Below, piece by piece: positions 1 to 42,207 of a stretch of DNA of 42,207 nt. The position numbers and the translations under genes are program-made. The stretch is from an uncultured Pirellulaceae bacterium (lineage in GTDB: Bacteria > Planctomycetota > Planctomycetia > Pirellulales > Pirellulaceae): contig CALDYR010000052.1 in NCBI GenBank assembly GCA_937944405.1, positions 1 through 42,207 on the forward strand. Direction: 5' to 3'. Within the stretch, counting starts at the first letter, position 1; every line of letters begins with the position of its first letter. The notes beneath the pieces were generated by a model. The model did no database searches and was not told the origin of the DNA. It saw only the letters and a list, made by a program, of their open reading frames with translations.

Positions 1-1
1 C

Positions 2-205
2 TTATTCGAGCAACTCGCGGCCCGGTACCCTGAAGCAACCTCCAACACCATGGACGGACTGCGATTAGATTGGGACGACAAATGGATTTTAGTGCGACCC
101 AGCAATACCGAACCGATCGTCCGGGCGATCGCGGAAGCCACGGCTTTCGCCGACGCAAAAGAACTTTGCGACGTTGCTGCCAAGATCGCGCAGGCGGCGA
201 ATTAG
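2..205 (+). CDS. glmM: Phosphoglucosamine mutase/phosphomannomutase, C-terminal fragment
   Basis: Only the last 67 codons lie in the window; the gene begins upstream. The visible part is the C-terminal phosphate-binding domain of an alpha-D-phosphohexomutase, with the loop RPSNTEPIVR near residues 33-42 of the fragment. That loop holds the sugar phosphate in GlmM, ManB and PGM enzymes. The Asn variant of the usual RPSGTEP motif is, from memory, common in GlmM-type enzymes. GlmM converts glucosamine-6-phosphate to glucosamine-1-phosphate for UDP-GlcNAc, and glmS lies near the other end of this window, but the catalytic serine region is not visible, so phosphomannomutase remains possible. The family call is secure and the exact substrate is not. 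Confidence 0.8.
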   Translation, partial: LFEQLAARYPEATSNTMDGLRLDWDDKWILVRPSNTEPIVRAIAEATAFADAKELCDVAAKIAQAAN

Positions 206-257
206 CCAGGCGATGATTACCTGTAAATCTGGCGATTCTCGGATTATCGTGGCAAGC

Positions 258-280
258 TTTGGGCGCCCTCGGTGCCCAAA
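258..280 (+). terminator. Weak hairpin downstream of the phosphohexomutase
   Basis: TTTGGGC (258-264) can pair with GCCCAAA (274-280) across a 9-nt loop, about 50 bases after the stop codon. There is no T-tract after it, so it may be only a transcript-end stabiliser. Confidence 0.25.
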
Positions 281-342
281 TGTTCCGGGAAGAACCGTAA
301 ACCCTGACGCCAGCCTACAGGGCCGAGCTTACGGTCGTAACT

Positions 343-388
343 GTTGTAGGTTATCAGTGGTTGTAGGTTATCGGTGGTTATAGGTTGC
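343..388. repeat. 17-bp tandem repeat, about 2.5 copies
   Basis: The unit GTTGTAGGTTATCAGTG (343-359) is followed by a copy with one change (360-376) and a partial third copy starting GTTATAGGTT. It lies in the gap between the convergent phosphohexomutase and lepA genes and is not coding. Confidence 0.85.
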
Positions 389-395
389 GTTTGCT

Positions 396-2216
396 TTATT
401 TTCGGTTGTCGTCACCGGTGCTGAGGATTGCCATAAACGCGGTTTGAGGGATGTCGACGCTGCCGACGGACTTCATCCGTTTTTTGCCTTCCTTTTGTTT
501 GGCCCAAAGCTTTCGTTTCCGGGAAATGTCACCGCCATAGCATTTGGCGGTCACGTTTTTCCGCAGCGCCTTAACCGTTTCGCGCGCGATGATGCGAGAC
601 CCAATCGCGGCTTGGACGGCGACTTCGAACATGTGCCGGTCGATTTCCTCTTTCAGCTTCTTGACCACCGCCCGTCCACGCCGATCGGCATCCGCCCGAT
701 GGCAGATAATGCTTAGCGCGTCGACTTTTTTTCCGTTAACCAAAATATCCAATCGGGCTAAATCGGCGGGAAAATATCCCACCAAATCGTAGTCCATCGT
801 ACCGTATCCACGGGTGATACTTTTCAACCGATCATGCATATCGTAGATCACTTCGGCCAACGGCAAATCGTAGGTCAACATAATACGAGAGGCCGAAAGG
901 TATTCTGTGTTCTGTTGGATGCCGCGCCGTTCCTGGCAAAGCTTGATCACGGCGCCGACGTATTGCTCGGGTTGGATCAAATTCACACGCACGATCGGTT
1001 GACGAAATTCTTCGATTTCTCCAGGATCGGGAACTTCTTGCGGCCGATGGATGTGCAGGGTTTCGCCGCGTTTGGTCAAAATCTCATAAGTCACGTTGGG
1101 GGCGGTTTGCACCAGATCGACGTCTGACTCCTGTTCCAAACGTTGCTGCACGACTTCCATATGCAGCATCCCTAAGAACCCGCAGCGGAAACCGAAGCCC
1201 AACGCTTCGCTGGATTCGGCCATGAATTCGAAACTCGGATCGTTCACCGACAACTTCGCCAATGCGTCTCGCAATTCAGAAAAATCTTGCCCGTCAGAGG
1301 GATACAAACCGCAGTAAACCATGCGTTTGGGCTCCCGGTATCCCGGCAACGCTTCGGCTGTCGCTTTGCCGACCCCGGAAACGGTATCGCCGATATTGAC
1401 TTCATCCAGCGATTTAATGTTGCACACCAAGTAACCGACCTGGCCGGCGATCAGTTTTTCTGTTGGCGTTTGTTTTGGGCAGAACTGTCCCAGTTCGATC
1501 ACCTCGTAAACTTTATTGGCCCGCACCATAGTGACTTTTTGGCCCTTACGAACCGTACCGCTGACGACCCGCACATAAGTCACCGCGCCACGGTACTCAT
1601 CGTAATGCGAATCGAAGATCATCGCTTGCAGTGGACCTTGAGCCTCGGATATCGGCGGTTTGATACGTTGAATAATTGCCGTAATCAGTTGGTCGATGTT
1701 AATGCCGGCTTTGGCGCTGACTTTGACCACTTCATCGGCGCTGACGCCGATGGTTTGTTCCATTTCGCGGATGACTTCGTCGGAACGTTCATGTTTGAGG
1801 TCAATTTTGTTGACCACCGGGATGATGTCGAGGTCGTGTTCGATCGCAGCGTACCCGGTGGCAACGGTTTGGGCTTCGACGCCCTGAAACGCGTCGGCCA
1901 ACAGCAGCGCCCCTTCGCAGCAACTGAGCGACCTTGAGACTTCGTACTGAAAATCTACATGGCCGGGCGTGTCGATGAGGTTCAATTCGTACCATTGGCC
2001 CTCGTGTTTCACCTGCATCGCCACGGCGCGGGCTTTGATGGTGATCCCGCGCTGACGTTCGAGGTCCATATCGTCAAGGATTTGCTCCTGCATTTCGCGT
2101 TTGGTGATCGTGCCGGTGTGCTCCAACAATCGGTCGGCGAGCGTACTTTTGCCATGATCGATGTGGGCAATGATGCAGAAGTTGCGAATGTTTTTAGGAT
2201 CGATCTTTTGTGACAT
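396..2216 (-). CDS. lepA: Elongation factor 4 (LepA), ribosome-associated GTPase
   Basis: 606 aa, the usual length for LepA/EF4. This translational GTPase acts on 70S ribosomes and has been linked to back-translocation and 30S biogenesis. The G domain is clear: G1 loop AHIDHGKST near residues 17-25, the switch sequence ERQRGITI near 53-60, DTPGH near 82-86 and NKID near 135. EF-G-like domains II, III and V follow, then a basic LepA-specific C-terminal domain. The ATG at 2216 lacks a convincing Shine-Dalgarno sequence, but the N-terminus MSQKIDPKNIRNFCIIAHID fits the family. The ROK kinase gene is upstream on the same strand after a gap of about 250 bp. Nothing in the sequence is odd, and the long antisense frames opposite it are shadows. 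Confidence 0.97.
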   Translation of the reverse strand: MSQKIDPKNIRNFCIIAHIDHGKSTLADRLLEHTGTITKREMQEQILDDMDLERQRGITIKARAVAMQVKHEGQWYELNLIDTPGHVDFQYEVSRSLSCCEGALLLADAFQGVEAQTVATGYAAIEHDLDIIPVVNKIDLKHERSDEVIREMEQTIGVSADEVVKVSAKAGINIDQLITAIIQRIKPPISEAQGPLQAMIFDSHYDEYRGAVTYVRVVSGTVRKGQKVTMVRANKVYEVIELGQFCPKQTPTEKLIAGQVGYLVCNIKSLDEVNIGDTVSGVGKATAEALPGYREPKRMVYCGLYPSDGQDFSELRDALAKLSVNDPSFEFMAESSEALGFGFRCGFLGMLHMEVVQQRLEQESDVDLVQTAPNVTYEILTKRGETLHIHRPQEVPDPGEIEEFRQPIVRVNLIQPEQYVGAVIKLCQERRGIQQNTEYLSASRIMLTYDLPLAEVIYDMHDRLKSITRGYGTMDYDLVGYFPADLARLDILVNGKKVDALSIICHRADADRRGRAVVKKLKEEIDRHMFEVAVQAAIGSRIIARETVKALRKNVTAKCYGGDISRKRKLWAKQKEGKKRMKSVGSVDIPQTAFMAILSTGDDNRK

Positions 2217-2464
2217 GGGGTGGCGATTGGGCCAAGGGAAAATGATAGAAATTCAGCGCCGAACCTACGATGGGCAAACTTCGACGCAGGGCCCCGGAAT
2301 CGAATAGGTCGAGTTTGTCACCCATGTTCATCGCCGGTACACCTTCATTATCGTCGCGGTTTGAAAATTAGCGGCGGGACGTAAGGTTCAAATGCAACGA
2401 TAAAAAGTGGCGACGGTCAAGAAACCTATTTTCGGGAACACGCGATTATAGGCGCAAAACAGAT

Positions 2465-3490
2465 TTAGAGAGATGCCGATTTGATGAAATGGGTGCGCGC
2501 CATTCCAGCGGCGCCGACATAACCAGCATCGGATCCCAGTTTTGCGAAGTTGACGATCAATTTTTCAGCCAGCACGGGAAACACTAGCTTCCTTGTTTCG
2601 GTGATGACATCGTCTAAAAAAGATCTTCCCAGCGGCGTATCTTCGCCGCCGAAGTTCACCGCACCGCCCAAAATGAAAGCTTCGGGGTCAATAATATGAG
2701 CGATCGTGGCGATGCCGCGGCCCAGATACTTGGCCGTTTGCTTCACCAATTCCATGGCCAGTTCGTCGCCAGCATCGGCGGCTTGCGATACCGCCAGCGC
2801 CGACAGCGGCGATGATTCTTCGTTTGATTGCAGTAACGAGCTTTCCCGATGCGTGCATAACGCCGCTTTGGCTCGCGCGACGATGCCGGTCGCACTTGCG
2901 TAGGCTTCTAAATGCCCTTGTTTTCCGCAGGAACACGTAAGCGCCTGGGGCGTGGTGTCGATCACAATGTGGCCGGCTTCAGCGCCGTGGCTGTGGGCGC
3001 CGTCAATCGAAATGTCGTCGACGATGATGCCGCATCCGACCCCCGTGCCGAGGGTGATGAGGACCATGCTTTTATATTGGCGACCGCTGCCGATCCAGTA
3101 TTCGCCGAACGCCGCGGCACCTGCGTCGTTGGTGTAGGTGACGGGTTTTCCGGTCAACTCCTGAAGTTGGTCTCGGATTGGATAATCATGCCAGCCGGGC
3201 ATATTGTAAGGAGTCAGTAACCTTCCCCCGGCGATGTCCATCGGCCCGGGGGTTCCCACGCCGACCCCTACGATATCGTCAAAAGTGTAGGAGGTGTCTG
3301 CCAGCAATTTTTCAACGATCGGGCGAATTTGTTGGACCGTCGGTGCGGCAGGTTGGTCGGCCTGAGAAGGGAACTTGGTGTAGCAAACGGTTGCCCCCTG
3401 ATTATCGACGACACCGATTTTGATATTGGTTCCGCCAACATCGACTCCCAAAAACAAAGGAGACGTAAACGTGTGAGATCTGTGGGGCAT
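2465..3490 (-). CDS. ROK-family sugar kinase (glucokinase-like)
   Basis: 341 aa from the preferred ATG at 3490; an in-frame ATG at 3559 would add 23 residues that do not look like part of the family. ROK kinases phosphorylate hexoses such as glucose, N-acetylglucosamine or N-acetylmannosamine with ATP. The N-terminal ATP-binding motif LGVDVGGTNIKIG is near residues 14-26, the catalytic-Asp motif NDAGAAAFGEYW is in the middle, and a second glycine loop ITLGTGVGCGIIV follows. The zinc site is present as GHIVID followed by CSCGKQGHLE, where the third cysteine of the common CxCGxxGC pattern is histidine. The cytoplasmic kinase assignment is firm. Glucokinase is the simplest guess, but nothing here fixes the sugar. 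Confidence 0.92.
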   Translation of the reverse strand: MPHRSHTFTSPLFLGVDVGGTNIKIGVVDNQGATVCYTKFPSQADQPAAPTVQQIRPIVEKLLADTSYTFDDIVGVGVGTPGPMDIAGGRLLTPYNMPGWHDYPIRDQLQELTGKPVTYTNDAGAAAFGEYWIGSGRQYKSMVLITLGTGVGCGIIVDDISIDGAHSHGAEAGHIVIDTTPQALTCSCGKQGHLEAYASATGIVARAKAALCTHRESSLLQSNEESSPLSALAVSQAADAGDELAMELVKQTAKYLGRGIATIAHIIDPEAFILGGAVNFGGEDTPLGRSFLDDVITETRKLVFPVLAEKLIVNFAKLGSDAGYVGAAGMARTHFIKSASL

Positions 3491-3656
3491 GAATGTGGCC
3501 GTTACGGAGAATTGTTCAGGATAAACCAGCAGTATAAATGCCCTTGCCGGAGACGACAACGGATCGCCCGCCGCTGCTGGAATTGCGCCCCGGAATCTCC
3601 CCCGCTTTTTCTCATATCCTTACTGTTTCTACATCTTTACGGTTTCTACATCGGCA

Positions 3657-5060
3657 TCATTTAAAAGTTGATTTATTGCGGAGAATATGATGGTAATGCT
3701 GGGCAAATCGATGGGCTTCGTCTCGCACGTATTGAAGCAACCGTAACGAAAACGCGTGACGGCTGAGAATCAACGGCGTACTGTTTCCCGGACGGTAAAT
3801 CTCCTCGTTCTTCTTCGCAATCGACAACAACGTAGGGGGAGCGATCCCCAATGACTCAAACGCGGCCACGGCGCTGCTTAACTGTCCCTTGCCTCCGTCG
3901 ATCAACAAGATGTCGGGGAAAGCTTCTTGTTCGTCGGAGAGACGTTGGAACCGCCGCGCGACGACTTCGTGGATCGACCGAAAATCGTCGATTCCTTTGA
4001 CATTTTTGATTTTGTAACGCCGGTAACCAGGCTTAAACGGCAATCCATCGATGAATTTCACCAAACTGGCAACCGTTTCTCCGCCGCCCAAATGCGCGAT
4101 GTCGACGCCCTCGATCGAACGAGGGGTTTTCTGCAACTTGAGGACTTGCCGCAGCCCGGCGAGCCCTTTTTTGGGGTCGACGTAGAAGACTTCTGGTTGT
4201 GCATGGGTGTCCAATGCGCCCCGTCGGTCAAGCGATTGAAGCATCTCAATTTCGTCTCTGAGTTTGGCCGCTTTTTCGAAATCTAAATCCTTGGAAGCCG
4301 ACAGCATCTCGGTGTTCAACTGCTTGAGCAAACGCTTTTTATTGCCGGCTAAAAAAAGGTGCAGGCGCTTGATGTCCTTTTTGTACTCCTCTTTTGAGAT
4401 ACGCTGATTACATGGCGCGGTGCATTGCTTGATGCTGGCTAAAAGACACGGACGAAACCAACGCCACTGTTCGTCTCCGTCGGTAATGTCCAAAGAACAG
4501 GTGCGAAACTTAAAAATGCGTTGCAGGACCTGGACAGCGCCACGCAACGAACCAGCGCTGGCAAAAGGCCCATACAGCTTCACGCCCGAGGTGGCCGGTT
4601 CGCGCGTAATTTCGACACGCGAAAAATCCTCGTGGGTTGTGATTTGCAAATAAGGGAATGTTTTATCGTCCTTGAGGACCTTATTGTGACGCGGTTGGAT
4701 ATCCTTGATCAAACGCGATTCGACCAAAAGCGCGTCAACTTCGCTTTCGCAGATGATGCAATCAATGTCTGCGATTTCACCAATCCATTCAGCGGTACGT
4801 TGTTCAACTTTAGCGGCTTTGAGGAAGTAACTTCCGGCACGGGAACGCAGATTCGTGGCTTTGCCGACATAGATCACCACTCCGGCAGCGTCCTTCATCA
4901 AGTAAACGCCGGGAGATTGCGGAAACAGCCTTACTTTTTTCGCCGTATTGTCAAACGCCGATAGCTCGGGATCGAACCGGTAATCCAGATGAATATCAGC
5001 GCATGGCACGGCGTCGCGACTGTCGTCGTCAGGTTCCAATGGTTGAGCTTCGCGGGTCAT
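3657..5060 (-). CDS. uvrC: UvrABC excinuclease subunit C, short form
   Basis: 467 aa from the ATG at 5060; a GTG at 5117 would give 486 aa but adds residues upstream of the conserved region. UvrC makes both incisions during nucleotide excision repair. Visible domains in order: GIY-YIG nuclease (SPGVYLMKD then IYVGKATNLRSR, roughly residues 49-75), a four-Cys cluster expected to hold an iron-sulfur centre (CSL, RPC, QCTAPC, roughly 188-217), the UVR motif (DFEKAAKLRDEIEML, about 260-274), and the RNase H-like second nuclease with its acidic/His residues in EGVDIAH, LLIDGGKGQ and RDEAHRF. The protein stops shortly after this domain, so the tandem helix-hairpin-helix domain that makes typical UvrC about 600 aa is absent. 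Both nuclease centres look intact, so it is probably functional rather than truncated. Confidence 0.93.
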   Translation of the reverse strand: MTREAQPLEPDDDSRDAVPCADIHLDYRFDPELSAFDNTAKKVRLFPQSPGVYLMKDAAGVVIYVGKATNLRSRAGSYFLKAAKVEQRTAEWIGEIADIDCIICESEVDALLVESRLIKDIQPRHNKVLKDDKTFPYLQITTHEDFSRVEITREPATSGVKLYGPFASAGSLRGAVQVLQRIFKFRTCSLDITDGDEQWRWFRPCLLASIKQCTAPCNQRISKEEYKKDIKRLHLFLAGNKKRLLKQLNTEMLSASKDLDFEKAAKLRDEIEMLQSLDRRGALDTHAQPEVFYVDPKKGLAGLRQVLKLQKTPRSIEGVDIAHLGGGETVASLVKFIDGLPFKPGYRRYKIKNVKGIDDFRSIHEVVARRFQRLSDEQEAFPDILLIDGGKGQLSSAVAAFESLGIAPPTLLSIAKKNEEIYRPGNSTPLILSRHAFSLRLLQYVRDEAHRFAQHYHHILRNKSTFK

Positions 5061-5240
5061 ACGACAGTGGTGCTGAGATAGTAACGGGATTAGGACAGGA
5101 TGAAAAAAAATTTTCACTGGGCATATCTTACAGGAAATGCAGAACTACGGCGCCGCGACAGGTTGGTCAATTGACCTTTCAGTCGGCTTGATGGAGGCCG
5201 CCTTCAAACCGTAAACTCTTATGCCTCAATTGGTTTATTC

Positions 5241-5267
5241 TAATCTGAATAATCTGAATAATCTCAT
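5241..5267. repeat. 9-bp tandem repeat in the GH63 upstream region
   Basis: TAATCTGAA occurs at 5241-5249 and 5250-5258, followed by an imperfect third copy. It sits in the AT-rich 190-bp gap between divergent uvrC and the glycosidase gene, about 40-60 bp before the latter's start, where promoter elements are expected. I could not assign -35/-10 boxes with confidence. Confidence 0.7.
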
Positions 5268-5304
5268 ACACCTCTAAAAATCTCTCTTACGTGCATCGGA
5301 TGCC

Positions 5305-8013
5305 ATGAAACATCACGCGATCAAAAGCTGTCCCGAGACCACTCGTTTAGAGCAAAGCGTGCAACGGACGGCGAATTGGAAACGATGGGGCCCCTACCTA
5401 GCCGAACGCCAATGGGGCACGGTGCGCGAAGACTATTCCGCCAACGGTGACAGTTGGAACTCGTTTACCCACGAAGACGCCGTCAGCCGAACCTACCGGT
5501 GGGGCGAAGACGGGTTGTTGGGAATCACCGACCGGCAATCGCGATTGTGTTTTGCATTGGCGTTGTGGAACGAAAAAGATCCCATCCTCAAAGAGCGCCT
5601 GTTCGGGTTGACCGGACCTGAAGGCAACCATGGCGAAGACGTCAAAGAAGCGTACTTTTATCTCGATTCGTCTCCCTCGCACGCTTACATGAAGGCGTTG
5701 TACAAGTATCCGCAATCCGAATTCCCTTACCAACAACTGCGCGATGGAAACAGAAATCGCTCGCTCCAAGAGATGGAGTACGAACTTAACGACACCGGTG
5801 CGTTTCGCGACGGTAGGTATTTTGATGTTCTGGCTGAATACGGCAAAGGGGATCCCAACGACGTACTGATTAAAATCACCGTTGCCAACCGCGGTCCTGA
5901 AGCGGCACCGGTGCATTTGTTGCCGTCGCTGTGGTTTCGCAACACGTGGTCGACAGGACGCCAGGGCGAAGGGTACTGGCCTGAGGCTAATATCGCGCAG
6001 CACGCGCCGGGTCATTTGATCGCCGAACAAGAGTCGTTGGGCAAGTTTCATTTCTTAATCCAAAATCCCGAAGCATCGGCGCCCCAGCAATTATTCACTA
6101 ACAACGAAACAAACTTTAATAAGCTCTTCAACAGCGCTAATCGCACGCCCTATGTAAAAGACGCCTTTCATCGCTACGTCGTCGAAAAAGAAACCGACGC
6201 GGTTAACCCGAATCTGACCGGCACCAAAACCGCGTCTCATTTCTCTTGGACACTCGAAGCCGGCGAAGAAAAAGTGGTCTATTTGAGGCTGATGTCCGAC
6301 GCGCAATATAACGCGGCGGTGGAACAGAACCGCATTGCCGCCAACGGCCAGAACTCAGTGGGTTCAGACTTCAACGAGATCATGGATCTGCGGCTCAAAG
6401 AAACCGACAATTTTTATCAGGACATCCTTTCGCACATCGAAGGCCAGCAGGCCAAAATGATCGCGCGACAGGGATACGCAGGGCTATTGTGGACCAAACA
6501 GTTCTATTTTTACAGCGTCCGCGACTGGTTACGTGGCGATCCAGTGATGCCCGATCCGCCCGCGGAGCGATTGACCGGACGCAACGCAGAATGGGAACAC
6601 CTTTACAACCGCGACGTCATCTCCATGCCCGACAAATGGGAATACCCTTGGTATGCGTCGTGGGATTTAGCGTTTCACATGATTCCTTTCGCGCGGATTG
6701 ATATCGAATTTGCCAAACAACAGATGCTTCTGTTTTTGCGTGAATGGTACATGCACCCCAGCGGTCAAATTCCGGCGTACGAGTTCAGCTTCTCCGACGC
6801 CAATCCGCCTGTTCACGCTTGGGCGGCGTGGAAGATCTATGAAATGTCGGGGCCCGAAGGCAAACGCGACCGATCGTTTTTGGCGCGCGTATTTCACAAA
6901 CTGATGATTAATTTTACGTGGTGGATCAATCGAAAAGACAGTGACGGCAACCATATTTTTTCCGGTGGCTTTCTAGGGTTGGACAACATTGGTGTTTTCG
7001 ACCGATCTAAAAGTTCGCCCGTCGGAGGCCAACTGGACCAAGCCGATGCGACCGCGTGGATGGCGTTTTACTGCACCTCGATGTTGACCATCGCACTCGA
7101 ATTGGCGCGTGAAGACCCTAGCTACGAAGACGTGGCGTCGAAGTTCTTCGAACACTTTATCACCATCGCCGACGCGATGAACAATCTGGGTAAAGGCGGG
7201 CTATGGAATGAAGAAGATGGTTTTTACTACGATCACCTTAGACGCGCAGATGAAGCAATCGCGCTGAGAATTCGATCGCTGGTGGGACTGCTGCCGATGG
7301 TTGCGGTGGGGGTGCTGGATTCGGAACTGATCGATCGGTTGCCAGGATTTAAAAAACGGATGCAATGGTTTATCAAAAACCGAAAAGCACTTTCTAAACA
7401 AATCACGTGCATGGAGAACCAATCTGAAAAGGTGTCGACGCTGCTGGCGATCCCCTCACGGGAGCGGTTAATCAATATCCTTGAAGTGTTGGTCGACGAG
7501 AGCGAGTTTCTTTCGGCGTATGGCGTGCGGTCGATGTCCAAAGTTCATGAAAAGCATCCTTTTGAATTGAATGTCGAAGGTCATAGCTATTCCGTGGGAT
7601 ACACCCCCGGCGAATCAGATTCCCATTTATTTGGTGGGAATTCCAATTGGCGGGGCCCGATCTGGTTTCCCGTCAACTACTTGCTTATCGAAGCACTGCA
7701 TCAGTATCATGCGTTTTACGGGGATGAACTAAAACTCGAATGCCCCAAGGGATCGGGGAATATGATGAACCTGAAACAGGTGGCTCAGGAGATCGCTAGC
7801 CGTCTCACGAAGTTGTTTTTGAAAGACTCACAGGGTCACCGACCGCTAAACGATAAACAACCGCGTTTTGCCGACGACCCCCATTGGAAAGACCATGTTT
7901 TATTTTACGAGTACTTTCATGGTGATTCAGGACGAGGATTAGGAGCGTCGCACCAAACCGGATGGACCGCCCTGGTGATCAATTGCTTCGAAGAAGCCCG
8001 CCGCGAAGATTAA
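5305..8013 (+). CDS. GH63/MGH1-like glycoside hydrolase (predicted glucosidase)
   Basis: 902 aa. The protein matches, from memory, the bacterial family annotated as glucosidase or mannosylglycerate-hydrolase-like, related to GH63 processing alpha-glucosidases. The N-terminal part has the family signature WKRWGPYLAERQWGTVREDY (residues ~26-45) followed by RWGEDGLLGI and the stretch GNHGEDVKE. The C-terminal half is the (alpha/alpha)6 barrel. YASWDLAFHMIPFA probably carries the acidic catalytic residue, and YFHGDSGRGLGASHQTGW lies near the end of the barrel. There is no signal peptide, so it is predicted to be cytoplasmic and to act on alpha-linked oligosaccharides or glucosyl compatible solutes; the substrate cannot be read from the sequence. 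It is transcribed alone, divergently from uvrC, and a hairpin lies about 30 bp after the stop. There is no clear Shine-Dalgarno sequence before the ATG. Confidence 0.88.
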   Translation: MKHHAIKSCPETTRLEQSVQRTANWKRWGPYLAERQWGTVREDYSANGDSWNSFTHEDAVSRTYRWGEDGLLGITDRQSRLCFALALWNEKDPILKERLFGLTGPEGNHGEDVKEAYFYLDSSPSHAYMKALYKYPQSEFPYQQLRDGNRNRSLQEMEYELNDTGAFRDGRYFDVLAEYGKGDPNDVLIKITVANRGPEAAPVHLLPSLWFRNTWSTGRQGEGYWPEANIAQHAPGHLIAEQESLGKFHFLIQNPEASAPQQLFTNNETNFNKLFNSANRTPYVKDAFHRYVVEKETDAVNPNLTGTKTASHFSWTLEAGEEKVVYLRLMSDAQYNAAVEQNRIAANGQNSVGSDFNEIMDLRLKETDNFYQDILSHIEGQQAKMIARQGYAGLLWTKQFYFYSVRDWLRGDPVMPDPPAERLTGRNAEWEHLYNRDVISMPDKWEYPWYASWDLAFHMIPFARIDIEFAKQQMLLFLREWYMHPSGQIPAYEFSFSDANPPVHAWAAWKIYEMSGPEGKRDRSFLARVFHKLMINFTWWINRKDSDGNHIFSGGFLGLDNIGVFDRSKSSPVGGQLDQADATAWMAFYCTSMLTIALELAREDPSYEDVASKFFEHFITIADAMNNLGKGGLWNEEDGFYYDHLRRADEAIALRIRSLVGLLPMVAVGVLDSELIDRLPGFKKRMQWFIKNRKALSKQITCMENQSEKVSTLLAIPSRERLINILEVLVDESEFLSAYGVRSMSKVHEKHPFELNVEGHSYSVGYTPGESDSHLFGGNSNWRGPIWFPVNYLLIEALHQYHAFYGDELKLECPKGSGNMMNLKQVAQEIASRLTKLFLKDSQGHRPLNDKQPRFADDPHWKDHVLFYEYFHGDSGRGLGASHQTGWTALVINCFEEARRED

Positions 8014-8044
8014 ACATTCGGATCCCGTTGTTTACGTCATCATC

Positions 8045-8066
8045 AAGCAGCAGTCCTTTGTTGCTT
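8045..8066 (+). terminator. Hairpin after the glycosidase gene, dispersed element copy 1
   Basis: AAGCAGCAG-TCCT-TTGTTGCTT folds into a 9-bp stem (two G-U pairs) with a 4-nt loop, 31 bp after the stop at 8013. No T-tract follows. The same sequence with a perfect stem recurs at 41520-41541 after glmS, so this is a repeated intergenic hairpin. Confidence 0.5.
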
Positions 8067-8226
8067 GGCCGGGAGTTGGGAAAATGCCACTTCTCTCCAC
8101 GTCAAATGATTCTAAACGCAGCCGAGTTCAACCAGGATCAACACCAGTTGAAACACCACTGTGCGCCAGCAGTGAATCAACAGAGTTGCTGTTACCGTTA
8201 AACGCCGGTTGGCGGACGCCAGCATT

Positions 8227-9084
8227 TTACTTTTTTTGGTCCCGTAAAAATTGGTTTAGATCAATCCCGCTTTGGCGCTGTTCATCTTCCAACAATTTTA
8301 CTCGGACTTCCAAACGTTCAACCAGTTTGTTCAATTTCGGTAATAGATCGATCGCGGGATCGCGTTTAATGGAATGCGGCACGGCGGGATAGCCTAACTG
8401 CCGTTGCAGTGAAGAGAATAAATAGTGCGGGGCTTTTTTGCGGTTGGCCAACGCGATGCGTCCTGCGCGTTGCCCAAACAGAATGGCGCGACCTACCGAT
8501 GGTTCGTGTTCGTTTTCGTCATCGGGGTTTTTGAGGCGGTAGTATGCGCTGTTGACATAGATTAAATCCGCCAGTTCAACCAACCCCAATTGGTGTCGGG
8601 CTTCCAGAATCCACCGCTGCCAGTGGGCGTTGTAAATTGGGTCCATCGCAATTGCCTGCAACCCAAAATCGTAGTCCAGTCGGTTGCGGCACAGCGTCTC
8701 CATCTGAAACAAAAATAACGCTACCGGATCGGAATTTTCCGACCGAAATTGTGCTTCGTATTCCAAGACAGCAAACGCAACGCGCATGTCAAACCGCCCG
8801 TATTCGTCTTCGGCTTGGCTGATGATAAAGATCTGAAACTGCGTGAAGTAGTGCGGCAGTTTTGTCATCGCGGTGGACATAGTGCCAACATGACGAACTT
8901 CGGCCAACATAAAATCGATTGCCATCGGCAACTTCGTGGTGGCGAGTATCTCTTCGCGGATTTGAGCCAGCATTTCTTGAATAGGTTCGTTGCTGGCCAA
9001 TCGAATCTGCAACGACTTAAATAGGTAGGCTTGTTCGATATACTCTTCGCGAGACAGAAGCGTGCTGGCCGAAGGAGAAGTCAT
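8227..9084 (-). CDS. Hypothetical protein, unrecognised
   Basis: 285 aa from the ATG at 9084; an in-frame start at 9168 would add 28 residues (MVKMLSSRCAIR...) that look like read-through of the upstream region. I do not recognise the family. The preferred form has no signal peptide or membrane segment and appears soluble and mostly helical, rich in aromatic, Leu and Glu residues. A putative coiled coil lies near the C-terminus (LLPKLNKLVERLEVRVKLLEDEQ is the relevant stretch, roughly residues 245-267). It diverges from the SpoIIM-type operon across a gap of about 210 bp, so a shared control region is possible. The reading frame is long, undisturbed and has normal codon use, so I regard it as a real gene of unknown function. 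Confidence 0.75.
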   Translation of the reverse strand: MTSPSASTLLSREEYIEQAYLFKSLQIRLASNEPIQEMLAQIREEILATTKLPMAIDFMLAEVRHVGTMSTAMTKLPHYFTQFQIFIISQAEDEYGRFDMRVAFAVLEYEAQFRSENSDPVALFLFQMETLCRNRLDYDFGLQAIAMDPIYNAHWQRWILEARHQLGLVELADLIYVNSAYYRLKNPDDENEHEPSVGRAILFGQRAGRIALANRKKAPHYLFSSLQRQLGYPAVPHSIKRDPAIDLLPKLNKLVERLEVRVKLLEDEQRQSGIDLNQFLRDQKK

Positions 9085-9298
9085 GGCAAAATTTAGTCGT
9101 TTGACAACTGTTAAAAGAACTAGCATACCGATGCGTATGGCACACCGTGATGAAAGCATCTTAACCAATTCGCCTTTTGGGTGCTTGACTTTATCATCGA
9201 CATTGCGCGTCGGCGTTGAATGTTTATCGGCTACTTGGGGCGGGGGAAATCTGATATCCTAAGGGATTATTCACGGGCCCGATTCTACAAGCATCCCC

Positions 9299-10297
9299 AT
9301 GAAAGTATCGCAAATCATCACACAACGACGGCCCCTTTGGGGGGAACTGGAGACGTTGTGCGATACGCTGACCGAAGGAAACGGGGCGGCGCGACTTTCG
9401 CCCAACGAAGTCACGCGTTTTGCGACGCTTTACCGGGCAGCCTGTGCGGACCTTGCGTTGGCCGAAGCATACCAGCTTCCGCCAAACACGGTGGACTACC
9501 TTCATCGCTTGGTCGCCCGGTGCCACAACCAACTCTATCGTAGTAAACGATACCAGTGGGACACGTGGTTTGAGAAAGTTTTCATCGAAACGCCCACTCA
9601 AGTTTTCCAAGACACGGCCGTCCAAGTCGCGATGGGGGTGTTCTGGGTTTTGTTCTTCATCAGCATCTTTTTGGCTTGTGAGCGAACGACGTGGCCGAAT
9701 TTCGCAACCCAAGTCATGGGGGCCGAAGCGGTGTCTCAAATGGAATCCAACTTCGAGAACTTCGAAGGACGGTCTTGGGGTGAGAACAACCTGATGGCGA
9801 ACTTTTATATCATCAACAACGGGTCGATCGGGTTGTTCTGTTTCATCATGATGTTGTTTGTTATTCCCGGATTCATGACGCTTAGTTTTAACGCCGTATA
9901 TTTAGGGTGTGTCTTTGGAATTATGCTGCGTTGCGATTCGGTCGATGCCAGTCGGAACTTTTTCAACTTTGTCACCGCCCACGGCCCGTTAGAATTGACG
10001 GCGATCGCGCTGTCGGCCGGAGCGGGACTGCGGATCGGCGTCAGCTGGTGGGTTACCAAGGGGAACCATCGGTTTGACAATTTAATTAAAACGGCGCGGG
10101 ACACCATCCCGATTGCCATGTGTGCGGTGATGCTGTTTGTGTTGGCCGCGTTTGTCGAAGGGTTCGTTTCACCACACCCCGAATCGTCGTTGCCGTGGTT
10201 CGTTAAAGCTCTCTGCGCGACAATAACCAGTGCGATGCTGATGTTCTATTTCGTGGTGTTAGGATTTCCACGGGACATCATGGAGGCCAAATTTTAA
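9299..10297 (+). CDS. SpoIIM-like (stage II sporulation protein M family) membrane protein
   Basis: 332 aa. About 105 soluble residues come first, then a membrane segment near 108-126 (VQVAMGVFWVLFFISIFLA), an extracytoplasmic loop, and further segments near 175-212, 232-250, 270-290 and 303-321. The motif NFVTAHGPLELTAI near 223-236, with its HGxxEL core, is characteristic of the SpoIIM/DUF95 family. Despite the name, many non-sporulating bacteria have it, typically next to MoxR and DUF58 genes as here. It is the first gene of the 9.3-16.3 kb operon: its TAA abuts the ATG of the next gene, and the GGAGG for that gene lies inside this one. The function is unknown. A membrane-transport or envelope role is inferred from context only. 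Confidence 0.82.
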   Translation: MKVSQIITQRRPLWGELETLCDTLTEGNGAARLSPNEVTRFATLYRAACADLALAEAYQLPPNTVDYLHRLVARCHNQLYRSKRYQWDTWFEKVFIETPTQVFQDTAVQVAMGVFWVLFFISIFLACERTTWPNFATQVMGAEAVSQMESNFENFEGRSWGENNLMANFYIINNGSIGLFCFIMMLFVIPGFMTLSFNAVYLGCVFGIMLRCDSVDASRNFFNFVTAHGPLELTAIALSAGAGLRIGVSWWVTKGNHRFDNLIKTARDTIPIAMCAVMLFVLAAFVEGFVSPHPESSLPWFVKALCATITSAMLMFYFVVLGFPRDIMEAKF

Positions 10298-11164
10298 ATG
10301 GATTTGAGCCAACCCCATATCGCAATCCGCGAACGGACGATGCTGGAGATTTTTGATCTGACGCTTCACGTGTATCGCGATCATTGGTGGAACATTTTGA
10401 TTCTCCTGGCGATCAATGCGTTGCCGCTGACCATCGTTGATTTCTTGGTCATCCATTTTTTAAACACCGATGGCCGCGCACTGCCGTCGGAACAGTTGTG
10501 GTTGGTTTTGATTTTGATTGTCAGCCAATCCCAAATTGGCACTTTGCTGATCACTCAGTATTTGGGCACCGCGATGTTTTCGGGTAGGCCGTCGGTTGGG
10601 GCGACCATAAAACGTTTCTTCACGACGTCGTTGTATTGGATTTGGAGCCACGGATTTGTTCGTATGGCCATCCCCGTTTTTTACTTGCTAGGATTCGCGG
10701 ACTATCACTGGGCAGCCTGTGCGTGGGTCCTGCTGATGTTTGCGTTGTTGGTTCGCGCGATACGGCCGTTTATCTCGGAGGTGCTGATTCTCGAAAAACC
10801 GCCTGTAAAACCGGACAAAACCGATCCCTTGGCCATTCAGATCACCTTGAAACAACGTTCTTCGGACCTCCATCGCGGCGACGTGTTGGCAGGGTTCTTC
10901 ATGTCGACTTTGATAGGCGGATGTTTGACGGTCGCCATCGCCAGCCTGTTTTTTCACATCGACAGTGCAATCGGGTTAAACGGCGCTTGGGATTCTTCGA
11001 TAAACTACGCCTACTGGCCGCTAGCGTTGTGGCTGACGGCGTCGTTTTTGGCCGTCTTTCGATTTCTGTACTACATCAACACACGCATCACCCAAGAGGG
11101 ATGGGAAATCGTACTGAAGCTGATGGCGGAAAAACAGAATCTGTTGGCGGAGGACCACTATTGA
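10298..11164 (+). CDS. Polytopic membrane protein of the MoxR operon
   Basis: 288 aa with several strongly hydrophobic segments: around residues 30-50 (ILILLAINALPLTIVDFLVI), 65-85, 125-160 and two near the C-terminus. The start is well supported: GGAGG at 10282-10286, an 11-nt spacer, and an ATG directly after the previous stop codon. It therefore appears translationally coupled to the SpoIIM-like gene. I do not recognise a named domain. In related operons this position is often held by an RDD or glycerophosphoryl-diester-phosphodiesterase-type membrane protein, but no such motif is evident. A role as membrane partner of the MoxR/DUF58 module is an inference from gene order. Confidence 0.75.
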   Translation: MDLSQPHIAIRERTMLEIFDLTLHVYRDHWWNILILLAINALPLTIVDFLVIHFLNTDGRALPSEQLWLVLILIVSQSQIGTLLITQYLGTAMFSGRPSVGATIKRFFTTSLYWIWSHGFVRMAIPVFYLLGFADYHWAACAWVLLMFALLVRAIRPFISEVLILEKPPVKPDKTDPLAIQITLKQRSSDLHRGDVLAGFFMSTLIGGCLTVAIASLFFHIDSAIGLNGAWDSSINYAYWPLALWLTASFLAVFRFLYYINTRITQEGWEIVLKLMAEKQNLLAEDHY

Positions 11165-11988
11165 ACGCTTCTTTTCAACTGTTGCATCTCGAAAAAACTA
11201 AAAGACGCCAGTGGATGGTTTACGCATGCCGTGCGGCGGTAACGTTATGGATTGGAGTTTTCGGTGCGGCGTGTGCTGTCGCCGGTGAAAACGCCGCAGA
11301 TGCCTTGAACGCCCACCAGTACCCTTGGTACGACGCGCAGACGCGGTCGGTGAAACCGTTGAAAATTCGCGCTGGAAACGATTCGCAGTCCAAAGAACGA
11401 AATACCATTGTGATCGGTAAACCACCCGCCACAAAGCCACCGCCAGCAATAACAACCGGGGGGCGATGGGCGGGCGGAACCGCAGGGGGCGGTAGTTCAG
11501 TGTTCATGGTGATCGTCGCGGGGGTAATTTTGATTGGCGTGGTGCTATTGGTGCTGACATTTTTATACATTGAATCCAATAAATCAGCACAAGTCGTGGC
11601 CAGTTCAAGGCGTTCACGACAACAAAGTATCGAACAGTTGCCATTCGATCTTGATGTGACCAAAGGTGATTTCCAATCGGCCGCCGAATCCGCTTACCGC
11701 AGTGGCGATCTGCGTAAAGCGATCATCTATCTTTACAGTCACGTTCTGGTGACGTTGGATCAAAACCAACTAATTCGTTTACGCAAAGGAAAAACCAACC
11801 GTCAGTATCTAACCGAGGTACAACGTCATCATGGGATGTCAGGATACTTCTCTCAAATTATGTTGCCGTTTGAAGCGGTGTTTTTTGGCGACCATGAAAT
11901 GGATGCCGATGTGTTTCAACAGTGCTGGGCCGGGTTAAACCAATTCCACGCGCGCGTCAAAGGCAACACGGAGGCATCGATCAGATGA
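11161..11988 (+). CDS. DUF4129 domain membrane protein
   Basis: 275 aa from a TTG at 11161. This start is preferred because GGAGG lies at 11149-11153 with a 7-nt spacer and the TTG overlaps the previous stop (TTGA), implying coupling; the ATG at 11215 has no ribosome-binding site. The N-terminus gives a basic n-region (KTKRRQW) followed by a hydrophobic stretch ending near AVAGEN, a signal peptide or anchor. A Pro/Gly-rich extracytoplasmic segment, a transmembrane helix (VFMVIVAGVILIGVVLLVL) and a cytoplasmic C-terminal DUF4129 domain follow (AAESAYRSGDLRKAIIYLYS to the end). DUF4129 proteins are regular companions of MoxR and DUF58 proteins. The molecular function is unknown. Confidence 0.8.
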   Translation: MNASFQLLHLEKTKRRQWMVYACRAAVTLWIGVFGAACAVAGENAADALNAHQYPWYDAQTRSVKPLKIRAGNDSQSKERNTIVIGKPPATKPPPAITTGGRWAGGTAGGGSSVFMVIVAGVILIGVVLLVLTFLYIESNKSAQVVASSRRSRQQSIEQLPFDLDVTKGDFQSAAESAYRSGDLRKAIIYLYSHVLVTLDQNQLIRLRKGKTNRQYLTEVQRHHGMSGYFSQIMLPFEAVFFGDHEMDADVFQQCWAGLNQFHARVKGNTEASIR

Positions 11989-13361
11989 ACGAAAATGCCC
12001 CTCATTGCTTACCAAAGAATCGCGGTACAATCGCCTGTTTCGTTGCCCCCGCCGGTGTTGCCCCCGCCGGTGTTGTCCGGGCTAGCGTTTGCAGCGTCTC
12101 GATAGGGCGTCAACGGCGAAATCACATCGCCGTGAGGTTCGCTTTTCTTTTGCTCTTTTTAGCAGGTTGTCAGCGCGCCCCGGTGGACGACGACGGCTTC
12201 GGTCGCATCCGCAGCAACAGCGGTTACGGCGCGATCGATGGCATCAGCGGTTTTGTCCATTTGTTGAAAACACGTGGCCTTCAGGTTCGTCAGTCCGGCA
12301 GAATCGCTCCGTCGATTGATCGGTTTGACACCATCATCTGGGCGCCTGACCGTGAGTCACCGCCTAGTGTTGCAGCGATCAACCGGCTACAGCAATGGGT
12401 TGACGATGGGCACGGGACCAAGCGAGTGATTTTCATTGGTCCGGGATTCCGCAGCAGAAAACTGCTGGACAAAAAACAAATGGAACTCGCCGACGAAGAA
12501 AATTTAGAACGGTCGGTCCGACGTCACAATGAAAAACTGATCCAGTACAACCATTATGATTATGGCTATGCCGATGGTGAAAATTGCCAGTGGTATAAAC
12601 TGGCTAAAATCCAAGACCAGCCAATTACACAAATCACCGGACCATGGAGTAGCGATCCTGCGGTCAAAGACGCAGAACTGTACACCGGGAATTACGATTT
12701 CAAAATCCCGTCCGCATTGCTGCCGGTGAGTTCTGCGAAGAACCACGATTCCTCCGGTAGTGGTAACGCTCGGCCTGTTTATCGACGCGCTTCGGTATTG
12801 CTTTCAGGTGATGGACACAATTTGGTGTATCGAATTCCGCTGCGCAGTGCGTACAAACATGGTGCCAGCTACGACGACGATGATTCCCCGTCTACCAACC
12901 GACCCGCGAACGCCTACCAAGCAACCCAAGAATCATCGGGCGTCTTTATTGTCTGCAATGGATCGTTTTTGCAGAACTATGGATTGGTCAATCCGGCGAA
13001 TCAAGTCCTGGCCAATCGATTGGCCAATCAATGCTCAGGCGAGGTATTGGTACTGCAAAGCGGTCCTTCGCCGATCGAGGTCACTGATTCCTTAGCCCCC
13101 GAACAGAATAAATTAAGATGGCTTCGTCAGCGGCCGTTAAGAGAGATCGTGCCATTCTTCTTATTACTGGCTACCTTCACCTTTTTCGCGGCCTTCCCAA
13201 TCCACGGTCGGCCCAAACGCATTCGTCTACGGCCCGAGAAAACATTTGCCGATCACATTCGCGCAACCGGGCAACTGCTTAAATCCAGTAAAGGGCGCGA
13301 TTGGGCGAAGAAAACGATTCAGAAATACCACGATGATTCCTCGGATAAAAAATCAAACTGA
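11985..13361 (+). CDS. DUF4350-type membrane-anchored protein
   Basis: 458 aa. The ATG overlaps the DUF4129 stop (ATGA) and follows GGAGG at 11970-11974 by 10 nt, so this start is favoured. A GTG at 12132 would instead give a compact lipoprotein signal (VRFAFLLLFLAGCQ), so the first 49 residues may be extra. The lipobox LAGC is clear either way. The middle holds the DUF4350-like domain, from about GISGFVHLLKTRGLQVR through the FDTIIWAP and RVIFIGPG strands. A transmembrane helix (IVPFFLLLATFTFFAAFPI) follows near the C-terminus, then a basic cytoplasmic tail. DUF4350 proteins belong to the MoxR/DUF58/DUF4129 gene set. The N-terminal region contains an exact 15-bp tandem duplication encoding VAPAG twice. 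Confidence 0.78.
   Translation: MNENAPHCLPKNRGTIACFVAPAGVAPAGVVRASVCSVSIGRQRRNHIAVRFAFLLLFLAGCQRAPVDDDGFGRIRSNSGYGAIDGISGFVHLLKTRGLQVRQSGRIAPSIDRFDTIIWAPDRESPPSVAAINRLQQWVDDGHGTKRVIFIGPGFRSRKLLDKKQMELADEENLERSVRRHNEKLIQYNHYDYGYADGENCQWYKLAKIQDQPITQITGPWSSDPAVKDAELYTGNYDFKIPSALLPVSSAKNHDSSGSGNARPVYRRASVLLSGDGHNLVYRIPLRSAYKHGASYDDDDSPSTNRPANAYQATQESSGVFIVCNGSFLQNYGLVNPANQVLANRLANQCSGEVLVLQSGPSPIEVTDSLAPEQNKLRWLRQRPLREIVPFFLLLATFTFFAAFPIHGRPKRIRLRPEKTFADHIRATGQLLKSSKGRDWAKKTIQKYHDDSSDKKSN
12042..12071. repeat. Exact 15-bp tandem duplication in the DUF4350 gene
   Basis: GTTGCCCCCGCCGGT is present twice in a row (12042-12056, 12057-12071), adding VAPAG to the poorly conserved N-terminal extension without shifting the frame. 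Confidence 0.95.
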
Positions 13362-13369
13362 TAAATAGC

Positions 13370-14650
13370 ATGAATACCTCACCCAATTCCAGCAACGACA
13401 AGCTTCAGTTTCCCTGCAACGAATGTAATAGGGTGATTAGCGTTCCGATAGCGACACGGGGCAAGCAAGCCAAATGCCCCCATTGTCGAATGGTGGTTAA
13501 AATCCCAAACGCCCGAGGGCCCAACGATCCAATCCCAAACGATCCAATCCCAAACAATCAAGTCGACGCTAACAACGCCAGCGCACCTTCGCCGGCAGTC
13601 GCTAGTGTTCCACAAAAGCCCGCCGGGGGTGACGCAATTGTCGCCACGCCAGCGATGTTGGCCACCGCGACGCCGCCTCCGATGACTGGTGCAGATACCG
13701 AATCACGCCGCCTTTACAATCAAATTCGATCCGAAGTAGCGAAGGTTTTTGTTGGCCAAAAAGATCTCGTTGAAGGGACTTTGATTGCGATTTTTTCCGG
13801 CGGCCACGTGCTGATCGAAAGCGTACCTGGGCTCGGGAAAACGCTTTTTGTGCGAACCCTCGGAAAGATTTTAGGCTGTGATTTTGGGCGCATTCAATTC
13901 ACCGCAGATTTGATGCCTTCGGATATCACAGGGGCCCCGATTTTCAACATGAAGACCCAAGAGTTCAACTTTCGTCCCGGTCCCGTGTTCACGCAATTGC
14001 TGCTTGCCGATGAAATCAATCGTTCGCCCGCCAAAACGCATGCAGCGTTGCTTGAGATCATGCAAGAAAAACGTGTCACCGTCGATGGCGCGACCCATCC
14101 ACTGAATCTGCCGTTCCTTGTGATGGCGACCCAAAACCCCTTAGAGTCCGAAGGCACCTACAATCTGCCCGAAGCACAACTCGATCGGTTTATGTTCAAA
14201 TTGATCGCTGATTACCCCTCTGAAGAACAAGAAGCGGCGATTTTAGCGATGCACGGCGGCCAAGAAAATTTAGACCATACTTTGGCCGAAGACATACAGA
14301 CCTTGACCACCCCCGAACAGATCAACCATATCACCGCCACCACCGCCAAAGTGCGTGTCGACCCGTTGCTGATCACGTACATCAACCAAATCGTCCGCAT
14401 GACGCGCAATTGGCCTCAGTTTTACATGGGCGCGTCGCCGCGCGCAGGAATCAGTTTCATCCAAGGCATCCGAACGATCGCGTCGTTTGCAGGACGCGAT
14501 TATGCGACCCCAGATGACGTCGTCCAAATCGCCAAACCGATCCTACGTCATCGCGTGGTTTTGACCGCCGAAGCAGAAGTCGAAGGGCAACAGATTGACG
14601 ACCTGTTGGAACAATTGCTGCGGTCAATAGAAGTGCCTCGTATTCGTTAA
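13370..14650 (+). CDS. MoxR-family AAA+ ATPase with N-terminal zinc ribbon
   Basis: 426 aa. MoxR ATPases are chaperone-like AAA+ proteins that help mature protein complexes, usually with DUF58/VWA partners. Residues 13-42 form a zinc ribbon with Cys16, Cys19, Cys36 and Cys39. A Pro/Ala-rich low-complexity linker follows to about residue 108, including the NDPIPNDPIPNN duplication. The AAA+ core has Walker A (VPGLGKTLF, near 152-160), Walker B (LLLADEINRSPAK), sensor 1 (ATQNPLESEGTY, then LDRFMFK) and sensor 2 (GASPRAG). Ordinary MoxR proteins are about 320-350 aa, so the extra length is the ribbon plus linker. The ATG lies 8 nt after the DUF4350 stop with no obvious Shine-Dalgarno sequence, consistent with operon read-through. 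Confidence 0.93.
   Translation: MNTSPNSSNDKLQFPCNECNRVISVPIATRGKQAKCPHCRMVVKIPNARGPNDPIPNDPIPNNQVDANNASAPSPAVASVPQKPAGGDAIVATPAMLATATPPPMTGADTESRRLYNQIRSEVAKVFVGQKDLVEGTLIAIFSGGHVLIESVPGLGKTLFVRTLGKILGCDFGRIQFTADLMPSDITGAPIFNMKTQEFNFRPGPVFTQLLLADEINRSPAKTHAALLEIMQEKRVTVDGATHPLNLPFLVMATQNPLESEGTYNLPEAQLDRFMFKLIADYPSEEQEAAILAMHGGQENLDHTLAEDIQTLTTPEQINHITATTAKVRVDPLLITYINQIVRMTRNWPQFYMGASPRAGISFIQGIRTIASFAGRDYATPDDVVQIAKPILRHRVVLTAEAEVEGQQIDDLLEQLLRSIEVPRIR
13526..13555. repeat. Exact 15-bp tandem duplication in the MoxR linker
   Basis: GATCCAATCCCAAAC is repeated twice (13526-13540, 13541-13555), encoding repeated N-D-P-I-P in the linker between the zinc ribbon and the AAA+ domain. The frame is kept. 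Confidence 0.95.
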
Positions 14651-14691
14651 CTTCGTACATCCCGTCTTATGGTTTGTCCGTTGTTCTGAAT

Positions 14692-14753
14692 GTAGCGGGA
14701 TTGGCCGGAACTTCCTTCCATGAACCAGTTTGGAGTTCAGGCAAATCCGCTAC
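14692..14753. repeat. Intergenic imperfect palindrome between the MoxR and DUF58 genes
   Basis: The left arm starts GTAGCGGGATTGGCCGGAAC at 14692. The right arm (14731-14753), read on the other strand, starts GTAGCGGATTTGCCTGAAC. The arms pair with a few mismatches across a loop of about 15 nt. It occupies the only long gap (200 bp) in the operon and resembles REP-type dispersed palindromes. It could stabilise or attenuate the mRNA before the DUF58 gene. Confidence 0.65.
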
Positions 14754-14850
14754 CCTAAAAATCCACTTCGATTAACATCCGCTAGATTACCAGCTCTCAT
14801 TAAATTTCTGCAAGCACCACCCATCACCAACTAATTAGGCAACGCAGTTT

Positions 14851-16254
14851 ATGCTCGACTTTTTGGTCCAACGCCCCGTTTTGTTCCTGTTGTTGATGGG
14901 ATTGCCGCTACTGCTGTTAGCGTGGCTGAGAAAAACATATCCGCAGTTCCGAATGCTGGGCTTGCTCGCGCTGCCGGCGGTCGTCGCAACTTTTTCAATC
15001 TCTCTGCCACCGATGTCGCGTCTGGCGTTTGGACTTTTGGTCGTAATACTGTTGATTGCGGTGATAGACATTCTCTCCATACCATCGCCCGGGGCGCTGG
15101 AAGTCAATCGATTCTCAGGAAGCATCGCGTCGCTGGGCAAGGCACATCGGGTTCACATTGAACTGATTAACCATTCTAAAAAAATCAACCAAATCAATCT
15201 GCGTGACGACCTGCCTGACTCGTTTAAGGCCGAACCAAAAGAGTTTTCGACGTACACGGGGGAAAAATCAAAAACACGATTCAATTATGAATTAACCAGC
15301 ACCGCGCGGGGCAAGTTTGACCTTGAATTCGTTGACGTCAAAATCAGCAGTCGGTTCAAGCTTTGGTCAGCGTTCTATCAATTGCCGTGCCAGTCGACAA
15401 TCGGCGTGTATCCCGACATGAAGCAGATCGCAGACTATGATTTGCTGGCGAGGACCAATCGGTTGAGCCAGACAGGCGTGCGACGCGTGCGAAAGATTGG
15501 GCAAGACAACGAATTTGAACGGCTAAGAGACTATACAAAGGACGACAATTACAAACACATCGACTGGCGCACGACGGCCCGACGACGAAAGCTGACGGTC
15601 AAAGATTTCCAATCCAGCCAGTCGCAGCGGATTATATTCATGGTAGACTGCGCGCGGATGATGACCGGGAATTCGGACAACCTATCGATGCTCGACCACG
15701 CCTTCAACGCCATGTTAATGCTCAGCTACATCGCACTGAAGCAAGGGGATTCTGTGGGGTTATTGAACTTCAGCGATCAAATCCACAACTACACCCCGCC
15801 CCGCAACGGAACCGCTCACGTCAACCGCCTGCTGCACGCGTCCTTCGACCAACAAGCGCGCTACGTGGAAGCACGATACGACAAAGCATTCCTTTATGTT
15901 AAACAGCGTTGTTCCAAACGTTCGATGGTGGTTCTAATCACCAACGTGATCGATGAAATCAACGCCCACCAAGTCCTGCAATACACCAGCAACCTTACCG
16001 GCCGACACTTGCCGCTGTGCTTATTGCTTAAAGACCATGACCTGTTCGACATCGTCGATGAATACGATCCGGCGCACAGTTCACAGAACGCAATCTACGA
16101 CGCTGCCGCCGCAGCAACGGTCGTGAATTGGCGCCGCGAGGTTATAACCGAGATGAAACATCAAGGCGTTTTGGCGATCGAAGCATTCCCCGAAAAAATG
16201 ACGGCCCAATTGATTAACCAGTATTTAGAGATTAAGGCTCGGCATTTGTTGTAG
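14851..16254 (+). CDS. DUF58 domain protein (VWA-like), MoxR partner
   Basis: 467 aa. Two N-terminal membrane helices lie near residues 9-26 and 36-75. The DUF58 core is near 222-260, with the family hallmark RDYTKDDNYKHIDWRTTARR. A VWA-like fold follows: IIFMVDCARMM supplies a partial MIDAS-like acidic/hydroxyl cluster, and VVLITNVIDE lies further on. DUF58 proteins are the usual partners of MoxR ATPases and are thought to be integrin-like scaffolds at the membrane. The gene follows MoxR in the same direction after 200 bp containing a palindrome, so it is either the last gene of the operon or has its own promoter. The ATG at 14851 fits the family; no strong ribosome-binding site is seen. Confidence 0.9.
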   Translation: MLDFLVQRPVLFLLLMGLPLLLLAWLRKTYPQFRMLGLLALPAVVATFSISLPPMSRLAFGLLVVILLIAVIDILSIPSPGALEVNRFSGSIASLGKAHRVHIELINHSKKINQINLRDDLPDSFKAEPKEFSTYTGEKSKTRFNYELTSTARGKFDLEFVDVKISSRFKLWSAFYQLPCQSTIGVYPDMKQIADYDLLARTNRLSQTGVRRVRKIGQDNEFERLRDYTKDDNYKHIDWRTTARRRKLTVKDFQSSQSQRIIFMVDCARMMTGNSDNLSMLDHAFNAMLMLSYIALKQGDSVGLLNFSDQIHNYTPPRNGTAHVNRLLHASFDQQARYVEARYDKAFLYVKQRCSKRSMVVLITNVIDEINAHQVLQYTSNLTGRHLPLCLLLKDHDLFDIVDEYDPAHSSQNAIYDAAAAATVVNWRREVITEMKHQGVLAIEAFPEKMTAQLINQYLEIKARHLL

Positions 16255-16964
16255 CTGAGAGTGGGGTTTTAGACCTATCCTCGATCACCGGGCATTTATT
16301 GCTTTGTGGTGGGGTGTCGGACAACGTCCACTTCTTTCAACGCTCACTTCTTTCAACGTCCCGCGATGCTAACTCAGCGCGGTTCGCCAGAATGCATGCC
16401 GATCGCTTGCTTAAGAGCGCGTGGTCCGTTCGATTTATTTTGATAAGGAGGGGAGGTTACGGGATAGGCTGAAAGAGCTAATGTGCGTTACAGATGTTGC
16501 GAGGATGATCAGGATGCTCTTTCTTTACCGGCTGCCGGGACTACCGCCGAAGCATCTAGAACCGCGACTTGACGATCTCCGAATGAAGACCATGAGGGCG
16601 TATCCTCTAAAACCGCCGATAAAATAGGGCGCGAGATATCGCCACACAAAAGACACCCCAACAAAACCACCCCGAAGCGCGTGGAACGGAATTGGGTTAA
16701 ATGTCGACAAAGTGACCGCTGCGCCCCCTCCAAAGCAAACGTGCATCTGGAAACAAAGTGCAAACGAACGCGATGAAAACACCATGTAAGGCACCCCACC
16801 ACCGCGCTGATTCCACCAGAATGGTAAGCAATCACGCACCGGCGCGTAAAGAACACACACACATGTGCACGCAGGTCAAAGCATCCGAAATGCGAAGCAG
16901 CCCAATTATGCGAAGCAGCCCAATTTAGAGAGCATGTTCAGCGTTTGCTCACTCAAGCGTCTGA
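16255..16964. other. 710-bp gap with no convincing gene
   Basis: This lies between the DUF58 gene and convergent rpmF. It contains a 68-codon plus-strand frame (16421-16627) and two overlapping minus-strand frames of more than 110 codons (16509-16862 and 16525-16860). Their products are oddly rich in Phe, Trp, Gly and Ser, with no motif or ribosome-binding site, so I do not call them genes. Two short duplications are present: CACTTCTTTCAACG at 16329 and 16345, and an exact 18-bp repeat at 16890-16925. No tRNA or known ncRNA signature was seen. Confidence 0.5.
16890..16925. repeat. Exact 18-bp tandem duplication
   Basis: ATGCGAAGCAGCCCAATT occurs twice in a row (16890-16907 and 16908-16925), about 40 bp downstream of the rpmF stop codon on the opposite strand. 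Confidence 0.95.
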
Positions 16965-17159
16965 CTATTCAGCGTTCTCTTCTTCGACAACTGGAGTCAC
17001 CACACGGCCCATGTAGAACCCGCACGTCGGACACACGACGTGGGTTGGGATCGTGGTGCTGCACTTCGAGCAAACCGTCAACGGGCGAGGCTTAATGCTG
17101 TCGTGGGCGCGACGACTGCCAGTGCGAGCGTTTGAATGTTTGCGTTTTGGAACAGCCAT
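16965..17159 (-). CDS. rpmF: 50S ribosomal protein L32
   Basis: 64 aa, the normal length for bL32, a small protein of the large ribosomal subunit near the peptidyl-transferase region. The N-terminus MAVPKRKHSNARTGSRRAH is typical, and the zinc ribbon is complete (CSKC ... CPTC, residues about 31-50). The start is supported by AGGTGA about 6 nt upstream of the ATG. In many bacteria rpmF sits with yceD upstream and plsX/fabH downstream; here it stands alone, flanked on both sides by several hundred bases without clear genes. A short acidic tail (VVEEENAE) ends the protein. Confidence 0.97.
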   Translation of the reverse strand: MAVPKRKHSNARTGSRRAHDSIKPRPLTVCSKCSTTIPTHVVCPTCGFYMGRVVTPVVEEENAE

Positions 17160-17746
17160 CGAATCACCTGTATCTGTCTAAATCTCGTTCAAATTTGAAT
17201 GCGGGATTGTATCGGCAATCCCGACGCGTCTCAATGCCCAGATTGGCTGAATTGACCGAAATCATCGCCTTTTCCCCCTTCCTAACCATATATCACTCCC
17301 ATACCTCGCAAAAGTCCGCTTTCGGCTGCAGGTGCCAAAATTCGGCCATTTGGCGAAAAGGCTCCTCTGCAACCCACCACGCCATTTACCCACTACGCCA
17401 TATACCCACTAAGCCATTTTTGGGGAATTCAAGCACTCCCAAGACAACGGGCCGAAACCTTCAATCCCCAACGCGGTAAACCCGAGGCTCTAACATTTGC
17501 ATTCCAACTCGATTGCTAGCACGCGTTTGCAAAAGTTTAACGATTAACCAAAGTTTGCCGCATGAGGGGCCGATATGGATTATGTCGACCGTTTCGGATG
17601 CAAGGGAACTCGCAGTAAGGAATGGTTGGCAATTGAACCGGGGGGTTCGATGGCAAACCGATTGATTGCCACCGCGTCAACGTGGCCGCTGCATTCCAGC
17701 GGCCGCGATGACGTTTTTTTCAGAAACATCAGGATATGGATCTCCG
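17160..17746. other. Divergent intergenic region between rpmF and the TolC-family gene
   Basis: About 590 bp that should contain both promoters. It contains near-exact 16-bp repeats (CGCCATTTACCCACTA at 17380-17395 and a one-base variant at 17396-17411, then a partial third copy). The small open frames here overlap the repeats and have no ribosome-binding sites or recognisable products. I could not place promoter boxes reliably. Confidence 0.5.
17380..17421. repeat. 16-bp tandem repeat, about 2.5 copies
   Basis: CGCCATTTACCCACTA, then CGCCATATACCCACTA, then a partial AGCCATTTTT. Non-coding, in the rpmF/TolC divergent region. Confidence 0.85.
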
Positions 17747-20389
17747 ATGAAACGTAACCCCTACAAATTTATCGCCGCATTAACGATGTCTGTTTTGGCT
17801 ACTGGATGTACTCCGTCCAAGCCAATTTATCTAAACGACACCGGAAACTTGAACCACTTCGTCGATCAAGCGACATCGATTGAGTATCCCGACATCCAAA
17901 CTCGTTCCTTGGACGAAGTCGAACAAGCACTCGCTCCAATCACGGTGAAGGATCCGGACTTCCAGACCTTCCGTGACGTGACGCTCGAAGATTCGATCGG
18001 GTATGCGTTGCAAAACGGGAAGGTTTTCCGCGGCTACGGTACGCCGAGCCTCCAAGGGACTCGGGTCTCGCCCGGGATTGATAACTTGATCAATGGTATC
18101 GCCGCTGCGGGTACCATTTACGACGTCGCGATCCGCGAGTCGGAACCTGGATTCATCGGCACGCCGGGACAAATTGCGTCTCCCGGCAGCGTCACCACCA
18201 ACACCGCGCTCGACGGCAATCAAGGTGTTGAAGCGGCGTTGGCCGACTTCGATGCTCAGTTCACCAGCAACGTCTCTTGGCTCAACAGCGACGAACCACG
18301 AAATACAAGTTCGGTCAACCCGAACACGCCGCTTGTGTTCCAACAAGACCAAGTCCAATGGAACTCTGAGATCGCAAAGAAGACCGCTAACGGTACCCAG
18401 CTGTTCTTCAGAAACATCAGCACTTACACCGACAACTCTAATCCGCTGGCTTCGGGCACTGTCAACGCCGACGGAACAACGACCACTGGTTTTCAAGTCC
18501 TCGACAGCGTCTATCGCACCGCGTTCGAAGCCGAAGTTCGCCAGCCATTGTTACGCGGTCGAGGGGCATTTATCAACCGAGCCCCGATCGTCGTTTCGCG
18601 CATCAACACCGATCAACAAATCGCCAACCTCGAAGCCCAACTGCAGAACTTTGTCACCAACGTCGAAGTTCGGTACTGGGATCTGTATTGTGCCTATCGT
18701 GGTTTAGACGCGGCTAAAACGGGTCGCAACGCCGCCATTGAGACGTGGCGAATCGTCAAAGATCAATTCGAAGAAGGATCAGAAGTCAACATCCAGCAGG
18801 TCGCCCAAGCGGCCGAACAGTATCACTTCTTCGACGCTCAAGTCATCGACGCGTACAACAACGTACTCAACGCTGAAGGAGCCCTACGGTTTTTGCTGGG
18901 ATGGTCTGCGACCGACGGGCAAATGCTTCGCCCGATCGACGAACCTGTGATGGCTCCGCTGGAGTTTGAATGGTTCAACACACTGTGTGAAGCACTTACT
19001 TACCGACCTGAACTTCGCCAGGAGCGTTGGGAAATTAAGAAACGCGAATTAGCATTGGCATACTCGAAAAATTCACTGCTCCCCGAACTTAACGTCTCTG
19101 GAATTTACCGCTGGATCGGTAACGGTGACACGTTCGGTGAAGAGGGCGATTCGCCAGCGTTCCCGCAACCGGGAAGTGGAGCGTTGAACAACCTCTACGA
19201 CGGCAACTTCCAAGAGTTCGCGCTCAGTGCTGAATTCAGAATGCCGATCGGGTTTCGCAGAGAGTTGGCTAACGTCCGCAACGCTCAGTTGAAACTGGCT
19301 CGTGAGATCGCTCGATTAGAGGACACCGAACTAGAAGTCAGCAAAGAACTGGCCGAAGCATTCCGGGCCCTCCAAGCGAACCAAGCCATCATGCAGTCTT
19401 CTTTCAATCGTTGGAAGGAAACCCGCATCGAAGGAGCACACTTTGAGGAACTTGAAATCGAAGGCGTAGAAACGCTCGACGTCGCACTGGACGCTCAACG
19501 TCGCCAATCACAAGCCGCCACCGCGTTCTATACCGCAGTCTGTGAATACAACAAAGTCATCGCTTTGATTCACCGCCGCAAGGGCACGACCTTGCCACAC
19601 GCCGGCATCCACTTCGCAGAAGGGGCTTGGGCAGATAAAGCCTACGACGACGCTCACGAAAACGCTCGCCGTAGAAGTGCCTCTCGACCGTTAAATTACG
19701 GTTGGAGCCGCCCCAACGTGATCAGCCGTGGCGGCGATTCGCCAAACGACCATAACCCCGGCAACCTTTCATCGGGAGACCAAAGCAGTTTCCAAAACTA
19801 CGAACAAGAATACGTTCAACCGATCTACGAAGGCCAGATCATCGACGACCAAATTTACGCCCCCCCCTACGTCACACCCGGCGAAATGGTCAAACCACGC
19901 CGACTCAACAGAGGGCCAGCACCTGCCGCGATACCTTACAGCGGTTCGCAAACACGCAACGTGCCGCCCCCAACCAACCGGAGAGTCAGGCAACGAGGCG
20001 TCAGGCAAGTCGCCTACGACGAACCGGTTGTATCGTCGGCGGTCGTTCTGAAAGCTTCGACCGGGAAACGCCGAACACAGCCCGCACCATCGCGGCGGCA
20101 GCATTCGCAACAACACCACCACGATTGGGTCGCCAAAATCACTCGTCCGGACCAACCGCAGCGGGACAACAATGTTCAACCGGTCAAACGGTTGCGGGCT
20201 CAAACACAGCCCTTGCGGTCGACAAGCGGAACGTCCACTAAAGTCCGCACCGTTTCGGCTGAAACTCCCGTGCAACAGCCCTCCCCACGAGACAACGGCG
20301 TTGACTGGCGACGGTTGGGTTTCGAAAGCCCGCCCCTGCGGTCAGGTCAATCAACCAGCGGTTCCACCCGAGCCACCATCAAACGCTAA
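17747..20389 (+). CDS. TolC-family outer-membrane efflux lipoprotein with long C-terminal tail
   Basis: 880 aa from the ATG at 17747, chosen because a lipoprotein signal follows at once: MKRNPYKF, a hydrophobic stretch, then lipobox LATGC with Cys21. An upstream in-frame start at 17666 would bury this signal. The body (roughly residues 60-640) has the two-repeat helical hairpin pattern of TolC/OEP outer-membrane channels, including LRQERWEIKKRELALAYSKN and the later ANVRNAQLKLAREIARLEDTE segment. Such channels work with RND or ABC exporters, but no partner gene is in the window. The last roughly 240 residues are Pro/Arg/Gln/Ser-rich low-complexity sequence, unusual for classic TolC (about 470 aa). 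A hairpin with a short T-rich stretch follows the stop. Confidence 0.87.
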   Translation: MKRNPYKFIAALTMSVLATGCTPSKPIYLNDTGNLNHFVDQATSIEYPDIQTRSLDEVEQALAPITVKDPDFQTFRDVTLEDSIGYALQNGKVFRGYGTPSLQGTRVSPGIDNLINGIAAAGTIYDVAIRESEPGFIGTPGQIASPGSVTTNTALDGNQGVEAALADFDAQFTSNVSWLNSDEPRNTSSVNPNTPLVFQQDQVQWNSEIAKKTANGTQLFFRNISTYTDNSNPLASGTVNADGTTTTGFQVLDSVYRTAFEAEVRQPLLRGRGAFINRAPIVVSRINTDQQIANLEAQLQNFVTNVEVRYWDLYCAYRGLDAAKTGRNAAIETWRIVKDQFEEGSEVNIQQVAQAAEQYHFFDAQVIDAYNNVLNAEGALRFLLGWSATDGQMLRPIDEPVMAPLEFEWFNTLCEALTYRPELRQERWEIKKRELALAYSKNSLLPELNVSGIYRWIGNGDTFGEEGDSPAFPQPGSGALNNLYDGNFQEFALSAEFRMPIGFRRELANVRNAQLKLAREIARLEDTELEVSKELAEAFRALQANQAIMQSSFNRWKETRIEGAHFEELEIEGVETLDVALDAQRRQSQAATAFYTAVCEYNKVIALIHRRKGTTLPHAGIHFAEGAWADKAYDDAHENARRRSASRPLNYGWSRPNVISRGGDSPNDHNPGNLSSGDQSSFQNYEQEYVQPIYEGQIIDDQIYAPPYVTPGEMVKPRRLNRGPAPAAIPYSGSQTRNVPPPTNRRVRQRGVRQVAYDEPVVSSAVVLKASTGKRRTQPAPSRRQHSQQHHHDWVAKITRPDQPQRDNNVQPVKRLRAQTQPLRSTSGTSTKVRTVSAETPVQQPSPRDNGVDWRRLGFESPPLRSGQSTSGSTRATIKR

Positions 20390-20415
20390 TTAGATTTTTT
20401 TAGGGGATAAGATAT

Positions 20416-20463
20416 CGAGGCGGCACGGAAACCAATTACACACCACCGCCGCCTCGTTCTTAA
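20416..20463 (+). terminator. Terminator-like hairpin after the TolC-family gene
   Basis: CGAGGCGGC (20416-20424) pairs perfectly with GCCGCCTCG (20448-20456), followed by TTCTT. The 23-nt loop is long for an intrinsic terminator. It lies 27 bp after the stop and before the next lipoprotein gene. Confidence 0.6.
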
Positions 20464-20529
20464 ATCCAGCAACAAACAATTCACCATTATTTTTTAAGCC
20501 GTCGCGCAAGTCGCACACGCGAGGATACC

Positions 20530-20952
20530 ATGCAACGCTTATCCGCTATTATCGTCTTCACCGTATTGCCGCTGTCGTTTGTCGGTTGCAGCCTGTGCCA
20601 CAGTCCAACGGACTTCGACTATCCGACTTACGGCGGCATCCACCAAAGAGCCGATCCGGCGCGGGGAAGAGTGGGTTCCGTGCTGTCCGATCCGTTTGCC
20701 GATTTTTCGGGACCATCGGCTGATTCCAACCTCGACGCCTATCCTGAACCGCGCGGCGTCAGTAGTGGAAGCGGCTCCCGCGGCTTTGACGACGACGATG
20801 ACTTCGAACGGCAAGACGAAGACTTAGACGACGATCTCGAAGATTTGGATCGTGAGCTTGAGTCGATCGATCCACTTGACGACGAACCCGAATTAGACGG
20901 GGCAGGCAGCAGCACAAAAACAGCTCGCCGCTCGCGCCGTGGACACCGGTAA
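20530..20952 (+). CDS. Small acidic lipoprotein, unrecognised
   Basis: 140 aa. The start is supported by GAGGA 5 nt before the ATG. A lipoprotein signal is clear: hydrophobic h-region then SFVGC with Cys20. The mature part is short, and its C-terminal half is dominated by Asp/Glu (RGFDDDDDFERQDEDLDDDL and onward), ending in a basic SRRGHR tail. There is no recognised domain. It follows the TolC-family gene in the same direction after a hairpin and may be co-expressed at a lower level. The acidic tract could bind cations or a basic partner in the periplasm, which is speculation from composition only. Confidence 0.75.
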   Translation: MQRLSAIIVFTVLPLSFVGCSLCHSPTDFDYPTYGGIHQRADPARGRVGSVLSDPFADFSGPSADSNLDAYPEPRGVSSGSGSRGFDDDDDFERQDEDLDDDLEDLDRELESIDPLDDEPELDGAGSSTKTARRSRRGHR

Positions 20953-21015
20953 GGACAGAAACTTTCGCGCCTTGCCGGGAAACGGTCATCGGACGCTGTG
21001 AGATCGCCAGCTTAG

Positions 21016-21047
21016 GGCTCCCCTGACGTATGGCTCCCCTGACGTAT
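21016..21047. repeat. Exact 16-bp tandem duplication
   Basis: GGCTCCCCTGACGTAT occurs twice in a row (21016-21031, 21032-21047) in the gap between the acidic lipoprotein and convergent selA. Confidence 0.95.
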
Positions 21048-21123
21048 GGCTTCCTATCCAGACTTAGTTAAGCGAAAGAAATTCGCGCCATTGAAAACTC
21101 CGAACTTATAAATCGCGCGATCC

Positions 21124-22539
21124 CTAGGCATCGCGACTGCCTTCTTGTGGCGGCGTTGACAGCGATTCCAAGGTCTCCACCAAAATCATGTCTTGTTCCG
21201 GAAACACGGTTCGCAAATCGATCAACAGCGTGTCTTTTTGAACCCTGCCGATCACCGCCGGGGTGGCCGACCGCAACCTTGCCGCGATCCGATTGACCGA
21301 ACTATCTTGAGGTTCAACGGCGACACACCAGGTTGGGATTTTCTGCGTCGGCAAACTGCCTCCGCCCAACATGGATTGTGATTCGGCCACCACGCAAGAC
21401 TTCACCCACCGTTGGTCTTGAATCTGTTCGACAATTTTCTGAGCCCGCAATTTTAAATTCGCTTCGGGCATCGACAACATACGGAGGATGGGTACTTCCC
21501 GTTCAGCGGTTTCGGTGTTGCGATAAAGCCGCAGAGTGGCCGCAAGGGCGGCGAGCGTCATTTTGTCGACGCGCATCGCCCGCATCAGGGAATTCTTAAG
21601 CACTTGGTCGATGTATTTTCGTTTTCCGATGATAATGCCGCACTGCGGGCCACCGATCAGTTTGTCGCCACTGAATAAAACGATGTCCGCACCGTCTTTG
21701 ATGCTGTCCGCGACAACGGGTTCATTACTGAGCCCAAATTTAGCGAAATCGATCAACGCGCCGCTACCGACATCGTCAATCATCGGAAGATCGTGCGCGT
21801 GAGCGATACTGACGAGCTCTTTGGTGCTGACGGTATTGGTAAACCCTACCACTTCAAAGTTACTGGGGTGGACTTTGAGAATCGCGCTGGTTTCTTCGCC
21901 AACCGCAGAAGAATAATCCGCAGCGTGCGTTTTGTTAGTCGTGCCGACTTCTTTGAGCTTGCACCCACTGCATTCCATCACATCCGGCAGACGATAGCTA
22001 CCACCGATTTCAATCAATTGCCCACGGGAAACGATGACTTCTTTTCCGGTCGCGACTGTCGCCAACGCGATCATGGTCGCAGCGGCGTTGTTGTTGACCA
22101 CGACGGCTGCTTCAGCGCCGGTCAGTTCGCACAGCAATTTTTCGACCGCTTTGACGCGCTGGCCGCGCTGCCCGTCCGCCAAATCGATCTCGACACTGGC
22201 GTACCCCCGCGCGATGGCCATCGTTTCCTCGACCGCCGAATTCGCCAACGGCGCGCGGCCAAGCCCGGTGTGCAGGATGATGCCCGTACCGTTGATCACC
22301 GGCCGCAAATACGGTCGCTGTTCAACGTGTAACCAGTCCGCGATTTTTTCCGCCAGCTCTCCGGGAGCAGGGATCTCGATATCGTCGGTGGCCGCAGAAA
22401 TCGTTTCTTTGAGGTCATCGATGAAGGTGCGGACACCGTCAACGACCACTTGGTGGTTGACGGTCTGAACGATCTTTTTTAATTGAGGGCTCTCCAGCAG
22501 TTCATTGACCGACGGAATGTTGCGAAAGATATTAGCCAT
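21124..22539 (-). CDS. selA: L-seryl-tRNA(Sec) selenium transferase
   Basis: 471 aa from the ATG at 22539, chosen because MANIFRNIPSVNELLES matches the conserved bacterial SelA N-terminus; an upstream ATG at 22584 adds 15 unlike residues. SelA is a PLP enzyme that converts Ser-tRNA(Sec) to Sec-tRNA(Sec) using selenophosphate. The N-terminal tRNA-binding domain is present (residues 1-75), followed by the fold-type I PLP core with NGTGIILHTGLGRAPL near 83-98, the SRGQLIEIGGSYRLPDVM region, and the PLP lysine in FSGDKLIGGPQCG (Lys293). Its length and completeness argue against the shorter archaeal SelA-like proteins. No selB, selD or selC (tRNA-Sec) is in the window, so they must lie elsewhere if the pathway works. 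Confidence 0.94.
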   Translation of the reverse strand: MANIFRNIPSVNELLESPQLKKIVQTVNHQVVVDGVRTFIDDLKETISAATDDIEIPAPGELAEKIADWLHVEQRPYLRPVINGTGIILHTGLGRAPLANSAVEETMAIARGYASVEIDLADGQRGQRVKAVEKLLCELTGAEAAVVVNNNAAATMIALATVATGKEVIVSRGQLIEIGGSYRLPDVMECSGCKLKEVGTTNKTHAADYSSAVGEETSAILKVHPSNFEVVGFTNTVSTKELVSIAHAHDLPMIDDVGSGALIDFAKFGLSNEPVVADSIKDGADIVLFSGDKLIGGPQCGIIIGKRKYIDQVLKNSLMRAMRVDKMTLAALAATLRLYRNTETAEREVPILRMLSMPEANLKLRAQKIVEQIQDQRWVKSCVVAESQSMLGGGSLPTQKIPTWCVAVEPQDSSVNRIAARLRSATPAVIGRVQKDTLLIDLRTVFPEQDMILVETLESLSTPPQEGSRDA

Positions 22540-22669
22540 AGATCGACTCAAGTGGTTGGGCTGGTTGGATAGTTGTCCCCCCATTGTAACCGCTGGTTTC
22601 TGCGGTGGCAGTATCCAGAAAATCGGCGCTGCCCAAAAATACTATTGCCAAAATAAAATGATACGACGA

Positions 22670-23743
22670 TCAATCTTTTTTCTGCGATCCGTTGTCTCCT
22701 GCTTTTTCCGATCGTTCTCTTTCCGCTCCATCTTCCGATCCCTCAATAGCCCGGCTGAACGTTCGGCTGGATGGTTTATCGTGGGTCGGGAAGTCCTCGG
22801 GCACCGGTAAGGTCACCGCCCCGGTCGCCGCCCACTGACATCCACGAGTAAAGGTCGTTATGAATCCAACCCCCTCAAACGAATAAGAATCATGCCCCAA
22901 GGTGGTGTGGAAAATGCGTCCTTGAGCGTATCGCAACACCATCAAAAGTGGTTCGTGCCGACCGGCACTTGACTTTCTTGTGTTGTTTTGCCCTGTCGCC
23001 AGCACCGTGATGTTCTCCGCCGGGCCTCTCAAAAAAGAGTAGCATTCGTCTTTAGCCGACAGCCAGTTTTCTGGCAAACCAGCGGTGATGGGATGTTCTG
23101 CGCGCACGACGATTGAGATATTGTGCTGCGCCCCATGGGCTCCGACTTTGCCTGGGCCGTCATCGCGAATCAATTTGCCCTCTTTGTCGTAATAAAGATA
23201 AGTGCCTGTTTTCGTAGTGCGCCCCCCCCAACCTCCCAGCCCGATGATTTTGTTGTACTCGAGCCAATCCCCAAATGAATTGTCGGCCGCATGAACGGTG
23301 ACAAAACCACCTCCGTGGGCAACATACAGTTCGAACGCCGTCCGAGTCGCTTCGGGCCAGTCCGCCGCAGCGTTGCCAAAATTGGAGATCACGACATCGT
23401 AATCTTTGAACGCTGGCGCAAAGTCGGGATCTGTTTTCGGTTTCGGGAGTTCTTCCCCAACCGCGACTCCCGCAAATGGCAGATAGTCTTTTTCACGTTT
23501 GGATCGCCATGTGAATTTGGTGCGGGCGACGGAGACTTCAAACAACCCAGTTTCTTCCAGATACTGCTTCATCATCACCGTTGATTTAGGCCAAACGGGA
23601 TGATTGTTTTGGCCGTCAATAATCAGAGCTTTGAGTTTGGGTTCGGGTTCGGTCTTTTGCGCGTTCGACTGGGAGGCCGCAAAGACAACCACCAGCAACA
23701 GCGTTGCTAATGTAAAGGTGGGTCGAAACAAAATTGATGTCAT
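22670..23743 (-). CDS. Secreted ThuA-like domain protein
   Basis: 357 aa from the ATG at 23743, which gives a normal signal peptide (MTSILFRPTFTLATLLLVVV, cleavage near SNAQK). A longer start at 23812 would hide it. The mature protein has the ThuA/trehalose-utilisation fold, related to class I glutamine amidotransferases but without a catalytic cysteine: KALIIDGQNNHPVWP at the N-terminus, YDVVISNFGN, GGGFVTVHAADNSF, HPITAGLP in the middle and RIFHTTLGHD near the end. Planctomycetes carry many such secreted proteins, often near sugar oxidoreductases, and their reaction is generally unknown. The C-terminus is a charged low-complexity tail. It is unlikely to be an operon with selA, which lies downstream after a gap of about 130 bp. 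Confidence 0.85.
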   Translation of the reverse strand: MTSILFRPTFTLATLLLVVVFAASQSNAQKTEPEPKLKALIIDGQNNHPVWPKSTVMMKQYLEETGLFEVSVARTKFTWRSKREKDYLPFAGVAVGEELPKPKTDPDFAPAFKDYDVVISNFGNAAADWPEATRTAFELYVAHGGGFVTVHAADNSFGDWLEYNKIIGLGGWGGRTTKTGTYLYYDKEGKLIRDDGPGKVGAHGAQHNISIVVRAEHPITAGLPENWLSAKDECYSFLRGPAENITVLATGQNNTRKSSAGRHEPLLMVLRYAQGRIFHTTLGHDSYSFEGVGFITTFTRGCQWAATGAVTLPVPEDFPTHDKPSSRTFSRAIEGSEDGAERERSEKAGDNGSQKKD

Positions 23744-23884
23744 GCGAAAAAAACGGATAGTGGGAAAGGCGATACGCTTATCGCGCGGGGCTACTGCAAA
23801 AATAATGTTCAATCAATGTACGAAAAAAACCACGTAAAATCTAATGACCCCACATGGTTTATTTAATTCTTGTCAATTGAAATT

Positions 23885-23910
23885 AACAGGCTCAACAGAA
23901 AACGCCTGTT
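23885..23910 (-). terminator. Possible weak terminator hairpin after the TlpA-like gene
   Basis: AACAGGC (23885-23891) pairs with GCCTGTT (23904-23910). Read on the minus strand, the stem is followed by AATTTC. It is a weak candidate because of the 12-nt loop and poor T-tract. Confidence 0.3.
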
Positions 23911-23948
23911 CTACCGGCAATTGTTACGTTGTAGAAACTGCCGATGGT

Positions 23949-25217
23949 TTAACGGCTTGCCGTCTCGATCGCGGGATTGGACTGCACTTCGGAGGCCAAT
24001 CGTTCGGTTATCGCGGCTAATTGGTCGTAATCGTGGTAGCCTTGAGCCACGTAGCGTACTGTTCCGGTACGATCAATAAACAGGGTCGTCGGCAGGAGCA
24101 CCTTGCCGGGTATCTGTTTTTTAATCGCTTCGGTTCCCATGCCTAAGGTGTAGTTAATACCGCTGTCGATCGCGAAACTTTTTACCGTGTCCACAGCAGC
24201 GGAAGGGTTATCGGTGTCGTCCATCGAGATCCCGATGACTTCAACATTTCTGTTTTGGAAATTCTTTTTCAATTCGATAAAGTGTGGGATACCTTCGCGA
24301 CATGGCGGACACCATGTTGCCCAAAGATCCACCACGGTGACCTTTCCGACCGACTGATCAGAGGTAATTTGGCCTCCGTTGATGTTGGCGAAGTTGTAAT
24401 CAATTTGGAAACTCTCGAACCCCGCCAACTGTTGACGGCTCCACTGGCGCACCTTCAAACGATATGCCGTTTGATGGCGTTTGACTAACGTGCGGAAACG
24501 GTTTTGATCCAATTCGGCGAACAATCGGTCGTTAGCGACCGCGTCGAAGTCCGTGTACCCAATTTCAAAGGCCGAAGCCATCGCCGCGAATGCCCCTGCG
24601 GTGTCGTTCTTGATTGCGTTAGCTTTCGCCAGATTGATCAGCGGTTGTCCAAGAATCTCTAACGATTCAGTGGGATAGCCCGGGTTGTGGCGGAGGTTCT
24701 GGGCAATTTTCCCTTGAGCTTGATAAAGTTGCGCCCCGATGCGCTCGTTCAGCGCGATGACACTGGTGGCCAGTTCCCCGAGGGCGGTCATAAAATGATA
24801 GGAAAGTTCAGCGTCGGTTTGCCCGTTGCAAATCTTGGACTTATGAAGAACGTTAGCCGCTTCGATCGCATGGTTCAGAATCCTTTTGTCGGATTCGCCT
24901 TCGATGTTGGCTAACATTGTCAGCACCTGAATGTAGCTGACGACAAAGGCAGGATCGTGGTTGGCCTGCTGGTAGGCACGGTTTGCCAGATCAAGGGCGC
25001 CATTGAGGTCATTGTTACCACCGATTTGCCTAGCCTGTTCCAGCATTTGGCTGGGCGCAGTCGTTTGACTGCCGCCGCCGGTTCCATCGTTGAAGCTTGT
25101 ATAGACACCGTTGTTGGCGCTGTGATGAGCCTGCGGGGTTGCGGCGAATGTGGATTGAAAATTAGAGGAACTGGCAATCAGCAAGATCGTTGAGCAAAGC
25201 ACCAAAATTGATCGCAT
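23949..25217 (-). CDS. Secreted TlpA-like thioredoxin-fold protein
   Basis: 422 aa. The ATG at 25217 is decided by AAGGAG six to seven bases upstream and by the signal peptide that follows (MRSILVLCSTILLIASSS, cleavage near TFAA); the ATG at 25241 is less likely. The first roughly 270 residues are helical and repeat-like, possibly TPR-type, containing LNGALDLANRAYQQAN. The C-terminal part is a TlpA/ResA-type thioredoxin domain with VVDLWATWCPPCREGIPHF, the WCPPC redox motif and the cis-Pro region LPTTLFID. Proteins of this design act as extracytoplasmic thiol-disulfide reductases, for example in cytochrome c maturation or repair of secreted cysteines. The nearby Cys-rich secreted protein could be a client, but that is inference. 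Confidence 0.9.
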   Translation of the reverse strand: MRSILVLCSTILLIASSSNFQSTFAATPQAHHSANNGVYTSFNDGTGGGSQTTAPSQMLEQARQIGGNNDLNGALDLANRAYQQANHDPAFVVSYIQVLTMLANIEGESDKRILNHAIEAANVLHKSKICNGQTDAELSYHFMTALGELATSVIALNERIGAQLYQAQGKIAQNLRHNPGYPTESLEILGQPLINLAKANAIKNDTAGAFAAMASAFEIGYTDFDAVANDRLFAELDQNRFRTLVKRHQTAYRLKVRQWSRQQLAGFESFQIDYNFANINGGQITSDQSVGKVTVVDLWATWCPPCREGIPHFIELKKNFQNRNVEVIGISMDDTDNPSAAVDTVKSFAIDSGINYTLGMGTEAIKKQIPGKVLLPTTLFIDRTGTVRYVAQGYHDYDQLAAITERLASEVQSNPAIETASR

Positions 25218-25590
25218 CCTAACTCCTTTTACTATCGTCATGGAAAGAGAAGCCGGTAAGTCTTCTTCCGTGAAGATATAGGCTGAAAGATGGAGCGTTT
25301 CGAAAAACGCCGCATCGAAAATTTCAGATTGTTAGGCTAACCATCTCTGGGGCGAACTCAAGCTAGAAGCCGTTTAATTTAGAGATAAAATCCGCAATGT
25401 GAGACAACTTACGAGAGCAACGCGGTGATTTGCAAGCCAAGAACGTGTTTCAAACAGGCATTTTTTTCTTAGTTTTTTCCAGAAGATTGTCTAAGCATTG
25501 TATCAAAGCGTTCAAAACAACGCGGGTGCCGAAATACGAGGTCCGACCGACTTAGCGCCCGTTTGATGATCGATCGGGCAACTGGCAGGC
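25218..25590. other. Intergenic region upstream of the TlpA-like gene
   Basis: About 370 bp between the TlpA-like gene and the 41-aa peptide gene. It should hold the promoter of the TlpA-like gene on the minus strand. I see no gene-like frame, strong terminator or repeat; the ORF at 25469-25690 (-) has no convincing start or product. Confidence 0.4.
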
Positions 25591-25716
25591 CTAATTGAGA
25601 GTCAACAACTGAAACAGAAGCGCTACTAATGCCAATTGGAAGATGAGCCCGGCAAAAATCCCCGCATAAAAAGACGCAGGCTGTCGCCACAATCCAAGAT
25701 CGCCATCGTATCCCAT
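25591..25716 (-). CDS. Probable 41-aa single-span membrane protein
   Basis: Starts MGYDGDLGLWRQPASFYAGI and continues into one clear hydrophobic helix of about 22 residues ending LLFQLLTLN. The ATG at 25716 is preceded by AAAGGGA with about 5 nt spacing. The same frame is open upstream to 25797, but that part (MMKSPSTSKLDPVL) looks unrelated. The pattern of a short polar N-terminus with Trp/Pro and one C-terminal helix is typical of small membrane proteins. The family is not recognised, and no partner gene is adjacent, since about 370-500 bp of gap lie on each side. Confidence 0.5.
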   Translation of the reverse strand: MGYDGDLGLWRQPASFYAGIFAGLIFQLALVALLFQLLTLN

Positions 25717-26212
25717 CGGTTCCCTTTTTTTAAATTCGGAGCAACGGTTTGGTTTCAACACGGGGTCCAACTTCGACGTCGATGGACTTTTCATCATTTA
25801 CCCATTTCCTATTCGGTGAAAAACCGGCCTTGGGGTGAACATTGGCAGCAATCACGCTAGTCGCATCGCGCCCCAGTCGGAGCACTACGCCGACAATGAG
25901 TACCAGCTTTTAAAACACGATTTTATCAGATCGCGGGCGGTTTAATAACAATGATAATATCACTTTTAGGTAATAACTCCTGAACATACCTAATTAAGAC
26001 TGGTGCGGGCGCTGTTATTGTTAACGCAAACCATCCATTGTTTCGGCGTTTGTGAGAGTTCTCTACCGGGAAAAGGTTTACCGGCCTCTATCGCACCACT
26101 TCCTGATTCAATTCAAACGAGCCGGGAGCGCCGGTGGATTTGGAAGGGCGGCACGTTTCAAACGCTGACGTTTCGGAATTCGCCGTCCCATTGGATTGCG
26201 TTTTCTGATTTA
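25717..26212. other. Intergenic region between the 41-aa peptide and ogt
   Basis: About 500 bp. The part near 25900-26010 is AT-rich (AACAATGATAATATCAC and TACCTAATTAAG) and could carry the promoter for the 41-aa peptide on the minus strand. CTGATTTATCAG at 26208-26219 forms a small palindrome at the ogt 3' end. No other gene is supported. Confidence 0.4.
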
Positions 26213-26761
26213 TCAGGAAGGTGATTTCAACACCGCTGCTTGGGCCCCGGCTACCGTTTGCCCAAGCTCGATCGCCTGTAAAGTCAACTTGGTTGTCACG
26301 CCTTGGGGAGACGTAAACCCCCCTGCTCCGCCAGCGGAAACAACGCGATGACATGGCACCACCAATGGAAACCGATTTTTGCTCATCACCGTCCCGACGG
26401 CTCGCGCGGCTTTGGGGCGACCGACTTGTGCGGCCAGTTCACCGTATTTGAGGGTTTCTCCAAACGGGATTCTTCGGCAGGAATCGACCACCGCCTTTTG
26501 GAACTCTGTTAAATGATCGGTTTCGATTTTTAAATCTAACAGATCGTCGGCTTTGCCAGCCAACATGCAGAGAATCCTTTTTTGCATCCGCGAACGTTCT
26601 CCAGAAGGACGCGTGGGCCCGATCTCGAACTGTGCAAAAGCCCTGACAAGGCTACTTTGGTCGGTAAATCCAATCTTGATCAACTCCAACACACCGCCGG
26701 TTTCGAGCAGCCCGATCCAGCCGATCGGGGAATCAAATGCAGTCAATCGCTTGGTCATCAT
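26213..26761 (-). CDS. ogt: Methylated-DNA-protein-cysteine methyltransferase (MGMT/Ogt)
   Basis: 182 aa. It repairs O6-methylguanine by moving the methyl group to its own cysteine. The active-site motif VPCHRVV (Cys137) is intact, and the upstream winged-helix region TEFQKAVVDSCRRIPFGET with the Arg finger AARAVGTVMSKN is typical. After the motif comes GGFTSPQG, close to the usual GGY/FxxG. The length and fold match a small Ogt without an Ada regulatory domain. The start at 26761 (ATG-ATG) is preferred because a purine-rich GAGAAGAAAGAAGA precedes it. An in-frame start at 26779 lies inside an exact 17-bp duplication of the leader, and its upstream copy is out of frame. It appears to be a single-gene unit. 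Confidence 0.94.
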   Translation of the reverse strand: MMTKRLTAFDSPIGWIGLLETGGVLELIKIGFTDQSSLVRAFAQFEIGPTRPSGERSRMQKRILCMLAGKADDLLDLKIETDHLTEFQKAVVDSCRRIPFGETLKYGELAAQVGRPKAARAVGTVMSKNRFPLVVPCHRVVSAGGAGGFTSPQGVTTKLTLQAIELGQTVAGAQAAVLKSPS

Positions 26762-26769
26762 TCTTCTTT

Positions 26770-26803
26770 CTTCTCCCATCGCGTTTCTTCTCCCATCGCG
26801 TTT
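26770..26803. repeat. Exact 17-bp tandem duplication in the ogt leader
   Basis: CTTCTCCCATCGCGTTT occurs twice (26770-26786, 26787-26803). On the coding strand each copy contains ATGGGAGAAG, so an ATG plus a purine-rich Shine-Dalgarno-like stretch was duplicated just upstream of the ogt start. Because 17 is not a multiple of three, the two ATGs are in different frames. Confidence 0.95.
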
Positions 26804-27041
26804 AGGAATCTTTGCGATTATGTCAGCGCTTAGGAAAACGAATTGTTGGCAATCTTTCCCCTCAGCCACCCCAGCCTCAAACCTCTGAGTCGCGTTCCAC
26901 GTTGGCCCTTTCGCAGGCGTAAAATACGGTCAATCTTGGTCGCAATACCCCAAAGGGTAACCTAATTAACCTATTGGTTTGGCGGGGTTAAAATTTTGGG
27001 AATTAAAATCCGTCGTCGGGACGCCCCCCAATTCCTACCCG

Positions 27042-27269
27042 TCAGCTAGCCCTCCCTAAAATCACACGTTGGCAAATCGTTGACTCTGTTTCTGACGTCT
27101 TTTTTTTTCCAAAATTTGGTTTCCATTCACCAAAAGTCGGGCTATTATTTGGAACCGGCAAGTTAATCTTCTTGCAGGTCAAGGCCACTTGTGAGATGAC
27201 TTTTGCGAGACGGTCTCCCTCACAAGCGATTTCTGAACTGACGAAGAGCGCTGAATAAACTCCATCCAT
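27042..27269 (-). CDS. Possible small protein of unknown function
   Basis: 75 codons starting MDGVYSALFVSSEIACEGDR. The ATG is preceded by GAGGAGGAAT with good spacing (about 9 nt), the main argument for reality. The product matches nothing I recognise and has no signal peptide. It contains a run of nine A residues in the coding strand (KKK region) and has looser, more AT-rich codon use than neighbours. It could be a genuine young gene, a remnant, or chance. Confidence 0.3.
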   Translation of the reverse strand: MDGVYSALFVSSEIACEGDRLAKVISQVALTCKKINLPVPNNSPTFGEWKPNFGKKKTSETESTICQRVILGRAS

Positions 27270-27370
27270 TGGGATTATTCCTCCTCACCCTCCAACTTCC
27301 TTCTCATTCTCCCTCAGAAGACCTCCCGATGAACGGAGCAGCTTTTCTTCGCCAAGTTTAGAATCCCAAG

Positions 27371-27405
27371 GCTCGACGGGTTAAGTAACCTGTCGGGCTT
27401 TATTT
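27371..27405 (+). terminator. Intrinsic terminator-like hairpin upstream of recO
   Basis: GCTCGACGGGTT (27371-27382) pairs along its full length with AACCTGTCGGGC (27387-27398; two G-U pairs) around a 4-nt loop AAGT, followed by TTTATTT. No plus-strand gene precedes it apart from a 10-codon frame ending 10 bases before the stem, so it may end a short leader or small RNA. Confidence 0.6.
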
Positions 27406-27501
27406 ACGTCGTCAAACCAACCGGTCGTCAGATCGGTGATGGCAGAATCCGAAGCCTGCGGGCCGATAGCGATTTCGGTCAAGGCTGGCTAAAATCTCAG
27501 T

Positions 27502-28320
27502 ATGGACCCCATCAAGACCGACGCTATCGTTTTAAGAGTTGTCGAATTTAGCGAAACCAGCTGTATTGTAACCCTGTTCACGCGGACTTTAGGCAAGATA
27601 TCAACAATAGCAAAAGGGGCTCGCCGCAAGAAGAGCCCTTTCGAAGCTGCTCTTGACTTAATTGCGATCTGTCGAATAGTGTTCCTCCACAAATCGTCTC
27701 AAACGCTCGATATATTAACTGAGGCCAAACTGCAGCGGCGTTTTCGTAGCTCCGCCACGGATTTGGATCGGTTTTATGCTGGACTGTATTTGATCGAGTT
27801 GCTGAATTTGTTGACCGACGATGCGGATCCTCATGAGGATCTTTTCAACGAAGCGATTTCAGCGATTGGTCAGATCGATCGTTGTGATGATTTAGAGACC
27901 GGGGACGCAGGCCCACGCCGACTCTCCACCCAACATGTGTTGATTCATTTCGAGATACGTTTGTTGGATTTATTGGGACACTTGCCAATGCTGACCAACT
28001 GTGTCGACTGCGGGCGCGTGAAAACAACGATCAGCCGAGTCCAATTTGGTTTGGATCGCGGCGGCATCATTTGCCAAAATTGCCGTCCGGGAAAAACCAA
28101 CGTGGTCAGTTTGAGTTCTGAAGGATTGGAACTGTTGCTGAAAATGACCCGAACCAAAACAAGCCTCGTTCGTACCGTTGACGGACCAGCGGAAGATTTG
28201 ATGGACGTGTCGTGTCACACCGGTTACCGGGAAGTGCGACAGTTGATCAGTAAGTACATAACACATTTAATAGGCCACCCGCCGCGACTGCATCAGTACC
28301 TGGGTAACCTATCAAATTGA
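27502..28320 (+). CDS. recO: DNA repair protein RecO
   Basis: 272 aa. RecO works with RecR (and RecF) to load RecA on SSB-coated single-stranded DNA and to anneal strands. The N-terminus has the typical OB-fold entry (TDAIVLRVVEFSETSCIVTLFT and GKISTIAKGARRKKSPF; the second is the conserved basic motif). The middle is the helical domain (YAGLYLIELLNLLTDD), and a zinc finger of four cysteines follows (CVDCG and later CQNC). The C-terminus GHPPRLHQYL is consistent with the family. The ATG lacks a strong ribosome-binding site; a 17-codon frame ends 9 bases before it, so coupling is possible. It is followed 25 bp later by the BamD-like gene. Confidence 0.94.
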   Translation: MDPIKTDAIVLRVVEFSETSCIVTLFTRTLGKISTIAKGARRKKSPFEAALDLIAICRIVFLHKSSQTLDILTEAKLQRRFRSSATDLDRFYAGLYLIELLNLLTDDADPHEDLFNEAISAIGQIDRCDDLETGDAGPRRLSTQHVLIHFEIRLLDLLGHLPMLTNCVDCGRVKTTISRVQFGLDRGGIICQNCRPGKTNVVSLSSEGLELLLKMTRTKTSLVRTVDGPAEDLMDVSCHTGYREVRQLISKYITHLIGHPPRLHQYLGNLSN

Positions 28321-28345
28321 ATTTTGCGTGACAAGGAAGTCAAGC

Positions 28346-29608
28346 ATGAGACTATTTCTCAAACGAATACTCGCTCCAACAACCTTGATGGTAACGTTGC
28401 TATTTCTGCCTTGCTCGGGGTGCGCGGTGCTTCAAAAAGCTGGGAAGGACATCAAACAGACCTTCAAAAAGAGCAACAGGAACGAACTCAACGACGAAGA
28501 CGCGCTGGACCCGTTAGGGGCTCGCAGCGCCAACCGATTGTTGCTGGACGATCTTTCGCCAAGCCAAATCGGTACCACGCTGAAGACTCGTTTCGCAGCG
28601 GCGAAAGACCATAAAGCGGCCGAATCGGCTTACGCCCAGGGCGAACAGTATTACCAGCAGGGTACCGCAGCGATCAGTGCCAACCCTGATGGCGATCAGC
28701 ACGAACGCTACTTCATCAAAGCGGCCAACGAATTCAAAACCGCTGGTGCGTTGTGGCCCGACAGTTCGCTCGGCGAAGAGGCGCTTTTCTACCAGGGCGA
28801 ATCGTACTTTTTCGCCAACCGGTACGTACAAGCCAACCGCGCCTTTGAGGGGCTGATATCGCAGTATTCTGGCACCCGCTATTTAGACCGCGCCGAACAA
28901 CGGCGCTACGCGATCGCCATTTATTGGTTGGACCTCCAAAAGAACGGCGCTTCATTCGTTTCGTTGACCAACCACAAACGACCAAAATTCAACATGGGCT
29001 CCGAAGCGCGGAGAATCCTACACCGCATCCGCATCGACGATCCGTCAGGGAAACTTGCCGACGACGCTACGTTTGCACTGGGAACGTCTTACATGGAAAT
29101 CAACCAACACGAAGATGCCGCGGAAACGTTCTCTTACCTCAGGAAAGACTACCCCGGTAGCGAACACCAGTTCAAATCACAAATGCTGGAACTCGAATCT
29201 CGATTGAAGTCCTATCGTGGCCCCGACTACGATGGATTGCCATTGGTCGAAGCTGAAAAATTGCGAAAACAAATTGTCGCCCAGTTCCCCAACGAAGCCC
29301 AACAACACGCCGAACTCCTGAACCAACAGGGCTCACTGATCACCAACCAGTTGGCGCAACGCGATTACCGTATCGGAGAATTTTACGAATCCAAAGGCCA
29401 AAATCTGGCAGCGAAAATCTACTACGAAAATGTCCAAGAGAATCATGCCGACACAATTTTCGAAAATGGTTTGAGCGAAAAGATCGCCACCGTTGCTGCT
29501 AAACCAGCCAATCCGCCACCACCGGCTCAGTGGCTAACTAAGCTCTTCCCCGATGGCAATCCTGAAAAACCGATCATCTCTACTGCGGGGGAAACGATTT
29601 TCCGGTAA
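28346..29608 (+). CDS. BamD-like TPR outer-membrane lipoprotein
   Basis: 420 aa. The ATG at 28346 is preceded by AAGGAAG with about 8 nt spacing; an upstream GTG at 28328 is weaker. The lipoprotein signal ends CSGC. The mature part consists of helical repeats with the TPR/BamD-like pattern, for example ALFYQGESYFFANRYVQANR, then DDATFALGTSYMEINQHEDAAETFSYLRKDYPGSEHQF. BamD-type lipoproteins organise the machinery that inserts beta-barrel proteins in the outer membrane. This protein is longer than E. coli BamD (about 245 aa), so BamD-like or YbgF/CpoB-like is the safe wording. It lies downstream of recO and directly before an LptE-like gene, which fits an envelope-biogenesis role. Confidence 0.82.
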   Translation: MRLFLKRILAPTTLMVTLLFLPCSGCAVLQKAGKDIKQTFKKSNRNELNDEDALDPLGARSANRLLLDDLSPSQIGTTLKTRFAAAKDHKAAESAYAQGEQYYQQGTAAISANPDGDQHERYFIKAANEFKTAGALWPDSSLGEEALFYQGESYFFANRYVQANRAFEGLISQYSGTRYLDRAEQRRYAIAIYWLDLQKNGASFVSLTNHKRPKFNMGSEARRILHRIRIDDPSGKLADDATFALGTSYMEINQHEDAAETFSYLRKDYPGSEHQFKSQMLELESRLKSYRGPDYDGLPLVEAEKLRKQIVAQFPNEAQQHAELLNQQGSLITNQLAQRDYRIGEFYESKGQNLAAKIYYENVQENHADTIFENGLSEKIATVAAKPANPPPPAQWLTKLFPDGNPEKPIISTAGETIFR

Positions 29609-29665
29609 CGTTCAATAAAACGTTCGGTAAAAAAGATCGCTAAGGATTAACGCTATCTCAATGAG

Positions 29666-30214
29666 ATGAAACGCTCCATGATTTCTCCGACACCTATTTT
29701 CGCCAACCGATCCCTGCGCTGTTGGTGGCCGTTTTTAATCGCCGTCACGGTGGTGGCCTCGGGTTGCAGTAGCTACCACTTGGGCAACCAATTTCTTTTT
29801 CGCAGCGACATTCGCACTGTCCATGTGGCGGTGTTCGAATCGGGTTCCTACCGTCGGTTTTTAGGCCAACGTATGACTGAAGCGGTCATCAAACAAATTG
29901 CCAACAACACGCCGCTAACGATTACTGAACCGGCGTTGGCAAACAGTTTTTTGACGGGCCGAATCGTCCGGGATCGGAAATCTGTTGTCGGCGAAAACTT
30001 CACCGACGAACCGCGCTCTTTGGAGATCGACTGGCGTCTGGAAGTCGAATGGACCGATCGAACCGGTGCTCCGTTGATGCCTCGCCGATCTCTACGGATC
30101 GATCGCGGCGTCACCTTCATCCCCGAAGGCGGACAATCGCTGACCACGGCACAGCAACAGTTAATCGAACGGTTGGCCAGAGACATTGTGGGGCAAATGG
30201 AATTGCCATGGTGA
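29666..30214 (+). CDS. lptE: LptE-like LPS-assembly lipoprotein
   Basis: 182 aa. A signal peptide ends in the lipobox VASGC with a Cys near residue 35. The mature protein begins SSYHLGNQFLFRSDIRTVHVAVFES and continues SYRRFLGQRMTEAVIKQI, the layout of the LptE/RlpB family: a small alpha-beta plug inside the LptD channel that delivers lipopolysaccharide to the outer leaflet. The later strands (LTGRIVRDRKSVVGENF, SLEIDWRLEVEWTDR) fit. An alternative start four codons later (29678) cannot be excluded. LptD is not in the window. The stop overlaps the start region of the following thioredoxin gene, so an operon is likely. Confidence 0.83.
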   Translation: MKRSMISPTPIFANRSLRCWWPFLIAVTVVASGCSSYHLGNQFLFRSDIRTVHVAVFESGSYRRFLGQRMTEAVIKQIANNTPLTITEPALANSFLTGRIVRDRKSVVGENFTDEPRSLEIDWRLEVEWTDRTGAPLMPRRSLRIDRGVTFIPEGGQSLTTAQQQLIERLARDIVGQMELPW

Positions 30215-30270
30215 ACCGCCAAACGATCAAACGAAACCTCAGTCAAAAAGACCCGTTCAGGAACACGTCA

Positions 30271-30828
30271 ATGAGCCAGCGCAACACGAATTTCAAATCT
30301 GTGATTGGCCGTCTCTGCCCACTGGTTATCGTGGTGATCTTAATGGTTGGATGCACCAACGGTTCGCCGGCGTCATTTTCAACGTCCAGCCTCTTCGCTA
30401 AACCAGAGGAATCGTTATCGGCGGCAGATCTAAAGACCGATCCGTCCTATTCCAAGTCAACTCAGTGGTTTGAATCTTACGAAAACGCTCAACGAGAGTC
30501 ACTTCGCACGGGCAAACCTATGCTGGCGCTTTTCACGGGAAGCGATTGGTGCGGGCCGTGTATTAGTCTTAAAAAACACGTTTTTGAATCAAGCGCATTT
30601 AAAAAGTGGGCGGCAGATGAAGTTGTTTTGTTGAAGCTCGATTTTCCTAAAAAGACGCCTCAGTCTCCAAAACTTAAAACACAGAATCAGCGATTGTCAC
30701 AAAAATACGCGATCAACAGTTATCCCACGATCTTGTTCTTAGACTCCGACGGGGAGGTACAGGGCAAGCAGGGGCACGGCACCGATGCTGTTCAGTGGAT
30801 CGCAGCAGCAGAACGAAAACTACGATAG
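30271..30828 (+). CDS. Thioredoxin-fold lipoprotein
   Basis: 185 aa from the ATG at 30271, supported by CAGGAAC about 5-6 nt upstream; the ATG at 30208, overlapping the lptE stop, would add 21 residues. The signal peptide ends LMVGC, a lipobox. The mature protein has a thioredoxin fold of the Thioredoxin_7/DsbD-gamma type: KPMLALFTGSDWCGPCISLK contains the redox CGPC motif, and SYPTILFLDSDG has the cis-proline. It probably acts in the periplasm or at the outer membrane. It is the last gene of the recO-bamD-like-lptE run, hinting that it keeps envelope proteins such as LptD correctly disulfide-bonded, but this is inferred from position only. Confidence 0.87.
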   Translation: MSQRNTNFKSVIGRLCPLVIVVILMVGCTNGSPASFSTSSLFAKPEESLSAADLKTDPSYSKSTQWFESYENAQRESLRTGKPMLALFTGSDWCGPCISLKKHVFESSAFKKWAADEVVLLKLDFPKKTPQSPKLKTQNQRLSQKYAINSYPTILFLDSDGEVQGKQGHGTDAVQWIAAAERKLR

Positions 30829-30841
30829 TCAAGTCAAGTCA

Positions 30842-30859
30842 AGTCGCTGTCTCAGCTAC
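30842..30859 (-). repeat. 18-bp dispersed element, copy 1 (inverted)
   Basis: AGTCGCTGTCTCAGCTAC is the exact reverse complement of 41759-41776 (GTAGCTGAGACAGCGACT). Both copies lie in gene-poor DNA downstream of plus-strand genes. Confidence 0.85.
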
Positions 30860-31049
30860 CTTGGCGGCAGTCCCAGTACCGGGTAGAGGCAGAGCTTCCA
30901 CATCACGCGCGATCTGCAGCGCGCCTGTGCTCCGACGGCCACTCCTACAACCTGCGAGTCAAATGAATGGCCCCCAAACTTGCAGCCGGCCTGATTGGTG
31001 GCAAATCCAGCTACTGGTCTGTCAGCATTAAGAATTAGGATAGTTCAGA

Positions 31050-31114
31050 TCAGCCGTTTGGGCGATGGCACCGGTTTTTCGTTTCGGCACCGCGGCTATC
31101 GCCAAAACGGCTGA
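31050..31114. repeat. Long REP-like imperfect palindrome
   Basis: The left arm TCAGCCGTTTGGGCGATGGC... (31050-31075) pairs with the right arm (31089-31114), whose reverse complement begins TCAGCCGTTTTGGCGATAGC. About 22 of 26 positions match, with a loop of roughly 13 nt. It lies between convergent genes and could act as a bidirectional transcript end. Confidence 0.75.
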
Positions 31115-31145
31115 CTCTAAAATTCAATGCTGCCCCACCACTACG

Positions 31146-31205
31146 TTGCAATGAAGAAACTTGAAATGAAGAAACTTGCAATGAAGAAACTTGCAATGAA
31201 GAAAC
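31146..31205. repeat. Four-copy 15-bp tandem array with an in-phase ATG
   Basis: TTGCAATGAAGAAAC is present four times (31146-31160, 31161-31175 with one C-to-A change, 31176-31190, 31191-31205). Because the unit is 15 bp, each copy places an ATG in the same frame, giving MKKLE/MKKLA repeats at the head of a 43-codon frame (31151-31282). No Shine-Dalgarno sequence precedes it. Confidence 0.95.
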
Positions 31206-31322
31206 GGTGTGGCACGGTTCTACCGCCGGCTCTTGCCCGACAAAACAGCCTCAATACAAAGCGCGACCGAAGCTTGGAATAATGGCTATTCAGCGGGACG
31301 GGATTGCCGGCTTTCGGCTCGA

Positions 31323-33146
31323 TTATGTAATCGAATCAGCGAAGGCCTGCATGTCTTGTTCGTAAGCGTCCAAACGCTGCTGGAGCTGCGCTTTGGCGGA
31401 CGCGAGGTCTTTGATTTCCTCTTTTGGCATGTAGGCAAACATATAGAACTTGACCTTCGGTTCGGTTCCCGATGGCCGCGCTGCCACGTAGTTGCCTTCG
31501 ACCACGGTATCGAACATCAGCAGATTGCCGACCGGCCCTTCGAATTTCTCTACTGAACCATCGGCAAATTTCTTTTCTAACACACTGAAGTCACGTACAC
31601 ATTCGACGTCCAAACCGCCAATCGATGACGGTGGAGAACTGCGGAACGTCTGCAGCAGTTTCTCCATTCGCTTCATCCCGTCAGACCCCTTCATTTGGAT
31701 GTTGACCAAACGTTCGCTGTGCAGACCGTACTTCAAGTACAGCTGGTCCATGTGCTGATGCAGCGATATCCCTTTGGCTTTAACTTCTGCGGCCAGTTCG
31801 GTCATCAACATGCAGGCTACCGCGCCGTCTTTGTCGCGGCAGTATTGACCGACCAAGTAGCCGTGTGATTCCTCGGTCCCTAAGATGAAATGCGCGGGGT
31901 CTTGGATGTCCATGACGCTACAAATCCATTTGAAACCGACCAGATTCTGGTAATGGCAACCGACGCCGTAGGCATCGCAAACCCGTTTAATCATCAATGT
32001 CGTCACCAGCGTAGTGACGACATAGTTTTCGGGCTTGAGATCGCCAGCGGACTTACGTTTCTCCATCACAAAATCGGCCAGCAGTACGCCCAATTGATTG
32101 CCGTTAAAGGTCGCCCAAGGGCCTGTCGGATCGGTGGTGACTGGGGCTGCGGCCCCCATGCGGTCGCAATCGGGATCGGTGGCAAGAATCAGTTCGCTGC
32201 GGTTGTTTTGTCCGTGTTGAATGATGGCATCAAATACAGCCACGTTTTCCGGATTGGACACGTGGCCAGGGACGTTGGGAAAATCTCCGTTGGGTTCGCG
32301 ATGCGGTTCGTAAATTTCTACCGAATCAAAACCGACGGTTTCCAGCAAGGTGCGAACATTGATTTCCCCGACGCCATGCAGCGGACTGTAGATGACCTTG
32401 AGTTCGCGCGGCCCGGGAAAACTTTGTTTGACATGTTCCGCTAACAGGGCTTGGTCGGTTTCTTGGGTGACGATGTGGATCTGTTGATTGGCAACCGCTT
32501 GGTCGAAGTTCGCAGCAGTGATCTCGTTGACCTGTTCGACTTTTCCGATGACGGCTGTGTCGTGCGGGGGAATCAGTTGAGCGCCGCTGGACCAATAAAC
32601 TTTCACCGCATTGTCGCTGGGTGGGTTGTGGCTGGCGGTGACCATGATGCCACAATCGCAGTTTTTGTGTCGGATTAAATATGATAGTTCGGGGGTGCTG
32701 CGATAATCGTCAATGAAATAGACTTCGAAACCGTTGGCCACCATGATGCCCGCGCACAGTTCCGCAAATTCGCGCGAACGATGCCGAGTGTCATACGCGA
32801 TGGCGAATTTCCAAGGCCCGGCAGGTTTGATTTCCTTCACATAGTCGGCCAATCCCTGAGCACTTTCGCCGATGGTGCGGGCGTTGATGGCGTTGCTACC
32901 GAAGGGATACATCATGCCCCGACGGCCACCGGTGCCGAAAGGAATCACTGTCCAAAAAACGTCATCCAGTTGCTTCCATTTTTCTTGGTCGATATGTTGG
33001 ACGATGTCGGCAACGTAGTCGGAGTATTTGGGCTCGGTTAGCCAACCGTTCAAATTTCCAGCAGCCGCAGGAGTGATTTTCTGCGCAGCTTTGGCTTGTT
33101 CAACAAGAGACTTGTATTGCTCGATATCGTGAGACGCGTCTGACAT
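31323..33146 (-). CDS. Phosphoglucomutase/phosphomannomutase family protein
   Basis: 607 aa. It interconverts hexose 1- and 6-phosphates through a phosphoserine. The key motifs are in order: FGTGGRRGMMYPFG near residues 70-83, the phosphoserine loop TASHNPPSDNAVK (Ser172), the metal loop ATDPDCDRMG near 320, the sugar loop GTEESHGYLVG, and the phosphate-binding loop RPSGTEPKVKFYMF near the C-terminus. At about 600 aa it belongs to the longer PGM2/ManB-like branch rather than GlmM. The start at 33146 has no strong ribosome-binding site but fits the family's N-terminal helix. It stands alone between a repeat-rich gap and the Cys-rich protein's 3' region. The enzyme class is secure; glucose versus mannose preference is not. 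Confidence 0.93.
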   Translation of the reverse strand: MSDASHDIEQYKSLVEQAKAAQKITPAAAGNLNGWLTEPKYSDYVADIVQHIDQEKWKQLDDVFWTVIPFGTGGRRGMMYPFGSNAINARTIGESAQGLADYVKEIKPAGPWKFAIAYDTRHRSREFAELCAGIMVANGFEVYFIDDYRSTPELSYLIRHKNCDCGIMVTASHNPPSDNAVKVYWSSGAQLIPPHDTAVIGKVEQVNEITAANFDQAVANQQIHIVTQETDQALLAEHVKQSFPGPRELKVIYSPLHGVGEINVRTLLETVGFDSVEIYEPHREPNGDFPNVPGHVSNPENVAVFDAIIQHGQNNRSELILATDPDCDRMGAAAPVTTDPTGPWATFNGNQLGVLLADFVMEKRKSAGDLKPENYVVTTLVTTLMIKRVCDAYGVGCHYQNLVGFKWICSVMDIQDPAHFILGTEESHGYLVGQYCRDKDGAVACMLMTELAAEVKAKGISLHQHMDQLYLKYGLHSERLVNIQMKGSDGMKRMEKLLQTFRSSPPSSIGGLDVECVRDFSVLEKKFADGSVEKFEGPVGNLLMFDTVVEGNYVAARPSGTEPKVKFYMFAYMPKEEIKDLASAKAQLQQRLDAYEQDMQAFADSIT

Positions 33147-33540
33147 GGATTGGAGTCCGCTATGTCTAGGGTTGAGTTAATTTGCAGGCGTAATCTTACT
33201 AAACATCTGGTGCTGACAACACCAGACAACACGGCCATCGAACTAGCGGCACGCCGCGAAAAAGCCCTCGTCATCGCGACAAGGGCTAAAGTGTTTCGAG
33301 CTACTCGTACAGGTTTAGCGCTGCCGAGGTTGCAGTCGACCGTTTCGTTTTTCGGTCACCCCTAATGATTCAAAAGGGAAATCAAGTCGCTCCGCACCGT
33401 CCTCAAATTTGTCAGTATCAGTCAATGCCGGTGAGTGAAGTGAGATTTTCGCAATCCCCGCCAGTGGCTAGGTGGTGGAACGATGGCCAATCTCACGACG
33501 GTGAACCGAAATTATCAAATTCCCAACCGCCCCCACTTAA
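33147..33540. other. 3' region of the Cys-rich gene and upstream region of the phosphomutase
   Basis: About 390 bp. A strong minus-strand terminator lies at 33259-33287, so the Cys-rich gene seems to have an unusually long 3' untranslated stretch of about 250 nt (33288-33540). No gene is supported on either strand. The remaining roughly 110 bp should hold the phosphomutase promoter. Confidence 0.5.
33259..33287 (-). terminator. Strong intrinsic terminator
   Basis: On the minus strand AGCCCTTGTC-GCGAT-GACGAGGGCT forms a 10-bp stem (one G-U pair) with a 5-nt loop, followed by TTTTCG. It faces transcripts coming from the Cys-rich gene and shields the phosphomutase gene. Confidence 0.8.
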
Positions 33541-34308
33541 TCAACTGCCGCAGCCACAGTCGCCGCCGCAAGCGCCGGTCAGGCAACCGCTGACGCAGCT
33601 TTGCATGCCGCCGTTACCGTACTCATACCCAACGGCTTGATCGAAGTAGCCACCGCAGGATCCGCAGTTGTCACAGCCGCCAGAGAGAAAGCTGCATGAG
33701 CTGCATGCGTCAGACGATGCGAATCCGGCGTAGGCGTTGCGTGAATGACGGGCCAAGGCGTTGTTGAAAATGCGCCCTTTGATACCGCATCCGCCACTGA
33801 GGCATCCGCCACTGAGGCACCCGCCACGGCCGCAACTGCTGATTGGGCCTGCCGAGTGCAATGCGGCCAGTTTCGCCTTCAGACCGCAACCGCATCCGCC
33901 GCTTAAATGACCGCCACCACATCCGCAGCTGCTGTAGCTGCCAATGTTGCCAAATCCGCCACCGCAACCGCAACCACATGAAGGATAACCGAAGCATCCT
34001 CCGCCACCGAGGCAGCCTCCGCCGTTCTTCAGACCACAACCTCCGCCGTGACCTCTAAGCAGACCTTGCCGCCGTGGTCCGGTGTAAGCACAGTTGTCGG
34101 TGCAGTATCCTGCCCACAAAGACGCGGCTTGGGCCGAGCTGATTCCACGACCACAGTTACTGTTGTAATCAGCAGATCTAAAGCCGCCTTGATTACCAAA
34201 TACGCCGGCGCCTCCGCCACATCCACAGCCCTGAGCTGAAGCCGATGTTCCAGTCGAACCAACAGCAAAAATCGCCGTCGCAATCATCGCAATCATTTTA
34301 AAATTCAT
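33541..34308 (-). CDS. Secreted cysteine/glycine-rich protein, unrecognised
   Basis: 255 aa. GAGGAAA 6-8 nt upstream supports the ATG at 34308. A standard signal peptide (MNFKMIAMIATAIFAVGSTG, cleavage near ASA) is followed by a mature chain with about 29 cysteines and very many glycines, in repeats such as GGGC, CGCGCGGG and CLSGGCLSGGC. Short non-repetitive blocks (SSAQAASLWAGYCTDNCAYTG and NALARHSRNAYAGF) break the pattern. There is no known domain, membrane anchor or lipobox. Composition suggests an extracellular or wall structural protein cross-linked by disulfides, or a metal binder. Planctomycete envelopes have long been described as cysteine-rich, so a wall role is plausible but inferred. 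A receiver-domain gene lies divergently 570 bp away, and the terminator is about 250 nt downstream. Confidence 0.85.
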   Translation of the reverse strand: MNFKMIAMIATAIFAVGSTGTSASAQGCGCGGGAGVFGNQGGFRSADYNSNCGRGISSAQAASLWAGYCTDNCAYTGPRRQGLLRGHGGGCGLKNGGGCLGGGGCFGYPSCGCGCGGGFGNIGSYSSCGCGGGHLSGGCGCGLKAKLAALHSAGPISSCGRGGCLSGGCLSGGCGIKGRIFNNALARHSRNAYAGFASSDACSSCSFLSGGCDNCGSCGGYFDQAVGYEYGNGGMQSCVSGCLTGACGGDCGCGS

Positions 34309-34878
34309 TTTGTATTTCCTCGTAACATTTGTATTTCTGACAGCTCACGTTTGCACAACGCACAGCACTTGGGTCGATTTCATTCGCCAGAATGATTGGT
34401 TCGATAGAATCTAAGTCCAAGGTTCAATCCAAGGTTCAATTGTGCCTTCGGTTTGATAAGCACACGTATCGAATCGGCAGGCAGCAGAAGAGGGCTGAGT
34501 GAATTCACGATTGTGGTTAGTTAATTTTTTTTACGTTGAACCCTATGACGGCCAGTGCAATGAACGCAATCAGTGAAGACGATTCGATTAACCAAGCGAT
34601 CCGGTTGGTCACAGCTGGGAAGACTCGCGCGGAACAACACGGCCATTAACGGGTGTTTAATCGCTACGTTTTGTTCAATCGGAGGTCGTTTAAACCGGTG
34701 AAACTTTGTCGATCAGTGAACCGATACCGATTGATAACGAGGGCTCGATCGCCCAAACGTGTTGAAGGTGAAACCAACTCACCGACGCTTGCCGGCGCGA
34801 TCGAACCGTCGTACGGAAAAGGAAGTCCAGTTGCTGAAGGATCGGCAGACGTAACATGATCTCAATTGGAATCCAGCC
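34309..34878. other. Divergent region between the Cys-rich protein and receiver-domain genes
   Basis: 570 bp, long enough to hold both promoters and operators. It includes an exact 12-bp duplication (34416-34439) and an AT-rich stretch near 34520. A 29-codon frame (34560-34649) and a 68-codon frame (34653-34859) lack ribosome-binding sites and are not called. Confidence 0.5.
34416..34439. repeat. Exact 12-bp tandem duplication
   Basis: TCCAAGGTTCAA occurs twice in a row (34416-34427, 34428-34439), about 110 bp upstream of the Cys-rich gene; it could be a doubled operator or slippage. Confidence 0.9.
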
Positions 34879-35388
34879 ATGCCTCAACAGTTCACTCGGC
34901 CAACGATCCTTGTCATTGACGCCGACGAAGTTTCTTGCCAATTCGCCTGTGCGGCGCTGATGTCGCACGGTTACCAGACAATTCCTGCGGCCGACATCGC
35001 GGCAGCGATTTGGGCGGCGTCTGAACGCGATACGAATTTGGATTTAATCCTTTGCGACACGCAAGTCGACCAGCAAACCGGTGTCGAGATTGTCGATGCA
35101 ATAAAACGATTACCGTTTCGCCATGACCTGCCCGCAATGTTCACTTCAGTACATCAGGTAACCGACGTCGCCCTCAAGCGACACGCCGCCGGTGGTGCCT
35201 ACCATATCAAAAAACCGTTTGACCTCGAATTGTTATTCGAATTGGTCAACCGATCACTCTGGATGCCACACTTGGTTAAAAACCATATCGAAAAACACCA
35301 CGCCGCCCAACCACTGGCGACTCCCCATGCGGCGTTCGCGTCGGTCCAGTATCCGTCTACGATCAACATGACATCGTTCGTGAACTGA
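34879..35388 (+). CDS. Stand-alone response-regulator receiver domain protein
   Basis: 169 aa. A CheY-like receiver domain fills residues 8-130: acidic pair in ILVIDADE, phospho-acceptor Asp in LDLILCDTQVDQQTG, the conserved Ser/Thr position in AMFTSVHQ, and the Lys in YHIKKPFDLE. All the residues needed for phosphorylation are present. The remaining 35-40 residues are a short His/Ala-rich tail without an output domain, so it would signal through protein contacts. No histidine kinase gene is in the window. It diverges from the Cys-rich secreted-protein gene, and control of that gene is conceivable but unproven. The ATG has no strong ribosome-binding site. Confidence 0.87.
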   Translation: MPQQFTRPTILVIDADEVSCQFACAALMSHGYQTIPAADIAAAIWAASERDTNLDLILCDTQVDQQTGVEIVDAIKRLPFRHDLPAMFTSVHQVTDVALKRHAAGGAYHIKKPFDLELLFELVNRSLWMPHLVKNHIEKHHAAQPLATPHAAFASVQYPSTINMTSFVN

Positions 35389-35709
35389 ATCTTGTTCCGC
35401 CGATGTCCTGCCAAGATTCTGCCGGCGCCGCGACCGCTGCTGCAAAAAGAGACCGCGCCATGAAAGATACTTCAAACCGGTTCCATGCAGCCACACGCGT
35501 TTAAAACAGAGGTGAGACACGTCCACCAATGTCCTCATTCTGTATCGTGGTTTCACGTGACGCGGCGAAAAAAGGATCGGTTAAACAGCGGAGGATTGCG
35601 GATTTGCAATCCGTGGTTAGGGCTCAGCGCATAAAAACACGGCGCTTGAAAGTTCAAGCGCCGTTTGCGCGTTTTAGCTGTTGAGATCGCAAACGCGATC
35701 AAAATAGGC
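35389..35709. other. Intergenic region between convergent receiver-domain gene and ahcY
   Basis: About 320 bp. It contains a small hairpin (GGATTGC/GCAATCC, 35593-35612) and the ahcY terminator (35632-35664). No gene is supported. Confidence 0.5.
35632..35664 (-). terminator. Strong intrinsic terminator of ahcY
   Basis: ACGGCGCTTGAA (35639-35650) pairs perfectly with TTCAAGCGCCGT (35653-35664), a 12-bp stem with a 2-nt loop on paper. On the minus strand it is followed by GTTTTTA, as expected for termination of ahcY. It may also stop plus-strand transcripts. Confidence 0.85.
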
Positions 35710-37032
35710 TTAGTATCGGTAGTGCTCTGGCTTGTAAGGTCCTTCTACGGGAACACCGATATAGTCGGCTTGTTCTTGGCTCAGCTTTGTCAATTTCACT
35801 CCAAGTTGTTCTAAGTGCAATCGTGCGACTTCTTCGTCCAAGTGTTTCGGCAACATGTGGACACCGATCTCGTACTTGTCAGTTTCTTCCCACAGAGTCA
35901 ATTGAGCCATAACTTGGTTAGTGAAGCTATTTGACATCACGAATGACGGATGCCCTTTTGCACAACCAAGATTCACCAAACGACCTTCAGCCAACAGGAT
36001 GATTGAATTGCCGTTTTTGAAAGTGTAACGATCGACTTGCGGTTTAATCTCTTCCTTTTCGACTGTTCCAGCGACGACATCTTTTTCAAGATCGTCAACG
36101 TCGATTTCATTTTGGAAATGACCGATGTTGCAAACGATGGCGTCGTTTGGCATCTGCTCCAAGTGGGCTTTGGTGATCACGCCGCAGTTTCCAGTGGTTG
36201 TTACAAAGATGTTTCCGCGGGACGCCGCTTCTTCCATCGTTGTAATTTCGAAACCTTCCATCGCAGCCTGCAACGCGTTGATCGGATCAATCTCAGTCAC
36301 GATAACTCGGCCACCGTAACGCTGCATTGAATGAGCACAACCTTTGCCGACATCGCCATAACCACAGACAACAACAACCTTGCCAGCGATCATCACATCG
36401 GTGGCGCGCTTAATACCATCAGCCAGAGACTCGCGGCAGCCGTAAAGGTTATCGAACTTGCTCTTGGTGACCGAATCGTTCACGTTGATCGCCGGCAATT
36501 TCAATTCGCCTTTGGCGTGACGCTGGTACAAACGGTGAACGCCTGTTGTCGTCTCTTCAGAAAGCCCCTTAATTCCAGCCAACAATTCAGGAAACTGATC
36601 GTGAACCATGTTGGTCAGATCACCACCGTCGTCAAGAATCATGTTAAGCGGTTGGCCATCAGGGAAAATGATCGTTTGCTCGATGCACCAGTTGAACTCT
36701 TCTTCGGTCATGCCCTTCCAAGCGTAAACCGGGATGCCAGCGGCGGCGATCGCGGCGGCGGCAGGGTCATGAGTCGAGAAAACGTTGCAGCTTGACCAGG
36801 TGACATCTGCACCCAACTCAACCAACGTTTCAATCAGAACTGCGGTCTGAACGGTCATGTGAAGGCAACCCGCGATGCGAGCGCCTTTGAGTGGTTTTGA
36901 GTTGCCGTACTTCTTACGAAGCGACATCAATCCCGGCATCTCGTTCTCAGCAAGTCGAATCTCGCGACGTCCGAGTTCGGCTTCTGCAATGTTTTTTACT
37001 TTGTAAGGCATCTTCGTTTCGACGTTAGCCAC
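35710..37032 (-). CDS. ahcY: S-adenosylhomocysteine hydrolase
   Basis: 440 aa. It splits S-adenosylhomocysteine into adenosine and homocysteine, removing the inhibitor made by methyltransferases. The sequence is strongly conserved: [17 protein letters not shown] near residues 54-70, [17 protein letters not shown] near 80-96, the NAD-binding loop [14 protein letters not shown] near 217-230, and a C-terminus ending KPEHYRY, where Lys/Tyr contact NAD across the dimer. The GTG at 37032 is the start, because AGGAG lies about 6 nt upstream. Because it uses SAHase rather than Pfs/LuxS, the cell probably recycles SAH by the one-step route. I see no SAH riboswitch in the 285 bp upstream. It ends in a strong terminator. 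Confidence 0.97.
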
Positions 37033-37317
37033 ACTTTTCTCCTAAGAAATTTTTGGCGGTAATAGTTTAGAGTCGCGGCGGAGGGCCAATTAAGCCGACG
37101 ACATTTTCGTTTCGGTATGACCGCTCAATATATTAGTAGACAACACCCCCAAGACCAACGTAAAGAAGAAAAACTGCGACGATTTAGAGAAAAATTGCCC
37201 TGCACAAACCGTCAAAACCGTCCACATTACGACCCAACCCACCTTACGGGCGGCAGTCGCACGTTGCGCATCCCTAAGGGGGCGCAAATGCAATTCTATC
37301 AATTGCCGACACCAACG

Positions 37318-38019
37318 CTAATCCAGTGCTTCCCGAGCAGATTCGCAAAATAAATTTGTGCGCGTTGAATCCTTGTTTCTAGGGTTCGATTCTACACCGC
37401 TGGCTACGTCAACGCCGTCAGGACTAGCGGTTCGGATCGCTTCCTTCACGTTTTCGGGAGTGAGACCGCCGGCCAAAAATTTTGGCACCGGCGATTTTAG
37501 TTCGGCAAAGCCATGCCAGTCGACTTGTTTTCCGGTCCCTCCAAAACTACCGGCCACCGCGGCATCGATTAAAATCGCATCCACCCCTGCATCGGTCCAA
37601 TTTCGAATTTCAGTTTCGATCGCGCTCCGATCGATCGCTGATGCTGGTGCTCCGCTGGGGCAGGTACGGATCGCGCGAATGTAATCCATCGATCGCCCCG
37701 CTCTTTGGTTCTGATCGATTAACCGCTGTAAGAATTGCGGCGTTTGGTCCCCGTGCAGCTGGATTGAATCGAGCCCCAGAACCTGAGCCGTTTGCACGAT
37801 TTTGTCCACTTCCGAATTTACAAACACGCCGACTTTCACCAAGGAAGAATCTAATTGTGCTAACGCCGCCACAATCGATCGAGCTTCAACGGCGTCAACG
37901 GCGCGTTTGCCTGCGGCGTAAAAGTTCAACCCGATCGCGTCGGCGGATGTCGCAGCAACCATCTGGGCATCGTTAGGGGTTGTAACACCACAGATTTTGA
38001 TCTTGAAAGGATGATTCAT
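37318..38019 (-). CDS. trpF: Phosphoribosylanthranilate isomerase
   Basis: 233 aa from the ATG at 38019, giving MNHPFKIKICGVTTPNDAQM; longer in-frame starts at 38049 and 38121 add non-family sequence. TrpF catalyses the Amadori rearrangement in tryptophan synthesis, cytoplasmic. Motifs are present: KICGVTTPND with the catalytic Cys near residue 10, LDSIQLHGDQTP, catalytic Asp in AGVDAILIDAA, FLAGGLTPENV, and the C-terminal phosphate loop GVDVASGVESNPRNKD. No other trp gene is in the window, so the pathway is scattered. A possible 70-codon frame with a hydrophobic segment (37090-37302) lies between it and ahcY, but it is not supported well enough to call. Confidence 0.95.
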   Translation of the reverse strand: MNHPFKIKICGVTTPNDAQMVAATSADAIGLNFYAAGKRAVDAVEARSIVAALAQLDSSLVKVGVFVNSEVDKIVQTAQVLGLDSIQLHGDQTPQFLQRLIDQNQRAGRSMDYIRAIRTCPSGAPASAIDRSAIETEIRNWTDAGVDAILIDAAVAGSFGGTGKQVDWHGFAELKSPVPKFLAGGLTPENVKEAIRTASPDGVDVASGVESNPRNKDSTRTNLFCESAREALD

Positions 38020-38092
38020 GCCGGTCACGATAATCCCATCGCAGTTCATCGACAAGTAACAACCTACGCATAACAACAGTTGATTTCTAATT

Positions 38093-39130
38093 TTGAATTC
38101 TTCCACTATCGACCCGTCCATCGCCCAACGCCGGCTTCTGGCCGACCACGACCGGTTGCCGCTTTTAGTCTGTGGGATTGCAGGAGTTTCGGGCTACAAC
38201 GCATTCAGGCAATTCCGAGCCAAGTACGGTACCCAAGTTTTTGGGCAACGGCCAAAACGTAACTGGCCATTGTCGGGCGACGGCATCATCGGTTGCGATT
38301 TGGAAGACGTGGATTCATTTCGCCAACTGCTGATCGACAACAAAATCAAAACCGTGCTCAACTGCGGCGGCAGCTGCGCTTTAAAAGCCTGCGAACTCGA
38401 CCCCGAGATGGCTCACCGTGTCAATGTTTTCTGCGTCCAGCAAATGTTAAACGCGCTCCAAGGCGCTGATATTCGCTTGGTGCATCTTTCGATTGATTTA
38501 GTGTTTTCAGGCACCAGCGGCGGGGGACATGTGGAAACCGACCCCCCCGACCCGGTCACCGTCTACGGCAACACCATGGTCAAAGCCGAACAACTCGTGC
38601 TCACCGATCGTCCCGACGCGGCCATTTTGAGAATATCATTGCCGATGGGCGTTAGCTTCAATGGGCACGCCGGTGCGATTGATTGGATCCAGTCCCGGTT
38701 TCTAAAAAACAAACCCGCTACCCTGTACTTCGACGAAGTCCGCACTCCCACGTACTGTCAGTGCCTCAACGAGACGATCGAAGATGTGCTGGTCAGTGAC
38801 CTGTCGGGGGTGTATCACTGCGGTGGAACACGCAAGCTGTCTCTATACCAGATCGCTCAGATCGTCAATCGCGTTGGTGGCTACGATCCTGATTTGTTGA
38901 TCGGTTGCCCGCGGATTGACGCCGGGCCGATGCCCCCGCGCGCCGGCAACGTAACCATGGACTCCAGCCGTTTAGCCCAAGCGATTGGACGGACGCCGTT
39001 CCACCCTTGGCCCTTAAAAGGCTCGCAAGTTCCCGATTCCGCGGGCTGGCATTACCGTCGCCCATCGCACAACACCGGTTCCCAGCAAGCCATCATCAAC
39101 GAACTGTACTTGCGGCCGGTTAGTGCTTAG
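38093..39130 (+). CDS. RmlD-like NAD(P)-dependent sugar reductase/epimerase
   Basis: 345 aa. The Rossmann-fold protein resembles dTDP-4-dehydrorhamnose reductase (RmlD) and extended SDR enzymes: N-terminal LLVCGIAGVSGYNAFRQF as the dinucleotide loop, VLNCGGSCALKACELDPEMA, LVHLSIDLVFSG with the catalytic Ser/Thr area, and YGNTMVKAE supplying the Tyr-x-x-x-Lys pair. YHCGGTRKLSLYQIAQIV lies in the substrate domain. The start is uncertain: the TTG at 38093 is the most upstream usable codon after an in-frame stop, no ATG precedes the conserved part, and no strong Shine-Dalgarno sequence is visible; another TTG lies at about codon 22. Likely role: making a deoxy- or amino-sugar nucleotide for surface glycans. 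It lies between divergent trpF and glmS. Confidence 0.82.
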   Translation: MNSSTIDPSIAQRRLLADHDRLPLLVCGIAGVSGYNAFRQFRAKYGTQVFGQRPKRNWPLSGDGIIGCDLEDVDSFRQLLIDNKIKTVLNCGGSCALKACELDPEMAHRVNVFCVQQMLNALQGADIRLVHLSIDLVFSGTSGGGHVETDPPDPVTVYGNTMVKAEQLVLTDRPDAAILRISLPMGVSFNGHAGAIDWIQSRFLKNKPATLYFDEVRTPTYCQCLNETIEDVLVSDLSGVYHCGGTRKLSLYQIAQIVNRVGGYDPDLLIGCPRIDAGPMPPRAGNVTMDSSRLAQAIGRTPFHPWPLKGSQVPDSAGWHYRRPSHNTGSQQAIINELYLRPVSA

Positions 39131-39600
39131 TGGTTAGTGGTTGGTGATTAGTGGTTGGAGGCTGGGATCTGAACGACCTGCGCGAACCCAAAAACCTTGC
39201 CCCCCTGCCCTTTAACGAAGTGGCTCAGCGTTTAGCAACAGTGGGTGCTTTTTTGGTCCCCGTCGAATCTTTTGGACGACAGTAGCCAGCGATCGAGCCG
39301 AAGAAATTTTAAATAATCTCCACCGGTTTAAATGGCAATGCTTGACAATTCTTAAAGTGATTCGCCCCCCTAGAAGGCGCAAAACCCGCACCTTTGCCGT
39401 AGCGAAATGCGCTAAAACGGGCTGCCGACGCAAAAAAAAACGTTAAAGCCATAAAACTGTCATAGGCTTAAGGAGCCTTCACTTTGGGGCTTTAGAGGTG
39501 ATAATGATAGTCTCTCAAAGTCGTACACTCACCTAAGCCGATGCTCAATCGGTACAGCGGTCAACACCGCAACGCTTTAACTGAAGAAAGTAATGCCATT
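39131..39600. other. 470-bp upstream region of glmS
   Basis: It contains TTAGTGGTTAGTGG-type short repeats right after the RmlD-like stop, a run of nine A residues, and a possible nested hairpin near 39385-39421 (TAGCG/CGCTA inside CCCG/CGGG). I saw none of the conserved core of the glmS ribozyme. The promoter cannot be placed with confidence. Confidence 0.5.
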
Positions 39601-41469
39601 ATGTGTGGAATTGTTGGATACGTCGGCCCGCGAGTCGCTCAAGATTTTCTGGTCGAGGGCCTGCGTCGGTTGGAATACCGAGGCTACGATAGCGCCGGCA
39701 CCGCAACGCTCAACGAGAACAACGAACTCAACCTCACCAAATCGGTTGGCCGCATCGCGTCTTTGGCCAAAGAAATCGCGGCCCAGCCCTGCCAATCGGG
39801 GATCGGCATCGGACACACGCGCTGGGCGACCCACGGCGCGGCGACCATCAGCAATGCCCACCCTCACATCGGTGGTAAAAACATTTTAGCGATGGCCCAT
39901 AACGGCGTCATCGAAAACTTCGCCGAATTGAGGACGCAGCTGAAACAGAAGGGCTACAAGTTCCAGTCCGAAACCGACACCGAAGTCGTCGCTCATCTGA
40001 TCGCATCGCACATCGAACCCAAGATGAAAGCCGCCGACGACAATTCGCTCAGCCCCAACATCGCCGTCGTGGCGATCAAAGAAGCGATCGCTCAACTGCG
40101 TGGTACCTTCGGGCTGGCGATTATCTTCAGCCAGTGGCCCGATTCGATCTTCGCGGCCCGACTGGGCAGCCCACTGGTAATCGGAGTCGGCGACGGCGAG
40201 CACTTCTTAGCTAGCGATGCACAGCCCTTGGTCGGGTTCACTGACCGCATTGTTTACTTGGCCGACAATCAAGTCGCGATTTTAAAGGCTGACTCTTTGC
40301 AGGTTTCGCACCGCGACGCCGGCGTTGTGGCCCATGATGTTCAGCAATTGGACGTCGAATCAAACCAAGTTGATCTTGGCAATTACGACCACTACATGCT
40401 TAAAGAAATTTTCGAACAACCCGAAGCCCTACGCAACACGATGCGCGGCCGGCTGAGTGAGGACAACGCGACGGCGGTATTCGGCGGGCTGAATCTGTCG
40501 CCGCAAGACTTGCTGAAAGTGAAACGCATCGTCTTCACCGCCTGCGGAACCAGCTGGCACTCGTCACTGTTTGGCGAATACCTGATGGAAGAGATCGCAC
40601 AGATTCCGGTCGAAGTCGAATACGCCAGTGAGCTACGTTATCGCAATCCGCCGATGGACGAATCGACTTTGATTTTCGCGATCACCCAAAGCGGCGAAAC
40701 CGCCGATACGCTCGGCGCGTTGCGTGAGATGAAACGCAAAGGCCATCAGACGCTCGCGATTTGCAATGTCGTCGGCAGTTCCATCGCTCAAGAAGCCGAT
40801 GGCGGAGTTTACTTGCACGCCGGGCCCGAGATCGGCGTGGCGTCGACCAAGGCCTATTCGTCACAGTGTTTGGCTTTGGTGCTGCTGGCCCTTTATTTTG
40901 GCCGCCTCCGCCATATGAGCTACAGCCAAGGCCGGGACATGATTGAATCGATCAAAGCCCTGCCCGAATTAGTCGAACAAGCACTCAAAACTAACGACGA
41001 AGTAAAACGCATCGCCCAAAAGTACGTTCACTGCGATAACTTTTTGTACCTTGGCCGTCATTATAACTTCCCCACTGCCCTCGAAGGTGCGTTGAAGCTT
41101 AAAGAGATCAGCTACGTTCACGCCGAGGGTTACCCCGCGGCTGAAATGAAGCACGGACCGATCGCACTTGTCGACGAAAAAACGCCATCCGTGTTCGTCA
41201 TGCCCCACGGTTTCATCTACGAAAAAGTCATGTCGAACCTCGAAGAGATCAAGGCGCGCGGCGGTCCAGTAATCGCGATCGCCGCCGAAGGGGACGATCG
41301 TATCGCTGAAGTCGCCGACGATGTAATTTACGTGCCCCCAGTAGTTTCCTACCTACAACCCATCGTTTCAGGCATCCCGCTGCAGTTGTTGTCCTACCAC
41401 ATCGCGGTGCTACGAGGTTGTGACGTAGATAAACCACGCAACTTGGCCAAAAGCGTGACCGTAGAATAG
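39601..41469 (+). CDS. glmS: Glutamine-fructose-6-phosphate aminotransferase (isomerizing)
   Basis: 622 aa from the ATG at 39601. The start is fixed by function: MCGIVGYVG puts the catalytic cysteine at residue 2, freed by Met removal; the earlier ATG at 39541 would block it. GlmS makes glucosamine-6-phosphate from fructose-6-phosphate and glutamine, the first step to UDP-GlcNAc for peptidoglycan and LPS. The N-terminal glutaminase domain includes GHTRWATHG and HNGVIENF. Two SIS domains follow, with TACGTSWHSSLFGEYLMEE and QSGETADTLGAL in the first and EGALKLKEISYVHAEGYPAAE in the second. The C-terminus KPRNLAKSVTVE is typical and completes the active site. It is a single-gene unit with a repeated hairpin about 50 bp downstream. 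Confidence 0.97.
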   Translation: MCGIVGYVGPRVAQDFLVEGLRRLEYRGYDSAGTATLNENNELNLTKSVGRIASLAKEIAAQPCQSGIGIGHTRWATHGAATISNAHPHIGGKNILAMAHNGVIENFAELRTQLKQKGYKFQSETDTEVVAHLIASHIEPKMKAADDNSLSPNIAVVAIKEAIAQLRGTFGLAIIFSQWPDSIFAARLGSPLVIGVGDGEHFLASDAQPLVGFTDRIVYLADNQVAILKADSLQVSHRDAGVVAHDVQQLDVESNQVDLGNYDHYMLKEIFEQPEALRNTMRGRLSEDNATAVFGGLNLSPQDLLKVKRIVFTACGTSWHSSLFGEYLMEEIAQIPVEVEYASELRYRNPPMDESTLIFAITQSGETADTLGALREMKRKGHQTLAICNVVGSSIAQEADGGVYLHAGPEIGVASTKAYSSQCLALVLLALYFGRLRHMSYSQGRDMIESIKALPELVEQALKTNDEVKRIAQKYVHCDNFLYLGRHYNFPTALEGALKLKEISYVHAEGYPAAEMKHGPIALVDEKTPSVFVMPHGFIYEKVMSNLEEIKARGGPVIAIAAEGDDRIAEVADDVIYVPPVVSYLQPIVSGIPLQLLSYHIAVLRGCDVDKPRNLAKSVTVE

Positions 41470-41519
41470 AAAAGCGCTTTTTTCAAGCTCACACGCTTTG
41501 CTGATTTTCCGCCAGTGTC

Positions 41520-41541
41520 AAGCAGCAGTCCTCTGCTGCTT
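41520..41541 (+). terminator. Perfect hairpin after glmS, dispersed element copy 2
   Basis: AAGCAGCAG-TCCT-CTGCTGCTT: a perfect 9-bp stem and 4-nt loop, 50 bp after the stop. It is nearly identical to 8045-8066. The lack of a T-tract makes a repeated 3'-end element more likely than a classical intrinsic terminator. Confidence 0.6.
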
Positions 41542-41758
41542 TGCGCGGAATTTAAACAGCACCACGGCTTGCAACGTCACTTGAATTTAACGTCGTCAGG
41601 TTGAGTAAGGTCTTTCAACGAACTGAAAACCAAACGCGCAGGCCCGTTGATTTGAGGCGCAGGTTCTAGGGCCTGCCGCCGTGCCGCATGCGTGTTGCAG
41701 ATTTTGCGAGTCTGCTCAAGAAGTTCTGACTCTATTCGCCACCGAAACCACCGTCACC

Positions 41759-41776
41759 GTAGCTGAGACAGCGACT
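41759..41776 (+). repeat. 18-bp dispersed element, copy 2
   Basis: GTAGCTGAGACAGCGACT, the exact inverse of 30842-30859. Flanking sequence differs between the two sites. Confidence 0.85.
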
Positions 41777-42207
41777 GGACGATGACTGGACTATCAGCGT
41801 CATGCGATTTTAACGTGGCCAGCAGCGTTAGGATTCGTGCCGTTGCAACAAACCGGAGCCTTTACCCAAAAGGCTGGCCTGACCCCCGTCGCTTTGACTC
41901 TGGATTTCTATTTGCCAACAAAGAAGGTAGGTTCAGCCACGGAACCACTTTGGCAACTTTGAAAGCCCAAAACCGCACTTGTGTGGTACGACAGTCCTTA
42001 GCGGTTGGCGTCGGTCCAGCGGAATCGCCTCATAATAATCAAAGGAGGGCGAAACAATTTGCGTGCCGCCCCGCTGCTGTTAAATTGCTTACGACCGTTA
42101 GGTTGTCCTACATAGTGCTCCTGATGGCCTTCCTGTAAGTGCTAGACTCCTGGGCCCTTAACACTGCTCTGGAAGGCCCTAAAAGGGAAGGATCAACTTG
42201 GTCTTCT

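Follow-up and report, generated by a model that had tools for sequence, protein, structure and literature searches.

A window of 42,207 nt, the whole stretch of DNA analysed here, located on contig C52 of a 3.95 Mb genome, carries a gene pair that is kept across most of one genus while its outer neighbours change. One gene encodes a glycine- and cysteine-rich protein with a secretion-signal-like N-terminus and conserved cysteines, and the other a stand-alone protein with the receiver fold and a defective metal site. Our preferred reading, held tentatively and at somewhat less than even probability, is that the two form a vertically inherited, genus-level module, in which a pseudo-receiver would adjust the expression, export or assembly of a secreted, disulfide-stabilised surface or matrix protein. 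The features are collected in Table 1.

Table 1. Features of the gene pair, in window coordinates
Feature	Position	Strand	Basis
Terminator-like hairpin, ~250 nt beyond the Cys-rich gene's stop codon	33250..33300	-	folding; absent from terminator scan list
Gene for predicted secreted protein of a new family, rich in Gly and Cys (255 aa, 29 Cys)	33541..34308	-	ORF, homologues, dN/dS
C-terminal conserved block CGSCGGYFDQAVGYEYGNGGMQSCVS	33589..33666	-	alignment; limits by eye
N-terminal signature block, 28 residues, NCGRGISSAQAASLWAGYC...C	34081..34164	-	alignment
Predicted signal peptide, 25 residues, TSASA-QGC (cut between A and Q)	34234..34308	-	scripted rule of thumb
Shared intergenic region, 570 bp	34309..34878		alignment, word comparison
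Stand-alone pseudo-receiver: D14, A15, D60, S90, K112; LWMPHL helix, low-confidence C-terminal tail	34879..35388	+	Pfam, model, alignment

The cysteine-rich protein and its family

An earlier sequence-only reading had described a secreted protein with about 29 cysteines, a signal peptide, a Gly/Cys chain of no known domain and a Shine-Dalgarno sequence, and this description was borne out. The cysteine count is exact and glycine makes up ~27% of the 255 residues. The hydrophobic N-terminal stretch and the AXA-like site behind it have the pattern of a type I signal peptide, as called by a scripted rule of thumb without a dedicated predictor. Neither Pfam nor NCBIfam gave a match up to E 1, and GAGG can be read directly in the DNA 5' of the ATG. 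By the same rule of thumb, with starts chosen by hand, the cut falls between A and Q in 21 of 26 homologues; in L068 and L080 it follows A with a residue other than Q next, and L074, L079 and L082 fit poorly. A strong terminator had also been placed about 250 nt downstream. A hairpin with a 10-pair stem and a T run does lie there (-18.7 kcal/mol, z -2.3; 4 of 200 shuffled sequences fold equally well), but "strong" is slightly generous, the hairpin being absent from the output of the terminator scan. The promoter scan of 32900-35800 found none against 1.8 expected, and Rfam at its gathering score gave no match in 33100-35800.

With no match of the family profile to PDB sequences up to E 1, and no Pfam family in any of the 19 members scanned, the protein is, as far as Pfam, NCBIfam and PDB matching can define one, a new family. 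Its aligned members share a block towards each end, the C-terminal one centred on YFxxxVGYEYGxxGxQS, with a variable Gly/Cys middle between the two; many rows also carry a CFGYP-like motif. The 28-residue N-terminal block is ungapped in the 21 homologues chosen for alignment, and its commonest form is C-G-R-G-[IV]-x4-A-x2-L-W-x2-Y-C-x3-C. Cysteine is held in at least 19 of the 21 paired homologues at 13 of the 29 cysteine positions of the window protein; in a trio of close relatives, 21 of 28 ungapped positions are invariant. A predicted structure was discarded for its low confidence (mean pLDDT 42, pTM 0.16).

Within the close trio, dN/dS of the cysteine-rich gene was 0.06-0.12 (three pairs, with dS near saturation), with dN 0.21 and dS 2.0 for the window against L060 and dN 0.05 and dS 0.84 for L059 against L060; in another clade the ratio reached ~0.14. 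Some pairs gave no computable dS. For the receiver gene the trio gave 0.02-0.08 (two pairs, the third not computable, dS again near saturation). These low ratios, together with homologues in nearly all members of the genus, place both genes beyond chance reading frames, and by these comparisons both are real and under purifying selection.

At E 0.01, a long profile built from 19 of the cysteine-rich proteins matched 27 of the 241 genomes of the family, namely 26 of the 28 in the genus and 1 of 213 others, with a single match per genome; at E 0.001, all 11 matches among 396 order genomes fell in the same genus. The 28-residue block reached 35 of the 241: 27 of the 28 in the genus, four of the sister genus g38, G133 (E 1.8e-5) and three weakly matching genomes (7e-4 to 6e-3). 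Its five matches among 397 class genomes were the window genome, one g38 genome and three weak ones. Nothing in G133 or G080 passed the motif filter, and no convincing match was found beyond the genus and g38 in the 241 family and 397 class genomes. The search across relatives proposed in the sequence-only reading therefore found the family in nearly every close relative; G004, which is 80% complete, is the only genus genome that matches neither gene.

The pseudo-receiver

The divergent gene encodes 169 residues with PF00072 over residues 10-123 (47.5 bits, cut-off 30.2), and a structural match of its model confirmed the receiver fold. PF00072 is the sole Pfam match, which leaves the protein without an output domain and fits a single-domain response regulator; residues 131-169 were modelled at pLDDT below 50 almost throughout. 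A stand-alone receiver 570 bp away on the other strand is thus what had been read from the letters, but the further statement that it has all phosphorylation residues failed. DD1 (D14), the phospho-site (D60), S90 at the T position and K112 are kept, and DD2, which in receivers contacts the metal directly, is Ala15, so that the canonical set for a phosphorylated receiver (acidic DD1 and DD2, D, S/T and K) is incomplete. DD2 is non-acidic in all 26 genus receivers (A in 12, S in 9, T in 2, P in 2, R in 1), which keep D in 20 cases, K in 21 and S/T in 16. With its non-acidic DD2, the window protein is by sequence a pseudo-receiver as defined in the available text of PMC12632262. That text gives a non-acidic DD2 for about 80% of pseudo-receivers and treats working without phosphorylation as common among them, outside the definition (PMC12632262).

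Within the window genome, 18 of 24 distinct receiver picks, its own included, are acidic at DD2 (30 loci less five duplicate picks and one gap). DD2 is also non-acidic in G133 and in the four sister-genus receivers checked, whereas 7 of 10 other-genus receivers that have an LWMPHL-like tail keep the full D-D-D-S-K set, and those seven all belong to different families of the order. Loss of the metal site thus probably preceded the pairing. The LWMPHL-like motif follows the last helix and is common to the other-genus stand-alone receivers of the order (L088-L097).

The phospho-site Asp is present in 20 of 21 paired and in none of five unpaired genus receivers, a difference that amounts to some two events once phylogeny is considered; the Asp is also kept in the four receivers of the sister genus, which are unlinked to the cysteine-rich gene. 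Its retention in the paired receivers leaves phosphorylation possible, and this pattern of residues is a hint that in intact pairs the site has kept some importance. Two of the unpaired receivers, L081 and L085, combine an Ala at DD2 with a Glu at the phospho-site. When PF00072 was run on six paired and unpaired relatives, L069, L086 and L087 passed and three paired loci with an eroded partner failed, L067 and L071 giving no match and L072 13.4 bits.

Gene order and the intergenic region

The sequence-only reading had proposed checking whether the two genes stay adjacent. Both are present in 26 of the 28 genus genomes, and in 21 of the 26 they are adjacent and divergent (G000-G003, G006-G009, G011-G017, G019-G022, G024 and G025). 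In G025 the pair lies at about 2334338-2336465 of contig C1. Neither of the genomic outcomes that would have counted against the sequence-only reading, a lack of homologues even in close relatives or of a conserved pairing, was thus observed. An independent receiver search surfaced receivers adjoining the cysteine-rich genes. Among the eroded partners, that of G012 (L067) was recovered at E 2.8e-17 among 82 locus ORFs with a receiver profile built without L067, and those of G009 (L071) and G020 (L072) match the window receiver at 8e-15 and 5e-11. In G018 the cysteine-rich gene stands at the very end of its contig, and the genome gave no match to the receiver.

In the other five genomes the genes are apart, either on one contig at distances of ~48 and 53 kb (G005 and G010) or on separate contigs (G023, G026 and G027). 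These five, among them G027 with a full protein of 38 cysteines beside another gene, indicate that the genes need not be linked. Where the N-terminal block occurs in the sister genus (four genomes), the cysteine-rich gene and the best receiver match are on different contigs. The cysteine-rich gene of the unpaired genomes (L074, L079, L080, L082 and L223) lies beside the same type of neighbour, which we take to be a YhaN-like ATPase gene in all five; the products in L074, L079 and L082 are short (126-140 aa, 4-12 Cys). The genes adjoining the receiver in L081, L085 and L087 presumably encode transhydrogenase subunits.

Around the pair, the nearest outer neighbours belong to nine families at 20 loci on the cysteine-rich side (eight without one doubtful small ORF) and to nine families at 16 loci on the receiver side, and the inner partner is constant. 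These counts leave out loci cut by contig ends; the neighbouring ORFs were chosen by length without a gene finder, and since most families are singletons, some may be miscalls. Gene contexts track the clades in both trees, in which many branches are weak, so the 21 paired loci amount to about seven independent contexts and not 21 independent events. Judged across these contexts, with varying outer neighbours and a constant inner partner, the pairing does not look like simple gene-order inertia. The divergence of the two proteins is correlated (r 0.91, 0 of 2000 permutations as high), which we set aside as expected from common descent. At the other-genus receiver loci L088-L097, no Cys-rich gene was found among the up to two neighbours listed per side, a crude gene choice.

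Across the other 20 paired loci the intergenic region spans ~464-777 bp, with part of the receiver starts placed by alignment and not at a start codon. Words common to the intergenic regions of different clades were no more numerous than in simple letter shuffles (18 of 21 regions). In one clade (L069, L070, L073 and L075-L078) strong conservation extends over the ~100 bp that precede the receiver start, which could be a coding extension or a regulatory element.

The pair could instead be kept for a shared divergent promoter region or for neutral reasons, with products that act in separate processes. The lack of an intergenic motif common to clades fits such an arrangement, as does the unlinked state in the four sister-genus genomes and in 5 of the 26 genus genomes, and these points count against a coupled module. 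Since the immediate outer neighbours change repeatedly and the pair stays, we consider this alternative rather unlikely. Also against a coupled module are the three paired partners that fall below the Pfam cut-off and the unlinked thiol-redox genes discussed next.

Two thiol-redox genes in the window had been suggested as aids to folding of the cysteine-rich protein. Neither product (30271-30828 and 23949-25241) has a match at E 1e-3 among the ORFs of 40 other loci around the cysteine-rich and receiver genes, with flanks of at most ~10 kb, several of them cut by contig ends. The second gene, given earlier as 23949-25217, is in fact an ORF of 23949-25241 on the minus strand, more than 8 kb from the pair. 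Within these flanks the two thioredoxin-like genes do not accompany the pair, and they were rejected as a linked feature. Elsewhere in the window, 21124-22584 (minus strand) is a gene for SelA (selenocysteine synthase), so the organism may use selenocysteine, and adjacent YfiO/BamD-like and LptE genes at 28328-30214 (plus strand) are consistent with an outer membrane.

Possible roles and comparison with known systems

In the module that we prefer, the cysteine-rich gene would give rise to a secreted Gly/Cys-rich protein. Secretion and conserved cysteines together suggest disulfides outside the cytoplasm, most likely formed in the periplasm or beyond the cell. The varying length of the Gly/Cys-rich chain points to a structural or matrix role, and the protein may be a small cross-linked part of the cell surface or of the extracellular matrix. 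Its divergent neighbour would encode a cytosolic single-domain pseudo-receiver that probably binds another protein and in this way might adjust the expression, export or assembly of its partner. The pair could also be a dedicated two-gene switch, in which a receiver without a metal site, perhaps locked on, would govern how a disulfide-linked surface protein from an undescribed family is made or assembled; this seems unlikely to us.

Two other roles for the secreted protein need to be weighed. Two conserved end blocks around a variable middle, in a protein with a single match per genome, could equally mark a defined, disulfide-folded adhesin, signal or effector of a non-structural kind, with functional ends and a spacer between them; no domain of known function was found in it, and we regard this as improbable. 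Least probable of all is a secreted metal-binding or redox-active protein whose function the receiver-like protein senses or adjusts: the cysteines are very many, conserved in position and odd in number in the window protein (though odd in just 12 of 26 homologues), but export would bring them to an oxidising place, the Gly-rich spacing differs widely among clades and the protein matches no family.

The cysteine-rich walls of planctomycetes have long been discussed, and the new family would be another, unrelated kind of secreted Cys-rich protein in these bacteria. YTV proteins (PF07639) have been reported from planctomycete cell wall preparations, according to the accessible part of PMC8567305. 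The likeness lies in being Cys-rich and planctomycete. PF07639 is absent from the window protein and from 19 of 19 family members scanned, the open frames that match YTV are much longer than the window protein, and the family of the latter has a genus-level spread, unlike the YTV proteins. YTV matches occur in all 28 genus genomes, 16 of them in the window genome, so that Cys-rich walls can be explained without a wall role for the new family.

Among known receivers, PhoB has a DNA-binding output domain, whereas the window receiver has no output domain. Position D10 of PhoB we take to correspond to A15, the register being read from PhoB residue numbering. The constitutively active D10A/D53E mutant receiver of PhoB (PDB 2jb9) is among the structural and sequence matches of the window receiver; the entry's title names both substitutions, and L081 and L085 carry A and E at the equivalent sites.

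Without an output domain, direct gene control by the window protein is unlikely, and by analogy it likely acts by protein contact, as do EpsW of Myxococcus xanthus and the FrzS pseudo-receiver in the portions of PMC12802240 and PMC12632262 available. EpsW is a single-domain response regulator and, like the window protein, a stand-alone receiver; it is encoded in the eps locus together with the surface product under its control. It differs in being active when phosphorylated and in having an enzyme as its target (PMC12802240), whereas the window receiver has a defective metal site. Our literature search found no description of a pair of this kind, which is not proof that none has been published. 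In the available part of a 2025 perspective, the on/off switching of bacterial pseudo-receivers is called a mystery (PMC12632262), and a stand-alone pseudo-receiver next to one secreted partner across most of a genus offers a concrete candidate client. The window protein shares the non-acidic DD2 of the pseudo-receivers described there, and differs from those in the accessible text (PMC12632262) in standing alone and in having a gene that stays next to that of a secreted Cys-rich protein.
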